Shown one piece after another: positions 1-64,000 of a stretch of 64,000 nucleotides of DNA; the stretch's first letter is position 1; every line of letters begins with the position of its first letter. The notes below the pieces were generated by a model. The model made no database searches and was not told the DNA's origin. It worked only from the letters and a program-made list of their open reading frames with translations. A program made the position numbers and the translations under genes. The stretch spans positions 186,001 through 250,000 of the forward strand of contig NZ_CAJYVQ010000002.1 in the NCBI RefSeq assembly GCF_913778665.1, given 5' to 3'. The stretch is from an uncultured Stenotrophomonas sp. (GTDB lineage Bacteria; Pseudomonadota; Gammaproteobacteria; Xanthomonadales; Xanthomonadaceae).

Positions 1-2
1 GC

Positions 3-113
3 GACTACCTGCCCGAACCGCGGCCGATGCACCTGCTCTACCTGCCTGACCGCAGGCCGCGCCCGCGGCTGCAGTGCTTCGTCGATTTCGTCATGACCAC
101 CCTGGGGCAGTGA
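3..113 (+). CDS. LysR-family transcriptional regulator, C-terminal end (partial)
   Basis: Only the last 36 codons are inside the window, in the frame starting at base 3 and ending at TGA 111-113. The peptide, with the segments EPRPMHLLYLPDR and LQCFVDFVMTTLGQ, matches the usual C-terminus of LysR effector domains, where a strand reading 'hhhLYP..R' is followed by a final helix with FIDF. The DNA-binding half lies outside the window, so the target cannot be named. Confidence 0.7.
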   Translation, partial: DYLPEPRPMHLLYLPDRRPRPRLQCFVDFVMTTLGQ

Positions 114-142
114 GCATTCCCGCCATGCGTGGATGGAGGTGG

Positions 143-163
143 GTGCCGACCGCTGGCCGGCAC
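143..163. repeat. Small GTGCCGACC-type hairpin repeat, copy 1
   Basis: GTGCCG at 143-148 pairs with CGGCAC at 158-163 and is preceded by GGTGG. It is the first of eight hairpins in the window with the pattern GGTGGGTG-stem-TTGG-stem. It lies between the LysR stop and the proC stop, two converging genes, so it may serve as a transcript end for both. Confidence 0.6.
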
Positions 164-170
164 ATCTGGT

Positions 171-992
171 TCAATCGTTCGCCGCAGACAACGCCTGCCC
201 GCGCACCTGCGCGGCACGCAGCGCCGTGTCCACCAGCGCCTCGAAACCACCGGCCTGGAAACTCTCGATCGCGGCCTGGGTCGTGCCGTTCGGCGAGGTC
301 ACGCGGCGGCGCAGTTCCGCCGGGCTTTCGCCGGCCTCATCCAGCATGCGCGAGGCGCCCAGCAGGGTCTGCACCACCAGCGTGCGCGCGGCCTCGGCTG
401 GCAGGCCCTGGGCGATGCCGGCCGCTTCCATCGCTTCGGCCAGCAGGAACACATAGGCCGGGCCACTGCCGGATACGGCGGTAACCGAATCCATCAGCGC
501 CTCGTCATCGATCCACACCGTGCGCCCGGCGCTGGCCAGCACCTGCTCGGCCCGCGCGTGCTGCTGCGTGTCGACCGACGCGGTGGCGAACAGGCCGGTT
601 ACACCGGCGCCGAGCAGGGCGGGGGTGTTGGGCATCGCGCGTACCACCGGCAGGTTGCCGCCCAGCCAGCGCTGCAGCTGCGCGCTGGTGATGCCGGCGG
701 CGATCGACAGCACCAGCGGCCGCTTCGCCTGCGCCAGGCCCTGCAGCGACTGGCAGACCTCACGCAGCACCTGCGGCTTCACCGCCAGGAGCCAGGTGCT
801 GCCCTGCGCAGCAGCATCAACCGCGTTGTCATGCACCTGCACGCGGAAGTCGGCGGCCAATGCCTGGCGCAGTTCGGCCACCGGTTCGGCGACGTGGATG
901 TGCCCGGCGGGTACGCCCTGGCGGATCAGGCCGGCGATCAGGCTGCGCGCCATGTTGCCGCCGCCGATGAAGGTGATGGAATCAGCTGCCAT
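171..992 (-). CDS. proC: Pyrroline-5-carboxylate reductase
   Basis: Catalyses the last step of proline synthesis, the NAD(P)H-dependent reduction of pyrroline-5-carboxylate in the cytoplasm. The 273-residue protein has the usual family length. It shows an N-terminal Rossmann motif (IGGGNMA near residue 9), the MPNTP segment near 120-124, and the P5CR signature around SGSGPAY at 174-180. The ATG at 992 is preceded by GAGGAG at good spacing. It lies 18 bp downstream of the yggS-type gene on the same strand. This yggS-proC pair next to pilT-pilU is also found in Pseudomonas. Confidence 0.96.
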   Translation of the reverse strand: MAADSITFIGGGNMARSLIAGLIRQGVPAGHIHVAEPVAELRQALAADFRVQVHDNAVDAAAQGSTWLLAVKPQVLREVCQSLQGLAQAKRPLVLSIAAGITSAQLQRWLGGNLPVVRAMPNTPALLGAGVTGLFATASVDTQQHARAEQVLASAGRTVWIDDEALMDSVTAVSGSGPAYVFLLAEAMEAAGIAQGLPAEAARTLVVQTLLGASRMLDEAGESPAELRRRVTSPNGTTQAAIESFQAGGFEALVDTALRAAQVRGQALSAAND

Positions 993-1010
993 GGAAATCT
1001 CCTCGAAAAG

Positions 1011-1688
1011 TCAGGCCGGGCGCGGGCGCGCACCGAACAGGGCGGTACCGATGCGCACCAGGGTGGCACCTTCGGCGATGGCGTCGGCGTAGTCGCCGCT
1101 CATGCCCATCGACAGCGTGTCCGCCTGCGGGTGCTGGGCAGCCAGTGACTGGAAAAGTGTGCGCATGCGCACGAACGCGTCGCGGCGACGTGCGGCCTCG
1201 GGCCATGGCGCGGGAATCGCCATCAGTCCGCGCAGGCGCAGGGTGGGCTCGGCGGCGATTGCGGCGGCGAGTGCGTCCACTTCCTCCGGTGCACAGCCAT
1301 GCTTGCTGGATTCGTCGTCGATGTTGACCTGGATCAGCAGGTTCAGCGGGCCGCGCGTGGCCGGGCGATGACGCGCCAGCGCGGTTACCAGCTTGAGCCG
1401 GTCTACGCTCTGTACCCAGTCGAAGTGACTGGCCACGGCCTCGGCCTTGTTCGACTGCAGGTGGCCGATCAGGTGCCACTCCAGTGCCAGGTGCTGCAGC
1501 GCCTGCATCTTGGCCAGCGCTTCCTGCACGTAGTTCTCGCCGAAGGCGTGCTGGCCCTGCGCCGCCAGCGCGGCCACGGCCTCGGCCGGCTGGGTCTTGG
1601 ACACCGCCAGCAGGCGTGGGTCGGGCCTGCCAGCGGCCTCGGCGGCGGCATGCAGGTTGCTCAGGATCTGGGGCAGGGGAGTGGCCAC
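1011..1688 (-). CDS. YggS/PLPBP family pyridoxal-5'-phosphate homeostasis protein
   Basis: Single-domain fold-III PLP-binding protein (225 aa) of the YggS family, which buffers free PLP and affects amino-acid and vitamin B6 balance; no enzyme activity is established for the family. Visible motifs are the PLP lysine in LAVSKTQP (Lys31), FGENYVQE near 50, WHLIGHLQSNK near 71-81, and the C-terminal SMGMSGDY with TLVRIGTALFG. The start is GTG at 1688 with GGAAC upstream. It precedes proC on the same strand and diverges from pilT, with an 87-bp shared upstream region. Confidence 0.93.
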   Translation of the reverse strand: MATPLPQILSNLHAAAEAAGRPDPRLLAVSKTQPAEAVAALAAQGQHAFGENYVQEALAKMQALQHLALEWHLIGHLQSNKAEAVASHFDWVQSVDRLKLVTALARHRPATRGPLNLLIQVNIDDESSKHGCAPEEVDALAAAIAAEPTLRLRGLMAIPAPWPEAARRRDAFVRMRTLFQSLAAQHPQADTLSMGMSGDYADAIAEGATLVRIGTALFGARPRPA

Positions 1689-1775
1689 GTAACGCGTTCC
1701 GTTGAATCAGGAGGCTATACTGCCGCCCGGGGAAAGATCCTTCCAGTCGAAGCCGTTATTGGGGAGTAGCCGCTC

Positions 1776-2813
1776 ATGGATATCGCCGAACTGTTGGCGT
1801 TTTCCGTAAAGAACAAAGCGTCCGACCTGCACCTGTCCGCAGGCCTGCCGCCGATGATCCGCGTGGACGGCGACGTTCGCCGGATCAATATTCCAGCCCT
1901 GGACCACAAGCAGGTGCATGCGCTGGTGTACGACATCATGTCCGACAAGCAGCGCCGCGATTACGAGGAATTTCTCGAGGTGGACTTCTCCTTCGAGATT
2001 CCGTCGCTGGCGCGCTTCCGCGTGAACGCGTTCAACCAGAACCGTGGCGCCGGTGCGGTGTTCCGTACCATTCCGTCCGAAGTGCTCACCCTGGAAGACC
2101 TGGCCTGCCCGCCGCTGTTCCGCGAGGTGATCCAGCAGCCGCAGGGCCTGATCCTGGTGACCGGCCCGACCGGTTCGGGCAAGTCGACCACGCTGGCGGC
2201 GATGATCGACTACATCAACAAGAACGAGTACGGCCACATCCTCACCGTCGAGGATCCGATCGAATTCGTGCACACCTCGCAGAAGTGCCTGATCAACCAG
2301 CGCGAAGTGCACCGCGATACGCACGGCTTCAACGAAGCCCTGCGCTCGGCGCTGCGTGAGGACCCGGACATCATCCTGGTCGGCGAACTCCGCGACCTGG
2401 AAACCATCCGGCTGGCGCTGACCGCGGCGGAAACCGGCCACCTGGTGTTCGGCACCCTGCACACCAGCTCGGCGGCCAAGACCATCGACCGCATCATCGA
2501 CGTGTTCCCGGCCGGCGAAAAGCCGATGGTGCGCTCGATGCTGTCCGAGTCGCTGCGTGCGGTGATCTCGCAGGCACTGCTGAAGAAGGTGGGTGGCGGC
2601 CGTACTGCAGCGTGGGAAATCATGGTCGGCACCCCGGCCATCCGCAACCTGATCCGCGAGGACAAGGTGGCGCAGATGTATTCGGCCATCCAGACCGGCC
2701 AGCAGTACGGCATGATGACCCTGGACCAGCACCTGCAGGATCTGGTCAAGCGCAGCCTGATCACGCGCAACCAGGCCCGCGAGTACGCCAAGGACAAGCG
2801 CCTGTTCGAGTAA
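1776..2813 (+). CDS. pilT: Type IV pilus retraction ATPase PilT
   Basis: Hexameric cytoplasmic ATPase that drives pilus retraction and twitching motility. The protein has 345 residues, as in Pseudomonas. Walker A GPTGSGKST is at 130-138, followed by the Asp box (TVEDPIEF) and the His box (GHLVFGTLHT). The C-terminal AIRNLIRE motif typical of PilT, and needed for retraction, is present near 288. The start ATG follows GGGGAG. The paralogue pilU lies 99 bp downstream, and the two are probably co-transcribed. Confidence 0.97.
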   Translation: MDIAELLAFSVKNKASDLHLSAGLPPMIRVDGDVRRINIPALDHKQVHALVYDIMSDKQRRDYEEFLEVDFSFEIPSLARFRVNAFNQNRGAGAVFRTIPSEVLTLEDLACPPLFREVIQQPQGLILVTGPTGSGKSTTLAAMIDYINKNEYGHILTVEDPIEFVHTSQKCLINQREVHRDTHGFNEALRSALREDPDIILVGELRDLETIRLALTAAETGHLVFGTLHTSSAAKTIDRIIDVFPAGEKPMVRSMLSESLRAVISQALLKKVGGGRTAAWEIMVGTPAIRNLIREDKVAQMYSAIQTGQQYGMMTLDQHLQDLVKRSLITRNQAREYAKDKRLFE

Positions 2814-2912
2814 GGCGGGGCAGCGACGGGCGGCGTGCGCTCTGGCGCGGCCGCTCCCGTTTTGTTTCCTGCACCGACCCTCAGCTGCTGCACGCCTTTC
2901 CGGGAGCCCGCC

Positions 2913-4055
2913 GTGAACAACACCGCGACCACCATCGATTTCACTTCGTTCCTCAAGCTGATGGCGCACCAGCGCGCCTCGGACCTGTTCATCACCGCCG
3001 GCATGCCGCCGGCGATGAAGGTCAACGGCAAGATCTCGCCGATCACGCAGACCCCACTGACGCCGCAGCAGAGCCGCGACCTGGTCCTCAACGTGATGAC
3101 TCCCGCACAGCGCGAGGAGTTTGAAAAGACCCACGAATGCAACTTCGCCATCGGCCTGTCCGGTGTCGGCCGCTTCCGTGTCAGCTGCTTCTACCAGCGC
3201 AATCAGGTCGGCATGGTGCTGCGTCGTATCGAGACGCGCATCCCGACCGTGGAAGAGCTGAGCCTGCCGCCGATCATCAAGACGCTGGCGATGACCAAGC
3301 GCGGCATCATCCTGTTCGTCGGCGCCACCGGTACCGGCAAGTCGACCTCGCTGGCGGCGATGATCGGCTACCGCAACCAGAATTCGACCGGCCACATCAT
3401 CACCATCGAAGATCCGATCGAGTTCGTGCACAAGCACGAAGGCTGCATCATCACCCAGCGTGAAGTCGGCATCGATACCGACAGCTGGGAGGCTGCGCTG
3501 AAAAACACCCTGCGCCAGGCACCGGACGTGATCATGATTGGTGAGGTGCGAACCCGCGAAGGCATGGACCACGCCATCGCGTTCGCCGAAACCGGCCACC
3601 TGGTGCTGTGCACCCTGCATGCCAACAACGCGAACCAGGCGATGGACCGCATCGTCAACTTCTTCCCGGAAGACCGCCGCAACCAGCTGCTGATGGACCT
3701 GTCGCTGAACCTCAAGGGCGTGGTCGCGCAGCAGCTGGTGCCGTCGCCTGATGGCCGTTCGCGCAAGGTTGCCATGGAGATCCTGCTGGGCACGCCGCTG
3801 GTGCAGGACTACATCCGCGACGGCGAGATCCACAAGCTGAAGGAAGTGATGAAGGACTCGGTCCAGCTGGGCATGAAGACCTTCGACCAGAGCCTGTTCG
3901 AACTCTACCAGGCTGGCGAGATCAGCTACGAGGACGCGCTGCGCTACGCTGATTCGCAGAACGAGGTGCGCCTGCGCATCAAGCTCAGCCAGGGCGGCGA
4001 CGCGCGCACCCTGTCGCAGGGGTTGGATGGCGTGGAGATCTCCGAGATCCGGTGA
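2913..4055 (+). CDS. pilU: PilT-dependent accessory retraction ATPase PilU
   Basis: Accessory type IV pilus retraction ATPase that works with PilT under load. The GTG at 2913 is chosen as start because it has GGGAG upstream and gives 380 residues, the usual PilU length; an in-frame upstream extension to 2835 has no ribosome binding site. Walker A is GATGTGKST at 137-145 and the His box is GHLVLCTLHANNANQ. The PilT-specific AIRNLIRE motif is replaced by TPLVQDYIRDG, as expected for PilU. Confidence 0.96.
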   Translation: MNNTATTIDFTSFLKLMAHQRASDLFITAGMPPAMKVNGKISPITQTPLTPQQSRDLVLNVMTPAQREEFEKTHECNFAIGLSGVGRFRVSCFYQRNQVGMVLRRIETRIPTVEELSLPPIIKTLAMTKRGIILFVGATGTGKSTSLAAMIGYRNQNSTGHIITIEDPIEFVHKHEGCIITQREVGIDTDSWEAALKNTLRQAPDVIMIGEVRTREGMDHAIAFAETGHLVLCTLHANNANQAMDRIVNFFPEDRRNQLLMDLSLNLKGVVAQQLVPSPDGRSRKVAMEILLGTPLVQDYIRDGEIHKLKEVMKDSVQLGMKTFDQSLFELYQAGEISYEDALRYADSQNEVRLRIKLSQGGDARTLSQGLDGVEISEIR

Positions 4056-4066
4056 CCAGCAGATCT

Positions 4067-4141
4067 GTAGAGTCGACTGTCGCGCGCAGCGCGGGATTCC
4101 GCTGGCCGCTGGAAGCGCAGTCGACTAACAGTCGACGCTAC
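4067..4141. repeat. GTAG-type (SMAG/REP) palindromic element
   Basis: Starts GTAGAGTCGACTGT (4067-4080) and ends ACAGTCGACGCTAC (4128-4141). The two are inverted copies with one mismatch and carry the GTAG/CTAC ends typical of the S. maltophilia REP family. It lies 12 bp after the pilU stop. The rest of the gap to 4250 shows no gene. Confidence 0.85.
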
Positions 4142-4175
4142 AAGCGCGCGGGCAATTGATGAATTACAGTCATGA

Positions 4176-5234
<1,059 letters not shown>

Positions 5235-5282
5235 TTACAAGGTGGGTGGAGGCCAGGGTGGGCGCGGACCGTTGTTGGTGGG

Positions 5283-5303
5283 TGCGGACCCTTGGTCCGC
5301 ACT
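5283..5303. repeat. Small hairpin repeat, copy 2
   Basis: GTGCGGACC and GGTCCGCAC form a perfect 9-bp stem around CTT, preceded by TTGGTGG. Same family as 143-163 with a different, fully compensated stem. It lies between the converging aldo/keto reductase and LysR genes. Confidence 0.65.
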
Positions 5304-5312
5304 CCTTGACCC

Positions 5313-6209
5313 TCATCCCATCGGCCCACGCAGCGCATCCAGCACCGTGCGCATCGCCACTGTTACATGCCGGCGCGACGGGTAGTACGCGTAGTAGCCA
5401 TCGAAGTGCGGGCACCAGTCGTCCAGCACCGATTGCAGCCGCCCATCGTCGAGCATCGGCTGCACCTGGTCCTCGGGCAGCCAGGCCAAGCCGCTGCCGG
5501 CCAGCGCGGCGGCCCGGGTCATGCCCATGCTGTTGAAGATCCACTGGCCGCCCACCCGCACGCTCAGTTCGTTGCCGTCCTGGCCGAAATCCCACGGCAT
5601 CAGCCCGCCATGGGTGGGCAGGCGCAGCGTCACGCAGTTGTGTGCGGCCAGGTCGTCCGGGTGCCGCGGCACCACGTGCTGGCGGAAGTAGCTGGGGGCG
5701 CCGACCACGCGCATGCGGAGCGGTGGGCTGACCGGCACCGCGACCATGTCACGGGCCAGCCGTTCGCCGAGGCGGATACCGATGTCGTAGCGCTCGGCGA
5801 CGATGTCGGCCAGCCCGTAGTCGGCGGTCAGTTCCACTTTCAGGTCCGGATGCTTCTGCAACAGTGGTGCCAGCCGTGGCCAGGCGATGTACTCGGCGGC
5901 ATGGCCGGTAGCGTTGATGCGGATGGTGCCGGCCGGTCGCTCGCGGTACTCGGCCAGTGCGGCCAGTCCGTCCTCGATCTCGGCCAGGCGCGGGGCGAGT
6001 GTTTCCAGCAGGTGGGCGCCGGCTTCGGTGGTGGAAACGCTGCGCGTGGTGCGGGTCAGCAGGCGCACGCCAAGGCGCTGTTCCAGACCGCGCATGGCGT
6101 GGCTGAGCGCAGACTGGGAGACGCCCAGCTGGGCGGCGGCCTTGGTGAAGCTGCCCGCGCGGGCAACGTGGACGAAGGCCTGCAGGTCGTTGAGGTTTTC
6201 ACGGGGCAT
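5313..6209 (-). CDS. LysR-family transcriptional regulator
   Basis: Standard LysR regulator of 298 residues. The N-terminal winged helix-turn-helix reads LNDLQAFVHVARAGSF then AAAQLGVSQSALSHAMRGLE, and a substrate-binding domain follows. The start at 6209 (MPRENLND) gives family length; an upstream in-frame ATG at 6266 would add 19 unlikely residues. It faces the convergent aldo/keto reductase gene. LysR genes often control a divergent neighbour, but the divergent side here is repeat DNA and a small DUF4287 gene, so the target is unknown. Confidence 0.93.
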   Translation of the reverse strand: MPRENLNDLQAFVHVARAGSFTKAAAQLGVSQSALSHAMRGLEQRLGVRLLTRTTRSVSTTEAGAHLLETLAPRLAEIEDGLAALAEYRERPAGTIRINATGHAAEYIAWPRLAPLLQKHPDLKVELTADYGLADIVAERYDIGIRLGERLARDMVAVPVSPPLRMRVVGAPSYFRQHVVPRHPDDLAAHNCVTLRLPTHGGLMPWDFGQDGNELSVRVGGQWIFNSMGMTRAAALAGSGLAWLPEDQVQPMLDDGRLQSVLDDWCPHFDGYYAYYPSRRHVTVAMRTVLDALRGPMG

Positions 6210-6222
6210 GCGGGAATGATAC

Positions 6223-6436
6223 GGCCGGGCTGCGCCCGGCACCTGCCGGAACAGCGTCAACGTCAAAAGCTGGCATCCTGTGGGAGGCGGGGTGGCTCAG
6301 GTTGCGGGGGACGGCGCAAGTACGTCCATGTAGCCTCGGTCGCGCCATCCATGGCGCTCACGCTCCCGCAACCTGAGCCACCCCGCCTTCGACAGTTTCC
6401 CGCTGCTGTTGGTGGGTGCCGATCGTTGGTCGGCAC
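6223..6436 (+). repeat. Three-hairpin composite repeat, copy A
   Basis: Three inverted repeats in series: GCCGGGC/GCCCGGC at 6224-6240; a perfect 23-bp stem (6286-6308 with 6365-6387) whose 56-base loop contains GCGCCA-TCCA-TGGCGC; and GTGCCGATC/GGTCGGCAC at 6416-6436. The same order occurs at 33,962-34,206 and, inverted, at 15,928-16,173. The segment CGTCAACGTCAAAAGCTGGC at 6255-6274 is also shared with the copy near 34,000. It fills the gap between the LysR and DUF4287 genes. Confidence 0.8.
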
Positions 6437-6518
6437 GGAATCCGGCCCCACTACGTGAGGGGATGTCGATTTCAGGGACTGTGGTTCGTCGAATGAATGA
6501 CTTCAACGGGAGCTGCAC

Positions 6519-6731
6519 ATGAGCACTGACACCAAGCCGAAAGGCCCGGCCTCGTATTTCCCCTCCATCGAAAAGACCTACGGCCAGCCGGTGGCGCACT
6601 GGTTCGGCCTGCTGTCGAAGAAGAAGGCGCTCAAGCACATGGAACTGGTCAGCTTCCTGAAGAGCGAGCACGGCCTGGGCCATGGGCACGCCAACGCGCT
6701 GGTGGCGCACCACTTGGCCGGCAAGGGGTGA
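6519..6731 (+). CDS. DUF4287 domain-containing small protein
   Basis: A 70-residue protein with the DUF4287 pattern: SYFPSIEKTYGQPVAHWF, then KKALKHMELVSFLKSEH and GHGHANALVAHHL. This short helical domain also occurs fused to DUF5655 in other bacteria; its function is not established. The ATG at 6519 is preceded by GGGAG. It stands alone between a composite repeat and a YitT-type membrane gene. Confidence 0.82.
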   Translation: MSTDTKPKGPASYFPSIEKTYGQPVAHWFGLLSKKKALKHMELVSFLKSEHGLGHGHANALVAHHLAGKG

Positions 6732-6842
6732 CCGGCGGCCGGCGGAGGGCAGGGTGGAGCACATTCAGCTGAACGATTTCATCTGCAACTGTCATGCAGA
6801 TCGTGTCTAATACCGCTCCCCACCTGCAGTTCCCCCGCCCGC

Positions 6843-7550
6843 ATGTCCCTACCTTCCCATGGCCCCGCGCCGTGCGACGACGCTGACGGCCACCTGGTCA
6901 CCGCCGGTCCGCTGACCCCGCCGCCCGACAGCGCCGGCACCACCGCCGACGAAAAAGCGCTGCGCCACTCGATCGCCGAGGACGTGCAGGGCATGGTGCT
7001 GGCTACGATGGTGGCCTCGCTGGGCCTGGCCATCTTCGCCAAGAGCGGGCTGATGATCGGCGGCATGGCCGGCATGGCCTTCCTGCTGCATTACGCGCTG
7101 GACTGGAACTTCGGCCTGGTGTTCGTGCTGGTCAACCTGCCGTTCTACTGGGTGGCGGTGCGGCGCATGGGCTGGGAATTCACCCTGAAGACCTTCGCCG
7201 CGGTCACCGCCTGCGGCCTGCTGACCGACCTGCTGCCGCGCTGGATCGACTTCTCGCACATCCACCCGCTGTATTCGGCGATCGTCGGTGGCGCGCTGTC
7301 GGGCCTGGGCATTCTATTTTTCATCCGCCACCGCGCCAGCCTCGGCGGCATCGGCATTCTGGCGGTCTATCTGCAGCGCACCCGTGGCTGGAGTGCGGGC
7401 AAGGTGCAGATGTCCTACGACGCCTGCCTGATGGTGGCCGCATTCTTCGTGCTGTCACCGTCGAAGGTGCTGTACTCGGCCATCGGCGCGGTGATGCTCA
7501 GCCTGGTGCTGATGTTCAACCACCGCCCGGGCCGTTACATGGGCGTGTGA
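6843..7550 (+). CDS. YitT family inner-membrane protein
   Basis: Integral membrane protein of 235 residues. After a polar head of about 55 residues come five or six hydrophobic segments, including VLATMVASLGLAIFAKSG and LVFVLVNLPFYWVAV. The early GLMIGGMAGMAFLL and later ASLGGIGILAVYLQ resemble the glycine-rich repeats of the YitT (DUF161) family. The C-terminal DUF2179 domain of Bacillus YitT is absent, as is common in proteobacteria. Role and substrate are unknown. It seems monocistronic. Confidence 0.8.
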   Translation: MSLPSHGPAPCDDADGHLVTAGPLTPPPDSAGTTADEKALRHSIAEDVQGMVLATMVASLGLAIFAKSGLMIGGMAGMAFLLHYALDWNFGLVFVLVNLPFYWVAVRRMGWEFTLKTFAAVTACGLLTDLLPRWIDFSHIHPLYSAIVGGALSGLGILFFIRHRASLGGIGILAVYLQRTRGWSAGKVQMSYDACLMVAAFFVLSPSKVLYSAIGAVMLSLVLMFNHRPGRYMGV

Positions 7551-7568
7551 CCGTTCAACGGGGGGGGG

Positions 7569-7627
7569 CGGCCAGCGGCCGGAACTACCGGTACCCACGC
7601 GTGGTAGCGCCGGGCCATGCCCGGCGG
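7569..7627. repeat. Pair of inverted GTAG/SMAG palindromes
   Basis: CGGCC-AGC-GGCCG followed by CTAC (7585-7588) lies head-to-head with GTAG (7604-7607) followed by GCCGGGC-CAT-GCCCGGC. Opposed GTAG and CTAC ends are typical of dimeric SMAG elements. It lies between the converging YitT and tag genes, just after a run of nine G (7560-7568). Confidence 0.75.
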
Positions 7628-7634
7628 CGATCCA

Positions 7635-8180
7635 TCAGCGGGCGCTGGACTGCAGCCACGGCGGCGACAGCTTCAGCAGCCGCGCCTGTACCGGGCAGTC
7701 GGCGGCATGCGCGCCGGGCAGGTAGCCCAGGCTCATCAGGAACTCGCCGGTGATCTCGCCGCCGGTGAAGCGGAACGTTTTCTTGAACAGCTTCACCCAG
7801 TCGGCCTTGCTGCGCGGGTGATGCGCGTCCAGCCAGCCGGCGAAGCTGCCGTGGCTGGCCCGCAGCTGCTGGATCACCTGCGCGTTGTGGATCGCCGCCA
7901 GCACCTTCAGCCGGTTGCGGATGATGCGCGCGTCCGACAGCAGCCGCTCGACGTCCTGCTCGGCATAGGCCGCCACGCGGTCCACATCGAAGCCGTCATA
8001 GGCCGCGCGGAAGCCCTCGCGCTTCTTCAGGATCGTTTCCCAGCTCAGGCCGGCCTGGTTGATCTCCAGCACCAGCCGTTCGAACAGCTCGCGCTCGTCG
8101 CGCTGCGGGAAGCCGTATTCGTTGGCGTGGTAGTAGTCGTGCACCGGATGGCCCGGGGCGATGAGGCAGTAACCGGACAC
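7635..8180 (-). CDS. tag: DNA-3-methyladenine glycosylase I
   Basis: Base-excision repair glycosylase that removes 3-methyladenine. The 181-residue protein has the Tag core: DYYHANEYGFP, LVLEINQAGLSWETILKKRE, and the helix-hairpin-helix region DARIIRNRLKVLAAI. The zinc-snap ligands are recognisable: Cys5 near the N-terminus and HAADC (H-x3-C) near the C-terminus. The start is GTG at 8180 with GGAG 7 bases upstream. It diverges from yqgE. Confidence 0.92.
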   Translation of the reverse strand: MSGYCLIAPGHPVHDYYHANEYGFPQRDERELFERLVLEINQAGLSWETILKKREGFRAAYDGFDVDRVAAYAEQDVERLLSDARIIRNRLKVLAAIHNAQVIQQLRASHGSFAGWLDAHHPRSKADWVKLFKKTFRFTGGEITGEFLMSLGYLPGAHAADCPVQARLLKLSPPWLQSSAR

Positions 8181-8268
8181 GTCGAACTCCTGCGCGGTGG
8201 GACGTCATTATGCGCGCCGTGACCGCCGGGTGGAGGCGCCCGGCGCGCCCAGCCGCTAGAATAGGGCC

Positions 8269-8835
8269 ATGCCTGTAACGCCGACCTCTCTCGCCGATCA
8301 CCTGCTCGTCGCGCTGCCGTCGCTGCTCGACGCGACCTTTGCCCGCAGCGTCGCGCTGATCTGCCAGCACGATGAGAACGGTGCGATGGGCGTGCTGGTC
8401 AACCAGCCGTCCGAATACACGCTGGGCGAGGTGCTCGCGCAGATGGATATCAATACCGGTGATGGCGACCTGCAGGCGCGCGTGGTGCTCAATGGTGGCC
8501 CGGTGCACCCCGAGCGTGGCTTCGTCATCCATAACGATGCGCGCGACTGGGATTCCAGCCTGCGGGTGGGCGAGGGCCTGTACCTGACCACCTCGCGCGA
8601 CATCCTCGAAGCGATGGCCCGCGGAGATGGTCCGAGCAATGCGGTGGTCACTCTCGGCTGTGCCGGCTGGGGTGCCGGCCAGCTGGAAAGCGAACTGGCC
8701 GAGAACAGCTGGCTGACCGTGCCGGCCGATGCCGAACTGGTGTTCCGGCTGCCGCTGGAGCAGCGCTGGCAGGGGGCGGCCTCGCGCATCGGCGTGGACC
8801 TGTTCCGGCTGACCGATTACAGCGGCCATGTCTGA
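8269..8835 (+). CDS. YqgE/AlgH family protein
   Basis: 188-residue member of the YqgE/AlgH (UPF0301) family. Typical segments are [52 protein letters not shown] and [17 protein letters not shown]. In Pseudomonas AlgH influences alginate and virulence genes, but its biochemical role is unclear. It overlaps ruvX by 8 bp, and the order yqgE-ruvX-pyrB is shared with other gammaproteobacteria, so translational coupling and an operon are likely. Confidence 0.94.
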
Positions 8836-9322
8836 GCCGGCCGTCCCCGCTTCTGCCGCGCCTGCTCCTGCCATCCGCCGTGATGGCACCGTCCTCGGTT
8901 TCGACGTCGGCTCGCGACGGATCGGCGTGGCCATCGGCAGCGCGTTCGCCGCGCATGCGCGCGCGGTGGCGGTGGTCGATGTGCACGGCAATGGCCCGGA
9001 CTGGACCGCGATCGAGCGCCTGCTGAAGGAATGGAAGCCCGATGGCCTGGTGGTCGGTGACCCGCTGACCCTGGACGGCCAGGACCAGCCCAACCGCAAG
9101 CGCGCGCAGGGCTTCGCCCGCCAGCTGCGGGAACGCTTCAAGCTGCCGGTGGTGATGATCGACGAGCGTTCCAGCTCGGTAGAAGCCGCCCGCCGCTTCG
9201 CCGTCGAGCGTGCCGAAGGGCGCAAGCGCCGCCGCGATGCGGCTGCCCTCGATGCCGTTGCCGCGGCGGTGATCATCGACCGCTGGCTGTCGTCGCCGGA
9301 CGACGCCACCCCCATTCCCTGA
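8828..9322 (+). CDS. ruvX: Putative pre-16S rRNA nuclease / Holliday-junction resolvase-like RuvX (YqgF)
   Basis: RNase-H-fold nuclease of 164 residues. The family has been tied to 16S rRNA 5'-end maturation and to Holliday-junction cleavage. The catalytic Asp sits in [14 protein letters not shown], the second acidic motif in [13 protein letters not shown], and a final Asp in [15 protein letters not shown]. The protein is slightly longer than the usual 135-150 residues because of an alanine/proline-rich N-terminal tail of about 20 residues. Overlaps yqgE and precedes pyrB by 16 bp. Confidence 0.92.
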
Positions 9323-9338
9323 CTGCACGACTCCCGCC

Positions 9339-10289
9339 ATGACTGCCCAGCAAATCGATGCTTCCGGACGCCTGCGCCACCTGCTGACCCTGGAGGGCCT
9401 GCCGCGCGGAACGCTGCTGCAGCTGCTCGACCGCGCCGGGCAGATCCGTGACGCCGCGGTCGGCCGCGTCGGCAACAAGCGCCAGGTGCTGGCCGGTTCG
9501 GCGGTGTGCACGCTGTTCTTCGAGCCGTCCACCCGTACCCGCAGTTCGTTCCAGCTGGCCGCGCAGCGCCTGGGCGCCGACGTGCTGAACTTCGATGCCT
9601 CGACCTCGTCCACGCGCAAAGGTGAAACCGCCTGCGACACCCTGCGCAACCTGGAAGCGATGGGCGTGCGTGGTTTCGTGGTACGCCACCCCGATGATGG
9701 TGCCGTGGCCGCGCTGGCCGACGCCGCCGGCGAGGGCACTGCCTTGATCAACGCCGGCGACGGCCGCAGTTCGCACCCGACCCAGGGCCTGCTGGACATG
9801 CTGACCCTGCGCCAGGCCAAGGGCCCGGACTTCTCGAAGCTGAAGGTGGCGATCGTCGGCGACGTGAAGCATTCGCGCGTGGCCCGCACCGACCTGCATG
9901 CGCTGCGCACCCTGGGCGTGGGCGAGATCCGCGTCTGCGGCCCGCAGTCGCTGCTGCCGGACGACGAAACCCTGAAGGGCTGCGTGGTCGGCGATGATTT
10001 CGACGCGATGCTGGAAGGCGTCGATGCGCTGATGATGCTGCGCCTGCAGCGCGAGCGCATGGAAGAAGGCCTGGTGCCGTCGCTGGAGCAGTACCACGCG
10101 CAGTACGGCCTGACCACCGAGCGCCTGGCGCGTGCCGGCAAGGATGCTGCCGTGCTGCACCCGGGCCCGATCAACCGCGGCGTGGAAGTGACCGACGAGG
10201 TGGCCGACGGCCCGCAGTCGTGGGTGCTGCGCCAGGTCGCCAACGGCGTCGCCGTGCGCATGGCCGTGCTGGAAACCCTGCTGGGCTGA
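9339..10289 (+). CDS. pyrB: Aspartate carbamoyltransferase catalytic subunit
   Basis: Second step of pyrimidine synthesis: carbamoyl phosphate plus aspartate gives carbamoyl aspartate. 316 residues. The carbamoyl-phosphate site FFEPSTRTRSSF, the aspartate loop SSTRKGET, and SSHPTQGLLDML with the later HPGPINRGVEV are all present. Neither pyrI nor pyrR is adjacent; in Pseudomonas pyrR sits between yqgF and pyrB, and here it is missing from that slot. Probably the last gene of the yqgE-ruvX-pyrB operon. Confidence 0.96.
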   Translation: MTAQQIDASGRLRHLLTLEGLPRGTLLQLLDRAGQIRDAAVGRVGNKRQVLAGSAVCTLFFEPSTRTRSSFQLAAQRLGADVLNFDASTSSTRKGETACDTLRNLEAMGVRGFVVRHPDDGAVAALADAAGEGTALINAGDGRSSHPTQGLLDMLTLRQAKGPDFSKLKVAIVGDVKHSRVARTDLHALRTLGVGEIRVCGPQSLLPDDETLKGCVVGDDFDAMLEGVDALMMLRLQRERMEEGLVPSLEQYHAQYGLTTERLARAGKDAAVLHPGPINRGVEVTDEVADGPQSWVLRQVANGVAVRMAVLETLLG

Positions 10290-10343
10290 TCTGCCGCACC
10301 ACCCCGGTGGATGCCAACCTGGTGGGCACTGCTGATGTGGTGG

Positions 10344-10363
10344 GTGCCAACCTTGGTTGGCAC
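10344..10363. repeat. Small hairpin repeat, copy 3; rest of the 10,290-10,598 gap is empty
   Basis: GTGCCAACC-TT-GGTTGGCAC is a perfect 9-bp stem preceded by TGGTGG. A decayed copy (GTGGATGCCAACC then GGTGGGCAC) lies just upstream at 10,306-10,329. It may end the pyrB transcript, but there is no T-run. I see no credible gene, tRNA or other structure in 10,364-10,598. Confidence 0.6.
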
Positions 10364-10598
10364 GGCTGCACGTCCACGGGTTGATGCAGCTGCGCGCGGC
10401 ATCGCTCGACGTTGTCATGAAGCGCTTCAAGTCGCGTACGGCCGTGCACGCGAACAGGGTACTGGGCACAGCGGGGGCGCTTCTGGCAGTCCTGCTATCA
10501 CGATCATGCAATCCGCTCTGATGAATCGCTGTTCCGGCACGCTGGCAACCACCGAAATCAGGATCCAACCCTGGTGGGCAGCTACCCGAAGCCGTGAC

Positions 10599-11414
10599 TC
10601 AGCGCTTCTGCGCGAACAGCCAATCCCACATCGCCGGGTCGGCGTAGGTGGCGTCCCAGGCGTTGTGGTTGCCGTCGGGGTATTCGGTGTAGCGCACATC
10701 GCGCGCGTGGGTGGCCTGGAAGGCGCTCTGCAGCCGTCGGTCGTCGTCCGGAGGCACCACATCGTCCAACGCGCCGTGGAAGATCCAGATCGGCGTGTGC
10801 TGCAGGCGCTGGGCAATCACCGCGTACGGGTCCGCTTCGTGCGCGACCTGCTCGACGAACAGGGTCGGCCGCTTCGCGCGCGGTGCGAACACAGCGCCAC
10901 AGACCGGCACGATCGCTGCAAAACGGTGGGGGTCGTCCAGTGCAATGTTCCAGCTGCCGTAGCCGCCCATCGACATGCCGGTCAGGTATTGGCGCGCTGG
11001 GTCGGCGCCGAATTCGGCGACGGTCGCGTCCAGTGCGGCCAGCGCCATGCGGTTGTTGCGGCCGCTCCATTCGGAATGGCGCGGTGCCTGCGGAAACACC
11101 ACCAGGGCCGGGAAATCGGAATGCTCGCGCAGATAGGGACCCAGTCCCGACGAGGTCTGCTTGATGCCATCGGCTCCGCGCTCGCCCGAGCCGTGCAGGA
11201 ACAGAATCACCGGGGGCGAGCCTTGCGCGGCTGCGCTGCCCGCGACGGAAGCGCGCACGCTGGCAGGAATGAACACCTGGTAGTAGGCGGTCTCGCCGTC
11301 CACCTTCACTGCGCGGCCCTCGAAATGCCCGCGCGCGCGGTCTGGCACCGAGGCGCAACCGGCGATCATCAGAACGGCCAGCAGCGGCAGCCAGCGCACT
11401 ATCGAACTGACCAT
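10599..11414 (-). CDS. Predicted lipoprotein alpha/beta-hydrolase (PHB-depolymerase/peptidase-like esterase)
   Basis: Starting at 11,414 the 271-residue protein begins with a lipoprotein signal ending in LMIAGC, so it is probably an acylated envelope protein. The catalytic triad of a serine hydrolase is visible: nucleophile in TGMSMGGYGSWNIA, acid in HGALDDVVPPDD, and histidine in YPDGNHNAWDATY. FLHGSGERGADG forms the oxyanion region. The overall shape is that of the 'predicted peptidase' group (COG4099) of dienelactone-hydrolase-like enzymes. The substrate is unknown. Confidence 0.82.
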   Translation of the reverse strand: MVSSIVRWLPLLAVLMIAGCASVPDRARGHFEGRAVKVDGETAYYQVFIPASVRASVAGSAAAQGSPPVILFLHGSGERGADGIKQTSSGLGPYLREHSDFPALVVFPQAPRHSEWSGRNNRMALAALDATVAEFGADPARQYLTGMSMGGYGSWNIALDDPHRFAAIVPVCGAVFAPRAKRPTLFVEQVAHEADPYAVIAQRLQHTPIWIFHGALDDVVPPDDDRRLQSAFQATHARDVRYTEYPDGNHNAWDATYADPAMWDWLFAQKR

Positions 11415-11484
11415 GGGACTTCCCGGGGCAGTGGGGTCACCTGCATCGTAGTCCGCCGCCGTCAACGCGGCATCAAGCGCCGCG

Positions 11485-11751
11485 TCACTGCGCGCGCGGG
11501 AAGCTGGCGATGATGTCCAGCTGCTCCTGCGCTTCGGCATTGCCTTCGGCGGCGGCGGCCTGCACCTGCGCAATGTCCGGGTGCAGCACCACCAGCAGCG
11601 GGTTCTCGCAGACCGGGCAGTCGTACTCGGTGGCGTCCTCGTCCAGTTCCATTTCCATGGCGCGCGAGCTGCCTTTCCATTCGCAGGCCGGGCAGGTGTG
11701 CTGCTGGTCGCGCCAGCCGGGCTGGAAGTAGTTTTCGATGGTGGTTGCCAT
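11485..11751 (-). CDS. Small zinc-ribbon-like protein
   Basis: An 88-residue protein with two CxxC pairs, HTCPACEW near residues 18-25 and YDCPVCEN about 25 residues later, which together could bind one zinc ion. The tail is a glutamine/alanine-rich helix. The spacing resembles CPXCG-type zinc ribbons; no enzymatic motif is seen. The ATG at 11,751 is inside a longer open frame whose upstream part is the antisense of mgtE and is not coding. It sits between mgtE and the lipoprotein esterase on the same strand. Confidence 0.7.
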   Translation of the reverse strand: MATTIENYFQPGWRDQQHTCPACEWKGSSRAMEMELDEDATEYDCPVCENPLLVVLHPDIAQVQAAAAEGNAEAQEQLDIIASFPRAQ

Positions 11752-11770
11752 GGGGGTATCCAATGGGGAT

Positions 11771-11838
11771 CGGGTCAGAGCGCCGCGAAGCGGGGATCCG
11801 GCCCTGGGTTTGCAGTGGGCCGGAGTTCCGGCCCTTGA
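11771..11838. repeat. Degenerate GGGTCAGAGC...GATCCG palindromic repeat
   Basis: Contains GGGTCAGAGC followed by GGGGATCCGGCCC, then GGCC/GGGCCGG inverted segments. It resembles, in decayed form, the hairpins at 45,004-45,091 and 54,278-54,314. It separates the mgtE stop from the zinc-ribbon gene. Confidence 0.45.
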
Positions 11839-11843
11839 ACGGA

Positions 11844-13205
11844 TCAGTGCAGCAGCACCAGCGTGGCCAGGCCGAGGAAGGTGAAGAAGCCCATCGAGTC
11901 GGTCACCGCGGTCAGGAAGATGCCGCTGGCCAGCGCCGGGTCGAAGCCGAAGCGCTTCAGCGTCAATGGCACCAGCACGCCTGCCAATGCAGCAAACAAG
12001 AGGTTGCAGGTCAACGCGATGGCGATGACTGCGGACAACCCGGGGGAGTGGAACCAAGCCAGCACGATCAGGCCCAGCACCGAACCGAGCATCACGCCGT
12101 TCAACAGCGCGACCCGCACCTCCTTCCACAGCAGGGTGCGGGCGTTGGAGGCGCCGACCTGGCCCAGCGCCAGGCCGCGCACCATCAGTGCCAGCACCTG
12201 GGTCCCGGCGTTGCCACCGAGGCCGGCGACGATCGGCATCAGCACCGCCAGCGCCACCAGTTTGTCGATGGTGCCTTCGAAATGGCCGACCACGCTGGAG
12301 GCCAGGAAGGCCGTGCACAGGTTCACCGACAGCCACATCAAGCGGCGGCGCATCGCCCGCCAGACCGGGCTGAACAGATCCTCGTCCTCGTCCAGGCCGG
12401 CGGCGCCCAGCGCCTGGTGCTCGGCCTGGCCGCGGATGATGTCGACCACGTCATCGATGGTGATGCGGCCGATCAGGATGTTGTTGTCATCCACCACCGG
12501 CGCGGAGATCCAGTCATGGTCGGAGAACTGCCGGGCGACTTCCTGGTCGCTCTCGCCGACGTCGATGGCCGGCTGCTCGTCGTCGATCAGGCGGTTGATC
12601 GGGGTGGTGTCCTCGTGGGTCACCAGTGCCGCCAGCGACACGCGGCCGAGATACTGGTGGCGCCGGCTGACCACGAACAGGTGGTCGGTGTGGTCCGGCA
12701 GTTCGCCGCGCAGGCGCAGGTAGCGCAGCACCACGTCGACGTTGACGTCGGCGCGCACGGTCACCACGTCCGTGTTCATCAGGCGGCCGGCGCTGTCCTC
12801 GGGATAGGACAGTACCTGTTCCAGGCGCTCGCGGTTCTCGCGGTCCATCGACTTGAGGACTTCGTCGATGACCGTATCCGGCAGGTCTTCGACCAGGTCG
12901 GCCAGATCGTCGATGTCCAGGTCTTCGACCGCGGCGATGATCTCGTCCGGGTCCATGTCCGCGAGCAGGCTTTCGCGCACGTCCTCGCCGACGTGAACCA
13001 GCACCTCGCCGTCGTCTTCCGGATCGACCAGTCCCCACACCACCTCGCGCTTGCCTGGCGGCAGCGATTCAAGCAGGTTGCCGATCTCGGCCGGGGCCAG
13101 AGTGTTGACGAGCCGACGCACCGGTCCCAGCCGGCCGCTGTCCAGTGCATCGGACAACATCCGCAGTTGGCGTGCAGTCTTGTCGTGGCGTACAGCTTCG
13201 GCCAT
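11844..13205 (-). CDS. mgtE: Magnesium transporter MgtE
   Basis: Inner-membrane Mg2+ channel. From the ATG at 13,205 the product is 453 residues and shows the MgtE order: a helical N-terminal domain (the region of SLPPGKREVVWGLV), two CBS domains (GRLMNTDVVTVRADV and later ILIGRITIDDVVDIIRGQ), and five C-terminal membrane segments with GLGGNAGTQVLALMVRGLA, the pore motif. GGGAGC lies upstream of the chosen start. A terminator-like hairpin ends about 25 bases before the ATG. Confidence 0.95.
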   Translation of the reverse strand: MAEAVRHDKTARQLRMLSDALDSGRLGPVRRLVNTLAPAEIGNLLESLPPGKREVVWGLVDPEDDGEVLVHVGEDVRESLLADMDPDEIIAAVEDLDIDDLADLVEDLPDTVIDEVLKSMDRENRERLEQVLSYPEDSAGRLMNTDVVTVRADVNVDVVLRYLRLRGELPDHTDHLFVVSRRHQYLGRVSLAALVTHEDTTPINRLIDDEQPAIDVGESDQEVARQFSDHDWISAPVVDDNNILIGRITIDDVVDIIRGQAEHQALGAAGLDEDEDLFSPVWRAMRRRLMWLSVNLCTAFLASSVVGHFEGTIDKLVALAVLMPIVAGLGGNAGTQVLALMVRGLALGQVGASNARTLLWKEVRVALLNGVMLGSVLGLIVLAWFHSPGLSAVIAIALTCNLLFAALAGVLVPLTLKRFGFDPALASGIFLTAVTDSMGFFTFLGLATLVLLH

Positions 13206-13222
13206 CGCAGCTCCCGCGGGAT

Positions 13223-13254
13223 AAGAAAAGCCGCGATCCCGGCAAGGATGCGGC
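13223..13254 (-). terminator. Intrinsic terminator or attenuator in the mgtE leader
   Basis: Read on the minus strand: GCCGC (13,254-13,250), GATCC-type inner stem, six-base loop, GCGGC (13,234-13,230), then TTTTCTT. Because it ends only about 18-25 bases before the mgtE start it leaves no room for a promoter behind it. A GATAAT hexamer on the minus strand (13,281-13,276) could be a -10 box in front of it, without a clear -35. Confidence 0.6.
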
Positions 13255-13328
13255 AACAGGGGTGTTCAGCGCGTCATTATCGCAAGGGGATGTTTCAACG
13301 CATAGCCGCCGGGCACTCCCCTGGGCGG

Positions 13329-15098
13329 TCAGGGCGTGTCGGCCACCAGCGCCAGCCAGCGCTCGATGGCGCGGCGGTCGCGCGCGGCCAGCAGCTTCGG
13401 CACGCGCGCGCGCAGTGTGGCGAGGTCGGCGTCGCGGATCGCGCGGCGCACCTCCAGCAGGGTTCCGGGATGCAGGCTGAATTCGCTCAGGCCCAGCGCC
13501 AGCAGCAGGGGCGTCATCCGGGCGTCGCCGGCCATCTCGCCGCAGACCGCCACCGGGACACGGTGGCGTGCGCCGGTCTCGATCACCATCTGCAGCAGCC
13601 GCAGCACGGCCGGATGCAGCGGCGAATACAGCTCGCCCAGCGCTTCGTTGTTGCGATCGGCAGCCAGCAGGTACTGCACCAGATCGTTGGTGCCGATCGA
13701 AAGGAAATCGACCAGGTCGATGAAGCTTTCCAGCGCCAGCGCCGCCGCTGGTACCTCGATCATTGCGCCCAGCGGCACGTGCTCGGACACCATGTGGCCT
13801 TCGCTGCGCAGCTGGTCGGTCAGTTTGAGCATGCGCCGGCGCACCGCGAGCAACTCCTCGCGCGTACTGACCATCGGCACCAGTACACGCAGCTTGCCGT
13901 ACGCCGAGGCGCGCAGGATCGCGCGCAGCTGGGTGTCGGCGACCTTCGGTCGCGCCAGCGAGAGGCGCACGCCGCGCAGGCCCAGTGCGGGATTCTCCTC
14001 GTTGCTCAGGGTCAGGCCGGTGCGATCGGCCTTGTCCGCGCCCAGGTCGAGCGTGCGGATGGTCACCGGCCGCCCACTCATGCCCAGCGCCGCATCGCGG
14101 TAGGTCTGGAACTGTTCTTCTTCGTCCGGCAGTTCGTTGCGCTGCAGGAACAGGAATTCAGTGCGGTACAGGCCCAGCCCCTGCGCGCCCAGCGCATGCG
14201 CCTGGGTGACGTCCTCCAGCGATTCCGCATTGGCGAGCAGGGCGATATCGACCTGGTCGCGGGTACGGCTGGGCTTGCTGCGCAGGCGGCCCAGCTCGCG
14301 CTGTTCGCGCGCGTGCTCCTTCAGCCGCGCACGGTAGTCGCGCAGGTTATCGGCCAGCGGGTTGGCGGTGATGCTGCCATCGGCGCCGTCGATGATCAGC
14401 ACGTCACCATCGGCGATGCGGCTGAGCAGCTGCGGCACGTTGACGATCAACGGCAGGTGCAGGCTGCGCGCGAGGATCGCGCTGTGCGACAGCGCGCTGC
14501 CGGCGGCGGTGACGATGCCCACCACCCCTTGGGCCTGCAGCTGTGCCAGTTCGGAAGGCGCGATGTTGTCGCAGACCAGGATCTCGCCGGCCAGGCCCTT
14601 TACCGCCGGCGGGCGTTCGGGTTGCAGGAAGGCATGGATGCGGCCGATCACATGGTCGAGGTCGTCCATGCGGCTCTTGAGGTAGGCATCGTCCATGCCA
14701 TCGAAGACCTTGGCCAGGCGGTCGCGCTGCAGGCGCAGTGCGTAGCCTGCGCTGTACGGCCCACTGCGGATCAGTTCGTCCAGGCCGAACAACAGCTCGG
14801 GATCGTCCAGCAGCAGTGCATGCAGGTCGAGGAACTCGCCGACCTCCTGGTTCAGGGCGCCATGCAGGCGCTGGCGCAGCTCGTGCATTTCCGCGCGTGC
14901 GGCGTCCACCGCACGGTGCAGGCGGGCCAGTTCGGCCTCGACCTGGTGGATCGCGATGCGTTGCTCGGCCACTTCCAGTGCATGCGGCAGCCGCACGCGG
15001 GCGCGGCCCATCGCCGTGCCGCGGGCAGCGCCGTGGCCGGCCAGCAGCTGTACCGGCCGTTGGCCGGAAGGGGGCTGGCCGGCGCGTGCGCGTGGCAC
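13329..15098 (-). CDS. ptsI: Phosphoenolpyruvate-protein phosphotransferase (PTS enzyme I)
   Basis: Autophosphorylates with PEP and passes the phosphate to HPr. 589 residues, about 15 more than E. coli EI because of a short basic N-terminal extension from the GTG at 15,098. That GTG lies right after the HPr stop, with GAGGACA upstream; no internal ATG fits. The phospho-histidine is His205 in GSALSHSAILARSLHLPL. The PEP-binding barrel shows IRTLDLGADK, FSIGTNDL-like LSIGTNDLVQY and VAVCGEMAGD. It is the third gene of an EIIA-HPr-EI operon. Confidence 0.94.
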   Translation of the reverse strand: MPRARAGQPPSGQRPVQLLAGHGAARGTAMGRARVRLPHALEVAEQRIAIHQVEAELARLHRAVDAARAEMHELRQRLHGALNQEVGEFLDLHALLLDDPELLFGLDELIRSGPYSAGYALRLQRDRLAKVFDGMDDAYLKSRMDDLDHVIGRIHAFLQPERPPAVKGLAGEILVCDNIAPSELAQLQAQGVVGIVTAAGSALSHSAILARSLHLPLIVNVPQLLSRIADGDVLIIDGADGSITANPLADNLRDYRARLKEHAREQRELGRLRSKPSRTRDQVDIALLANAESLEDVTQAHALGAQGLGLYRTEFLFLQRNELPDEEEQFQTYRDAALGMSGRPVTIRTLDLGADKADRTGLTLSNEENPALGLRGVRLSLARPKVADTQLRAILRASAYGKLRVLVPMVSTREELLAVRRRMLKLTDQLRSEGHMVSEHVPLGAMIEVPAAALALESFIDLVDFLSIGTNDLVQYLLAADRNNEALGELYSPLHPAVLRLLQMVIETGARHRVPVAVCGEMAGDARMTPLLLALGLSEFSLHPGTLLEVRRAIRDADLATLRARVPKLLAARDRRAIERWLALVADTP

Positions 15099-15100
15099 GC

Positions 15101-15370
15101 TCAGCTGTCCTCGTCGAAACGGCGGTCGAACAGGCCGACCACCGCCTCCATCGCGGCAGCTTCGTCCTCGCCGTTGATGCGCACGGTGACCGGGGTGCCC
15201 TGGCCGGCGGCCAGCAGCATCACGCCCATGATGCTCTTGGCGTTGATCTCACGGCCCTTGGCGGCCATGGTCACGTTGCAGCGGAACGGCGCCAGGGTCT
15301 GCACCAGCTTGGCGGTGGCCCGGGCATGCAGGCCCAGGCGGTTGCTCACGGTGAGTTCTCGTTCAAGCAT
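15101..15370 (-). CDS. ptsH: Phosphocarrier protein HPr
   Basis: 89-residue HPr. The EI-dependent phosphorylation site is His15 in RLGLHARATA. The regulatory serine is Ser46 in NAKSIMGVM, the target expected for the HPr kinase/phosphorylase encoded 2 kb upstream in the same orientation. The start overlaps the EIIA gene by 8 bp, and the stop is 2 bp before the enzyme I start, so the three genes are tightly coupled. Confidence 0.96.
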   Translation of the reverse strand: MLERELTVSNRLGLHARATAKLVQTLAPFRCNVTMAAKGREINAKSIMGVMLLAAGQGTPVTVRINGEDEAAAMEAVVGLFDRRFDEDS

Positions 15371-15755
15371 CGTCGACTATCGCTCCATTACGGGTACCCG
15401 CCGCGGCTGTGGCAGGCAGTTGATCCAGTCCCTGTTCCGGATAATTCATCACCCGCAGCAACATCGGCAGACTCAGCGCCGACACCCGGCGGACCGGGGT
15501 CCCCAGCCGGGCCAGCTGCCCGGCAAGGTTGGCGGGGCTGGCGCCGTACAGGTCGGTCAGGATCAGCACGCCGTCACCGCCATCGACCCGCCGCAGGGCG
15601 GCGGAGGCAAGCGGGAGCAGGGCGTCCAGGTCTGCGTCGAACGGTACTTCGAAAGCTTCGGTTTTCAGCGGCAGATGCCGCAGGAGCCGGGTCGCCACGT
15701 CAAGCAGGGCGGTCCCGACCCCGGGATGTGTTACGAGGAGAATGCCACAGGTCAT
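15363..15755 (-). CDS. PTS EIIA component, mannose-family type
   Basis: 130-residue EIIA of the mannose-type fold. The phosphorylatable His10 lies in GILLVTHPGVG, and LILTDLYGASPANL matches the family's substrate-binding edge. No EIIB, EIIC or EIID is near. In xanthomonads and other proteobacteria such orphan EIIA(Man) proteins act in regulation rather than sugar transport; the regulatory role here is inferred. First gene of the EIIA-HPr-EI operon. Confidence 0.9.
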   Translation of the reverse strand: MTCGILLVTHPGVGTALLDVATRLLRHLPLKTEAFEVPFDADLDALLPLASAALRRVDGGDGVLILTDLYGASPANLAGQLARLGTPVRRVSALSLPMLLRVMNYPEQGLDQLPATAAAGTRNGAIVDDA

Positions 15756-15842
15756 TACTGCACGTTAACAGGTCAAGGTGAATTGGCGATAGCAGCAGGA
15801 GAGGGGCACTGTGTCCCGTATTCAGCGTTGCTCGCGCGGGAA

Positions 15843-15876
15843 CCCCTTTTCGTTGGAGAAGGGATCCGACTCCATC
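15843..15876. repeat. Imperfect CCCTTT...GGGATCCGAC palindrome
   Basis: CCCCTTTTC-GTT-GGAGAAGGG followed by ATCCGACTCC. It is related to the GGGTCAGAGCCCTTT hairpin family at 45.0 and 54.3 kb. It starts the repeat-filled gap 15,756-16,181. Confidence 0.5.
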
Positions 15877-15927
15877 CATTTTTTCGATGCCTGACAGCGA
15901 TTCATCCACGCATGGCGTGGAACTACC

Positions 15928-16173
15928 GTGCCGACCAAGGTCGACACCCACCCACAGCGAAACGACGCGCCGCGATCTGTCCAAGGCGGGGCGGGTCCGG
16001 TTGCGGGGGGTGTCCGCGGCAGGGATGCCGCGGCCAAGCCCCCATGGATGGGTTAACGGCGTCCCCCGCAACCGGACCCGCCCCGCCATCCCACGGAATG
16101 CCGCTTTTGCTGTTGCTTTCGCTGTTGCCGGCCAGCGGCGGGCACTACCGGCGGGTGCCGGGCGCAGCCCGGC
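15928..16173 (-). repeat. Three-hairpin composite repeat, copy B (inverted)
   Basis: Read on the minus strand the order is the same as in copies A and C: GCCGGGC-TGC-GCCCGGC (16,173-16,157), a perfect 25-bp long stem (16,087-16,063 with 16,009-15,985), then the GTGGGTGTCGACC-TT-GGTCGGCAC hairpin (15,947-15,928). The long-stem loop differs from copy A: it holds CCGCGGC...GCCGCGG. With the preceding element it fills the 426-bp gap between rapZ and the EIIA gene, where no gene is seen. Confidence 0.8.
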
Positions 16174-16181
16174 CGCCCCCC

Positions 16182-17066
16182 TCAATCCTGTTCGCGGTGG
16201 TACGTCGCCACGTCTTCCCAGCCCATCTCGCGGGCGTGGCGGGCCATGCGCTCGGCCAGGAACACCGAGCGGTGCTTGCCGCCGGTGCAGCCGAACGCCA
16301 CGGTCACATAGCTGCGGGTGCCATCGCCCAGTTTCGGCAGCCAGGTATCAAGGAAGTCCATCAGCTGTTCCAGGTAACGCTGCACGTCGGGCTGGGCTTC
16401 CAGGTACTCGCGCACGCCGGGTTCGCGGCCACTCAACGCGCGCAGTTCCGGGTCCCAGTGCGGGTTCGGCAGCACCCGCGCGTCGAACACGAAGTCCGCT
16501 TCGGCCGGCACGCCGCGCTTGTAGGCGAACGATTCGAACAGCAGCGACAGGCGGGTGGCGTGGTCCAGGGTGAACTCGGTAATGATCCGGCGCCGCAGCT
16601 GGTGCACGTTCAGCGCGCTGGTATCGATCACCGCGTCGGCCTCGCGGCGCAGCGGCGCGGTCAGTTCGCGCTCCCGGGCGATCGCTTCGGGCAGTGACAG
16701 GCCCAGCTGGCTCAGCGGGTGGCGGCGGCGGGTGTCGGCGTAGCGCTTGAGCACCGCCTCGTCGCTGGCCTCGAAGAACAGCACCTTCACTTCCACCCCG
16801 GCGTCGGTGGCCAGCTGCCGCCAGTCGCCCAGCTGGCTCAGGTCGGCCTGGCCGCGCACGTCGATGCCCACCGCCAACCGGCGCGGCGCACTGCCGTCGT
16901 GGTTGGCCAGCAGGCTGCGCACGAAGTCGGGCAGCAGATTGATCGGCAGGTTGTCCGAGCAGTAGTAATCCTGGTCCTCGAAGGTCTTCAGGGCGACGGA
17001 TTTACCCGAGCCGGACAGGCCGCTGACGATGATCAGGGTCGGGGCGGAAGGGTCGACGGTGCTCAT
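16182..17066 (-). CDS. rapZ: RNase adapter protein RapZ
   Basis: 294-residue P-loop protein. In E. coli RapZ binds glucosamine-6-phosphate and guides RNase E to the sRNA GlmZ; in other groups its role is less sure. Walker A is [13 protein letters not shown] near residues 14-26. A second nucleotide-binding segment ([11 protein letters not shown]) and the C-terminal [11 protein letters not shown] with ERMARH are typical. Its place between hprK and the EIIA/HPr/EI genes is the standard order of the gammaproteobacterial PTS-Ntr cluster. Confidence 0.95.
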
Positions 17067-17091
17067 GGACAGGCTCTTCGAAAGGCAAGGG

Positions 17092-18042
17092 TCAGGGAGT
17101 TCGCCGTTCCAGCAGGTTGCTGTGACGGGCGATGAACATCGCCGCTGGATCGATGCCCTTGGTGCGCAGGATATGCAGGCGGGTGGCCGCCTCGGTCAGC
17201 ACGGCCAGGTTGCGGCCGGGCATCACCGGCAGGGTGATCAGCGGCACATCCAGGTCCAGCACATGGCGGGTGCCGGAATCGCCGGTGAGGCGCTCGTAGC
17301 CATGCGGGGTGGGTTCGGTCATCGGCTTGGTCAGGTGCACGATCAGCCGAAGGTACTTGTTCTTTTTTACAGCGGTGTCGCCGAACATCTCGCGCACGTT
17401 CAGCACGCCCAGGCCGCGCACCTCCAGCAGGTCCTGCAGCAGTTCCGGGCAGGTACCGTCGAGTACGTCGGGGGCGATCTGGGTGAATTCGGGGGCATCG
17501 TCGGCCACCAGCCGGTGGCCGCGGCTGAGCAGTTCCAGCGCCAGCTCGCTCTTGCCCGAGCCGGCCTCGCCGGTGATCAGCACGCCGATGGAGTAGATCT
17601 CCATGAACACGCCATGCAGGATCACCCGCGGCGCCAGCGTGCGCGCCAGGTGGTAGGACAGGTGGTTGAGCAGTTCGTGGCCGCGCTTGGGCGACAGCCA
17701 CAGCGGCGTGCCGGATTCATCGGCGGCCGCTCGCAGGTCTTCCGGGCAGGGCTGGTTGCGGGTCAGCACCAGCGCAAGCGGATGCGACTGCATGATCTTT
17801 TCAATGGTCTCCCAGCGCTGGCGCGGTTCCAGCGCGTCCAGCCAGGACAGTTCCTCGGTGCCGAGGATCTGCACTTTGTTGGGGTAGATCGCATTGAGGT
17901 AGCCGGCCAGCGAGGGGCGGCGCGAGACCGTGTTGCCGGCTTCGAGTTCGCGCTTCTCGCCGGACTTGCCGGCGGCCCAGCGCAGTCCCAGCCGCTCGCG
18001 CTGCTGTTCGAACAGTTCACGGGCGGTGATGCTGGTATTCAT
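17092..18042 (-). CDS. hprK: HPr kinase/phosphorylase
   Basis: 316-residue bifunctional enzyme that phosphorylates and dephosphorylates HPr on Ser46. Walker A GEAGSGKS is at 158-165, the catalytic [13 protein letters not shown] region follows, and the signature [18 protein letters not shown] is intact. Its start overlaps the ptsN stop by 4 bp (ATGA). An HprK is characteristic of Gram-positives and of those proteobacteria, including xanthomonads, whose PTS is mainly regulatory. Confidence 0.96.
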
Positions 18043-18491
18043 GCGGCACTCGCAGGTGGGGTCATGTCCAGCGCCTCCCGCAGCGCCCGCGCATCGCGCG
18101 CGTCGCGCAGCGCCTGGCGGATGTCCGGCGCCGAGAACAGCTCGGCCAGTTCGGACAGCAGCATCAGGTGCTGGTGGGTGTAGTGGGCGGGCACGGCCAT
18201 CGCGAACACCAGGTCCACCGGTTCGTCACCACCGAAGTCGACTGGGCTGGCCAGGCGCAACAGGGCCCCGCGGGGGCGATCCAGAGTGGGGGCGCGGCCA
18301 TGTGGAATGGCGATGCCGTAACCGATCGCAGTGCTGCCCAGCGCTTCGCGCTGGCACAGGTTCAGATAGATCTGCTGGGCGTTGGCCTGGCGGCAGGCCA
18401 GCAACCCGGCCGCGGCCTGCAGGACGCTGTCACGGTCGGTGGCCGTGCAGAGCTGGGTCTGCACGGCCGCCAGGAGGTCAGTCAGGGGCAT
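18039..18491 (-). CDS. ptsN: PTS-Ntr EIIA regulatory component PtsN
   Basis: 150-residue EIIA of the fructose/nitrogen class. The active histidine is His64 in [12 protein letters not shown]. In other bacteria it regulates potassium uptake, nitrogen and stress responses according to its phosphorylation state; no matching EIIB or EIIC is present. It lies between hpf and hprK downstream of rpoN, the classical position. Confidence 0.94.
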
Positions 18492-18512
18492 GTCTGCGGG
18501 GAACGGTGGCGA

Positions 18513-18830
18513 TCAGCCACCATTGTCGCCCACCGGCAGCGGTGCGTGCTGCTGTTTTTTCTCCTTGTGCTTGATCACCAGGCGGTCAAGCTTGTCCGCA
18601 AGCAGGTCGATCGCGGCGTACATGGTCTGGCCGCCGGCCTCGGCATGCAGGGTCTGCCCCGGGATGTTGAGGCTGGCGTCGACGTGGTGCTCGGTCTTCT
18701 GCAGCTTGAGGGTCACCCGCGCTTCGCAGTGCTGGTCGAAGTGCTTTCCGATCCGGGCCAGCTTCTCCTCTACATAGGACTGCAGGGCCGGGGTGACTTC
18801 GACGTCTTTGCCAAACGTTTCGATGCGCAT
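18513..18830 (-). CDS. hpf: Ribosome hibernation-promoting factor (short HPF)
   Basis: 105-residue S30AE/HPF protein. It opens MRIETFGKDVEVTPALQSYV and has the basic helix KLARIGKHFD followed by VTLKLQKTEHHVDASLNI, as in short-form HPF, which dimerises 70S ribosomes in stationary phase with RMF. There is no long-form C-terminal domain. It lies 58 bp downstream of rpoN and 21 bp upstream of ptsN. Confidence 0.95.
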   Translation of the reverse strand: MRIETFGKDVEVTPALQSYVEEKLARIGKHFDQHCEARVTLKLQKTEHHVDASLNIPGQTLHAEAGGQTMYAAIDLLADKLDRLVIKHKEKKQQHAPLPVGDNGG

Positions 18831-18888
18831 CGGGTTTCTCCTGTGTTCGGATGTGCCAATGAACCTCTCCGCCGGGCGCGGCGGCGCG

Positions 18889-20310
18889 TCAAGCGATTCT
18901 GACCCTTTCGTGCGAGGCGGAGATGTTCATGGCTTCACGATACTTCGCCACGGTGCGTCGCGCTACTGGAATTCCCGACGATTTGAGCAGGTCAGCCAGC
19001 TTGGCGTCAGAAAGCGGCTTGCGCGGGTTCTCGTCGTCGATCAGGCGCCGGATCATTGCCTGGATGGCCGTGCTGGACGCCTCGCCACCGCCCTCGGTAT
19101 CGATGCCCGAGGCGAAGAAGGCGCGCAGCGGCAGGGTTCCGCGCGGCGTGCGCACGTGCTTGCGGGCGATCGCGCGCGACACCGTGGATTCGTGCAGGCC
19201 AAGCTCGACGGCGATCTCGCGCAGTGTCAGCGGGCGCAGCGCCTGTTCGCCGAATTCGAGGAAGCCGGCCTGTTGCAGGATCAGGCTGCGCACCACCCGC
19301 AGCAGGGTTTCGCCGCGCTGCTGCAGGCCTTTCAGCAGCCAGCGCGCTTCCTGCAGCTGGGCGCGCAGGTAGCCCGCGTCGGCCTCGCCGCAGCGACGGA
19401 TCAGTTGTTCGTAGCCACGGTGGATCACCACCTTCGGCCCGGCATGCGCGGCCAGCGCCGCGCGCCAGACACCGTTCTGCCGCCACACCACCACGTCCGG
19501 CACCACGTAGGTGTCCTGCGACAGCGGCGCGATCTGCGTTCCGGGGCGCGGGTCCAGCGAGCGCAGCAGGGCGACGGCGGTCTCGACATCGGCCAGTGGC
19601 AGTTTCAGTTCGTGGGCGAGGCCGGCCACGCCACTGCGCGGCAGGCGTTCCAGCGGACCTGCGGCAATCTGTCGCGCCACGGCCAGGCCGGGCGTGCCCT
19701 CGTCCAGTACGTCCAGCTGCAACTGCAGGCATTCGCCAAGTGTGCGCGCGGCTACGCCGACCGGATCGAAACGCTGGATGCGGTGCAGCACCGCGAGGAT
19801 CTCATCCTCGTCGGCATGAGTGGCCGGCAGCAGGGTTTCGGCGATGGTGGCCAGCGGCTCGCGCAGGTAGCCGTCTTCGTCGAGTGCATCGATCAGCGTG
19901 GCGCCGATACTGCGGTCGCGCGCCGACAGATGCGACAGGTGCAGCTGCCACAGCAGGTGGTCGGCCAGTGTTTCGGTTTCGGCCACGCGCTCGGCGGCGC
20001 TGCCGGTGTCGTCGTCATCGTCGAAGGTGCCACCGCTGCCGGCGGCGCTCCAGTCCAGTTCGGCAGGTGCCCAGTCATCTCCGCTGTCGGCGCGTTCGTT
20101 GGGCGCTTCGCTGTCGTTTCCGTCACTGCCTTCGTTGCCGGCAGCGCCGTTGTTGCTGTCAGCCCAGTCCAGCAGCGGGTTGCTCTCCACGGCTTGGGCG
20201 ATTTCCAGCTCCAGCTCGGTGGTGGACATCTGCAGCAGCTTGATCGCCTGCTGCAGCTGGGGCGTGAGCACCAGCTGCTGTCCCAACGATGTCTGCAGCC
20301 GAGTTTTCAT
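18889..20310 (-). CDS. rpoN: RNA polymerase sigma-54 factor
   Basis: Sigma-54. From the ATG at 20,310 the protein has 473 residues and begins with region I (LQTSLGQQLVLTPQLQQAI). An acidic region II rich in D, E, S and N follows (residues about 45-100). The helix-turn-helix region includes HESTVSRAIARKHVRTPRG, and the RpoN box ARRTVAKYRE is near the C-terminus. A longer frame upstream runs across the lptB end and is not needed. Located between lptB and hpf, as in most gammaproteobacteria. Confidence 0.96.
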   Translation of the reverse strand: MKTRLQTSLGQQLVLTPQLQQAIKLLQMSTTELELEIAQAVESNPLLDWADSNNGAAGNEGSDGNDSEAPNERADSGDDWAPAELDWSAAGSGGTFDDDDDTGSAAERVAETETLADHLLWQLHLSHLSARDRSIGATLIDALDEDGYLREPLATIAETLLPATHADEDEILAVLHRIQRFDPVGVAARTLGECLQLQLDVLDEGTPGLAVARQIAAGPLERLPRSGVAGLAHELKLPLADVETAVALLRSLDPRPGTQIAPLSQDTYVVPDVVVWRQNGVWRAALAAHAGPKVVIHRGYEQLIRRCGEADAGYLRAQLQEARWLLKGLQQRGETLLRVVRSLILQQAGFLEFGEQALRPLTLREIAVELGLHESTVSRAIARKHVRTPRGTLPLRAFFASGIDTEGGGEASSTAIQAMIRRLIDDENPRKPLSDAKLADLLKSSGIPVARRTVAKYREAMNISASHERVRIA

Positions 20311-20350
20311 GCCTGTGCCGAAAGGATGGAAAGTGCCCCGGCGCCAGCGG

Positions 20351-21070
20351 TCACAGCTTGAAGGAGTCCCCAAGGTAGACGCGACGCACATCAGCGTTGT
20401 CCAGGATCGCCTCCGGCGAGCCCTGGGCCAGTACGGTGCCTTCGGCGAGGATATATGCGCGGTCGCAGATTCCCAAGGTCTCGCGCACGTTGTGGTCGGT
20501 GATCAGCACGCCGATGCCACGCTGCTTGAGGTGGGTGACGATGCGCTGGATCTCGCCGACCGAAATCGGATCGACACCGGCGAACGGTTCGTCGAGCAGG
20601 ATCAGGCGCGGCTGCGCGGCCAGTGCACGAGCGATCTCGCAGCGGCGGCGTTCGCCACCGGACAGGCTGGCACCGAGCTGGTCTGCGACATGGCCCAGCT
20701 GAAGCTCGTCGAGCAGGCTGTTCAGTTCGCGCTCGCGGCCGGCCGAATCCAGGTCTTCGCGCAGTTCAAGCACCAGCCGCAGGTTGTCGGCCACGGTCAG
20801 CTTGCGGAACACCGACGGTTCCTGTGGCAGGTAGCCCACGCCCTGCTTGGCGCGGGTATACATCGGGTCGCCGGTGATGTCCTTGCCGTCGAGCACGATG
20901 CTGCCGGCATCGGCGGCGACCAGGCCGACGATCATGTAGAAGCAGGTGGTCTTGCCGGCACCGTTGGGGCCGAGCAGGCCGACCACTTCGCCGGCGTCGA
21001 GGGTCAGCCCGAAGTCCTTGACGACTTCGCGCTGCTTGTACTTCTTGCGCAGACCCTTGGCGACCAGCAT
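20351..21070 (-). CDS. lptB: LPS export ABC transporter ATP-binding protein LptB
   Basis: Cytoplasmic ATPase of the Lpt machine that powers LPS extraction. 239 residues: Walker [10 protein letters not shown] near 35-43, signature [15 protein letters not shown], Walker [13 protein letters not shown], and switch histidine in [12 protein letters not shown]. The start codon overlaps the lptA stop by one base (TAATG). lptB-lptA-lptC-kdsC-kdsD is the conserved order, transcribed toward rpoN. Confidence 0.97.
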
Positions 21071-21636
21071 TACTTCTTGCTCCCGGCCGGCTTCGCCGGC
21101 GTGGTGGCCGGTGCCGCCTTCGGCGCTGCGGCCGACGGCTGCGCGGCCGGATTCTTGTTCTTCGGCGGGATGACGGTGCGCACACGGCTGCCATCGCCAC
21201 CGGAATTCATTTCACCGCTGCGGGTGTTGTAGACCATGCGCTGGCCGGCGTTGGTGCCGCGCGCGCTGGTGACCTTGTAGTTGCCGGTGAGGGTGATGAT
21301 CTCGGTCTTGATGTCGTAGTCGATGCGATCGGCCACCGCGTCCATCCAGGTGCCGTCGTCGAGCTGCTGCTTCATCGTGGCCTGCTTGCCGGTGAACACC
21401 GCACGCACCGCCTCGCCGTCCTTCAGGTAGATCTCGGCTTCGGACGAACGGATGTCCAGCGAGCCCTGGGTGACGGTCACGCCCTGCGAGAGCACGGTCT
21501 TGCCGTCGCCGGTGAGCACGCCCGACTGGGCACCGGATTCGATGTTCATGTTCTCGTTGCGGTCGGTCGACTTGGCGAAGGCGGCGCTGGGAACAAGAAG
21601 AGCGAACGCGAGTACGGCTGCAAAGGGAATCTTCAT
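21070..21636 (-). CDS. lptA: LPS transport periplasmic protein LptA
   Basis: 188-residue periplasmic bridge protein of the Lpt pathway. A signal peptide ([20 protein letters not shown]) is followed by the OstA/LptA beta-jellyroll: [38 protein letters not shown] and ANG-like [15 protein letters not shown]. The C-terminal tail of about 30 residues is rich in Ala, Pro and Lys and probably disordered. It is separated from lptC by 102 bp with no recognisable feature. Confidence 0.94.
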
Positions 21637-21738
21637 CGGGGTCCGTTCTACCGGTGGGGGCCTCCCGGGCGACCGGGGGCGGGTGGGTGGGCTGCCTGCC
21701 TCGCGCCTGTCCGGGGACGTCGCAGGCGGGCGGCGGAA

Positions 21739-22314
21739 TCAGTGCCGGGGCGTGTAGCGGCCCTTGGACTGGCTGAGGAAATGATACGTGTTGTTCTTCG
21801 AATCCACCTCGAAGCCGACCCCGGACTGTTCCATGCCCGGGCGGGTCATGGTCACCCGCGCATCGGTGCGGGCGCGGCTTTCTTTGGGGAACACGTCCAG
21901 GTGGTCGGTGCGGAAGGTGGTGGGTACCACGCCCGGGCCAGCCGGGCTGTCGCCGGCGACATTGCCGCGCAGCTTCATCTCATCGCCCTTGGCGCTCAGC
22001 CAGCCGGTCTCCGACCGCAGGGTCCAGTGCTTGCCATCCTTGTCCGGCATCTCGAACAGCGGGGTGGCGATGTTGATGGTCTGGTCACCGCGCTGGCGCT
22101 CCAGCAGCGGTGCACGCAGCGTGGTCGACTCCTTGCCCTGCTCGTCGAGCGCGACGATCTGGAAGTCGTGCAGCACGTAGTCCACGCCGACCTCCTCGCC
22201 GCCCTGCTGCGCGCCCTTGTCGCGGTTGCGCAGTGCCGCCCAGCTGCTCAGCAGCGCCGCCAGCAGCAGGACCACGCCAAGCACGGTGCGCCAGTTCATC
22301 GCAGGAGCATTCAT
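21739..22314 (-). CDS. lptC: LPS export protein LptC
   Basis: 191-residue inner-membrane-anchored member of the Lpt bridge. The ATG at 22,314 overlaps the kdsC stop (ATGA), which decides the start; a second ATG 15 bases later is possible. One membrane segment (VLGVVLLLAALLSSWAAL, residues about 11-28) is followed by the LptC jellyroll with DYVLHDFQIVALDEQGK and RTDHLDVFPKESRARTD, a stretch much like other LptC proteins. Confidence 0.93.
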   Translation of the reverse strand: MNAPAMNWRTVLGVVLLLAALLSSWAALRNRDKGAQQGGEEVGVDYVLHDFQIVALDEQGKESTTLRAPLLERQRGDQTINIATPLFEMPDKDGKHWTLRSETGWLSAKGDEMKLRGNVAGDSPAGPGVVPTTFRTDHLDVFPKESRARTDARVTMTRPGMEQSGVGFEVDSKNNTYHFLSQSKGRYTPRH

Positions 22315-22859
22315 GCGCCGAACCTCGCCAGCACGGCATCGATGCGGCCCTGAGCGGCCAGCAGGACGTCGCACAGCTCGCGCGCGGCGCCACGCCCGCC
22401 GTCGGCGCGGGTCTGCCAGTGCACGCGCTCGGCGATCCACGGATGGGCGTTGGCCGGCGCTACGGCCAGGCCGACCGCGCCCAGCGGCGCCAGGTCGGGC
22501 AGGTCGTCGCCCATGAACGCCACCTGGTCCAGGCCGATGCCGTGCTGGGCGCACAGTGCCTGCACGCTGGCCAGCTTGTCGCCCACGGCGATCTGGGTAT
22601 CGATGCCGAGGTCGGCGCCGCGCTTGAGCGCGGACTGGCTGTTGCGCGCGGTGATCAGCACGGGGTGGATGCCGTGCTGTTGCAGCAGTTTCAGGCCCAG
22701 GCCGTCCTGCACGAAGTACGCCTTGCTCTCGTTGCCGTCCTTGTCGTAGTACAGCCGACCGTCGGTGAGGGTGCCGTCCACGTCGAAGCAGGCCAGGCGG
22801 ATCTGGGCCGCGGCGGCATGCAGGTGGGCGGGGAAGGCGGGCAGGGGGGACCAGGGCAT
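22311..22859 (-). CDS. kdsC: 3-deoxy-D-manno-octulosonate-8-phosphate phosphatase
   Basis: HAD-family phosphatase (182 aa) making Kdo from Kdo-8-phosphate for LPS inner core. HAD motif I is CFDVDGTLTDGRLYY near residue 22, motif II PVLITARNS, motif III in VGDKLASV and motif IV AFMGDDLPDLAPL. It lacks a cap domain, like tetrameric KdsC. It lies 66 bp after kdsD and overlaps lptC by 4 bp. Confidence 0.95.
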   Translation of the reverse strand: MPWSPLPAFPAHLHAAAAQIRLACFDVDGTLTDGRLYYDKDGNESKAYFVQDGLGLKLLQQHGIHPVLITARNSQSALKRGADLGIDTQIAVGDKLASVQALCAQHGIGLDQVAFMGDDLPDLAPLGAVGLAVAPANAHPWIAERVHWQTRADGGRGAARELCDVLLAAQGRIDAVLARFGA

Positions 22860-22925
22860 CAGGGCGGCAGGCTCGGTGGGGACGGGTGCGGCATTACAGA
22901 CTGAATGGGGTCTACGGACTGTCGG

Positions 22926-23927
22926 TTAAACCACCCGGGCCCGCAACAGGTCATGAATGTTCAGGGCGCCGACGGCCCGGCCCTGGCCATCAACCACGAT
23001 CAGGCCGTTGATTTTCTGGGTTTCCATCTGCCGGGCGGCCTCCACGGCCAGCTGGTCGGCGCCGATGGTGCGCGGGTTGCGGGTCATCACATCGGCGATC
23101 TTCGCGGTGCGCACGTCCAGCGCGCTGTCCAGCGCGCGGCGCAGGTCGCCGTCGGTGAACAGCCCGATCAGCACGCCCTCGGCGTCGACCACGGCGGTCA
23201 TGCCCAGCCGTTTGCGGCTCATCTCCACCAGCGCCTCGCTGAGGCTGGCCCCGGCCGGGACCTTGGGCAGGTCGTCGCCGGTGTGCATGACGTCGGTGAT
23301 GTGCAGCAGCAGGCGGCGGCCGAGGCTGCCAGCCGGGTGCGAGCGGGCGAAGTCATCGGCGGTGAAGCCGCGTGCATCCAGCAGGGCCACGGCCAGCGCG
23401 TCGCCCATCGCCAGCGAGGCGGTGGTGCTGGAGGTCGGCGCCAGCGCCAGCGGGCAGGCTTCGGCCGGCACGCTCACGTCCAGGTGCACGTCGGCGGCGG
23501 TGGCCAGGCTGGACTGCGGGCGGCCGGTCATGGAAATCAGCACGTTGCCCTGGCGCTTGAGCACGGGCAGCAGCATCAGCAACTCGTCCGACTCGCCCGA
23601 GTAGGACAGGGCAAGCACCACGTCGTCCTCGGTGATCATGCCCAGGTCGCCGTGGCCGGCCTCGCCCGGGTGCACGTAGAACGCTGGGGTGCCGGTGGAG
23701 GCCAGGGTGGCGGCGATCTTGCGGGCGATGTGGCCGGACTTGCCCATGCCGGTGGCGACCACCCGGCCGCGGCTGGCCAGGATCGCCTGGCAGGCCTTCT
23801 GGAAGGCTTCACCGAGGCGGGCGGCAACCGCATCCAGGGCCTGCTGCTCGATCTCGAAGACGCGACGGCCGCTGGCGACCAGGCTGGCCGGATCGACGGA
23901 ACGGGGGGGCAGGAGGGACTCGGCCAT
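22926..23927 (-). CDS. kdsD: Arabinose-5-phosphate isomerase KdsD
   Basis: Converts ribulose-5-phosphate to arabinose-5-phosphate, the first Kdo precursor. 333 residues: an N-terminal SIS domain (VVATGMGKSGHIARKIAATL, then HPGEAGHGDLGMI and ALSYSGESDELL) followed by two CBS domains from about residue 205 (MHTGDDLPKVPAGASL and VMTRNPRTIGADQLA). First gene of the minus-strand kds-lpt-rpoN cluster. It is divergent from the BolA-family gene, with only 54 bp between them. Confidence 0.95.
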   Translation of the reverse strand: MAESLLPPRSVDPASLVASGRRVFEIEQQALDAVAARLGEAFQKACQAILASRGRVVATGMGKSGHIARKIAATLASTGTPAFYVHPGEAGHGDLGMITEDDVVLALSYSGESDELLMLLPVLKRQGNVLISMTGRPQSSLATAADVHLDVSVPAEACPLALAPTSSTTASLAMGDALAVALLDARGFTADDFARSHPAGSLGRRLLLHITDVMHTGDDLPKVPAGASLSEALVEMSRKRLGMTAVVDAEGVLIGLFTDGDLRRALDSALDVRTAKIADVMTRNPRTIGADQLAVEAARQMETQKINGLIVVDGQGRAVGALNIHDLLRARVV

Positions 23928-23951
23928 GCGGACGCCACGCAGCGGAAGTAG

Positions 23952-23965
23952 AATGAGCGCTCATT
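23952..23965. promoter_or_regulatory. Perfect 14-bp palindrome between divergent kdsD and ibaG
   Basis: AATGAGCGCTCATT is self-complementary and sits in the middle of the 54-bp divergent gap, followed by an AT-rich stretch (TTATTAGGA). It could be an operator or overlap the divergent promoters. No known regulator is assigned. Confidence 0.4.
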
Positions 23966-23981
23966 TTATTAGGAAAGCCCG

Positions 23982-24212
23982 TTGGACGCTGACACCATCC
24001 GCAATCTGATCGAAACCGGCCTGCCCGGCGCCCGCGCCGACGTGCGTGGCGACGATGGCGTGCATTTCGAAGCGACCGTGGTCTGCGAGGCCTTTGCCGG
24101 CAAGATGCCGCTGGCTCGCCACCGGATGGTCTACGCCACCCTGGGTGACCTGATGGGCGGCGCGATCCACGCGCTTGCGTTGAAAACCGTGACCCCGGCC
24201 GAAGCCGGCTGA
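23982..24212 (+). CDS. ibaG: BolA family protein (IbaG-like)
   Basis: 76-residue BolA-fold protein. The start is TTG at 23,982, supported by AGGA 8 bases upstream; no ATG exists in front of the domain. Key features are the LIETGLPGARADV helix, EATVVCEAFAGKMPLARHRMVYATL with its conserved loop Cys/His, and IHALALKTVTP. Position directly before murA (21 bp) is typical of ibaG (yrbA). These proteins pair with monothiol glutaredoxins in Fe-S trafficking. Confidence 0.9.
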   Translation: MDADTIRNLIETGLPGARADVRGDDGVHFEATVVCEAFAGKMPLARHRMVYATLGDLMGGAIHALALKTVTPAEAG

Positions 24213-25819
<1,607 letters not shown>

Positions 25820-25820
25820 G

Positions 25821-25851
25821 AACAACGCCCGCGAAAGCGGGCGTTGTTGTT
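25821..25851 (+). terminator. Intrinsic terminator after murA-EF-hand operon
   Basis: AACAACGCCCGC, loop GAAA, GCGGGCGTTGTT: a perfect 12-bp stem, followed by GTT. It lies 1 bp after the stop codon. Strong for ending plus-strand transcription; the complementary A-rich side also fits termination of the opposite strand. Confidence 0.85.
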
Positions 25852-25854
25852 GCG

Positions 25855-25920
25855 GTAGCGCCGGGCCGTGCCCGGCGAGCGCGTAGCGCGGAACGAAAAT
25901 CTGCCGGGCATGGCCCGCCG
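25855..25920. repeat. GTAG/SMAG palindromes
   Basis: GTAG followed by CGCCGGGC-CGT-GCCCGGCG (25,859-25,877), then a second imperfect unit TGCCGGGC-AT-GGCCCGCC. It lies between the terminator and the convergent DUF3108 gene. Confidence 0.75.
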
Positions 25921-25927
25921 CTGGCGG

Positions 25928-26611
25928 TCAGTTCATCGCCTTGATGGTCAGGTCCAGCGCATCGCGGCCACCCTCACGCTGCAGCATGCGCGCCGGCACC
26001 GGGAACTCCGGCACGATCCAGGCGATGAGCTCCTTGTTGCCGTCGGCACGCGACACCTTGGTCGCATCGTAGCTCTTGCCCGCCACGGTGATCGATTCCT
26101 TGCCGATCACGCGGTAGGTCATGTTCTTGATGCGGCCTTCGTCGACCATGCGGTAGGTCAGCGGCTTGCCGGCCGCCAGGTCGCGGGCGATCGCCAGGTT
26201 GATCAGCAGGGCGTCCATGTCACCGGTCTTCAGCGCGATCGGGCCGGCGCGATCCGGCTTGATGTCGCCGGTCCAGGTGGCCTGGTTGCTGGTCCAGTTG
26301 TAGTTGGCCTGCACGTTGCGCTTCTTCACCAGCAGCGCCGAACGGTCCTGGCTGCTGAGCGGGCGCAGCTGGCCGCGTACTTCCTCGAACACGGTGCTCT
26401 GGCTGAGGTCGGCCAGCTGGTTCTTCACCTGCAGGCTGTAGCGCCACTTGTTGGCGCCTTCGCTGGACAGGGTCATGGTGCCGTTGGCCTGCATGCCCAT
26501 GTAGCTGGCCAGATAATCGGCCTTGAACGGTTCCAGCGCCATCGCCGGCAGGCTGGCCACGGTCAGCGCGGCAGCGGCGATCCAGGTGAGGGGGCGGGTC
26601 AGGGTGCTCAT
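25928..26611 (-). CDS. DUF3108 domain-containing exported protein (copy 2)
   Basis: 227 residues with a signal peptide (WIAAAALTVASLPAMALEP). The DUF3108 pattern follows: FKADYLASYMGMQANGTMTL, WRYSLQVKNQ, STVFEEVRGQLRPLSSQ and YNWTSNQATWTGDIKPDRAGPIALKTGDMDALLINLAIARD. The predicted fold is an extended periplasmic beta structure; function is unknown. The preceding gene is a paralogue 2 bp away. Last gene of the purM...purN operon. Confidence 0.85.
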   Translation of the reverse strand: MSTLTRPLTWIAAAALTVASLPAMALEPFKADYLASYMGMQANGTMTLSSEGANKWRYSLQVKNQLADLSQSTVFEEVRGQLRPLSSQDRSALLVKKRNVQANYNWTSNQATWTGDIKPDRAGPIALKTGDMDALLINLAIARDLAAGKPLTYRMVDEGRIKNMTYRVIGKESITVAGKSYDATKVSRADGNKELIAWIVPEFPVPARMLQREGGRDALDLTIKAMN

Positions 26612-26613
26612 GC

Positions 26614-27429
26614 TCAGACTCCTTGGTATTCGATCAGGCGCAGGTCGACGCGGTCTTCGCCGTCTTCGCGTTGCAGGATGCGCACCGGGGTGGGAACACC
26701 GTTGGCGATCCAGAGGATGGTTTCGTTGTTGCCGCCGTTGGTCCGGTAGACCCGCAGCGCGTTGTAGGAGAGGTCGCCGACCTCGACGTTCTCCGTCTGC
26801 GGCGCGGCCTGGTACTCATGCTGGCGGACCTTGCCCATGTCCACGTATCGGTAGTGCATGCTGGCGCCCGGGCGCGCATCGCGCATGATCGCCAGGTTGA
26901 TCAGCAGCGCGCTCTGGTCGCCGGGCTGCAGCGGAATCGGCTGCGCGCGGTCCTTTTTCACGTCGCCGGTCCACTGCGCGGTGCCGGCCTGCCAGTTGTA
27001 GGTGCCGACCGCCTTCTTGCCCAGGAACAGGCCCTTGCGCAGGGTGCTCTGGCTCAACGGCGCATAGGTGCCCCCGCGCTCTTCGAACACGGTGCTCTGC
27101 TCGATGTTCAGGCCCAGCACGCTGGCGAAGCCGCGGCGCCCGACCACCTGCATGTCCACGCGCCACTGGCTGCCGCCGGTGTGGGTCACCTGCATGCTGG
27201 CGTCGCCGGCCTCCTTGCCCTTGTAGAAGGCCTGGTAGGTGGCGGTGAACGGCTGCAGCGGCGGCGGCTCCCAGGCCAGTGCCGGCAGCAGCGGTGCCGC
27301 AGGTTCATTCGGCGGCAGCGCGGCGGGGGCCGGTGGCGGCGAGGCGGCAGGCGCCTGGCCCCGGCCGACGCCGGGCAGTACGGCCAGCGACAACAGCAAT
27401 GACGTGGACAGCAGGGTCGTGGTCTTCAT
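26614..27429 (-). CDS. DUF3108 domain-containing exported protein (copy 1)
   Basis: 271 residues: signal peptide (LLSTSLLLSLAVLPGVGRG), a proline/alanine linker of about 45 residues, then the DUF3108 domain (FTATYQAFYKGKEAGDASMQ, STVFEERGGTYAPLSQS, YNWQAGTAQWTGDVKKDRAQ). It shares the same ordered motifs with the downstream 227-residue protein, so the two are tandem duplicates. A DUF3108 gene next to purN is also seen in Pseudomonas. Confidence 0.85.
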   Translation of the reverse strand: MKTTTLLSTSLLLSLAVLPGVGRGQAPAASPPPAPAALPPNEPAAPLLPALAWEPPPLQPFTATYQAFYKGKEAGDASMQVTHTGGSQWRVDMQVVGRRGFASVLGLNIEQSTVFEERGGTYAPLSQSTLRKGLFLGKKAVGTYNWQAGTAQWTGDVKKDRAQPIPLQPGDQSALLINLAIMRDARPGASMHYRYVDMGKVRQHEYQAAPQTENVEVGDLSYNALRVYRTNGGNNETILWIANGVPTPVRILQREDGEDRVDLRLIEYQGV

Positions 27430-27496
27430 GGAGGACAGGGGCCGCAGGAGGAAGCAGGATGCCAGCCCCGCAGTCAGCGGGGCGTGTGCAAGCAGG

Positions 27497-28156
27497 TTAC
27501 CGGTGCAGGTTCCCGGCGGAATCTAGGGCCAACGGGCTAAACAGGGGGTGACCGTCCAGCCAGGGCTGTCCGTCCCGTTCAGCCAGGCGGCCCGCGCACA
27601 GCAGTTGCAGGGTGGCGATCAGCAGCGGGTGCTCCACCGCCAGCACGCGTGCGGCCAGCGCCTGCGCGTCGTCGCCGGGCCTCACCGGCACCCGCACCTG
27701 CGCCAGTACCGCGCCGGCGTCCAGCTCGGGCACCACCAGGTGCACGCTGGCACCATGCTCGGCATCGCCGGCCTGCAGCGCCCGCGCGTGGGTGTCCAGG
27801 CCCTTGTGCCGCGGCAGCAGCGACGGGTGGATGTTGACCAGGCGGCCATCGAAACGCTGCACGAAGGCGGCGCCGAGGATGCGCATGTAGCCGGCGCAGA
27901 TGATCCAGTCGGCCTGCACCGCCGCCAGGGCATCGCCCAGTGCCTGCTCGTAAGCGGCGCGGTCGCTGAATTCCTTTGGCGCATGCGCCCAGCGCAGGCC
28001 GGGATCGACGCGTTGCAGGGCTTCGGCACCGGGGCGGTCGGAGAACACGCCGACCACCTGGGCCGGGAGGCGGCCGCTGCCGATCGCGTCGAGGATGGCC
28101 TGCAGGTTGCTGCCGCGGCCCGAGGCGAGCACGGCGATACGGGTGGCGGCAGTCAT
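27497..28156 (-). CDS. purN: Phosphoribosylglycinamide formyltransferase
   Basis: Third step of purine synthesis, using 10-formyl-THF. 219 residues: ASGRGSNLQAILDAI near 12-26, AGYMRILGAAFVQ, the catalytic Asn/His/Asp region VNIHPSLLPRHKGLDTH, and the loop with VPELDAGAVLAQVRVPV. The start overlaps the stop of the upstream DUF2238 gene (ATGA). It is separated from purM, its usual neighbour, by three membrane-protein genes in the same orientation. Confidence 0.95.
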   Translation of the reverse strand: MTAATRIAVLASGRGSNLQAILDAIGSGRLPAQVVGVFSDRPGAEALQRVDPGLRWAHAPKEFSDRAAYEQALGDALAAVQADWIICAGYMRILGAAFVQRFDGRLVNIHPSLLPRHKGLDTHARALQAGDAEHGASVHLVVPELDAGAVLAQVRVPVRPGDDAQALAARVLAVEHPLLIATLQLLCAGRLAERDGQPWLDGHPLFSPLALDSAGNLHR

Positions 28157-28806
28157 TGCAGTGGGCTCCGGCGGATCAGGGGCCAGCTCAGCAGGCTGCC
28201 GAAGGTGGCCATCAGCATGTCAGCATGCGCATCCCACATGTCACCCTGCTGGCCGTTATAGGCTTCGGCGGCGTCGGGCGACAGTGCCAGCGCAATGGCC
28301 CATTCGAACCATTCGTAGACCAGGCTGGAACACATCACTGCCATCACTGCCAGGGCGAACGCCTGCCCGCGCCGCAGTGTCGGCCACGCGTGCCGGGCCA
28401 GCTGCAGCAGCGCGGGTGTGAAGCAGGCGCCGTACAGGAAGTGGATGAGGCGGTCGAAATGATTGCGTTGCCAGCCGAAGGCTGCATTCGGCGACCAGCC
28501 GGTCAGGGCCTGCGTCCAGGCGTCGTAGGGCACGTTCGAGTACAGCCAGCGCGCCGCAACGCAATGCAGGGCGATGAACCCGCAGATCGCGATGAAGGGG
28601 CCGTTGCCCAGCCAGCCGCCGCGACGGTCGACCCAGAACAGGGCGGCCAGCCCGATCACGGTCAAGGTGCTGTGCAGGGCCTGTTCGGTGGGCCACAACG
28701 GCTGGATCCAGCTGAGTACGAACACCGCCAGCGCGACGCTGAAGGCCAGCTTCTTGGGGCCGGACAGGCGATGGGCGGTGGTGGTGGCGATGGCAGGCGA
28801 GGACAT
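28153..28806 (-). CDS. DUF2238 family inner-membrane protein
   Basis: 217 residues with about six membrane segments. It has the family's conserved polar motifs: HFDRLIHFLYGACFTP, SSLVYEWFEWAIAL and QQGDMWDAHADMLMATFGS. The family (YjdF-like) has unknown function. The stop codon overlaps purN by 4 bp and the gene lies within the purM-to-DUF3108 operon. Confidence 0.85.
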   Translation of the reverse strand: MSSPAIATTTAHRLSGPKKLAFSVALAVFVLSWIQPLWPTEQALHSTLTVIGLAALFWVDRRGGWLGNGPFIAICGFIALHCVAARWLYSNVPYDAWTQALTGWSPNAAFGWQRNHFDRLIHFLYGACFTPALLQLARHAWPTLRRGQAFALAVMAVMCSSLVYEWFEWAIALALSPDAAEAYNGQQGDMWDAHADMLMATFGSLLSWPLIRRSPLQ

Positions 28807-28847
28807 GTCGGGTCGATCAGAAGGAGACAGCGTGTTCGCCGGCCGGC

Positions 28848-29270
28848 TCAGACGCTGAGGTGGTCGCCACGGTCGAACAGGGCGGCCATGTCAGGCTTGG
28901 ACAGGAACACCCAGGCATAGGCGGTCAGCGCCATGCCCAGTGGGCCGGCCAGCACCGCCAGCCACGCCGCGCGCCTGCACCAGGCCAACCCGCTGCGCCG
29001 CGACAGCAGGCGGGCGCTGTGCAGCTGGACAACGCCCAGTGCGGCCGCCAGCAGCGAGACCACGCCGTACACCGTGGCCAGCACCGCACCGTCGTCCAGC
29101 CCGCGCGTGCTGGCGACCACGCCGATGAAACCGAGGAAGGCCAGCGCGGCCAGCCAGTGGAAACCGGCCAGCGCGTAGAACAGCACCTTCAGCGTCTGCA
29201 GGTGGCTGGCCAGCTGCAGCTGCGCCAGGGTCTGCTGTGGCAGCGGCGGCGGGTTGCCCGGAATCGTCAT
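28848..29270 (-). CDS. Small four-helix membrane protein, uncharacterised
   Basis: 140 residues from the ATG at 29,270, which overlaps the upstream gene by 4 bp. Three or four hydrophobic helices (FYALAGFHWLAALAFLGFIG, YGVVSLLAAALGVVQLH, AAWLAVLAGPLGMALTAYAW) alternate with basic loops. No family motif is recognised. Its organisation resembles the next upstream protein, which suggests a pair working together. Confidence 0.7.
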   Translation of the reverse strand: MTIPGNPPPLPQQTLAQLQLASHLQTLKVLFYALAGFHWLAALAFLGFIGVVASTRGLDDGAVLATVYGVVSLLAAALGVVQLHSARLLSRRSGLAWCRRAAWLAVLAGPLGMALTAYAWVFLSKPDMAALFDRGDHLSV

Positions 29271-29755
29271 GGCGTTGCGGTGGGGGTATCGAACACGGCC
29301 TTGACCTGCGGACGCAGCAGGATGATCAGGGCGAACACCCCCAGCACGGTGCCGACCGGTGCGAACAGGCAGGCCAGGCCGGCCACGATCAGGCACAGCA
29401 GATGACGGCGGCGGCGCGCCAGGCAGCGCCCGGCATAGGCGACGAACGCGCCCAGGGTGACTCCGCCGAACACCATGACGCAGCCGAGCACGGTGAATAC
29501 CCAGCCCATCAGGCGCTGTTCCTCCGGCGAGGAGGGGCCGCCGGAGGACTCCATGGGCAGGCTGCCGGTCAGGGCGGCGATGCCGATCACGATGTGCAGG
29601 ATGAAGATCAGCGAAAACAGCGCGATCAGGCCACCAACCACGTAGTGCGCGATGGACAGCATGCGCAGGTGGTCGGCGTCCTGCGCGCTGAACACCGGTG
29701 CCGGCGCCAGTGGCGGCGGCATCGGGGCAGGCGACACGGGGGGCGTTGCGTCCAT
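29267..29755 (-). CDS. Small membrane protein with proline-rich N-terminus, uncharacterised
   Basis: 162 residues. The first 20 are proline/alanine-rich, then MLSIAHYVVGGLIALFSLIF begins the first of four membrane segments. The IAHYVVGG motif near residue 35 is common in small membrane proteins of this kind in xanthomonads; the role is not known. It follows purM by 21 bp and overlaps the next membrane gene (ATGA), so it belongs to the operon. Confidence 0.7.
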   Translation of the reverse strand: MDATPPVSPAPMPPPLAPAPVFSAQDADHLRMLSIAHYVVGGLIALFSLIFILHIVIGIAALTGSLPMESSGGPSSPEEQRLMGWVFTVLGCVMVFGGVTLGAFVAYAGRCLARRRRHLLCLIVAGLACLFAPVGTVLGVFALIILLRPQVKAVFDTPTATP

Positions 29756-29776
29756 GCGGGCTCCTGGTTGCCGGGC

Positions 29777-30835
29777 TCAGCCGATGTGGACGCGCTCGGC
29801 GCCTTCGGCGGTAACCACTTGGCCGATGGTCCAGTGCTCCAGGCCCTGCGCCTTGACCGCCTCGGACACCGCAGCCACCTGGTCCGCTGCGACGATCAGC
29901 ACGAAGCCGATGCCGCAGTTGAAGGTGCGCCACATCTCGCTGTCGGCCACCGCGCCTTCCTTCTGCAGCCACTGGAACACCGGCGGCAGGGTCCACGACG
30001 AAGCCTGGATGTCCAGGCCGAGGCCGTCGGGCACCACGCGGATGATGTTCTCGGTGAGGCCGCCACCGGTGATGTGGGCCATGCCGTGGATGGCCTCGCC
30101 GTGCGACTTCAGCAGCGACAGGATCGGCTTGACGTACAGGCGGGTCGGCGCCATCAGCGCATCGACCAGCTTCACCCCGCCTTCCAGCTCCAGCTCCGCC
30201 GGGCGGCCGGCGCGGTCATAGATGCGGCGCACCAGCGAGTAGCCGTTGGAGTGCGGGCCCGACGAGGCGATGCCGATCAGCACGTCACCGGCGGCCACGC
30301 TGGCGCCGTCCTTCAGCTCGCTCTTCTCGACCGCAGCGACGGTGAAGCCGGCCAGGTCGTATTCGCCGGGTGCGTACATGTCGGGCATTTCAGCGGTCTC
30401 GCCGCCGATCAGCGCACAGCCGGCCTCGGTGCAGCCGTTGGCGATGCCACCCACGACCGCCGCAGCGGTGTCGATGTCCAGCTTGCCGGTGGCGAAATAG
30501 TCCAGGAAGAACAGCGGCTCGGCGCCCTGCACCAGCACGTCGTTCACGCACATGGCCACCAGGTCGATGCCGATCGTGTCGTGGCGGTTCAGCTGGTGGG
30601 CCAGCTTCAGCTTGGTGCCCACGCCGTCGGTGCCGGACACCAGCACCGGCTCGCGGTACTTGTTGGACAGGTCGAACAGGGCGCCGAAGCCGCCAAGGCC
30701 GCCCATCACTTCCGGCCGGAAGCTGCGCTTGACCAGGGGCTTGATCCGCTCGACCAGAGCGTTGCCGGCGTCGATGTCGACACCCGCATCACGGTAGGTG
30801 AGGGGGGAGGGGGCGGAAGACGGGGTGTTGGTCAC
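29777..30835 (-). CDS. purM: Phosphoribosylformylglycinamidine cyclo-ligase (AIR synthetase)
   Basis: Fifth step of purine synthesis. 352 residues from GTG at 30,835, chosen because it gives the standard N-terminus before [18 protein letters not shown]; the ribosome binding site is weak. Motifs include [44 protein letters not shown] and [11 protein letters not shown]. First gene of a seven-gene minus-strand operon ending in the two DUF3108 genes. It is divergent from the DUF2066 gene. Confidence 0.95.
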
Positions 30836-30946
30836 GGGCGTCGGCGCTGGCAGGGGTTGAACGGGCGATTTTAACAGGCCGCATTGGCGCAAAGTCCGTA
30901 TTCGGGCAACAATTCCCCCGGATACGTCGAGCCAATGGATGTCCTG

Positions 30947-32074
30947 ATGCGCCGCAGCCTGATTCTGACCCTGCTCATTGCACTGAGCCTGCCGGTGGCC
31001 ACGATGGCCCAGAGCGGCCTGCGCACCGAGGGTGATGTCGCCACCGCCACTGGCGCGTACGAGGCCGAAGTGCCCGTCAACAGCCAGGCCGAAGCCGATC
31101 GCAACGGCGCCCTGGCCCGCGCACTGAGCGTGGTTCTGGGCAAGTTGTCCGGAGATCGCAGCGTGATGTCCCGCCCCGGCGTGGTACAGGCGCTGCGCAA
31201 CGCCAAGGATTACGTGGCCAGTTATGACTACAAGCAGGACGAGAGCGTGAGTGCCAGCGGCGCTCCCAGCTTCCGCACCCTGCTGGTCGCGCGCTTCCGC
31301 GAGGAGGACGTGGACTCGCTTGTGTCGGCGCTGGGCCTGCCGCTGTGGCCGCAGCCGCGACCGAAGCCGGTGCTGTGGCTGGCTGTCGATGACGGCAGTG
31401 GCCCGCGCCTGGTCAGCGTGCAGCAGGCCAATGCCGCCCGCCCGCTGCTGAACCGCGCCATCGAGCGGGGCTACAAGCTGGGCCTGCCCAGCGGTGGTGC
31501 CGCCGAACAAGCGCTGGCCGGGGCGATCTGGCGCCAGGACAGCGCCGCCGTTGCCCGCGCCTCTTCGCGCTATTCGCCGCCGATGCAGCTGATCGGCAAG
31601 CTGTACCGCGCCAATGGCGGCTGGCAGGCCGACTGGGTGTTCGTCGACAACGGCCGCGAACTGAACAAGTGGACCAGCAAGGATGCCAACGCCATGCGCG
31701 CGATGGCCGCCGGTGCCGACGGCGCCGCCGATGCGCTGGTGAAGCGTTACGCCAAGGCCGGCGTTGCGACCGGCCAGGCCGGGACCTACCGCGTGGTGGT
31801 GACCGGCATCAACAGCGCCGACGACTACCTGCGCCTGGCCGCCGGCCTGCGCGAGGTGCCGGTGGTGCGCAACGTCACCCCGCTGCACGCCTCGGCCGGC
31901 CAGCTGGAGCTGAGCCTGGAAATGACCACCGGCCTGGCCGGCTTCAACCGCATGCTGGGCGACAACGGCGTGCTAGTGCCGAGCGCCACGCTGCCGGCGC
32001 TGCCCACGCCGATCGATGACACCACCGGAGCCCCCGTAGCTGCCCCGGTCAGCAACGAGTACCGCCTGCGATGA
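30947..32074 (+). CDS. DUF2066 domain-containing exported protein
   Basis: 375 residues from the ATG at 30,947 (an ATG 12 bases earlier is also possible). A signal peptide ([18 protein letters not shown]) is followed by DUF2066 features: [67 protein letters not shown]. Function unknown. It heads a plus-strand operon with an AI-2E-type permease and hda; the overlap with the permease gene is ATGA. The same trio is conserved near purM in gammaproteobacteria. Confidence 0.88.
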
Positions 32075-33240
32075 CCCTGACCCCTGAAGCGGAAATCGCG
32101 CAGTTCCTGCGCCGGCTGAAGTACATCCTGTTCGCCGGCCTGGTCGGCTGGGTGGTGTGGCTGCTGGCACCGATCCTGACCCCGTTCGTGATGGCGCTGG
32201 CGCTGGCCTGGCTGGGCGACCCGCTGGTGGACCGCATCGAGGCCACCGGCCGCTCGCGCATGACCGGCGTGGTGCTGGTGTTCGCGGCGATGGTGCTGGT
32301 GATCGTGGCCCTGCTGCTGGTGCTGGTGCCGATGATCGAGCGCCAGATCACCACCCTGATTTCGGTCGCGCCGCAGGCGCAGGCGTGGCTGATGGAAAAG
32401 GGCATTCCTTGGTTCGAGCAGAAGACCGGCCTGGAAGTGATGCAGTGGCTGGACCCGGACCGCCTGATCGACTGGGTGCGCAGCCACTGGCAGCAGGCCG
32501 GCGGCTTCGCCACCACGTTCATGGGTTACGTTTCGCGTTCGGGCTTTGCGATGGTGACCTGGGTAGTCAACATCCTGCTGCTGCCGATCCTGGCGTTCTA
32601 CTTCCTGCGCGACTGGGACAAGCTGGTCGAGCGTGTGGCCTCGGTGATCCCGCGCAACCACATCGGCACCATCACGGCGCTGGCGCGTGAGTCCAACGAC
32701 GTACTGGGCGCGTTCATCCGCGGCCAGTTCCTGGTGATGCTGGCGCTGGGCGTGATCTATGCCGGTGGCCTGTCGCTGGTCGGCCTCAAGCTGGGCCTGC
32801 TGATCGGCCTGATTGCTGGCCTGATCAGCTTCATCCCGTACCTGGGCGCGACCACCGGCATCCTGATGGCGATCGTGGCCGCGCTGGTGCAGGCACAGGG
32901 CTTCGACCTGAAGCTGCTGATCCTGGTCGGCGTGGTGTTCACCGTCGGCCAGCTGCTGGAGAGCTATGTGCTGACGCCGCGCATCGTCGGCGACAAGATC
33001 GGCCTGCACCCGGTGGCGGTGATCTTCGCGGTGATGGCCGGCGGCCAGCTGTTCGGCTTCCTCGGCATGTTGCTGGCGCTGCCGGTTGCAGCGGTCACCA
33101 ACGTGCTGCTGCGTTACGCCCATCAGCGCTATCGGCAGAGCGAGCTGTACGTGGGCGAGAAGCCGGCGATCGTGCTTGATGGGGTGGTCGATCAGCCCCA
33201 TATCATCATCCCGGATGACAAGGGCCCCGACCTGAAGTGA
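32071..33240 (+). CDS. AI-2E family transporter / PerM-type permease
   Basis: 389-residue inner-membrane protein of the AI-2E (UPF0118/PerM) family. Several membrane segments are visible: an N-terminal pair (LFAGLVGWVVWLLAPILTP), a central pair (VNILLLPILAFYFLRDWDKL, a hallmark of the family), and a C-terminal group with PYLGATTGIL and GQLFGFLGMLLALPVAAV. Substrates are uncertain; members act as exporters or Na+/H+ antiporters. It sits between DUF2066 and hda. Confidence 0.88.
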   Translation: MTLTPEAEIAQFLRRLKYILFAGLVGWVVWLLAPILTPFVMALALAWLGDPLVDRIEATGRSRMTGVVLVFAAMVLVIVALLLVLVPMIERQITTLISVAPQAQAWLMEKGIPWFEQKTGLEVMQWLDPDRLIDWVRSHWQQAGGFATTFMGYVSRSGFAMVTWVVNILLLPILAFYFLRDWDKLVERVASVIPRNHIGTITALARESNDVLGAFIRGQFLVMLALGVIYAGGLSLVGLKLGLLIGLIAGLISFIPYLGATTGILMAIVAALVQAQGFDLKLLILVGVVFTVGQLLESYVLTPRIVGDKIGLHPVAVIFAVMAGGQLFGFLGMLLALPVAAVTNVLLRYAHQRYRQSELYVGEKPAIVLDGVVDQPHIIIPDDKGPDLK

Positions 33241-33947
33241 TGGGTGTGCCGCAACTACCGCTGGCCCTGCATTACCCGCGGGACCAGCGCCTGGAGACCT
33301 TCATCGGCGCGCCGGATGGCGCGCTGGCGCAGCTGCGTGCGATTGCAGTGGGCGCCAGCCACGATTGGGTCTACCTGGAAGGGGCGGCGGGCACCGGCAA
33401 GACCCATCAGGCGCTGGCGATGTGTTCCAGCGCCGAGCAGGCCGGCCGCCTGCCGACCTACGTGCCGCTGGCCAGCGCGGCTGGCCGCGTGCGCGCGGCG
33501 CTCGATGGGCTGGAGTCGCGCGAACTGGTGGCGCTGGATGGCCTGGATGAGGTTGCCGGCCATCGCGAGGACGAGATCGCACTGTTCGATTTCCACAACC
33601 GCGCGCGTGCTGCTGGGGTGACCGTGCTGTACACGGCGCAGAAGGCACCGGAAGAACTGGGCCTGGTGCTGCCCGACCTGCGTTCACGGCTGGGTCAGTG
33701 CGTGCGCGTGCTGCTGCAGCCGTTGGATGAGGAAGGTCGCGCGGCGGTGCTGCGTGAGCGTGCACTGCGCCGTGGGCTGGCGATCGACGAAGCGGCCATC
33801 GAGTGGCTGCTGTCGCACACCGGGCGCGAGCTGGGTGGATTGATCACGCTGCTGGACTGGCTGGACCGCGAATCGCTGGCGGCGAAGCGGCGGATCACCG
33901 TGCCGTTCCTGCGCCAGGTGCTGGAAGAAGGCCGTCCTCGTTATTGA
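33240..33947 (+). CDS. hda: DnaA regulatory inactivator Hda
   Basis: AAA+ protein that works with the DNA sliding clamp to hydrolyse ATP on DnaA and so block re-initiation. 235 residues from ATG 33,240 (GTG 33,237 is in frame just before). The clamp-binding peptide PQLPLAL is at the N-terminus, a Walker A-like GAAGTGKTH near residue 49 and the sensor segments follow; the family resembles DnaA domain III. Overlaps the permease stop, so co-translated. Confidence 0.92.
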   Translation: MGVPQLPLALHYPRDQRLETFIGAPDGALAQLRAIAVGASHDWVYLEGAAGTGKTHQALAMCSSAEQAGRLPTYVPLASAAGRVRAALDGLESRELVALDGLDEVAGHREDEIALFDFHNRARAAGVTVLYTAQKAPEELGLVLPDLRSRLGQCVRVLLQPLDEEGRAAVLRERALRRGLAIDEAAIEWLLSHTGRELGGLITLLDWLDRESLAAKRRITVPFLRQVLEEGRPRY

Positions 33948-33961
33948 GGGTGGGGTTTGTT

Positions 33962-34206
33962 TGCAGGGCTGCGCCCTGCACCCGCAGAAGCCGAAGCAAC
34001 GTCAACGTCAAAAGCTGGCTATCCGTGGGATGGCGGGGTGGGTCCGGTTGCGGGGGACGCTGCAAGTACGTCCATGTAAGCTCGGTCGCCGCATCCATGC
34101 GGCTCACGCCCCCGCAACCTGACCCACCCCGCCTTCGACAGGTTCCCGCGATCTGCCGGGACTGCGTACTGCACTGCTGTTGGTGGGTGTCGACCTTGGT
34201 CGACAA
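33962..34206 (+). repeat. Three-hairpin composite repeat, copy C
   Basis: TGCAGGGC-TGC-GCCCTGCA (33,962-33,980), a 23-bp long stem with one mismatch (34,032-34,054 with 34,111-34,133) whose loop contains GCCGCA-TCCA-TGCGGC, then GTGTCGACC-TT-GGTCGACA (34,187-34,205). It starts 14 bp after the hda stop and shares with copy A both loop type and the segment CGTCAACGTCAAAAGCTGGC (34,000-34,019). Confidence 0.8.
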
Positions 34207-34224
34207 GTGTCTTGCTTGTGGTGG

Positions 34225-34245
34225 GTGACGACCGTTGGTCGTCAC
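34225..34245. repeat. Small hairpin repeat, GTGACGACC type
   Basis: GTGACGACC and GGTCGTCAC pair perfectly around GTT, preceded by TGGTGG. It is a second small hairpin only 20 bp from the one that ends composite copy C. Confidence 0.65.
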
Positions 34246-34257
34246 CGGAGCAAGCGC

Positions 34258-34290
34258 AGCGAAGCGACCCGCTTCTGCTTTTCTTTCTTT
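34258..34290 (+). terminator. Intrinsic terminator downstream of hda
   Basis: AGC-GAAGCG-ACC-CGCTTC-TGCT followed by TTTCTTTCTTTCTT. A perfect 6-bp core stem with an outer AGC/GCT pair and a long pyrimidine tail. It would end the plus-strand operon after passing through the composite repeat. Confidence 0.7.
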
Positions 34291-34324
34291 CTTCCGTGCC
34301 TGGACGCCCACGGAAACTGTCAGA

Positions 34325-34428
34325 GGCCGGGCGGGGTGGGTTCGCGGGGGTGTCCGCGGCATGGATGCCGCGGCCAAGCCCCCAGGGACGGGTTCACGGC
34401 GTCCCCCGCGGGCCCACCCCGCCCGGCC
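34325..34428 (+). repeat. Long-stem hairpin repeat, isolated copy
   Basis: 26-bp arms (34,325-34,350 with 34,403-34,428); the two non-Watson-Crick positions would be G-U pairs in RNA. The loop contains CCGCGGC-ATGGAT-GCCGCGG, as in composite copy B. It is not followed by the small hairpin in the usual order. With the preceding elements it explains the 522-bp gap between hda and murU, which holds no gene. Confidence 0.75.
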
Positions 34429-34469
34429 AAGCACGGCTTCTGCTTTCAATGAGTCCAGCCACGAGGGGC

Positions 34470-35180
34470 TCAGCCGTTCGCCGCCAACTCCACATCCAGC
34501 GCGCGCAGGCGATCCACAGTACCCACGTCGGTCCAACGCCCACGATGGTGCTGCCCCGTCATCAATCCCTGCGCCATGAAATGCTTCTGCAGCGGCACCA
34601 CCGAGAACTTCGGCGGCACCTGTTCGCTGCCCGGCGCATCACCGATCACCGCGCGCCAATCGGCCACGATCGAGGGGCGGTAGACACCAATGCCGGCATA
34701 GGTCAGGCACGGGCCTGCGCGGTCGTGATGCAGCACGCCCCGGGGGTCCAGCCGGTAGTCGCCGTTGGGGTGCTGCACCGGATTGTCGACCAGCACCAGA
34801 TGCGCCTGGCCCTGCGGCTCGCGCGGCAGCGTAGCGACATCGAAATCGGTCCAGATATCACCGTTCACCACCAGGAACGGGTGCTCACCCAGCACCGGCA
34901 GCGCGTTGAGGATGCCGCCGCCGGTTTCCAGCGGCGTCTGGCCTTCGTACATGAAATGCAGGTGCAGTCCCCACTGGCTGCCATCACCCAGCGTTGCCGG
35001 AAACTGATCGGCCAGCCATGCGGTGTTGATCACTACCTCGCGCACGCCCAGCGCGGCCAGGCGTTCCAGGTGCCACACGATCAGCGGCTTGCCCGCCACC
35101 TGCAGCAGTGGCTTGGGCGTGTGCAGGGTCAGCGGGCGCATGCGTTCGCCCAGGCCTGCGGCAAAGATCAGTGCCTTCAT
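34470..35180 (-). CDS. murU: N-acetylmuramate alpha-1-phosphate uridylyltransferase
   Basis: Nucleotidyltransferase of the MurU type (236 aa), converting MurNAc-1-phosphate and UTP to UDP-MurNAc in the peptidoglycan recycling route described in Pseudomonas. The N-terminus MKALIFAAGLGERMRPLT with KPLLQVAGKPLI is the sugar-nucleotide pyrophosphorylase signature; FLVVNGDIWTDFD holds the metal-binding Asp. RWTDVGTVDRLRALD near the C-terminus is typical. Overlaps amgK by 4 bp, as expected for the pathway pair. Confidence 0.92.
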   Translation of the reverse strand: MKALIFAAGLGERMRPLTLHTPKPLLQVAGKPLIVWHLERLAALGVREVVINTAWLADQFPATLGDGSQWGLHLHFMYEGQTPLETGGGILNALPVLGEHPFLVVNGDIWTDFDVATLPREPQGQAHLVLVDNPVQHPNGDYRLDPRGVLHHDRAGPCLTYAGIGVYRPSIVADWRAVIGDAPGSEQVPPKFSVVPLQKHFMAQGLMTGQHHRGRWTDVGTVDRLRALDVELAANG

Positions 35181-36202
35181 CGTGCCACGCGCATCGGTGC
35201 GGCCAGCTCGGCCAGTGCCGGCTTGATACGGTCGTCCAGCAGCCGCTGCAGCGGCGCCAGCTCGCGGTAACGCGGCAACACTTCATCCAGGTAGCCGATG
35301 AAGCGCGGCACGTCGTCCAGATAGTGGCCCTTGTTGTCGCGGTAACGCAGTCGGCTGAAGATGCCCAGGCACTTCAGGTGGCGCTGGATACCCATCCAGT
35401 CGGCATCACGCAGGAAGGTGGCCCGGTCGGGCACCGGCAGGCCGGCATCCAGCGCGCGCTGGTGGTACTGCGCCAGCCATTCATCCACGCGCTGCAGCGG
35501 CCAGCTCAGGAACGCATCCTTGAACAGGCTCACCGTGTCGTAGGCGATCGGGCCGCGCACCAGGTCCTGGAAATCCAGCACGGCGGGGCCGTTGTCGACC
35601 GGCATCAGGTTGCGCGGCATGTAGTCGCGGTGGGTCATCAGCTGGGCCTGGCCCAGCGCGTTGTCCATCAACCTGCGTTGCACCAGCTGCAGGCCTTCGA
35701 TGTCGCCGCAGTCCAGTTCCAGCTGCAGGTGGCGTTGCAGGAACCAGTCGTCGAACAGGCCGGCATCGCGCTGCAGCAGCGCTTCGCCGAACTGGCCGAA
35801 ATCAGCGGGCACCGGAATCGCCTGCAGGCGCAGCAGCTGTTCGATCGAGCGGTCGAACCATTCATCGGCATTACGCGCGTCGAGGATCTTCGCCAGGGTC
35901 GGGCCACCGAGGTCTTCCAGCAGCAGGAAACCAGCGTCCAGATCCTGCGCCAGCAGTTCCGGCACGCGCAGGCCGTGGTCGTGCAGCAGGCCGCGCATGC
36001 GCAGCCACGGCCGCGGATCTTCCAGCCCCGGGGGCGCATCCATCACGATGTGGCTGCCGCGCGTGCTGGTGGTACGCCAGTAGCTGCGCATGCCGGCATC
36101 GACCGAGGCGCGCTCGGCCACCGCGTTGGCATCCTCCAGTCGGGTACGGGCCCACTGCAGGCGCTGCGCGCTGCGCTGGGGGTCGGAAGCAGGTTCGGTC
36201 AT
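35177..36202 (-). CDS. amgK: N-acetylmuramate/N-acetylglucosamine kinase AmgK
   Basis: Aminoglycoside-phosphotransferase-fold sugar kinase (341 aa) that phosphorylates MurNAc at C1. The catalytic loop is LMTHRDYMPRNLMPVD and the metal-binding motif VLDFQDLVRGPIAYDTVSL. FLLLEDLGGPTLAKIL is the nucleotide-hinge region. Upstream of and overlapping murU on the minus strand. Together they let MurNAc re-enter the cell-wall pathway after the fosfomycin-sensitive MurA step. Confidence 0.92.
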   Translation of the reverse strand: MTEPASDPQRSAQRLQWARTRLEDANAVAERASVDAGMRSYWRTTSTRGSHIVMDAPPGLEDPRPWLRMRGLLHDHGLRVPELLAQDLDAGFLLLEDLGGPTLAKILDARNADEWFDRSIEQLLRLQAIPVPADFGQFGEALLQRDAGLFDDWFLQRHLQLELDCGDIEGLQLVQRRLMDNALGQAQLMTHRDYMPRNLMPVDNGPAVLDFQDLVRGPIAYDTVSLFKDAFLSWPLQRVDEWLAQYHQRALDAGLPVPDRATFLRDADWMGIQRHLKCLGIFSRLRYRDNKGHYLDDVPRFIGYLDEVLPRYRELAPLQRLLDDRIKPALAELAAPMRVAR

Positions 36203-36260
36203 GCGGGCAGTTCCGGGCGCGACGGGCGCGCCAAGCTCGGGAAAATAAGAGGGGGGACGC

Positions 36261-36530
36261 TCAGCGGCGGGGAGTGAACAGCCGCATCAGCGCCAGTACG
36301 GCAACCGCGCCGACCACCGCGCCGAAGAAGCCGGCCGGTTCGCCGGGGCGGTACCAGCCCATGTACTGGCCGAACCACCCGGCCACGAGGGCGCCGACAA
36401 TGCCCAGCACGATGGTCAGCAGGCAACCCATGCGGTTGTTGCCGGGCATGAAGAAACGCCCGAGCAGGCCGACGAAGAAGCCGACCAGCAGGATGTAGAG
36501 CCAGCTGCTGCTGCCGAACAGACCATTCAT
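36261..36530 (-). CDS. GlsB/YeaQ/YmgE family small membrane protein
   Basis: 89 residues with three membrane helices (LYILLVGFFVGLLGRFFMPG, GCLLTIVLGIVGALVAGWFG, GFFGAVVGAVAVLALMRLF), matching the 'transglycosylase-associated' family of small stress-linked proteins. GNNRMGCLLTIVLGIVGAL is the conserved core. The start codon is abutted by a CA-repeat on the coding strand with no Shine-Dalgarno at the usual place. It stands alone between amgK and the M20 peptidase gene. Confidence 0.87.
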   Translation of the reverse strand: MNGLFGSSSWLYILLVGFFVGLLGRFFMPGNNRMGCLLTIVLGIVGALVAGWFGQYMGWYRPGEPAGFFGAVVGAVAVLALMRLFTPRR

Positions 36531-36542
36531 GTGTGTGTGTGT
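36529..36542 (-). repeat. CA/TG dinucleotide repeat touching a start codon
   Basis: The coding strand reads (CA)6 immediately before the ATG of the GlsB-type gene, preceded by GCGAAA. It occupies the spacer where a ribosome binding site should be. Slippage would change the distance from any upstream signal to the start. Confidence 0.7.
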
Positions 36543-36600
36543 TTCGCTTGGGGTGGACGCAGCCTAGCAAGGCCAGGCTGCGTCCGTCACCGGTGCCGGA

Positions 36601-38094
36601 TCAGCAGCAGCCGTGGTCGCCGTGGCGGGTGCCGCTGTCGGCCGCGACCGGCGAACCGCTGGTTTCGCCGCGCAGGCTGGCGGCGTAGTGCTCGCTGATC
36701 ACCTTGGACACGCAGGCGGTGACCTTCTTGCCCATCGGGATGTGCAGGAACTCGTTCGGGCCGTGCGCGTTGGAGTGCGGGCCGAGGACGCCGGTGATCA
36801 TGAACTGCGCGCCCGGGAACTTCTCACCCAGCATGCCCATGAACGGGATCGAGCCGCCTTCGCCCATGTACATCGCCGGCTTGCCGAAGAAGGCCTGGCT
36901 GGCGTCGTCGATGGCCTGGGTCAGCCACGGCGCCATGGCCGGGGCGTTCCAGCCGGTGGAGGCCTTTTCCAGGTCCAAGGTGACCTGCGCGCCGTTCGGC
37001 GGGTCGCGCAGCAGCGCTTCCTTCAGCAGCTCGCCGCAGGTCTTGCCATCGGCTGTCGGCGGCAGGCGCAGCGACAGCTTCACCGAGGTCTGCGGGCGCA
37101 GCACGTTACCGGCCGATTCCAGCGGCGGCATGCCGCCAACGCCGGTGACCGACAGCGCCGGGCGCCAGGTTCGGTTGAGCACCAGCTCGGTCAGGTCCTC
37201 GTTCATCGGGCGCAGGCCGTCGACCATCGGGAACTTCTCGAAGATCTCGGTATCGACCACTTCGGCAGCACGCTTGGCCTGTTCCTGGCGCTCGGCCGGA
37301 ATCTCCACGTTCATGCCGTCGATCAGGATGCGGCCGGTGTCCTGGTCCTCGATGCGCGACAGCAGCTGGCGCAGCAGGCGGAAGCTGGACGGGATCACGC
37401 CGGAGGCATCGCCGGAATGCACGCCTTCGTTGAGCACCTTCACGGTGAAGTTGCCGCCGGTCAGGCCGCGCAGCGAAGTGGTGCACCACAGCTGGTCGTA
37501 GTTGGCGCAGCCCGAATCCAGGCAGACCACCAGCGACGGCTTGCCGATGCGGTCGGCCAGGTGGTCGACGTAGGCCGGCAGGTCGTAGCTGCCCGATTCT
37601 TCGCAGGCTTCGATCAGCACCACGCAGCGGGCGTGCGGCAGGCCCTGGGCCTGCAGCGCCAGCACCGCAGCCAGCGAGCCGAAGATGGCGTAACCGTCGT
37701 CGGCGCCGCCGCGGCCGTACAGCTTGTCGCCGCGCAGGACCGGGGTCCACGGGCCGAGGTCGTCGTCCCAGCCGGTCATTTCCGGCTGCTTGTCCAGGTG
37801 GCCGTAGAGCAGGATGGTGTCGTCGCCGGTCTCAGCGCCGGTGGCTGGAATTTCCAGGAAGATCAGCGGGGTACGGCCTTCCAGGCGCACCACCTCGACC
37901 TTCAGGCCAGGCAGCTGCTGGGCCTTGGCCCAGTTCTCCATTAGCGTGACCGCCTGTTCCATGTAGCCGTTCTGCACCCAATTGGCGTCGAACATCGGCG
38001 ACTTGTTGGGAATGCGGATGTAGTCGACCAGTTGCGGGACGATCTCGCTGTCCCACTTGTCATTGACGAATTGGCCGAGCTTGGCGCTGTCCAT
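36601..38094 (-). CDS. M20 family metallopeptidase (dipeptidase)
   Basis: 497 residues from the ATG at 38,094, which has CCGGAG 7-8 bases upstream; an ATG at 38,130 would add 12 residues. Di-zinc ligands and catalytic residues of the M20 family are present in LLYGHLDKQPEMTGW, LYGRGGADDGYAIFG and VVLIEACEESGSYDLPA. It resembles cytosolic non-specific dipeptidases of the carnosine/PepV-like M20A group. The C-terminus ends HGDHGCC, an unusual histidine/cysteine tail that might bind metal. Monocistronic. Confidence 0.9.
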   Translation of the reverse strand: MDSAKLGQFVNDKWDSEIVPQLVDYIRIPNKSPMFDANWVQNGYMEQAVTLMENWAKAQQLPGLKVEVVRLEGRTPLIFLEIPATGAETGDDTILLYGHLDKQPEMTGWDDDLGPWTPVLRGDKLYGRGGADDGYAIFGSLAAVLALQAQGLPHARCVVLIEACEESGSYDLPAYVDHLADRIGKPSLVVCLDSGCANYDQLWCTTSLRGLTGGNFTVKVLNEGVHSGDASGVIPSSFRLLRQLLSRIEDQDTGRILIDGMNVEIPAERQEQAKRAAEVVDTEIFEKFPMVDGLRPMNEDLTELVLNRTWRPALSVTGVGGMPPLESAGNVLRPQTSVKLSLRLPPTADGKTCGELLKEALLRDPPNGAQVTLDLEKASTGWNAPAMAPWLTQAIDDASQAFFGKPAMYMGEGGSIPFMGMLGEKFPGAQFMITGVLGPHSNAHGPNEFLHIPMGKKVTACVSKVISEHYAASLRGETSGSPVAADSGTRHGDHGCC

Positions 38095-38295
38095 CTGAAA
38101 CTCCGGTTGCATGGGCTGTGATCGCGCCATTCTACGCCTGTGCCGGGGGTAGGGTTTTTCCTACATCACGTCGGGTATTTGGCTGGCTTACGGAAATGTG
38201 GGAAACCGATAGGCTGTGCGCATGTGGTGACGGACACTGTTTCGACCGACGGGATTGCCGGTCGGGGCAGCCAGAACCACAAGGAGATACACGTC

Positions 38296-38622
38296 GTGCC
38301 TTGGTTTGTCGTGTCAACGGCACTGGTGCTGGTGATGGGGTTCGCAGAGGCGCATGCCACCGGACCGATCGACATCAACCACGCCGATGCACAGGCGCTG
38401 CAGCAGGGATTGACGATGGTCGGAGCCGCCAAGGCCGAGGCGATCGTCGAGCACCGGCGCAGACACGGCCCGTTTCATCGCGTCGAGGACCTGACGCAGG
38501 TGAAGGGGATAGGGAAAGCAATCGTCGAACGGAATCGACAGCGGATCACCGTAGGCAACAGGCTGTTGCCGGCGGATCCGGTACCCGGATCGGTACCGGT
38601 ACGAACCGTACCCAGGCGCTGA
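38296..38622 (+). CDS. ComEA-like helix-hairpin-helix protein
   Basis: 108 residues starting at GTG 38,296, with a strong AAGGAG 9 bases upstream. A short signal peptide or anchor (WFVVSTALVLVMGFAEAHA) is followed by two helix-hairpin-helix motifs typical of ComEA DNA receptors: DINHADAQALQQGLTMVGAA and DLTQVKGIGKAIVERNRQRI. This suggests periplasmic DNA binding in natural transformation. Its 3' end contains palindromes that may belong to the promoter of the downstream RNA. Confidence 0.87.
   Translation: MPWFVVSTALVLVMGFAEAHATGPIDINHADAQALQQGLTMVGAAKAEAIVEHRRRHGPFHRVEDLTQVKGIGKAIVERNRQRITVGNRLLPADPVPGSVPVRTVPRR
38554..38570. promoter_or_regulatory. Perfect inverted repeat upstream of the candidate CsrA-sponge RNA
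   Basis: GGCAACAG-G-CTGTTGCC, an 8-bp perfect dyad inside the helix-hairpin-helix gene, about 60-70 bp before the likely RNA start. In Pseudomonas and E. coli the activator GacA/UvrY binds an 18-bp palindrome upstream of such RNAs. The sequence here differs from that consensus, so assignment is only a guess. Confidence 0.35.
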
Positions 38623-38624
38623 CA

Positions 38625-38896
38625 GCAGGAATCGTCGGAACCGGCAGGAGGCTGGTTCACTGGACACGGGCAGGATGGCCGTGACCACCGACCGCCGCAG
38701 GATGCGGCACCAATCACCAGGATGGTGGCATCACAGACCTGTGGAAGGGGCTGAGATACAAACAGGACAGACGCGGCCGCGTGCAGGATGCAACGCTACC
38801 CCCACAGCGCAGGATGCGAGGGGGCGGCAGCAGGCCGACAGGGACGTAACGATTGCCCGGTACGACACATGGCTGTGTCGCCGGGCAGTTTCATTT
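38625..38896 (+). ncRNA. Candidate CsrA/RsmA-sequestering small RNA (CsrB/RsmZ-like)
   Basis: The region has no convincing reading frame but repeats CAGGATG five times (38,671; 38,698; 38,718; 38,784; 38,810). Each copy sits in an inverted repeat that places AGGAT in the loop: CACGG...CCGTG (38,665-38,683), GCCGC/GCGGC (38,694-38,708), CACC/GGTG (38,715-38,727), GCGTGC/GCA-A-CGC (38,779-38,796), and CCCCC..CGC/GCG.GGGGG (38,799-38,824). A further 7-bp stem at 38,639-38,657 shows AGGAG. GGA also occurs in single-stranded links, such as ACAGGACA at 38,762. CsrA prefers (A)CARGGAUG with GGA in a hairpin loop. The 3' end is a strong terminator at 38,855-38,896. The 5' end is not resolved; no clear -10/-35 is seen, so the start given is approximate. 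Confidence 0.75.
38855..38896 (+). terminator. Intrinsic terminator of the candidate sRNA
   Basis: GCCCGG (38,855-38,860), CGACACA (38,863-38,869), loop TGGC, TGTGTCG (38,874-38,880), CCGGGC (38,881-38,886), then AGTTTCATTT. A 13-bp stem with a 2-base bulge and a U-rich tail on the plus strand only. It lies 79 bp before the L,D-transpeptidase start. Confidence 0.85.
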
Positions 38897-38974
38897 CCGG
38901 CGCCTGGTTTTGCCGCGGCCACCACGTGCCCATGGTGTACGGTGACCGCACCGCATGGAAAGGACACCCGCTGG

Positions 38975-40048
38975 ATGTTTCCGCATCGCCCCACAACCCT
39001 GATGCTCGGCCTTGTACTGGTCCTGCCGCTGCTGGCCCACGCGGCTGCACCGCCGGCCGGAACGCCTGCCGCTGCAAGCGCTGTCGACGTGCGCGGGCCG
39101 ACCGACCTCAAGCCGGGCGAATACCTGTGGCATCCGGAAATCTCGCCGAGTGGCCCGATCGTGCTGGTGGTCAGCCTGGACGAGCAGCGTGCCTATGTGT
39201 ACCGCAACGGCATCGCCATCGGCCTGACCACGATCAGCTCGGGCAAGGCCGGGCACGAGACGCCGACCGGCGTGTTCACCATCCTGCAGAAGGACAAGGA
39301 CCACAAGTCCAACCTCTACAACAGCGCACCGATGCCCTACATGCAGCGGCTGACCTGGGACGGCATCGCCCTGCACGGTGGCAGCCTGCCCGGGCACCCG
39401 GCCTCGCACGGCTGCGTGCGACTGCCGCAGGCCTTCGCGCAGAAGCTGTTCAGCGAAACCCAGCGTGGCGATACCGTGGTCGTGGCCGATGCCAAGAGCT
39501 CGCCGATGACCCTGGCCTATCCGTCGGTGCTGGCGCCGGTGAACGCGCGCGGGCAGGCGCTGCCGGAAACCGAGGGAGCGGCTACCCAGGCCTGGTGGAA
39601 CGACAGTGCGGCCCCGGCCGGGCAGGTTGGCATCCTGGTCAGCCTGCGTGACCAGCGCCTGTACGTGCTGCGCGATGGCGTGATGATCGGCGAGTCGCCG
39701 TTGAAGGCCGACGCGCTGCCGGCCTTTCAGGGCACCACCCTGTTCGTGATGGGGCAGGGTTACAGCGACACCCCCAGCCCGCTGGACGCGAACCAGCGCC
39801 TGCACCAGTGGACGGCCTACCCGCTGCTGGGCCAGGACCGGGCCCAGGCCACGCCGGACCTGCTGGCCACGCCCTCGCTGCCGATGGCGCTGCCGGCCGA
39901 TTTCGCCCGCCAGCTGTACCAGGTGCTGGTGCCGGGCACGACCCTGCTGGTGACCTCGCTGCCGGCGGTCCGCCCAAGCCCGGCTGAATCCGGAATGCAG
40001 CCGGTCTTGGAATCCGAGCCGCCAGGGTCCACCCTCAAGAGCAACTGA
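38975..40048 (+). CDS. L,D-transpeptidase (YkuD domain) family protein
   Basis: 357 residues from ATG 38,975, with AAAGGA upstream. A signal peptide (TLMLGLVLVLPLLAHAAAPP) is followed by a YkuD domain with catalytic HGGSLPGHPASHGCVRLP, in which His and Cys are the active residues (Cys near 149). Such enzymes cross-link peptidoglycan or attach lipoproteins. A second half of about 150 residues (starting GQVGILVSLRDQRLYVLRDG) repeats the opening strand pattern of the domain without a catalytic Cys. Followed 16 bp later by another peptidoglycan-type gene. Confidence 0.88.
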   Translation: MFPHRPTTLMLGLVLVLPLLAHAAAPPAGTPAAASAVDVRGPTDLKPGEYLWHPEISPSGPIVLVVSLDEQRAYVYRNGIAIGLTTISSGKAGHETPTGVFTILQKDKDHKSNLYNSAPMPYMQRLTWDGIALHGGSLPGHPASHGCVRLPQAFAQKLFSETQRGDTVVVADAKSSPMTLAYPSVLAPVNARGQALPETEGAATQAWWNDSAAPAGQVGILVSLRDQRLYVLRDGVMIGESPLKADALPAFQGTTLFVMGQGYSDTPSPLDANQRLHQWTAYPLLGQDRAQATPDLLATPSLPMALPADFARQLYQVLVPGTTLLVTSLPAVRPSPAESGMQPVLESEPPGSTLKSN

Positions 40049-40064
40049 CGCCCTCGTTGTGCCC

Positions 40065-40790
40065 ATGACTGCATCCCGCCTGTGCCGGCTGGCCGCGTTC
40101 GGCCTGCTGGCGACCTCGGCCAGCGCCCCGGCGCTGGCACAGACGCCCGCCCTCGCCACCTCTGCCGATGATCTGGCTGCCCTGCTGTCGCGCAGCGCGC
40201 CCAAGGCCGACCGCCACGTGCTGCAACTGGCGGCGCATGCCATGCGCTGCGCACTGCAACGGCCGGAGCTGGGCATCAACAGTGATCGCCTCAGCGTGAT
40301 CGACTATTCGCGGCCCTCCACCGAGCCGCGGCTGTGGGTGTTCGACTTGGCCCACCAGCGGCTGCTGTTCGAGGAATGGGTGGCGCATGGCCGCAACAGC
40401 GGCGAGAACCACACCGAGCATTTTTCCAACCGCGACGGCAGTTTCATGTCCAGCCTGGGCGCGTTCACCGCACAGGAGACCTACATGGGTGGCAACGGCT
40501 ACTCGCTGCGCCTGGCCGGGCTGGAACCGGGCTTCAACGACCGTGCGCGCGAACGCGCGATCGTCATCCACGGCGCGCCTTATGTGAACCCGGCGACCGC
40601 GCAGCTGCAGGGACGGCTGGGCCGCAGCCTGGGCTGCCCGGCGGTGCGCCTGTCGGTGGCCAAACCTCTCATCGACGCGTTGCGCGGCGGCACGATGGTG
40701 TTCGCGTATTACCCGGACCAGGACTGGCTGAAGCATTCACAGTTGCTGGGCGGTGAGTGCGGCGGGCAGGGCACCCTCGCCACGCGGTGA
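40065..40790 (+). CDS. Murein L,D-transpeptidase catalytic-domain family protein
   Basis: 241 residues from ATG 40,065 (GTG two codons before is possible). A signal peptide (AAFGLLATSASAPALA) is followed by the domain found in a YkuD-like-2 group: LWVFDLAHQRLLFEEWVAHG, FSNRDGSFMSSLGAFTAQETYMG, AIVIHGAPYV and the catalytic GRSLGCPAVRLSV. The His/Cys pair is conserved, so it is probably active in the periplasm. It forms an operon with the preceding gene. Confidence 0.85.
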   Translation: MTASRLCRLAAFGLLATSASAPALAQTPALATSADDLAALLSRSAPKADRHVLQLAAHAMRCALQRPELGINSDRLSVIDYSRPSTEPRLWVFDLAHQRLLFEEWVAHGRNSGENHTEHFSNRDGSFMSSLGAFTAQETYMGGNGYSLRLAGLEPGFNDRARERAIVIHGAPYVNPATAQLQGRLGRSLGCPAVRLSVAKPLIDALRGGTMVFAYYPDQDWLKHSQLLGGECGGQGTLATR

Positions 40791-40824
40791 TGCACGAAGG
40801 CGCGTGGCGTGATGCAATGCGCCG

Positions 40825-41430
40825 ATGAACGTCGACTCCCTGCTGCATGCTCCGAGCCAGGTCATTTCCAGCCTGGACTATCGCCGCGAACGCTGGCGCA
40901 ATGGACTTGGCTGGACCCGCGAGATCCTGCGCCTGCCGGCGCAGGGCGATGACTGGGCGCTGCGCCTGTCGGTGGCCGAAATCGAGCAGGACGCCGCGTT
41001 CTCCGCTTTCCCCGGCGTGGAGCGCGAGCTGGTGCTGCTGCAGGGCAATGGCGTGCGTCTGCGCTTTGCCGATGGCCGCGTTGCCGAGGTGCTGCCGCCG
41101 CACGGGCGGGTGCGCTTTGCCGGTGAGCAAGCGCTGCACGGCGAACTGGTCGATGGCACCACTCACGACTTCAACCTGATGTGGAAGCGCGATCTGCTGC
41201 AGGCCGAGTTGCTGCATCGGCCGCTGGTGGGATCGATGTTCTTCTTCTGCGAACCGGGCGTGGCCTGGGCGTTGCACCTGTTGGCCGGACACGCCGAATT
41301 TGGCGGGGACAGTGGATTGCCGGCCATGCAGGCCGGCGATACCGCGTGGCTGTCGGCTGGTGAGCGGCAGCGGCATGCGGTGCAGGGTGGGGGCGAGTTG
41401 TTGGCGATACGGGTAACGAGCACCGGTTAG
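40825..41430 (+). CDS. hutD: HutD family protein
   Basis: 201-residue cupin-like protein of the HutD/Ves family: YRRERWRNGLGWTREILRLP, FPGVERELVLLQGNGVRL and FNLMWKRDLLQAEL. In histidine utilisation HutD is thought to limit pathway flux; in E. coli Ves is cold-linked. No other hut genes are nearby, so the link to histidine use is uncertain here. Lies 34 bp downstream of the transpeptidase gene and may be co-transcribed. Confidence 0.8.
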   Translation: MNVDSLLHAPSQVISSLDYRRERWRNGLGWTREILRLPAQGDDWALRLSVAEIEQDAAFSAFPGVERELVLLQGNGVRLRFADGRVAEVLPPHGRVRFAGEQALHGELVDGTTHDFNLMWKRDLLQAELLHRPLVGSMFFFCEPGVAWALHLLAGHAEFGGDSGLPAMQAGDTAWLSAGERQRHAVQGGGELLAIRVTSTG

Positions 41431-41543
41431 CGCCGGGCCCTGCCCGGCGTCCTGGGGCGCCATCCGCGCATGGCATGGATCTACAACGGCGGGTCCAGGC
41501 ATGGTGACAACCGCACAGCAGTGGATCCACGCCAAGCGTGGAT
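41431..41543. repeat. Two palindromic repeats between converging hutD and flavoprotein genes
   Basis: CGCCGGGC-CCT-GCCCGGCG (41,431-41,449) begins directly after the hutD stop. ATCCACGC-CAA-GCGTGGAT (41,525-41,543) ends 9 bp before the stop of the convergent gene. Both are SMAG-like stems that could serve as terminators for the two converging transcripts. Confidence 0.7.
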
Positions 41544-41552
41544 GCGGCGCCC

Positions 41553-43157
41553 TCAGTACACATCCCGCCGGTAACGACCGGCCGTCAGCAACGCTTCCTT
41601 GCCGTCCGCTCCCAGTACCTGCTCGATCACTGCGTCCACGGCTGGGGCCATGCCCTGCAGGCTGCCGCAGACCAGGATCGTCGCGCCTTCATCGACCCAC
41701 TGCCGCAGCGTTGCGGCTTCGGCCAGCAGCCGGTCCTGCACGTAGCGGTGCGAACCGCCATCGCGGCTGAACACTGCATCCAGCTGAGCCAGCGTGCCGT
41801 CGGCCTGCATCGCCTGCAGTTCTTCACCGAAATGGAAATCGTGCGCTGCGGTGCGCTCTCCGAACAGCAGCCAGGTGCGGCGCGCGCCATTGCGCACGCG
41901 TTCGTGCAGATGCGCGCGCAGGCCGGCGATGCCGGTGCCGTTGCCGATCAGCAGCAGCGGCACGTCGGCAGCCACGCCATGGAAATTGTCGTTGCGGCGC
42001 AGGCGCAGCTGTACCGGCTCGCCGATGGCCGCGTGGTCGCACAGCCAGCCGCTGCCGATGCCAAGCGTGCCGTCGGCGCGATGTTGGCGACGCAGCAGCA
42101 GTTCGAGTGCACCGTCGGCCATTACCGAGGCGATCGAGTATTCGCGATGGGGCAACGGTTGCAGGGCCGCCAGCAATGCGGGCAGATCACCCGGGGGAAC
42201 CAATGAGGGCAGGTGCGAGCGCGCGACGCGTGCCAGCAACGTCTCCCCGTCATCCAGCACGGTATCCGCATCGAAGCGTTGTGCGTCCAGCCAGGCACGC
42301 ACGGTGTGCGATGCATGCTGCGGGCCGATCTCGGCGATGTCACCGGCCTGCCACTGCGCATCTGCATCGGCCGGGGGCTGCAGGCGCAACCAATACACGG
42401 GGCCGCCGGGGCTGCCCGGGTTCAGATGCTCACGTTGCAGCAGCGTCCACGGCTGGTACTCGGCCGGGCTCCAGTCGGGCAGTTCGCTGGCGCCGCCGCC
42501 GAGCTGGCCGAGCAGCTGCTGCCAGTGGCGCAGTGCGGCCGGGTCGGCATTGTCGACTTCGATGGCGTCGAACAGCGGATGCGCACCGTGCTGGCGCAGC
42601 CACTGGTCGAGCTGGTGGCCGAATCCGCAGAAGTGGCCATAGCTGCGGTCGCCCAGTGCGAGAACGCCGTAGTGCAGGTGCTGCAGCGCAGGCGGTGAGG
42701 CCATCACCCCGCGCAGGAACGGCAGCGCATGATCGGGTGGGTCGCCTTCGCCAGTGGTGCTGGCGATGAACAATGCACGCTGGCTGCCGGCCAGCAAGGT
42801 GGCGTCGACCTCATGCAGACCGCGCACGCGCACCGGCACGCCGGCACCACGCAATGCCTCGGCACTGCGTCCGGCCAGTTCGCGGGCGAAGCCGGTCTGG
42901 CTGGACCAGACCAGCAGGATCGGTGCAACGTCGCCAGAAACAGCATCGTCGCGCGGTCGCCCACGCCACCACAGGGCAGCGCAGGCAAGCGCATACAGCG
43001 CCGTGGCGAACACCGCAATCTGCGACTGCCGTGCCGGTGGCGCGCCCTGCCACCATGCTTCGCCCAGATGCAGGCGCAGCAGCGCCCAGCCGATCACTGC
43101 CAGCAGGAGCAGGACCAGTGCGTTGCCGAGCCATGCGCGCGATGGACGTGCGCTCAT
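41553..43157 (-). CDS. Membrane-anchored flavodoxin-reductase (CPR/sulfite-reductase-alpha-like) flavoprotein
   Basis: 534 residues. Two N-terminal membrane helices (about 12-29 and 46-63) anchor it. A flavodoxin-like FMN domain follows (VWSSQTGFARELAGR, STTGEGDPPDHAL, LALGDRSYGHFCGFG), then a ferredoxin-reductase-like FAD domain (REYSIASVMADG) and an NADPH site (LIGNGTGIAGLRAHL, VCGSLQGMA, with terminal Tyr). This is the NADPH-FAD-FMN electron chain of cytochrome P450 reductase, here fixed to the membrane. It is the last gene of the PepSY-DUF2271-DUF4198-ApbE operon, so it probably feeds electrons to that system rather than to sulfite reductase. Confidence 0.85.
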   Translation of the reverse strand: MSARPSRAWLGNALVLLLLAVIGWALLRLHLGEAWWQGAPPARQSQIAVFATALYALACAALWWRGRPRDDAVSGDVAPILLVWSSQTGFARELAGRSAEALRGAGVPVRVRGLHEVDATLLAGSQRALFIASTTGEGDPPDHALPFLRGVMASPPALQHLHYGVLALGDRSYGHFCGFGHQLDQWLRQHGAHPLFDAIEVDNADPAALRHWQQLLGQLGGGASELPDWSPAEYQPWTLLQREHLNPGSPGGPVYWLRLQPPADADAQWQAGDIAEIGPQHASHTVRAWLDAQRFDADTVLDDGETLLARVARSHLPSLVPPGDLPALLAALQPLPHREYSIASVMADGALELLLRRQHRADGTLGIGSGWLCDHAAIGEPVQLRLRRNDNFHGVAADVPLLLIGNGTGIAGLRAHLHERVRNGARRTWLLFGERTAAHDFHFGEELQAMQADGTLAQLDAVFSRDGGSHRYVQDRLLAEAATLRQWVDEGATILVCGSLQGMAPAVDAVIEQVLGADGKEALLTAGRYRRDVY

Positions 43158-44125
43158 GCGTCCTGCCCGTCGAGCAGGCGCTGGAAGGCGCTGCTGAGGA
43201 ACTCGCGGGGGCCTTCGGGGGCCCGTTGCAGATAACGCACGGCCAGTCCTTCGCGTTCGGCCAGGGCCATGCCCTGTTCGTGGCCGAGTACGGTCAGTGC
43301 GGTGGCCCAGGCATCAGCATGCATCGCGTCGTCGGCGACCACCGTCACCGCCGCTGCGACCTGGCGAACCGGCCTGCCGCTGCGCGGGTCGAGGCTGTGG
43401 CTGTAGGCCTCGCCATCGGTCTGGTACTGGTGCCAGCGATCGCCGGAGGTCGCGACCGCCTTGCCGTCCAGCGCCAGCACCCGCGGTGGTGTTTCGGTGT
43501 GCGCGTCTTCTTCGGGTGCGGATTCCACCAGCACGCGCCACGGCTGGCCGTCGGGCTTGCGGCCGTAGCCGGCCAGTTCGCCACCGACCTCGATCAGTGC
43601 AGCAGCGATGCCCTGATCGCGCAGCCAGGCGGCCACGTGATCGACGCCGAACCCCTTGGCGATCGCCGACAGATCCAGTACCAGTCCACCCGGCTGCAGC
43701 AGTGCGTTGCCCCGCCATTGCAGGCGCTGCCAACCACAGCGCTCGCGCGTGGCCTGCAGCGTAGCGGCGTCGGGCTGGCGGCGTTCACCGGCATGTGCAC
43801 CAAAACCCCACAGTGCCACCAGCGGACCGATGGTGGGATCGAACGCACCGTCGCTGGCGGCAGCGATGGCCTGGGCGCACACCACGACCTTGCGGGTCTC
43901 GTTCGGCAGGGTGCACCACTGGCCGGCATCGGCGCTGTTGTAGCGGCTGAGGTTCGAGCGGGTTTCCCAGGTACTCATCTGCGCGACCACCTCATCCAGG
44001 CGCGCCTGGATGCCGGCGTGCAGCGGGTGCAGGTCGCGCTGGCGCGGCGCGACCAGCGACACGCTCCAGGTGGTGCCCATGGTGGTGCCGCCAAGGCGGG
44101 CGATGTCGAGCAGGGAATCGGTCAT
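43154..44125 (-). CDS. apbE: FAD:protein FMN transferase (ApbE)
   Basis: 323 residues. ApbE attaches FMN to Thr/Ser of target proteins. Motifs: MGTTWSVSL near 16, MSTWETRSNLSRYN, SDGAFDPTIGPLVALWGFG, LDLSAIAKGFGVD, LIEVGGEL, and the metal-binding C-terminal HADAWATALTVLG. No signal peptide or lipobox is visible, although most ApbE proteins act outside the cytoplasm; either this one works in the cytosol or it is exported unusually. Overlaps the flavoprotein gene by 4 bp. Confidence 0.92.
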   Translation of the reverse strand: MTDSLLDIARLGGTTMGTTWSVSLVAPRQRDLHPLHAGIQARLDEVVAQMSTWETRSNLSRYNSADAGQWCTLPNETRKVVVCAQAIAAASDGAFDPTIGPLVALWGFGAHAGERRQPDAATLQATRERCGWQRLQWRGNALLQPGGLVLDLSAIAKGFGVDHVAAWLRDQGIAAALIEVGGELAGYGRKPDGQPWRVLVESAPEEDAHTETPPRVLALDGKAVATSGDRWHQYQTDGEAYSHSLDPRSGRPVRQVAAAVTVVADDAMHADAWATALTVLGHEQGMALAEREGLAVRYLQRAPEGPREFLSSAFQRLLDGQDA

Positions 44126-44176
44126 GGTGATGCGTTGCGGCGGCGACGCCGGGCGCGCCCGGCATCGCGGTCCACA

Positions 44177-44980
44177 TTACTGCGGCAGCACTTCCAGCGT
44201 GGCCACGTAGCTGAGGCGACGCTTGGCGGCCTGCTTCACCGAGGTCTTGCTGTCTTCAGTGCCGGTTTCAAGCCAGTACATGCCGGCTTCCGGCCAAGTC
44301 ACCTTGATTTCGCCCTTGGCATCGCTGGTCAGCTTCAGCTCGTCCTGCGCGTTGCGGTAGCGGGTAGCGCCACGCACGATCTCGAATTCCAGGCCGGCGG
44401 TCGGCTTGCCATCGACCAGCACGCGGAAGGTGGCTTCCTCGCCGGCGAACAGGTCGTTCGGGTGGCCGACGGCGACCAGCTCGATGCCACGGTTGGTGGG
44501 CTTCAGCGCGGTATCGTTCGGCGCACCGTTGGTGACGAAGGTCTCCACGCGGCCAACCGACTGGCTCACTTCCAGGTTCTTCGCATCCTTGGGCAGTTCG
44601 CCGAAGGTGGCGGCGGTACCGCGCCAGCGCTTGCGCTCGCCGTTCTGTTCGTAGGTGGCGAACAGGCCGTCGTTGACCGAGGCGATGCGGTAGGTGCCCG
44701 GCTGCTTCAGTTCGATGTCGAACACGCTGCGGAACTTGCCGGTGGAGGCGTTCTGCGGCTGCATGCTGCTGCCGTCCGGCGCCGTGATCACCAGCGACTC
44801 CAGGCGCAGTGGCACGTGGTTGAAGTAGAACAGGTCGTTGGAGACCGCGCCGTCGACGGTGATCCACGGCGCGTTGCCGGCGATCACGGTCTGCGAGGGG
44901 AGCAGCCATGCCTTGTGGGCCAGGGCGGAGAAGGGAAGGGCAGCGGCCAGGGCGGCGGCGAGGACGAGCGTGCGCTTCAT
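44177..44980 (-). CDS. DUF4198 domain-containing periplasmic protein
   Basis: 267 residues. The signal peptide ([18 protein letters not shown]) would be cut to leave a mature protein beginning [11 protein letters not shown], so the N-terminal residue is a histidine. DUF4198 features: [20 protein letters not shown] and [13 protein letters not shown]. The family has been linked with metal-ion uptake clusters. Located between DUF2271 and ApbE in the Fur-linked operon. Biochemical role unknown; metal binding is inferred. Confidence 0.85.
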
Positions 44981-45003
44981 GCGGAAGACTCCAGTTGGAA
45001 GGC

Positions 45004-45091
45004 GTCGGATCCCTTTCCAACGGAAAGGGCTCTGACCCCGAGGGGTAGGGCGATGGGGTCAAAACCCTTCCTGCGGAAGGAATCCGACCCC
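45004..45091. repeat. Two tandem CCCTTTCC...GGAAAGGG hairpins
   Basis: First unit GTCGGATCCCTTTCC-AAC-GGAAAGGGCTCTGACCCC (45,004-45,039). Second unit GGGGTCAAAACCCTTCC-TGC-GGAAGGAATCCGACCCC (45,055-45,091), in opposite orientation of its ends. They lie inside the operon between DUF2271 and DUF4198. Confidence 0.75.
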
Positions 45092-45102
45092 GGCTCAAGC
45101 AG

Positions 45103-45621
45103 TTACGGCTTTACGGCGAGAGTGACCTGGCCCAGTTCGGTGGCGCCCTGGGCCTTGCCGTTCTGCGCGGCGGTGGCTGGCCAGGTGAAGGGGATCTTCA
45201 GCAGTTCGCGGCCGCCGACTTCGCGTACCGCCTCCACCACCAGGGTGTAGTTGCCCGGTGCCAGCTGTTTCAGTGCCGGTTGCTTGTCGTTGAACGACAG
45301 CGCGTGCTTGCCGGCCGGGCGGGTCGGGCCGGTCACGCCGTCCACTGGCACCTGCAGGGTGCGTCCGCTCTTGCGCCACCACTGGCGCAGGTCGGGCAGC
45401 CACTTGGTGCCGTGGCCCTCGCTGTTGCTGGTCTGCTGGTACCAGACCGACAGGTTGGCCGCGACCTTCTGGTCGGCGCCTTCCAGCCACACCGCCACGT
45501 ACGGGCGGTGGTATTCGGCCACGTTGAGCTTGGGCACTTCAACGTTGATGTCGAGGGTGGCGGCGTAGGCCGGCGAGGCGGCCAGCAGGCCGCTGAGGGC
45601 GATGGTCAGGGTCACGCGCAT
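45103..45621 (-). CDS. DUF2271 domain-containing exported protein
   Basis: 172 residues starting at 45,621; a longer open frame upstream is antisense noise. Signal peptide LTIALSGLLAASPAYA, then the DUF2271 core VAEYHRPYVAVWLEGADQKV, SNSEGHGTKWLPDLRQWW, GKHALSFNDKQPALKQLAPG. The C-terminus holds QGAT, a short sequence resembling the end of ApbE target motifs, but the context is poor. The gene lies between PepSY and DUF4198 and is probably periplasmic. Confidence 0.85.
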   Translation of the reverse strand: MRVTLTIALSGLLAASPAYAATLDINVEVPKLNVAEYHRPYVAVWLEGADQKVAANLSVWYQQTSNSEGHGTKWLPDLRQWWRKSGRTLQVPVDGVTGPTRPAGKHALSFNDKQPALKQLAPGNYTLVVEAVREVGGRELLKIPFTWPATAAQNGKAQGATELGQVTLAVKP

Positions 45622-45647
45622 GGAGCGGCTCCGGAAACGAGGGAAAG

Positions 45648-46286
45648 TCAGTGGATCAGCAGCAGGGCGATCAGCAGCGGGATCATCAGGCCGAGGCCGA
45701 CCAGCGGCCAGGTCATGCGCCGCTGCCGCGCATGCAGGTGCAGCAGGAACAGGCCGGTGATGCAGAACACCAGGCAGGCCACCGCGAACAGGTCGAGGAA
45801 CCAGCCCCACGCCGGTCCGGCGTTGCGGCCCTTGTGCAGGTCGTTGAGGTAGGACACCACGCCGCGCGAGGTCGATTCGTATTCCACCGCGCCGGTTATG
45901 CGATCGATGCTCAGCCAGGCGTCGCCGCCAGGGCGTGGCAGCGACAGGTAGATCTCTTCGGCCGACCACTCGGCCGGGCGGCCGCCGATGGCGATGCCCA
46001 GCTGGCTGTCCAGCCAGTGCCGGGCCGGGCGCGGAATCGGCGCGTTGCCGTCCTCGCGCGTGCCGAGCTGGCCGAGCAGTCCGGCCGGCAGTTCCAGGTG
46101 CCGGTTCTGCACTTCGGGCGTGGCCTCGATCTTCGCCGCATGGTTGAGGGTCAGGCCGGTCACCGCGAACAGCAGCATGCCGATCAGGCAGACCGCCGAG
46201 CTGATCCAGTGCCACTGGTGCAGCGTACGCAGCCAGAAGCCACGGCTCTGTTGCTGCTGCACGGCGGAAGGGACAGGACGGCTCAC
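45648..46286 (-). CDS. PepSY-associated membrane protein (putative ferric/ferrisiderophore reductase component)
   Basis: 212 residues. An N-terminal [20 protein letters not shown] helix pair region, a periplasmic PepSY-like domain, and two C-terminal helices ([18 protein letters not shown] and [18 protein letters not shown]). Conserved histidines ([34 protein letters not shown]) could ligate heme. Related PepSY proteins include FpvG, a ferripyoverdine reductase of Pseudomonas. First gene of the operon, 30-60 bp downstream of a Fur-like site. Confidence 0.85.
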
Positions 46287-46325
46287 GGCACGGTTCGGAA
46301 CGGGCGGGGACTGCCCATTACATCA

Positions 46326-46350
46326 TTGATGAGAATAGCTCGCAATTGCG
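46326..46350 (-). promoter_or_regulatory. Fur-box-like site upstream of the PepSY operon
   Basis: TTGATGAGAATAGCTCGCAATTGCG carries the TGAGAAT half typical of Fur sites, followed by CGCAATTG. It lies 40-64 bp before the PepSY start. The match to the full 19-bp consensus is only partial. Confidence 0.5.
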
Positions 46351-46382
46351 TATCGTTCTGTATCCCTGGCGGGGTATCAGCG

Positions 46383-46469
46383 GTTGCGGCCAGCGGCCGG
46401 CACTACCGCAGACCGGTGGATCAACGGCATGCGTGGATGAAGCGGTGCCAACCAAGGTTGGCACCCACC
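46383..46469. repeat. Small hairpin repeats between the CirA-like receptor and the PepSY operon
   Basis: GGCCAGCGGCCGGCACTAC (SMAG-like, CTAC end near 46,402-46,408) and the inverted GTGCCAACC-AA-GGTTGGCAC hairpin (46,445-46,464). They may end the receptor transcript. Confidence 0.65.
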
Positions 46470-46491
46470 AGGGCAGGGCGGTGCGCGGCGG

Positions 46492-48912
46492 TCAGAACTT
46501 CGCGTTCAACGAGATCCAGTAGCTGCGGCGCTGGTCCTTGGTTGCATAGTCATCCACGCAGTTGAACTCGCTTGGGCTGATCAGCACGCACGACTGCGAG
46601 ACGAAGTCCTTGTCGAACAGGTTGTTGACTCGCGCGTTCACCGTCAGCCATGGCGTGGCTTTCCAGCTGCCCCCAAGGTGAAAGATGGTGTAGTCCTCGT
46701 AGTAGCGGGTCTGGCTGGCACCGTTGGCGTCCAACAGCGTGTCGCGGTAGCGGTCGTAGCGGCCCTCGCCGATCAGCGACAGGCTGATGGCCTCGTTGAG
46801 CTGCCAGTTGAGGCTGGCATTGGCCATGTGCTTGGCGGGGGTGGTGCCGGTGATCGGCAGCCCCTTCTGCGGGCCGCTGGTCTGCTCGCTCCTGGTCCAG
46901 GTGTAGTTCCCACGCAGCTGCAGGTGGTCGAGCAGGTCGACGTGGCCGGCCAGTTCGGCACCGCGGGTTTCGGCCTTTTCGATGTTCACGCTCTGGGTGA
47001 AGGTACTGTAGCCCAGCGCCGCCCAGCCCGGGCCGATGTCAACGCAGTAGCCACTGCCGGCCGGAGCCACTTCACAGTTCGGGAAGGTCCCGCCGCTTGC
47101 GATCTTGTCCTCGAACATGTTGATGAAGCCGGTGACGTTGAAGCCCCAGCGCTGGCCTTCGTAGTACGCGGCCAGCTCGTAGTTGGTGCTGGTTTCCGGC
47201 TTCAGGTGGGGCGAGCCCACCAGCGGCAGCACGCCCTGGCCACCAAAGCCGGTGATGCCCGGGAACAACTGGTCCGGCCGCGGGGTCTTGTAGCCGGTGC
47301 TGACGCCACCCTTGAAGGTCCACGCATCGCTGGCGTTCCACACCAGGTAGCCGCGCGGGCTGAGATGGCTGCCGAAGATGTTGTGATCGTCGTAGCGCAG
47401 GCCGAAGGTGGCGGTAAGGGTGTCGGTCAGCGCCCAGTTGTCCTCGGCGAACAGCGCCCACATGCGGTGCTTCTGCCGGGTGTTGCTGCGGTAGCCGGCT
47501 CCGTCCATGCCGAACACACCGTCGATCATGTCGGTGTCGTTGTACTGGCCGCCGACGGTCAGCTTGTGCGCGCCGAAGTCGAGGTCGAGCATCGTGTCGA
47601 GCACGTAGCCTTCCAGTTCCATGGTGCGCAGCGGACGCGGCAGGAACGCCTGCAGGCGCGCCATTTCGCTGGGGCTGAGTGCGGTCAGGGCATTGCCACG
47701 GCCGGCCGCGCAGTGGTTGGCCGCGCCGGCGCGGCGGCAGGCGTCATTCCACAGTGTCTGCAGGTTGGCGCGCTCGTCCAGGGTCAACGGCAGCGAGCGG
47801 CCGAGGTTGCTGCTCTTGCTGTGGGTCAGTGAGGTCTGCCAGGTGCCGAAGCCGTAACGGCCCTGATGGGTCAGCGACAGCTGGTCGCGCTCGTAGCGCT
47901 GGTAGGCCGTGTAGCCCACGCGCGGCTGCACCACTCGGCGGGTGACCGTGCCGCTGCCGTTGGGGTTCGGAATGACCGCGTTGCCCACGCGCCACAGGCT
48001 GGCCAGGCTGTCCAGGGTGCCGGTCTGGCCTTCGCTGTTGTCGTACTTCTGCCGCGAGACGTCGTAGTCCAGCCACAGCTCGTGGTCGTCGTTGACGCGG
48101 AGGTCCAGGCGCACGCCGGTGTTCCAGTTGGTGTTGGCCACCGACTTGCCACCGCCACCGAAGCCGATGCTGCGCTCCCAAAGCGTGCCGTCGGGCAGGG
48201 TCAGCGCGTCCCATTCCGGGTTTGATGCCTTGGCGTCGTAGTAACTGCCGCGCACCGCCAGGCTCAGGCGGTCCTTCAGCAGCGGGCCGCTGAGGTACAG
48301 ATCGGTGGTGCGTGCATCACCGAACTGGTCGTCCTGCTGCACGGTGAACCCCTGGGTGAGCGCGCCGTGCCAGCTGTCCTGGTTGCGGCGGGTGATGATG
48401 TTGATCACGCCGCCCATCGCGTCCGAGCCGTACAGGGTGGACATCGGGCCACGCACCACTTCGATGCGCTCGATCGCGTCCAGCGGCGGCAGGTAGGCGA
48501 ACTGGCCTCCGCCGAAGTTGTTCGGGTACAGCTGGCCGACGTTGCTCTGGCGGCGGCCGTCGATCAGCACCAGGGTGTACTCGGAGGGAAGGCCGCGCAT
48601 CGAGAGGGTGGCGCGGCCGTTCTTGTCGGTGGCCTCCAGGCCGACGTCGATGCCTTCGACGTCGCGCAGCGCATCGACCAGGTTGGTGTACGGGCGCTTG
48701 CTCAGTTCCTCGCGGCTGACCACGCTGATGCTGGCCGGTGCGTCAACCACCTTCTGTTCGAAGCCGGAGGCGGTGACCACCACCTTGTCCAGCGTCTGCG
48801 GTGCGCCGGCGATCTCTGCATGGGCGAAAGCAGGGGCCGCCATCGCCGCCAGAACGGTGCTGGTCAACAGGGGGCGAGACAGGGGCGAACGGAGACGATG
48901 GCGCTGGGCCAT
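46492..48912 (-). CDS. TonB-dependent outer-membrane receptor, CirA/catecholate type
   Basis: 806 residues from ATG 48,912, which has GAGGT upstream. A signal peptide ends near AFAHA, followed by a TonB box region DKVVVTAS. The plug domain (ISVVSREELSKRPYTNLVDAL, LSMRGLPSEYTLVLIDGRRQ, VVRGPMSTLYGSDAMGGVIN) and the 22-strand barrel follow, ending in aromatic YWISLNAKF. It resembles CirA-like catecholate and monomeric siderophore receptors, which in related species also take up cefiderocol. Probably Fur-controlled, transcribed with the small upstream gene. Confidence 0.9.
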   Translation of the reverse strand: MAQRHRLRSPLSRPLLTSTVLAAMAAPAFAHAEIAGAPQTLDKVVVTASGFEQKVVDAPASISVVSREELSKRPYTNLVDALRDVEGIDVGLEATDKNGRATLSMRGLPSEYTLVLIDGRRQSNVGQLYPNNFGGGQFAYLPPLDAIERIEVVRGPMSTLYGSDAMGGVINIITRRNQDSWHGALTQGFTVQQDDQFGDARTTDLYLSGPLLKDRLSLAVRGSYYDAKASNPEWDALTLPDGTLWERSIGFGGGGKSVANTNWNTGVRLDLRVNDDHELWLDYDVSRQKYDNSEGQTGTLDSLASLWRVGNAVIPNPNGSGTVTRRVVQPRVGYTAYQRYERDQLSLTHQGRYGFGTWQTSLTHSKSSNLGRSLPLTLDERANLQTLWNDACRRAGAANHCAAGRGNALTALSPSEMARLQAFLPRPLRTMELEGYVLDTMLDLDFGAHKLTVGGQYNDTDMIDGVFGMDGAGYRSNTRQKHRMWALFAEDNWALTDTLTATFGLRYDDHNIFGSHLSPRGYLVWNASDAWTFKGGVSTGYKTPRPDQLFPGITGFGGQGVLPLVGSPHLKPETSTNYELAAYYEGQRWGFNVTGFINMFEDKIASGGTFPNCEVAPAGSGYCVDIGPGWAALGYSTFTQSVNIEKAETRGAELAGHVDLLDHLQLRGNYTWTRSEQTSGPQKGLPITGTTPAKHMANASLNWQLNEAISLSLIGEGRYDRYRDTLLDANGASQTRYYEDYTIFHLGGSWKATPWLTVNARVNNLFDKDFVSQSCVLISPSEFNCVDDYATKDQRRSYWISLNAKF

Positions 48913-49060
48913 GGCAGATACCTCGAAGGATGTAAGGCAGCGCGATGCCGGGTGCGGAGCGCGCACGGCAGGGCACGGAAAGCCCGGTCAGGGGCGGCAG
49001 GGATGAAGCAGCCAGCGGCGTGCGGGCGCGACCGCGCAGGCGGTCACGGCGGGCCGTGGA

Positions 49061-49462
49061 TCAGGCGAGCGGCGGCGCTTGGCCGCGTTGCTGGCGACGC
49101 CCGGGCGCGTCGGCCCAGGGCGTGTCCGGAGCGGCCAGCGGCCAGTCCGGGCGCACGCCGGGCATGGCCGGCGTGGCGGGTACGAGTTCAAGTTCGCTGC
49201 GCAGCCACTGGCTGGCCAGCAGCAGCGACGGGCGTGCCTTCTCGGCCGCTTTCACCGGATTGGAGGCGCAGCGGCGCAGCTTGGCCGGGGCTTCTTCCTG
49301 CGAGGGGCCTTCGCCACCGCGTTCTTCCAACGGCATCTGCACGGTCATCGCTGTGGCCGGATGCGGCAGCAGCGGCAGGGTGCCCAGCAGCAACGCCAGC
49401 ATCGCCACCCACACCAGCAGGCTGGCCAGCGCGGGACGCTGCCCGCGCATGGCGGTGCCCAT
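49061..49462 (-). CDS. Small membrane/periplasmic protein upstream of CirA-like receptor, uncharacterised
   Basis: 133 residues from ATG 49,462 (49,450 also possible; the ribosome binding site is weak). One helix (ALASLLVWVAMLALLLGTLP) is followed by a polar periplasmic stretch with proline-rich tail ending RRQQRGQAPPLA. No family motif. It lies just after a Fur-like site and before the receptor, mirroring the arrangement at 52,790-53,182, where a different small protein precedes the PiuA-like receptor. Both tails end in an APP.LA pattern. Confidence 0.6.
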   Translation of the reverse strand: MGTAMRGQRPALASLLVWVAMLALLLGTLPLLPHPATAMTVQMPLEERGGEGPSQEEAPAKLRRCASNPVKAAEKARPSLLLASQWLRSELELVPATPAMPGVRPDWPLAAPDTPWADAPGRRQQRGQAPPLA

Positions 49463-49576
49463 CTTGCGATGGATGAGTGGGCGAGGGCGGAGCGGGCGCA
49501 GCAAGCAAGAATCCCCGGGCGGTCGCCGGCAGCGGCCGGCATCAATGGGGCGTGATTGTAATGAGAGCTGTTAGCT

Positions 49577-49602
49577 GTTGCAAATGAGAATGATTGCCAA
49601 AT
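49577..49602 (-). promoter_or_regulatory. Fur-box-like site upstream of the CirA-like operon
   Basis: TTGCAAATGAGAATGATTGCCAAA matches the Fur pattern GATAATGATAATCATTATC in its central ATGAGAATGATT. An extra ATTGTAATGAGAGCTGTTAGC lies just to the left (49,555-49,575). The site is also 25 bp downstream of the piuC stop. Confidence 0.65.
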
Positions 49603-49626
49603 TGTCCTGGGGCGGCCGGAAGCGGC

Positions 49627-50304
49627 TCAGACCTCGCTCCAGCGCCGCAGCAGGTTGTGGTACACGCCGGTCAGCTGCAGCACCGCCTCGGCGTCGCCAC
49701 CGGTCCGCCGCAGGCGCTCGATCGAGCTGTCCATCTCCCATAGCAGGCGCCGCTGCACGTCGTCGCGGATCATGCTCTGCACCCAGAAGAACGAGGCTAC
49801 GCGCGCGCCTCGGGTGACCGGATTGACCTTGTGCAGGCTGCTGGACGGGTACACGATCAGGTCGCCGGCCGGCAACTTCACTTCATGCTCGCCGTAGGTA
49901 TCGCTGATGATCAGCTCGCCGCCCTCGTACTCGTCCGGATCGGACAGGAACAGGGTGCAGGAGATGTCCGAGCGCAGCTGCTCGCCGCTGGCGAGGTTCA
50001 TTACCGCGCCATCGACATGGAAACCGTAGGTGCCGCCACCGCTGTAGCGGTTGAAACGCGGCGGCAGGATTTTCAGGGGCAGCGCTGCAGCGAAGAACAG
50101 GGGGCTGCGGCTCAGTGCGGCCAGCACGTCCCGTCCCAGCTCCGCTTTCAGGGGCGAGGCTTCCGGCAGCTGCTGGTTGTGCTTGACCACCGCGCCCTGC
50201 GCACCGACGGTCTCGCGACCGTCGGCCCAGTCTGCAGCGTCGAGCCGCCTGCGTGCCTGCGTCACGTCCTGGGGTGAAAGCACGTCGGGAATGTGCAGCA
50301 GCAT
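49627..50304 (-). CDS. piuC: Fe(II)/2-oxoglutarate-dependent PKHD-type hydroxylase (PiuC-like)
   Basis: 225 residues from ATG 50,304. Iron ligands lie in [11 protein letters not shown] (His and Asp) and [19 protein letters not shown] (His), with the Arg of TRGAR binding 2-oxoglutarate. The protein begins [14 protein letters not shown], as in PiuC. PiuC accompanies the PiuA siderophore receptor in Pseudomonas and its substrate is not established. It follows piuA by 47 bp on the same strand. Confidence 0.9.
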
Positions 50305-50351
50305 GGCGGTTCCTTTGAGGACGGGGGAGCGTGGCTCCCCCGCGCAATGCA

Positions 50352-52676
50352 TCAGAAGCGGATGTCCGCGCTGAGCAGGAAGGTGCGCGGGGCACCCGGG
50401 GTGTAACGGTAGCCGCTCTTGTTGATGCTGGCCACGTACTGCTTGTCGAGCAGGTTGTACCCGTTCAAGCGCAGCGAGATGTTTTCGTTGATCGCCCAGG
50501 ACACGACGGCGTCGTACACCACGTAGGATCTGGTGAACGACGGGGTGCCCACCGCGCCGTCAGTGCCGCGGTGCATACCGGCGGCATAGCGCACGCCGCC
50601 GCCGAAGGTGATGCCATAGGGCAGCGTGTAGCTGGTCCAGCCGGTGAACGTGTCGTCCGGGGTATAGGTCAGGTTGGTGGTGCCGTCGGCAGCCACCTTG
50701 GCACCTTCCTTCACTTCGGTATCCAGATGGCTGTAACCGGCGCTGACCGACCAGTTGTCGGTCAGGCGGCCGACTGCGGAGAGCTCCACACCCTTCACGC
50801 GCTTGCTGCCGGTCTGCGTGGGGTTGCCGGCATCGTCCAGCACGGTGGTGTTGATCTCGTTGTCCACGTCGGTCTGGAACAGCGCGAGGTTCACCGCCAG
50901 TGCGTCATCCATGAAGCCCCACTTGCTGCCCACTTCGAAAGTCTTGGCCTTCTGCGGGTCCAGCTTGGGGTTGTCGGCGCTGCTGGCCGAGCTGCTCAGC
51001 TGGAAGTTCGCGCCGCCCGGTGGCTGCTGGGAAATGGCGTAGTTGGCGTACAGGCTGACCGTTTCGCCGACCTTGTACAGCGCGCCCAGCTTCCAGTTGA
51101 GCAGGGTGTCGCTGGCGTCCAGGGTGGGGTTGCGCAGCACGGTGCCGGTGGGGTTGCTGCCGCACACGGGGCCGCCACGACCGCCACACACCGACGCACT
51201 GGCGTACTCGGTCTTGTAGTGGTCGGCGCGCACGCCCGCGGTCAGCAGGAAACTCTCGCCGAAGGAGAGTGTGTCGAACAGATAGATCGCCGAGGTGGTC
51301 GTCTTGCCGTGCGCATCGGCGCCGTTGTGCGCCCAGTCCAGGCCGCTGACGTTCCAGTCCGGGTCGTACAGGTGGGCGGCCGGCCAGCTGCTGCCACCGG
51401 TGGCGGCTTGGCCGTAGCTGTCCAGTTCTTCGCGGGTGAATTCCAGTCCGGCACTGAGGGCGTGGCCCACCGCCCCGGTGTTGAAGTCGGCGCGCAGGTT
51501 CAACTGGTCGGTGAGGATCGTGTTGCGCTGGTCCTTGAAGGTCGGCAGGCTGCGCGCGATGGCGTAGCTGGAGAGGTCGGCGGGGTTGGCATAGGTGATG
51601 TTGCCGGTCGGCCGGCCACCCGCGCCGCGCACGCCGGTGCCCATGAAGGCGGTGAGCAGGTAGTCCTGTTCGGTACGGCCCCAGCGTGCGGTGTTGGTCA
51701 GGCGCACGCTGTCGTTGAAGTCGTGTTCGAATCGGAAGGTGGCCATCTGCGCGGTCACGTCATCGTGGTCGGCGCGGGTGCCATAGAAGTTTTCCGGATC
51801 GACCGGGTGGCCGACCAGGGCTTCCAGCGTCGGCTGCGGGGTCCAGCCCGGCAGCCCCAGGGTGGGCACGCCGCCATCGGGAACGTTGTCCTGCTTCACG
51901 TACAGCAGGTTGAGGTAGTAACGGGTCGCGGTGCCTAGACCGAAGGCCAACGACGGTGCGATGCCCCAGCGCTTGTTCCGCACGTGGTCGCGGCCGGGTT
52001 GGTCGCTGTCCTGCCACATGCCGTTGATGCGAAGCGCGCTGGTGGGGCCCAGCGACTGGTTCCAGTCGGCGGTGGTGCGACGCTGCTGGTCGCTGCCCAG
52101 TGAAATGCTGGCCGAGGTGACGTCCTGCAGGTTGGCCTGCTTGCTGACCAGGTTGATCGCACCGGTGGGTGCCGAACGACCGTTATCGGTGCCGGCCGGG
52201 CCCTTGGTCACTTCCACCTGTTCGATGTTGAACACATCGCGCGAGATCGAGCCCAGATCGCGCACACCGTCCACGTACAGGCTGTTGGAAGTGTCGAAGC
52301 CGCGCATGAACAGCGCGTCGCCGGTGGTGGTGTTGCCGTTCTCGCCGGCATAGAAGGTGCCCACGCCGGGGCTGTTGCGCAGCGCTTCGGTCAGCGTGGT
52401 GGCGCCCTGCTGGTTGAACAGGTCGCTGGTGATCACCTGGATGGTCTGCGGGGTGTCCTGCAGGCGCTGGGTGAACTTCGGCGAGGCCACCTTGTCGGCC
52501 TTGTAACCACGGGTGGCGTGGACGTCGATCTTGTCCAGGGTGCGCGCGTTGTCGGCGGCTTCGGCATGGGCCACCACGGGCAGCGCGGCCAGGCCAAGGC
52601 CGGCGGCAAGACCAGCGGTGGCCAGCGGCAGGGTACGAAGCGGTGAAGGGTGCTTGCGGCTCTTGATCGGGTTCAT
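50352..52676 (-). CDS. piuA: TonB-dependent siderophore receptor, PiuA/Fiu type
   Basis: 774 residues: a signal peptide ([20 protein letters not shown]), a TonB box region with TLDKIDVHA, the plug [60 protein letters not shown], and a barrel ending LLSADIRF. The plug resembles catecholate receptors Fiu and PiuA. The linked piuC downstream supports the assignment. Such receptors import monocatecholate siderophores and siderophore-linked drugs in other species. Confidence 0.9.
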
Positions 52677-52789
52677 GGGCGTCTGCAGAGAGGGAGCAGG
52701 AAAGCGCGGCCGGCGCAGGTGGCGCGGCAGCAGGGAATGGAGCCAAAAGGGGAAGGTGCGGATACGACTGCGCAGCGCGCAGCAGAGCG

Positions 52790-53182
52790 TCAGGCCAGCA
52801 GCGCGGGCGGTGCCTGTGAAGGGGGCTGGCGTCGTTCCGGCGCGTGCACCGTAGAGCCTGGAGTCACCGGCGCCGGGGCGTTCGAAGGGGCAGGCTGTGG
52901 GAAGTGCAGGCAGAGCGGTCGCAGCACCGGTGGCTTGTCGCCGCGACCGCCATCCGGGTCGGACTCAGCGCGGTGCATCGCTTGTTCATGCGGCAGCGCA
53001 TGTGGCGGGGACGCTGGCGCGGCACCCTCGATGTGCACCGTGTGCAGGGCAACGGTTGCCGTGCCGCGCCCCTCGTGCAGCGCCGACCACCCCAGCAGAA
53101 GCGTGAGCAGCACCGCCACAAGCAGCGGCCACCCGTGGCGGGCGAGCTGGCACAGCGTGGCGGTGGGCGCGGGCGAAGCCAT
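52790..53182 (-). CDS. Small membrane/periplasmic protein upstream of PiuA-like receptor, uncharacterised
   Basis: 130 residues with one membrane helix (GWPLLVAVLLTLLLGWSAL, residues about 17-35) followed by a polar, histidine- and proline-rich tail (HTVHIEGAAPASPPHALPHE, PVLRPLCLHFPQPAP) ending SQAPPALLA. No family is recognised. It lies 40 bp after a Fur-like site and 113 bp before piuA in the same orientation. A comparable single-helix gene precedes the other receptor at 49,061. Confidence 0.6.
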   Translation of the reverse strand: MASPAPTATLCQLARHGWPLLVAVLLTLLLGWSALHEGRGTATVALHTVHIEGAAPASPPHALPHEQAMHRAESDPDGGRGDKPPVLRPLCLHFPQPAPSNAPAPVTPGSTVHAPERRQPPSQAPPALLA

Positions 53183-53225
53183 GGCGCAGGGGTGGAGTCG
53201 TTACAAAGATGTTGCGTAGAATAAC

Positions 53226-53247
53226 ATCAACGATAATGATTCGCATG
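53226..53247 (-). promoter_or_regulatory. Fur-box-like site upstream of the piuA operon
   Basis: ATCAACGATAATGATTCGCATG contains GATAATGATT, a near-consensus Fur core. It lies 44-65 bp before the start of the small gene at 53,182. The rest of the gap to 53,357 shows only GC-rich sequence with short palindromes. Confidence 0.7.
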
Positions 53248-53357
53248 TACAGGCTGTGGCGGGCCGCCGGGGGCGCCGAAACGCCCTGGAAGAGCCCTCG
53301 GGGCGCCTCTGTAGATCCACCCCATGGGTGGGGATGCCCTCAGCCGCAGGCGCGGCC

Positions 53358-53690
53358 TCAATCCCGGTCGTCGCGCGTCCAGACCGCGTTGTGCTCCCGC
53401 TTGACCGGGAACTTGGGCACCGGGGTATAGGCCGGTGCGCACAGGGCGCGGCCATCGCGCACGTCGAAGCGCGCGCCATGCAGCACGCACTCCACGCTGC
53501 CTTCGGCGGTGTTGAACTCACCCGAGGACAGCTCGAACTCTTCATGCGTGCACTGGTCCTCCAGTGCGTACAGCTCGCCATCGAGGTTGAACACCACGAT
53601 CGGCGTGCCGGTCACTTCGTCGAACACGCTCTTCATTTCACCCGGCAGCAGCTCGTTGCCGGCACAGACAAAGGTCCAGGACTCGCTCAC
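53358..53690 (-). CDS. Rieske [2Fe-2S] ferredoxin
   Basis: 110 residues from GTG 53,690, whose start overlaps the GNAT stop (GTGA). Rieske ligands: DQCTHEEFELSSGE (Cys-x-His) and VECVLHGARFDV (Cys-x2-His). It is a small soluble biphenyl-dioxygenase-type ferredoxin. Its place at the end of a suf operon, downstream of GNAT, is seen in xanthomonads; it may be an electron carrier in Fe-S assembly or an unrelated passenger. Confidence 0.9.
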   Translation of the reverse strand: MSESWTFVCAGNELLPGEMKSVFDEVTGTPIVVFNLDGELYALEDQCTHEEFELSSGEFNTAEGSVECVLHGARFDVRDGRALCAPAYTPVPKFPVKREHNAVWTRDDRD

Positions 53691-54226
53691 GCGGCGGCTC
53701 CGGCCAGCGGCTTTTCCAGGATCTCGAAACGCAGGTCGTCGCGCTTGGGGATGCCGAAGCGTTCGTCGCCATACGGGAACGGCTTCTTGATCCCGGTGCG
53801 GCTGTAGCCGCGGCGCTCGTAGAAGGCGATCAGTTCGTCGCGCACGTCGATGACGGTCATCTGCATCACCGGCACGTTCCATTCGTGCGCGGCGTGTGCT
53901 TCGGCGGCATCCATCAGCTGCTTGCCGACGCCACCGCCCTGCTGGGCCGGGTCAACCGAGAACATGCCGAAGTAGCCCTTGCCGTCGACATCGGCGACGT
54001 GGGCGCAGGCCACCAGTTGGCCCTCGCGTTCGGCCAGCAGGATGGTCGAGCGCGGGCGGTCGAGGTCGGCCTGGATGCCTTCGGCGTCGATGCGGGCGCC
54101 ATCCAGCAGGTCGGCTTCGGTGGTCCAGCCGACGCGGCTGGCGTCGCCACGGTAGGCCGAGGTGACCAGGGAGATCAGGGCGGGGATGTCGGCCGACGTG
54201 GCGGCGCGGAAGGTCAGGGTGCTCAT
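53687..54226 (-). CDS. GNAT family N-acetyltransferase
   Basis: 179 residues with the GNAT fold: FRAATSADIPALISLVTSAY, the central strand YFGMFSVDPAQQGGGVGKQL carrying the acetyl-CoA motif QxxGxG (QGGGVG), and VMQMTVIDVRDELIAFYERRGYSRTG. The target is unknown. It lies 101 bp after sufS and overlaps the Rieske gene by 4 bp. Confidence 0.87.
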   Translation of the reverse strand: MSTLTFRAATSADIPALISLVTSAYRGDASRVGWTTEADLLDGARIDAEGIQADLDRPRSTILLAEREGQLVACAHVADVDGKGYFGMFSVDPAQQGGGVGKQLMDAAEAHAAHEWNVPVMQMTVIDVRDELIAFYERRGYSRTGIKKPFPYGDERFGIPKRDDLRFEILEKPLAGAAA

Positions 54227-54277
54227 CGGCCCATTCTAGGTGGGCCGTGGGCGGGCGCAAATGGGGGAGCTGCGTTG

Positions 54278-54314
54278 GGTCAGCGCCCTTTCGCACTGCG
54301 AAAGGGCTCTGACC
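54278..54314. repeat. GGTCAG...GCCCTTTCGC hairpin repeat
   Basis: GGTCAG-C-GCCCTTTCGC-ACT-GCGAAAGGGC-T-CTGACC: a 10-bp perfect stem flanked by a 6-bp stem (one mismatch between). It lies between sufS and the GNAT gene and may cause partial termination of the suf transcript. Confidence 0.75.
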
Positions 54315-54327
54315 GCGCTGTTACGGG

Positions 54328-55584
54328 TCACCCCAGCAGCTTGCGTACCTTGGTCAGTGCGGTCATGAAGCGCTCGATCTCGGCGTGCGTGTTGTAGAAC
54401 GCCAGCGAGGCGCGGCAGGTTGCCGCCACACCGAAGTACTGCAGCAGCGGGTGCGCGCAGTGCTGGCCCGAGCGCACGGCCACGCCTTCCAGGTCGAGCA
54501 GGGTGGCCAGGTCGTGCGCATGCGCGCCGTCGATCAGGAACGAGACCACGGCCGCCTTCTCCGGCGCTTCGCCGATGATGCGCAGGCCGTCGACGCGGCG
54601 CAGTTCTTCGGTGAAGTGCGCGAGCAGTTCGGCTTCGCGCGCTTCCACGTTGTCCTGGCCCAGCCGCTGCAGGTAGTCGGCCGCCACGCCCAGGCCGATG
54701 AAGCCGGCGATGTTCGGGGTGCCGGCTTCGAACTTGTGCGGGGCATCGTTGAACACGGTGCCGTCGAAGCTGACTTCCTTGATCATCTCGCCACCGCCGA
54801 GGAACGGCGGCATCGCGTCCAGGTGCTCGCGGCGCGCCCACAGCGCACCGGTGCCGGTGGGCCCGCACATCTTGTGGCCGGTGATGGCATAGAAATCGCA
54901 ACCGATCGCGGCGACGTCGACCTTGCGGTGCGGCACGGCCTGCGAACCATCAACCACAGTGATGATGCCGCGCTTGCGCGCTTCACGGCAGATCTCGCGC
55001 ACCGGGTTGACCGTGCCCAGCACGTTGGAGACGTGGGTGACCGCCAGCAGCTTGACCTCGGGGGTCATCGCCGCACGCAGCGCATCCAGGTCCAGCGCAC
55101 CATCGGGGGTGATCTCGGCCACGCGGATCGTGGCGCCGGTGCGCTGTGCGACCAGCTGCCATGGCACGATGTTGGCGTGGTGCTCCATGCGCGAGACCAG
55201 GATCACATCACCGGCCTTCAGTCGCGGCAATGCCCACGAATAGGCCACCAGGTTGATGGCGAAGGTGGTGCCGCTGCACAGCACCAGGTCGCTGGGGCGC
55301 ACGTTGAGGAAGCGGGCCAGCGTGTTGCGTGCGCCTTCGTAGGCGTCGGTGGCTTCGCTGCCCAGCGCATGCACGGCGCGGCTGACGTTGGCGTTGTAGC
55401 GGCGGTAGAACTCGTCCACCGCGCCGATCACCTGCACTGGCTTCTGGCCGGTGTTGGCATTGTCGAAATAGACCAGCGGCTTGCCGTGTACTTCGCGCAT
55501 CAGCAGCGGGAAGTCGAGGCGGACGCGGTCCCAGTCGGGGGCGCCGCTGGGGGTTTCGATCGGGCGCGGCGTGGTCAGGTTCAT
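54328..55584 (-). CDS. sufS: Cysteine desulfurase SufS
   Basis: PLP enzyme that mobilises sulfur from cysteine for Fe-S clusters. 418 residues, group II desulfurase. The PLP lysine is in FYAITGHKMCGPTGTGALW, the catalytic Cys in VRSGQHCAHPLLQYFG. The short active loop is consistent with SufS, which usually needs SufE or SufU as sulfur acceptor, but neither is encoded here. Overlaps sufD by 4 bp. Confidence 0.95.
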   Translation of the reverse strand: MNLTTPRPIETPSGAPDWDRVRLDFPLLMREVHGKPLVYFDNANTGQKPVQVIGAVDEFYRRYNANVSRAVHALGSEATDAYEGARNTLARFLNVRPSDLVLCSGTTFAINLVAYSWALPRLKAGDVILVSRMEHHANIVPWQLVAQRTGATIRVAEITPDGALDLDALRAAMTPEVKLLAVTHVSNVLGTVNPVREICREARKRGIITVVDGSQAVPHRKVDVAAIGCDFYAITGHKMCGPTGTGALWARREHLDAMPPFLGGGEMIKEVSFDGTVFNDAPHKFEAGTPNIAGFIGLGVAADYLQRLGQDNVEAREAELLAHFTEELRRVDGLRIIGEAPEKAAVVSFLIDGAHAHDLATLLDLEGVAVRSGQHCAHPLLQYFGVAATCRASLAFYNTHAEIERFMTALTKVRKLLG

Positions 55585-56842
55585 GCCACACCTGCCTCGG
55601 CCAGGGCCTTGTCCAGTCGGCGTGCCAGCTGCTCGCGCAGCGCGTCGGGCAGCACCCTCAGCGGTTCGTGGCAGAACGCAGCGCTGAGCAGTGCCTGCGC
55701 CTGTGCCTGCGGCAGGCCGCGCGAACGCAGGTAGAACAGCGCGTTGGCGTCGAGCTGGCCGACGGTCGCACCGTGCGCGGCTTTGACTTCATCGGCGTCG
55801 ATCACCAGCGTCGGCTGGGTATCGATCTCGGCGTCGGCCGACAGCAGCAGGTTCTTGTTGGACAGGTTGGCGTCGGTGCCATCGGCACCTTCGCGGATCT
55901 GGATGCCACCATGGAACACTACACGGCTGCGGTTGGCGGCGACGCCACGCCACAGCAGTTCGCAGCTCGTATCGCGCGCGATGTGGTCGATGCCCAGGCG
56001 GGTGTCGACGTGGCGGCGGCCGTTGCCGAGCAGCACGCCGTTGGCGGTCAGCTGGGCGTTGTCGCCTTCCAGCCGCACGTTCAGTTCATGCCGGCTGAGT
56101 GCGGCACCCAGTTCCAGGTCCACGCGGTGGTACTGTGCGTCGCGGGCGAGTACCGCGTCGGTGCGCAGGAAGCTGGTCTGGCGTGTGCTGCCGGCCTGCA
56201 CGCGGGCGTGCTGCAGCACGGCATCGCGGGCGACATGGGCGTGCAGCACGGTATTGTCCAGGTGTGCCGAGTCGCCGACGCTGAAGCGGTGCTCGACCAC
56301 GCCGAGGTGGGCGCCGGCGCGCAGTTCGATCAGGTGGCGGTGGTGCCAGGCCAGATCGGTAGCACCGGCGACGCTGGCGAACACCAGCTGCAGCGGTGCG
56401 TCGACCTGCACGCCCTCGTCCACGCGCAGCACCACGCCTTCATCGGCCAGCGCGGCGTTGAGGCAAGCGAAGATCTCCTCACTGCGCTCGTAGCGGCGGC
56501 CGAGGAAACGCACGGCGTCTTCGCCGGCGGCCAGCGCGGCCGACAGCGGCTGCAGCTGCACGCCGGCGGGCAGGGCCTGCACGTCGCTCAGCGCGGTATC
56601 CAGGCGCCCATTGACGAACACCAGGCGCGGCGCTGGGATGTCCTCCAGCAGTGCGGCATCCAGTGCCGGTGGGGACAGCGGTGCGGCGGCAAATGCACGG
56701 CGCTCCAGCTGGCGCAGCGAGGTGTACTTCCAGGCTTCATTGCGCACGCCCGGCAGGCCATTGCGCAGGGCCGCGTCGAGCACTTCGCGGCGTGCATCGC
56801 TGCCGCAGAAGGCCTGGGCCATCGAGTCGAGCAGCGCGCTCA

Positions 56843-56843
<1 letters not shown>
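55581..56843 (-). CDS. sufD: Fe-S cluster assembly protein SufD
   Basis: 420-residue SufB paralogue in the SufBC2D scaffold. Features: GLPGVRNEAWKYTSLRQLE near the N-terminus, an extended beta-helix core (LDNTVLHAHVARDAVLQHARV, GLGIDHIARDT-like LGIDHIARDTSCELLWRG), and the C-terminal HGATVGQLDANALFYLRSRG with the conserved histidine. Start codon overlaps the sufC stop by one base (TGATG). Confidence 0.95.
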
Positions 56844-57607
<764 letters not shown>

Positions 57608-57619
57608 GGTACGAATCCA

Positions 57620-57642
57620 GTAGAGCCACGCCACGCGTGGCT
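57620..57642. repeat. GTAG-type palindrome inside the suf operon
   Basis: GTAG followed by AGCCACGC-CAC-GCGTGGCT (57,624-57,642). It sits between sufB and sufC in the otherwise tightly packed operon, where REP-like hairpins commonly affect mRNA stability. Confidence 0.75.
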
Positions 57643-57671
57643 GAAATATTCAGACGTAAGCAGCAGGCGGG

Positions 57672-59147
<1,476 letters not shown>

Positions 59148-59164
59148 GGGGGGCTGCCTACGGA

Positions 59165-59620
59165 TCAGGAGACGACGTCGACAGCGATGGTGCGTCGCTG
59201 TTCGTCATCGGCAAGGGGAAGAGGGGGCAGGATCTGCGCAAGGGTGACATCGCGCAGCGCCTCGGAGACCACGTCGTTGATCAGCCGCCAGCTGCTTCGC
59301 GCGCCGCACTTGGGCGCCATGCCGCACTGGTGGTGGTCGTGGCTGCATTCGGTCAGGGCCAGCGGCCCTTCCATCGCTTCGACCACTTCGAACAGCGAGA
59401 TCTCGATGGCCGGGCGGGTCAGGCGGTAGCCGCCACGGACGCCGCGCAGGCCTTCGACCAGGCCGGCCTGGGCCAGCGGCTTGAGCACCTTGCTGACGGT
59501 CGGCGGCTCCAGACCGGTGAATTCGGCCAGCTCGGTGGCACTGAGCACCTCGCCCGGGCGGGCGGCGAGCACGGTCAGCACAACGGTGGCGTAATCGGTG
59601 AGTTTGGTGACGCGCAACAT
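59165..59620 (-). CDS. Rrf2-family SUF system Fe-S regulator
   Basis: 151-residue winged-helix regulator from ATG 59,620. [20 protein letters not shown], the recognition region [20 protein letters not shown] and wing [12 protein letters not shown] are Rrf2 features. Three cysteines ([16 protein letters not shown]) probably bind an Fe-S cluster, with spacing 6 and 5. This is the SUF-type regulator, a relative of IscR, encoded first in the operon and probably autoregulating it. Confidence 0.92.
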
Positions 59621-59830
59621 GAGGATGCGAGTGGTTCTTAAAGCGGACTGAAATTGTACGCTTTTATTCGCCGCCATCCAACCCGGCCATTCAGCCGGCG
59701 CTCGGGCCGGGGCGGGAGGACGCACCGGGGGCCGTTGCCGGGGCGCCATGCTGCGCCAACAGGGTGATTTTCGCAATCACCCGGAATGGGCGAGAATCCC
59801 CTTTCCTTTCGCTGCAAACAGCCCGTGCCG

Positions 59831-60298
59831 ATGCCGAAGAAGATCCAAGCCCGCAAGTCCGCCATCCATGGCAACGGCGTGTTCGCCGTGACCCCGATCA
59901 AGCAGGGCGAGCGCGTGATCCAGTACAAGGGCCTGCTGCGCAGCCACGGCGACGTCGATGCCGATGACAGCGGCGACGTCGAAAGTGGTCATACCTTCCT
60001 GTTCACCCTCAACGACGACTGGGTGATCGACGCCAACTACAAGGGCAACGACGCGCGCTGGATCAACCACAGCTGCGATCCGAACTGCGAGGCGGTGATT
60101 GAGGAAGACGAGGACGGAGACAGCCGTGGCGACAAGGTGTTCATCGAGGCCGTGCGGGATATCGCCGCGGGCGAGGAGCTGACCTACAACTACGGCATCG
60201 TGCTGGCCGAGCGCCACACTGCCAAGCTGAAGAAGATCTGGGAGTGCCGCTGTGGCTCGCCCAAGTGCACCGGCACCATGCTGCAGCCCAAGCGCTGA
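59831..60298 (+). CDS. SET-domain protein (putative lysine methyltransferase)
   Basis: 155 residues from ATG 59,831 (an earlier in-frame ATG at 59,786 is less likely). The whole protein is a SET domain: ARKSAIHGNGVFAVTPIKQG, the SAM/active-site motif RWINHSCDPNCEAVIEED, GEELTYNYGIV, and a post-SET zinc-type tail CRCGSPKCTGTM. This is the eukaryotic-type SET arrangement, found in some bacteria including Xanthomonadales. The substrate is unknown. It diverges from the suf regulator. Confidence 0.9.
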   Translation: MPKKIQARKSAIHGNGVFAVTPIKQGERVIQYKGLLRSHGDVDADDSGDVESGHTFLFTLNDDWVIDANYKGNDARWINHSCDPNCEAVIEEDEDGDSRGDKVFIEAVRDIAAGEELTYNYGIVLAERHTAKLKKIWECRCGSPKCTGTMLQPKR

Positions 60299-60307
60299 CC
60301 GGGGTTT

Positions 60308-60381
60308 GTAGCGTCGAGCCATGCTCGACTGCTTCAGCTGCTGGCCGCCGCCGCGTGGAGTCGAGCATGGCTTGACTCTAC
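60308..60381. repeat. GTAG/CTAC (SMAG) dimeric element
   Basis: GTAGCGTCGAGCCATGCTCGACT opens and AGTCGAGCATGGCTTGACTCTAC closes the element. Each half also has an internal stem (GTCGAG/CTCGAC). It lies 9 bp after the SET gene stop. Confidence 0.85.
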
Positions 60382-60471
60382 AAGGGGCCTCCACCTGCCG
60401 TGCACGGCCGGGTCACCGTGACCCAATGGCCGATCGCCGACGCTGTGTGCTCCCTCACTGGAGCACACGAC

Positions 60472-61017
60472 ATGGCACAACGTATCGCCGGCAAGCAGGT
60501 CGCCATCCTCGCCACCCACGGTTTTGAACAATCCGAGCTGACCGAGCCCAAGCGCCTGCTGGAAGCGGAAGGCGCGCGGGTCAGCGTGGTGTCGCCGGCC
60601 AAGGAAGCCACCATCAAGGGCTGGAAGGACAAGAACTGGGGCGATGTGGTGGCCGTGGATATCCCACTGGATGAGGCCGATCCGGCGCGATTCGACGCGC
60701 TGGTACTGCCTGGCGGCGTGATCAATCCCGATACGCTGCGCACCCACGAAGCCGCGCTGGCCTTCATCCGCGCGCTGGATGAGGCCGGCAAGCCAGTGGC
60801 GGCGATCTGCCATGGCCCTTGGCTGCTGATCAACAGTGGGCTGGCAAAGGGCCGCGAACTGACATCCTGGCCGTCGCTGCAGCAGGATCTGGCCAACGCC
60901 GGTGCGAGCTGGCGCGACGCCGAAGTGGTGGTGGATGGCAATATCATCACCAGCCGCAAGCCCGATGACATTCCTGCCTTCAGCCAGGCCGTGGTGAGCG
61001 CACTGGCTGCGGAATGA
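60472..61017 (+). CDS. DJ-1/PfpI family protein
   Basis: 181 residues from ATG 60,472 with TGGAG upstream. PfpI-type elements: QVAILATHGFEQSELTEP, DALVLPGGVINPDTLRT, and the nucleophile elbow VAAICHGPWLLINSG with Cys near 105 and His next to it. Such proteins act as deglycases, chaperones or proteases; which is not clear here. Convergent with the DUF1439 gene. Confidence 0.9.
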   Translation: MAQRIAGKQVAILATHGFEQSELTEPKRLLEAEGARVSVVSPAKEATIKGWKDKNWGDVVAVDIPLDEADPARFDALVLPGGVINPDTLRTHEAALAFIRALDEAGKPVAAICHGPWLLINSGLAKGRELTSWPSLQQDLANAGASWRDAEVVVDGNIITSRKPDDIPAFSQAVVSALAAE

Positions 61018-61022
61018 TGGAT

Positions 61023-61051
61023 GGGAGTGCCGGCCAGCGGCCGGCACTCCC
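61023..61051. terminator. Bidirectional hairpin between converging genes
   Basis: GGGAGTGCCGGCC-AGC-GGCCGGCACTCCC is a perfect 13-bp stem placed 6 bp after the PfpI-type stop and just before the DUF1439 stop. It has only a short T-rich tail (CTCATTT) on the plus side. The core GTGCCGGCC-AGC-GGCCGGCAC is SMAG-like. Confidence 0.75.
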
Positions 61052-61052
61052 C

Positions 61053-61649
61053 TCATTTGCCGAGGATGCCCGCCGGCACCAGGTTGCCCAGGTTCTGGTT
61101 GAAGGTGACCACCAGCCTGCCGTTCTTGACCTGCGCCGACTGCACCTGCAGCGCGCCCAGCACGCCGGCCACGGCCGGGTCCAGCTTGTAGATCGGCTCG
61201 CGCTGGGCGTAGTCGCTCAGCCACGCATTGAGCAGGCCACGGGTGCGCGAATCGAGGCGACCGCCCTGGTTGGCCGGGGTGAAGTCATCCACGCTCGGCT
61301 GCTGCAGGTGGAAGCCTTGGGTCTGCGCGTCGTAGCGCAGGCCGCTGCTGAGTTTCACCGTGCCGAGCTTGGCCGGATTGCCGCCCGCAGTAGCCAGCGC
61401 CACGTCCATGCCCAGGTTCAAGCGCTCGCCGGCCGGCAGGCTGAGCTGCGGGTGGCTCATGGTCAGCGCGATCAGGCCCCCCAGCGCATCCTGGGTGCGC
61501 GGGAAGCTGCCGTCGAGGTACTGCTGCACGTCGCTGGCGCCCACCGACAGTTCGCGGCCAGAGATGGAGGGGGCCGCCTGCGCACCGATTGCAGCGGCGA
61601 TCAGCACGGTGGCGGCGGCGAGGCGGGTCATCAGGGAACGCAGGCGCAT
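61053..61649 (-). CDS. DUF1439 domain-containing exported protein
   Basis: 198 residues from ATG 61,649. Signal peptide (LAAATVLIAAAIGAQA), then the DUF1439 pattern: ELSVGASDVQQYLDGSFPRT, LAGERLNLGMDVALATAGG-like PAGERLNLGMDVALA, GLLNAWLSDYAQREPIYKLD and VKNGRLVVTFN. E. coli YceB belongs here; function unknown. No lipobox Cys is present, so it is probably periplasmic rather than lipidated. Confidence 0.8.
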   Translation of the reverse strand: MRLRSLMTRLAAATVLIAAAIGAQAAPSISGRELSVGASDVQQYLDGSFPRTQDALGGLIALTMSHPQLSLPAGERLNLGMDVALATAGGNPAKLGTVKLSSGLRYDAQTQGFHLQQPSVDDFTPANQGGRLDSRTRGLLNAWLSDYAQREPIYKLDPAVAGVLGALQVQSAQVKNGRLVVTFNQNLGNLVPAGILGK

Positions 61650-61731
61650 GGCGGTGACCGGTGGCGATGAAGTGGATGGAGGGAAGAGTAGCCGTGCCGG
61701 CTGAATCGTGCGTGCATGCCGCTGCAACGGT

Positions 61732-62274
61732 TCAGTCCAGCGTTGGCCGCAGTTGCGCCGACTGGATCTGCCAGGTGCGGCCATCGGGGCTGGGCTGCAC
61801 GCGGTACCAGCCGCCGAAGCGGAAGGTGCCTTGTGCGGTGACTGCGCGGATCCGTACCGGTACTTCCAGCAATCGGGGCGGGTGCTGGCCGTCGCGTGGG
61901 AGCGGAACTTCGCTGTCCATGCGCAGCGTGCGCAGGCCCTGCAACTGGCGTATCACGGCGTCGTCCGCGTGCCGCGGATCGGAAGGCGGCAGTGCCCATG
62001 CCGCATCGCTGGCGCTGCGGTCGCGGTTGAGCAGCGCCATCAGGTAGCGGTTGAGCATCACTGACGGCCGTTCGGCATCGGCGGCTACCGCCGCGAACAG
62101 CGGCTCGATGGTCGGCGACTGCAGCGTCGCCGTGCTGGTGTCGGTGCCCGCGAGGGACCGCGCCTGCGCCAGCGTGCTGGCGGCGGCCGGCGTTGGCACA
62201 GGGTCCGGCTGTGCAGCGGGCCTGGAGCAGCCCAGCAGCAGCAAAGGGGCGATCAGAAAATGGATCCTGCGCAT
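61732..62274 (-). CDS. Hypothetical lipoprotein
   Basis: 180 residues starting MRRIHFLIAPLLLLGCSRPA, with a lipobox LLLGC (Cys about 16). A proline/alanine linker and a compact domain (FAAVAADAERPSVMLNRYLM, QLQGLRTLRMDSEVPLPRD) follow. No family is recognised. Ends with TWQIQSAQLRPTLD. It is 82 bp upstream of the DUF1439 gene on the same strand and may be linked. Confidence 0.72.
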   Translation of the reverse strand: MRRIHFLIAPLLLLGCSRPAAQPDPVPTPAAASTLAQARSLAGTDTSTATLQSPTIEPLFAAVAADAERPSVMLNRYLMALLNRDRSASDAAWALPPSDPRHADDAVIRQLQGLRTLRMDSEVPLPRDGQHPPRLLEVPVRIRAVTAQGTFRFGGWYRVQPSPDGRTWQIQSAQLRPTLD

Positions 62275-62325
62275 GCCTCCTCCCCGAGGCGATGTGGAGG
62301 AGGCAGTGTATCGGCTGCGCTGGGA

Positions 62326-62634
62326 TCAGCGGGATGAGGGCAGCTGTTCCAGGGCATCCAGCGCGGGCAGCACCTGTGCAGCAACGGCAGCAATCGCGTG
62401 GCCGTCGGTCCCGGCGTGGCGCTGCACGATGTCGCGCAGCAGTTGGGCGGCGATCACCAGGGTTGCGCGTTCGTCACCGCTCAGGCCGGCAGTACGCGGT
62501 GCCGCTTCCAGCAGGCGCATCAGGTCGCGGCTGGCGCGGTGTTCCAGTTCGATGGTGCAGCGGCCGGTGCACTGCACCCCGTCCTTTTCGATGGGGGTCA
62601 CCGAGATCCGGTAGCGGGTGGAGGGGCTGGCCAT
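62326..62634 (-). CDS. DUF3861-like small protein
   Basis: 102 residues from ATG 62,634. YRISVTPIEKDGVQCTGRCT followed by IELEHRASRDLMRLLEAAPR and a helical tail (ATLVIAAQLLRDIVQ) fit the DUF3861 pattern as I recall it. Role unknown. Upstream to 62,877 there is no gene or clear structure apart from GC-rich short palindromes. Confidence 0.6.
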   Translation of the reverse strand: MASPSTRYRISVTPIEKDGVQCTGRCTIELEHRASRDLMRLLEAAPRTAGLSGDERATLVIAAQLLRDIVQRHAGTDGHAIAAVAAQVLPALDALEQLPSSR

Positions 62635-62878
62635 GAGGGGGTGCTCGCCGTAGCTGTGGAGGACATGTCCACCATAGGCAAGGCCACGGCCGACGGCGAC
62701 GGCCGGCGCCGCACGCAGTGTTCCACCCGGTACGTTCCGGGGCGGGTGCAGGCCGCGCCGGGCCAGTGGCGACGGGACTGTGCGGGGATTGCCGGGGCCG
62801 CGGCAACGCTGTGTTGCGGATTGCCGCAGGCAGCGGGCGCATCCAGGCCTGGCGTAGATCGATGGCCGGGTAACGCCC

Positions 62879-62909
62879 AAAAAAACGGGACGGCCAGAGC
62901 CGTCCCGTT
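62879..62909 (-). terminator. Intrinsic terminator after the HU-like gene
   Basis: AACGGGACGGC-CAGA-GCCGTCCCGTT is a perfect 11-bp stem. On the minus strand it is followed by TTTTTTT (A-run at 62,879-62,885). It ends transcription of the HU-like gene 27 bp beyond its stop. Confidence 0.92.
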
Positions 62910-62935
62910 GCGATCATCCGCTTTCGGGTGCGCGC

Positions 62936-63334
62936 TTAGAGCGCAGCGTCCTTCAGCTTCTTCAGCGGGCGAACCTTCAGCTTGGTGGTGGCCGGCTTGG
63001 CGGCGAACCACTGCTCTTCCTTGGTGAACGGGTTGATGCCCTTGCGCTTCGGCTTGGCCGGCACATTGACGGTGGAGATCTTCAGCAGGCCCGGCAGGGT
63101 GAAGGAGCCAGCGCCCTTCTTGTGCACCGACGAGGCGACTGCGCTTTCCAGCGAGGCCAGCACAGCGCGGACGTCCTTGGCGACAACGCCCGAGGCTTCA
63201 GCGATGTGTGCAACCAGGCCGGACTTGGTCAGCACTTCCTTGATCGGCTTCGGAGCGGCCGGCTTGGCGGCTGCCTTCGTCGCGACTTTCTTCACTGCCT
63301 TCTTCGGGGCAGCCTTCTTAGCGGTCTTTGCCAT
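62936..63334 (-). CDS. HU-family DNA-binding protein with lysine/alanine-rich N-terminal tail
   Basis: 132 residues from ATG 63,334. The first 33 residues are a repeat-like lysine/alanine tail (KTAKKAAPKKAVKKVATKAA) similar to histone H1 C-terminal tails. The HU/IHF fold follows: TKSGLVAHIAEASGVVAKDV, VLASLESAVASSVHKKGAGS, and the DNA-binding arm with INPFTKEEQWFAAKPA. Tailed HU proteins are known in some proteobacteria and actinobacteria. It is expressed from its own promoter, with the terminator described above. Confidence 0.92.
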   Translation of the reverse strand: MAKTAKKAAPKKAVKKVATKAAAKPAAPKPIKEVLTKSGLVAHIAEASGVVAKDVRAVLASLESAVASSVHKKGAGSFTLPGLLKISTVNVPAKPKRKGINPFTKEEQWFAAKPATTKLKVRPLKKLKDAAL

Positions 63335-63577
63335 GGTTTCCTGTTCCGTGAACGGTTGGTTGTTTGGTCGGCGCCGAACCCCGTCGGCAAGCGCAATGTA
63401 GGGCAACTCTTGGGCGCCGCCAATAGCCCGAAGCGCGGAAAGTGCATGTTTTTTCATATCCAGGCCGATTCAGTACATGGCCGGCGATGGGGGGCGGGGG
63501 GGCGGAACCGCTGGCAGCGCCGTCGCCCGGCCATCGCAGGAATGCGCGAAACCACTGAAAACAAGGAGAAATCCAGG

Positions 63578-63673
63578 ATGGCGTGGCGAGGAAGTGTCCA
63601 TCGTAGCGGCTGCGGCGGGACGCGCGGAGTGCGGCGGAGCGACGCAGGCCTAACGCGCGCCATGCGAAGGTGA
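63578..63673 (+). CDS. Possible small arginine-rich ORF (31 aa)
   Basis: ATG 63,578 is 9 bases from a strong AAGGAG and gives 31 residues rich in Arg and Gly (MAWRGSVHRSGCGGTRGV and a basic tail), ending at TGA 63,671-63,673. It lies in the 369-bp gap between the divergent HU and OsmC genes. Composition is that of random GC-rich DNA, so the ribosome binding site is the main support. The rest of the gap shows only the likely divergent promoter region. Confidence 0.35.
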   Translation: MAWRGSVHRSGCGGTRGVRRSDAGLTRAMRR

Positions 63674-63703
63674 TCGTTCATCACCGCCACGCAGGAGCAC
63701 GAA

Positions 63704-64000
63704 ATGGGAATCTCGCGACACGCCACCGCGCATTGGGAAGGCGATCTGAAATCGGGCAAGGGTCAGTTGAACACGCCGCAGAGCGGGCTGCTGGACAAGA
63801 CCCGCTACGGCTTCAACAGCCGCTTCGGTGACGAGAAGGGCACCAACCCGGAGGAGCTGATCGCTGCCGCGCACGCCGGCTGTTTCACCATGGCACTGTC
63901 GGCCAAGCTCGGCGAGGCCGGCTTTACCCCGACCTCGCTGGATACCGAAGCCAAGGTCGATCTGTCGCTGGAAGGCGGCCCGCAGCTGTCGCAGATCCGG
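63704..64000 (+). CDS. OsmC family peroxiredoxin (partial, runs off the window)
   Basis: The first 99 codons are inside. ATG 63,704 has AGGAG at 63,692. RHATAHWEGDLKSGKGQLNT, GTNPEELIAAAHAGCFTMAL (with one catalytic Cys), and FTPTSLDTEAKVDLSLEGGP match OsmC. OsmC reduces organic hydroperoxides with a Cys pair; the second cysteine is outside the window. Confidence 0.93.
   Translation, partial: MGISRHATAHWEGDLKSGKGQLNTPQSGLLDKTRYGFNSRFGDEKGTNPEELIAAAHAGCFTMALSAKLGEAGFTPTSLDTEAKVDLSLEGGPQLSQIR

Follow-up and report, generated by a model that had tools for sequence, protein, structure and literature searches.

A predicted CsrA-titrating RNA in the comEA 3' untranslated region of Stenotrophomonas, a probable lengthened orthologue of Xanthomonas RsmU

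The comEA locus and its probable 3' untranslated region

The window analysed here is a stretch of 64,000 nucleotides from a Stenotrophomonas contig. At positions 38296..38622 (+ strand) it carries a comEA-like gene with a GTG start, whose product is a helix-hairpin-helix competence protein by its profile scores: 78.8 bits to TIGR00426 (cut-off 53.1) and 63.1 bits to HHH_3 (cut-off 27), with 55.5 bits to the comE model TIGR01259, which is under the cut-off of 152. A region of repeats and hairpins begins immediately 3' of the comEA stop codon, and it is ~270 nt from that stop to the end of a terminator-like hairpin. The locus is flanked in the window and in Xanthomonas alike by a divergent M20 peptidase gene upstream and hutD downstream, the latter lying several hundred bp farther away in some Xanthomonas loci. 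In S. maltophilia-type loci, and also in two with the short form (L044 and L046), the untranslated region (UTR) is followed by one or more L,D-transpeptidase genes; in the window, two such genes (YkuD and YkuD_2) occupy 38975-40790, between the RNA and hutD. In most syntenic loci outside this transpeptidase-neighbour group, only hutD was found downstream. The profile matches agree with the initial annotation on the two neighbours, a ComEA-like gene before the element and an L,D-transpeptidase gene after it.

The same annotation had proposed a stand-alone small RNA, and this part of it was not upheld. Positions 38623-38896 make most sense as a 3' UTR belonging to the comEA mRNA, whether or not it is processed, because a consensus scan (itself weak evidence) found no promoter at the RNA, and because the Xanthomonas counterpart depends on the comEA promoter, according to the available part of the report on it (PMC7694677).

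Repeats, hairpins and covariation

The heptamer CAGGATG was said to occur five times in ~150 bp, and it does, on the + strand at 38671, 38698, 38718, 38784, and 38810. The 64 kb contain 15 copies on the + strand, including these five, and 10 on the - strand; with the other 20 copies as background, the Poisson chance of finding five in 150 bp is ~6e-11 per position. GGA number by itself is not striking, as the 228 nt past the comEA stop contain 12 GGA triplets against a shuffle mean of 7.8, and 65 of 2000 shuffles reach 12. Six of these GGA sit in short loops closed by three Watson-Crick pairs, where dinucleotide shuffles average 0.84 (n=2000) and only one of the 2000 reaches six; among 12,756 overlapping windows on both strands, six GGA hairpins were reached solely over this place. 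The stem that presents AGGAG includes one G-U pair, and counting it brings the GGA hairpins to seven. In the partition function, the GGA triplets are unpaired at 0.67, compared with 0.40 for bases generally.

Alignments A2 (21 sequences) and A3 (13 sequences) were hand-chosen from the 47 distinct sequences of the transpeptidase-neighbour group. Across the 21 S. maltophilia-type sequences, most loops are CAGGA-N-G, the base after GGA and the stems both varying, and CAGGA(T/C/A)G is found in most of the aligned sequences; the more distant L030, L050, and L051 are without the loop of hairpin 2. Unguided, RNAalifold proposed 72 pairs for these 21 sequences, with double-sided changes in 16, whereas the structure described below has double-sided changes in 13 of its 56 pairs, a number reached by none of 500 shuffles. 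That structure pairs 96.1% of cells compared with 32-43% in slid versions, its derivation from one of the 21 aligned sequences favouring the percentage. A second group of 13 sequences follows a similar plan, with double-sided changes in 9 of 75 predicted pairs. The conserved loops and covarying stems that had been anticipated in relatives were therefore found. The single sequence is less telling: its fold is only moderately stable for its composition (z -2.0, 8 of 100 shuffles doing as well) and pairs hairpins 3 and 4 wrongly.

Working from left to right on the + strand, the 5' extension that is characteristic of the S. maltophilia type (38623..38774) contains hairpins 1-5 and lies outside the match to R1, a covariance model whose 21 source sequences are all short forms (from Xanthomonas, from Stenotrophomonas with the short form, and from one further genus), none of them of the S. 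maltophilia type. Hairpin 1 (38638..38658), with an AGGAG loop, is the AACCGGC/GCTGGTT stem already noticed in the initial annotation and shows double changes in four of its eight pairs. Hairpins 2, 3, and 4 all present AGGAT: in the first (38665..38683), four of seven pairs have double changes and 82% of cells are paired; in the second (38694..38708), one of five pairs does; and in the third (38715..38727), the stem is invariant in the 21 sequences and provides no covariation evidence. Hairpin 5 (38730..38757), part of the RNAalifold consensus and without variation, has GGA in a GUGGAA loop, although an alternative stem, CACA/UGUG, would put the GGA outside the loop. The 30 bases at 38724-38753 (GGTGGCATCACAGACCTGTGGAAGGGGCTG) are invariant in 21/21 S. 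maltophilia-type sequences and are steadier than the surrounding hairpins.

The RsmU-homologous core occupies 38775..38892 and corresponds to R1 model positions 1-120. Within it, hairpin 6 (38782..38792; AGGAT loop) shows double changes in one of three pairs, and hairpin 7 (38799..38824) is CGC-AGGAT-GCG set inside a CCCCC/GGGGG stem, with double changes in two of the five outer pairs and none in the three inner ones, which are invariant. The next hairpin, GGC-AGCAG-GCC (38826..38836), presents GGA in its A4 counterparts (an alignment of 21 short forms), and it is followed by the motif GACAGGGACGT (38837..38847), which is common to many members and near the CsrA SELEX consensus ACARGGAUGU. The element ends with a terminator-like hairpin at 38854..38896, seen in the alignment and consensus fold, that has a weak and imperfect T run (GTTTCATTT) and was not listed by a simple terminator scan; it had been described as a 13-bp terminator, but it has 14 pairs with a 2-nt bulge. 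Overall, covariation backs hairpins 1, 2, 3, and 6, the terminator-like hairpin, and, in hairpin 7, the outer stem. It is silent either way on the inner stem of that hairpin and on hairpins 4 and 5, none of which varies and for which constancy is the sole argument. The original description of AGGAT loops on stems of differing sequence is thus confirmed by both shuffle and covariation tests, and the anatomy, the conservation, and the covarying stems all fit its assignment to the CsrA/RsmA-sponge class, which we retain as a prediction.

Relationship to RsmU and to other CsrA-binding RNAs

RsmU (sRX061) of Xanthomonas campestris pv. campestris is processed from the comEA 3' UTR, binds RsmA in vitro and in vivo, and depends both on the comEA promoter and on RsmA, as described in the part of the report available (PMC7694677). 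R1 matches the window at 38775-38892 over all 120 model positions with 76.2 bits (E 7e-20, the calibration being rough). Since the model contains no S. maltophilia-type sequences, this match leads us to equate the 3' half of the element with RsmU by homology, the 5' half (38623-38774) being additional. In 12 of 15 Xanthomonas loci, the 117 nt starting 25 bp past the comEA stop end exactly in the terminator, as published, and in the other three (L116, L093, and L094) the terminator end is shifted by a few nt; these 15 loci are from species other than X. campestris, of which there was no record among the 80 named loci kept. The two RNAs have in common their place in the comEA 3' UTR, their orientation and neighbours, the GGA hairpins, and the homologous core with a terminator-like hairpin at its end. 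They differ in length, RsmU being 117 nt (77 nt without the terminator) and ending ~142 nt from the stop in the published description, whereas the window form is ~270 nt with its extra 5' block. The Xanthomonas processing point, 25 nt past the stop, falls inside hairpin 1 here, and processing, if any, must therefore differ.

The number of potential sites is less clearly different. The window has 12 GGA motifs against the three to four given for RsmU in the accessible part of its description, but by our own count a near Xanthomonas relative has eight within the 117 nt, so the published figure counts fewer. Strict GGA hairpins number six in the window and five, seven, and one in three Xanthomonas loci, where GGA totals are 10 and 10 (the loci with five to seven hairpins) and seven (the locus with one). 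The second long group has 17-18 GGA in the three members counted and 10-11 strict hairpins; over the 15 loci counted, GGA ranges from 6 to 18. The idea that a longer RNA means more sites was dropped because hairpin numbers overlap with those of the Xanthomonas short forms; the UTR of the S. maltophilia type has roughly double the length without a clear gain in GGA hairpins.

Rfam gave no match in the window at curated thresholds, and none at E up to 1 in seven sources carrying other members. Below threshold, CsrB/RsmB (RF00018) has a local match to 38642-38728, in the 5' half, that scores 24.8 bits, the gathering score being 71; the suggested comparison with the CsrB and Rsm models thus left a CsrB-like resemblance without any gathering score being reached. 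The likeness to CsrB/RsmB lies in the CAGGA(U/A/C)G loops, the varied short stems, and the many sites per RNA. In the portion of the literature available, CsrB repeats are given as CAGGA(U/A/C)G and the CsrA SELEX consensus as RUACARGGAUGU (PMC7652899), the core of which is the GACA(A/G)GGA(C/T)GT that many members share. E. coli CsrB itself is encoded by a gene of its own; it contains 22 GGA, and the script used for the comEA loci counts 10 of these as hairpins. RsmX, RsmY, and RsmZ of Pseudomonas are similar in having several unpaired GGA and, from what is available of the source, a palindromic element upstream (PMC2375449); they differ in that the window RNA has no Rfam match and belongs to an mRNA. 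RsmV (RF04320) scored 11.2 bits at the terminator region against a cut-off of 100, which is not a match.

Distribution in the family

Within the genus, 43 of 61 genomes have DNA-level matches to the region. The other 18 all have a ComEA-type protein match, one of which (L048, 37-38% identity) was read as a different helix-hairpin-helix protein; the remaining 17 loci have 7 to 17 GGA in the 300 nt past comEA. At E up to 0.01, R1 matched 67 of the 149 family genomes (63 of the 135 good ones), representing 31 of 54 genera, and it matched the genome of the window once. Positions compared by eye put the match beside comEA in 61 of these 67 genomes (28 of 54 genera); the other six are G105 and G163, in both of which comEA itself was not found, and G177, G108, G069, and G173, all four with weak matches. 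A search at the level of the order gave 18 of 151 genomes, all 18 within the same family.

The authors of the RsmU study state that it is present in Xanthomonas and in no other bacteria, in the part of the report available (PMC7694677). By the homology searches made here, the family is wider than that, and no CsrA-antagonist RNA for the S. maltophilia complex was found in open-licence literature listings. The initial annotation had called the RNA undescribed and perhaps a new family. The published short homologue, as far as its description is available, removes the claim to a new family; the longer S. maltophilia-type form and the range beyond Xanthomonas extend that description.

Several loci depart from the usual arrangement. 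The Pseudoxanthomonas loci L097, L104, L118, L131, L134, L141, and L153, together with L079, have the module or a GACARGGAYGT-like motif at least twice in the comEA 3' UTR. In Thermomonas-type loci, R1 matches lie 3' of hutD (E 0.004-0.07), at 3960-4061 of L102, 3956-4057 of L125, and 3942-4045 of L148, and also in L145 and L133; these elements are small, have between one and three GGA hairpins, finish in a terminator-like GCGGCACAGGGAYGTGCCGC hairpin, and may be relocated or reduced relatives. Within the initial 250 nt of its comEA 3' UTR, locus L091 carries 17 GGA and only one strict hairpin, and single-stranded GGA sites may suffice there.

The upstream palindrome and candidate regulators

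Upstream of comEA, at 38148..38165 (+ strand), lies the palindrome GGTAGGGTTTTTCCTACA, which resembles a GacA/UvrY box. The GacA box of Pseudomonas is TGTAAGN6CTTACA. The window site has 3 mismatches of 12 to that box and its counterparts in relatives bearing a site have 2-3, whereas the E. coli csrB control has a box with one mismatch at -191; moreover, allowing up to three mismatches, the window contains two such sites against 4.6 expected by chance. A palindromic element lies upstream of Gac-controlled Rsm RNAs, in the part of the source available (PMC2375449). The palindrome, TGTAGG-N6-CCTACA in the window, is conserved upstream of comEA, where it takes the form (T/G)GTAGG-N6-CCTACA in different genera, around an AT-rich centre. 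About 54 nt past it, an upstream alignment of 31 loci reveals a conserved -10-like element, GATAggCtg (GATAGGCTGT, 38208..38217, + strand), and if this marks the putative promoter, the palindrome would sit near -65.

The exact core, GTAGGN6CCTAC, is found once in the 4.4-Mb genome of the window and once in each of two Xanthomonas genomes, where the reversed control pattern has 7-9 copies; two further Stenotrophomonas genomes have two and three copies. Family-wide, 101 of 149 genomes have a site, with 0-7 per genome versus 2-16 for the reversed pattern, and the palindrome equals or exceeds its control in a few genomes (for example, 7 versus 6 in G181, and 7 and 7 in G157). Once loci too close to a contig end and those with identical sequence around the end of comEA had been set aside, 153 distinct loci were left, of which the 131 syntenic ones were counted. 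Using our own rule for a sponge (at least two GGA hairpins and six GGA within 250 nt, which L091 fails), the palindrome with at most one mismatch precedes comEA in 104 of the 113 syntenic loci whose UTR has GGA hairpins, compared with 5 of the 18 that lack such a UTR, these being raw locus counts uncorrected for relatedness.

A pure Gac-sponge role for the palindrome would predict that extra copies also precede sponges, but this failed for all 20 extra sites in other genera, picked for AT-rich cores among the non-comEA sites listed: no cluster of GGA hairpins comparable to the comEA one follows any of them, and the best 200 nt in either direction have at most three such hairpins. Such a role was accordingly counted against. 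These extra sites (L209-L228) are GTAGGAAATTTCCTAC-like palindromes near varied genes, among them some read from translations as glnK, ubiK-comM, NRDE/TANGO2-like, and arginase-like, and they possibly represent a small regulon of one regulator.

Of the proteins that would act with the RNA, CsrA is encoded by one gene in the genome, its product being a canonical CsrA that scores 113.9 bits with the equivalog model (cut-off 73). Of 13 genomes examined for csrA, 12 have it, and since several of these lack the sponge, csrA is no predictor of it. The closest relative of UvrY/GacA has 44-45% identity and an NCBIfam score of 223 bits against a cut-off of 280. It is encoded at 1495-2142 of L195 (G000 C2:803400-804044), between genes read as PAP2-type phosphatase and aldolase-like, and more than 100 kb from uvrC, unlike the E. 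coli uvrY-uvrC pair. A UvrY-like regulator is present in 31/31 genomes, a selection that includes both carriers and non-carriers of the sponge, and finding it is therefore uninformative. The likeness of the palindrome to GacA/UvrY boxes is not decisive, given the better fit of the csrB box, the 20 sponge-less copies, and a UvrY relative that is present regardless.

Discussion

We consider it probable that 38623-38896 is the comEA mRNA 3' UTR, a Stenotrophomonas orthologue of RsmU lengthened at its 5' side and predicted to titrate CsrA. Transcription from the comEA promoter would yield the mRNA, probably with the help of an activator bound at the 38148 palindrome; whether still within the mRNA or cut out of it, the UTR would then offer about seven GGA hairpin loops and further single-stranded GGA sites. 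CsrA dimers would bind these, less CsrA would be free, and CsrA-controlled mRNAs would be released, with CsrA in turn protecting the RNA. The anatomy, homology, synteny, covariation, and single csrA gene were obtained here; the steps themselves we infer for Stenotrophomonas cells by analogy, RsmA binding, processing, and dependence on the comEA promoter and on RsmA having been reported for Xanthomonas only, and binding for RsmU rather than the window form, in what is available of that study (PMC7694677). Overlapping site numbers, the CsrB score below its cut-off, the lack of an Rfam match in sources with other members, the place of the Xanthomonas processing point inside hairpin 1, and the weak T run were counted against this explanation. 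In the same report, as far as it is available, RsmU with all four predicted GGA changed still bound RsmA (in a smaller complex) and kept its over-expression effect, and Xanthomonas without RsmU was normal in virulence, HR, and swarming (PMC7694677); both observations argue against a strong sponge role.

The main rival to titration, which we regard as possible but rather unlikely, is that CsrA acts on the 3' UTR in cis to stabilise or otherwise control the comEA mRNA itself, titration being minor. In X. campestris pv. campestris, the comEA message loses stability when RsmA is absent, and strains lacking RsmU showed no phenotype in the assays performed, but RsmU over-expression reproduces the rsmA-mutant phenotype for virulence, HR, and motility, although not for EPS or extracellular enzymes, all in the available part of the report (PMC7694677), and about seven hairpins are many for a single cis site. 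We think it improbable that the RNA is an independent gene of the CsrB/RsmX-Z type, driven by GacA from its own promoter inside or after comEA: the local CsrB-like match, the GacA-box-like palindrome, and the moderately similar UvrY-like regulator would suit such a gene, but the palindrome lies upstream of comEA rather than of the RNA, the consensus scan showed no promoter near the RNA, Rfam scores fall short of the cut-offs, and the Xanthomonas homologue is cut from the comEA mRNA in the published account as available (PMC7694677). Hardly credible is a chance GGA-rich sequence, or a coding N-terminus of the L,D-transpeptidase. GGA number alone is close to that of shuffles, and an open frame does run from 38675 into the transpeptidase gene; against these, loop placement exceeds the shuffles, loops are conserved and stems covary, aligned relatives have 1- and 5-base indels within that frame, and the Xanthomonas loci examined have hutD downstream, with no transpeptidase match found.

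How comEA and its UTR are switched on is a separate matter. The chances seem evenly balanced that the palindrome serves a competence regulator or some other one and that the sponge is merely co-transcribed. The failure of any of the 20 extra palindromes to precede a comEA-like GGA-hairpin cluster fits such a role, as do the genes read as ubiK-comM and others beside some of those copies; the association of the box with sponge loci, uncorrected as it is for relatedness, speaks the other way. It is doubtful, and offered only tentatively, that the comEA mRNA has two functions throughout the Xanthomonadaceae, with its 3' UTR as a general CsrA sponge and the near-unique palindrome as a Gac-type switch, such that the switch would start DNA uptake and free the CsrA regulon together.

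Xanthomonas RsmU was already known from the published work, insofar as it is available; the longer S. maltophilia-type form and the range beyond Xanthomonas are what is added. If the titration reading is correct, a CsrA-binding RNA would occupy the comEA 3' UTR of about half of the sampled Xanthomonadaceae genera, a range that takes in the S. maltophilia complex, which comprises opportunistic pathogens. It would be an uncommon sponge, located in the tail of an mRNA and varying between genera in length, module number, and GGA count, and the work also points to a conserved, nearly unique DNA element before comEA. Expression of a natural-competence gene would thereby be tied to the CsrA switch.
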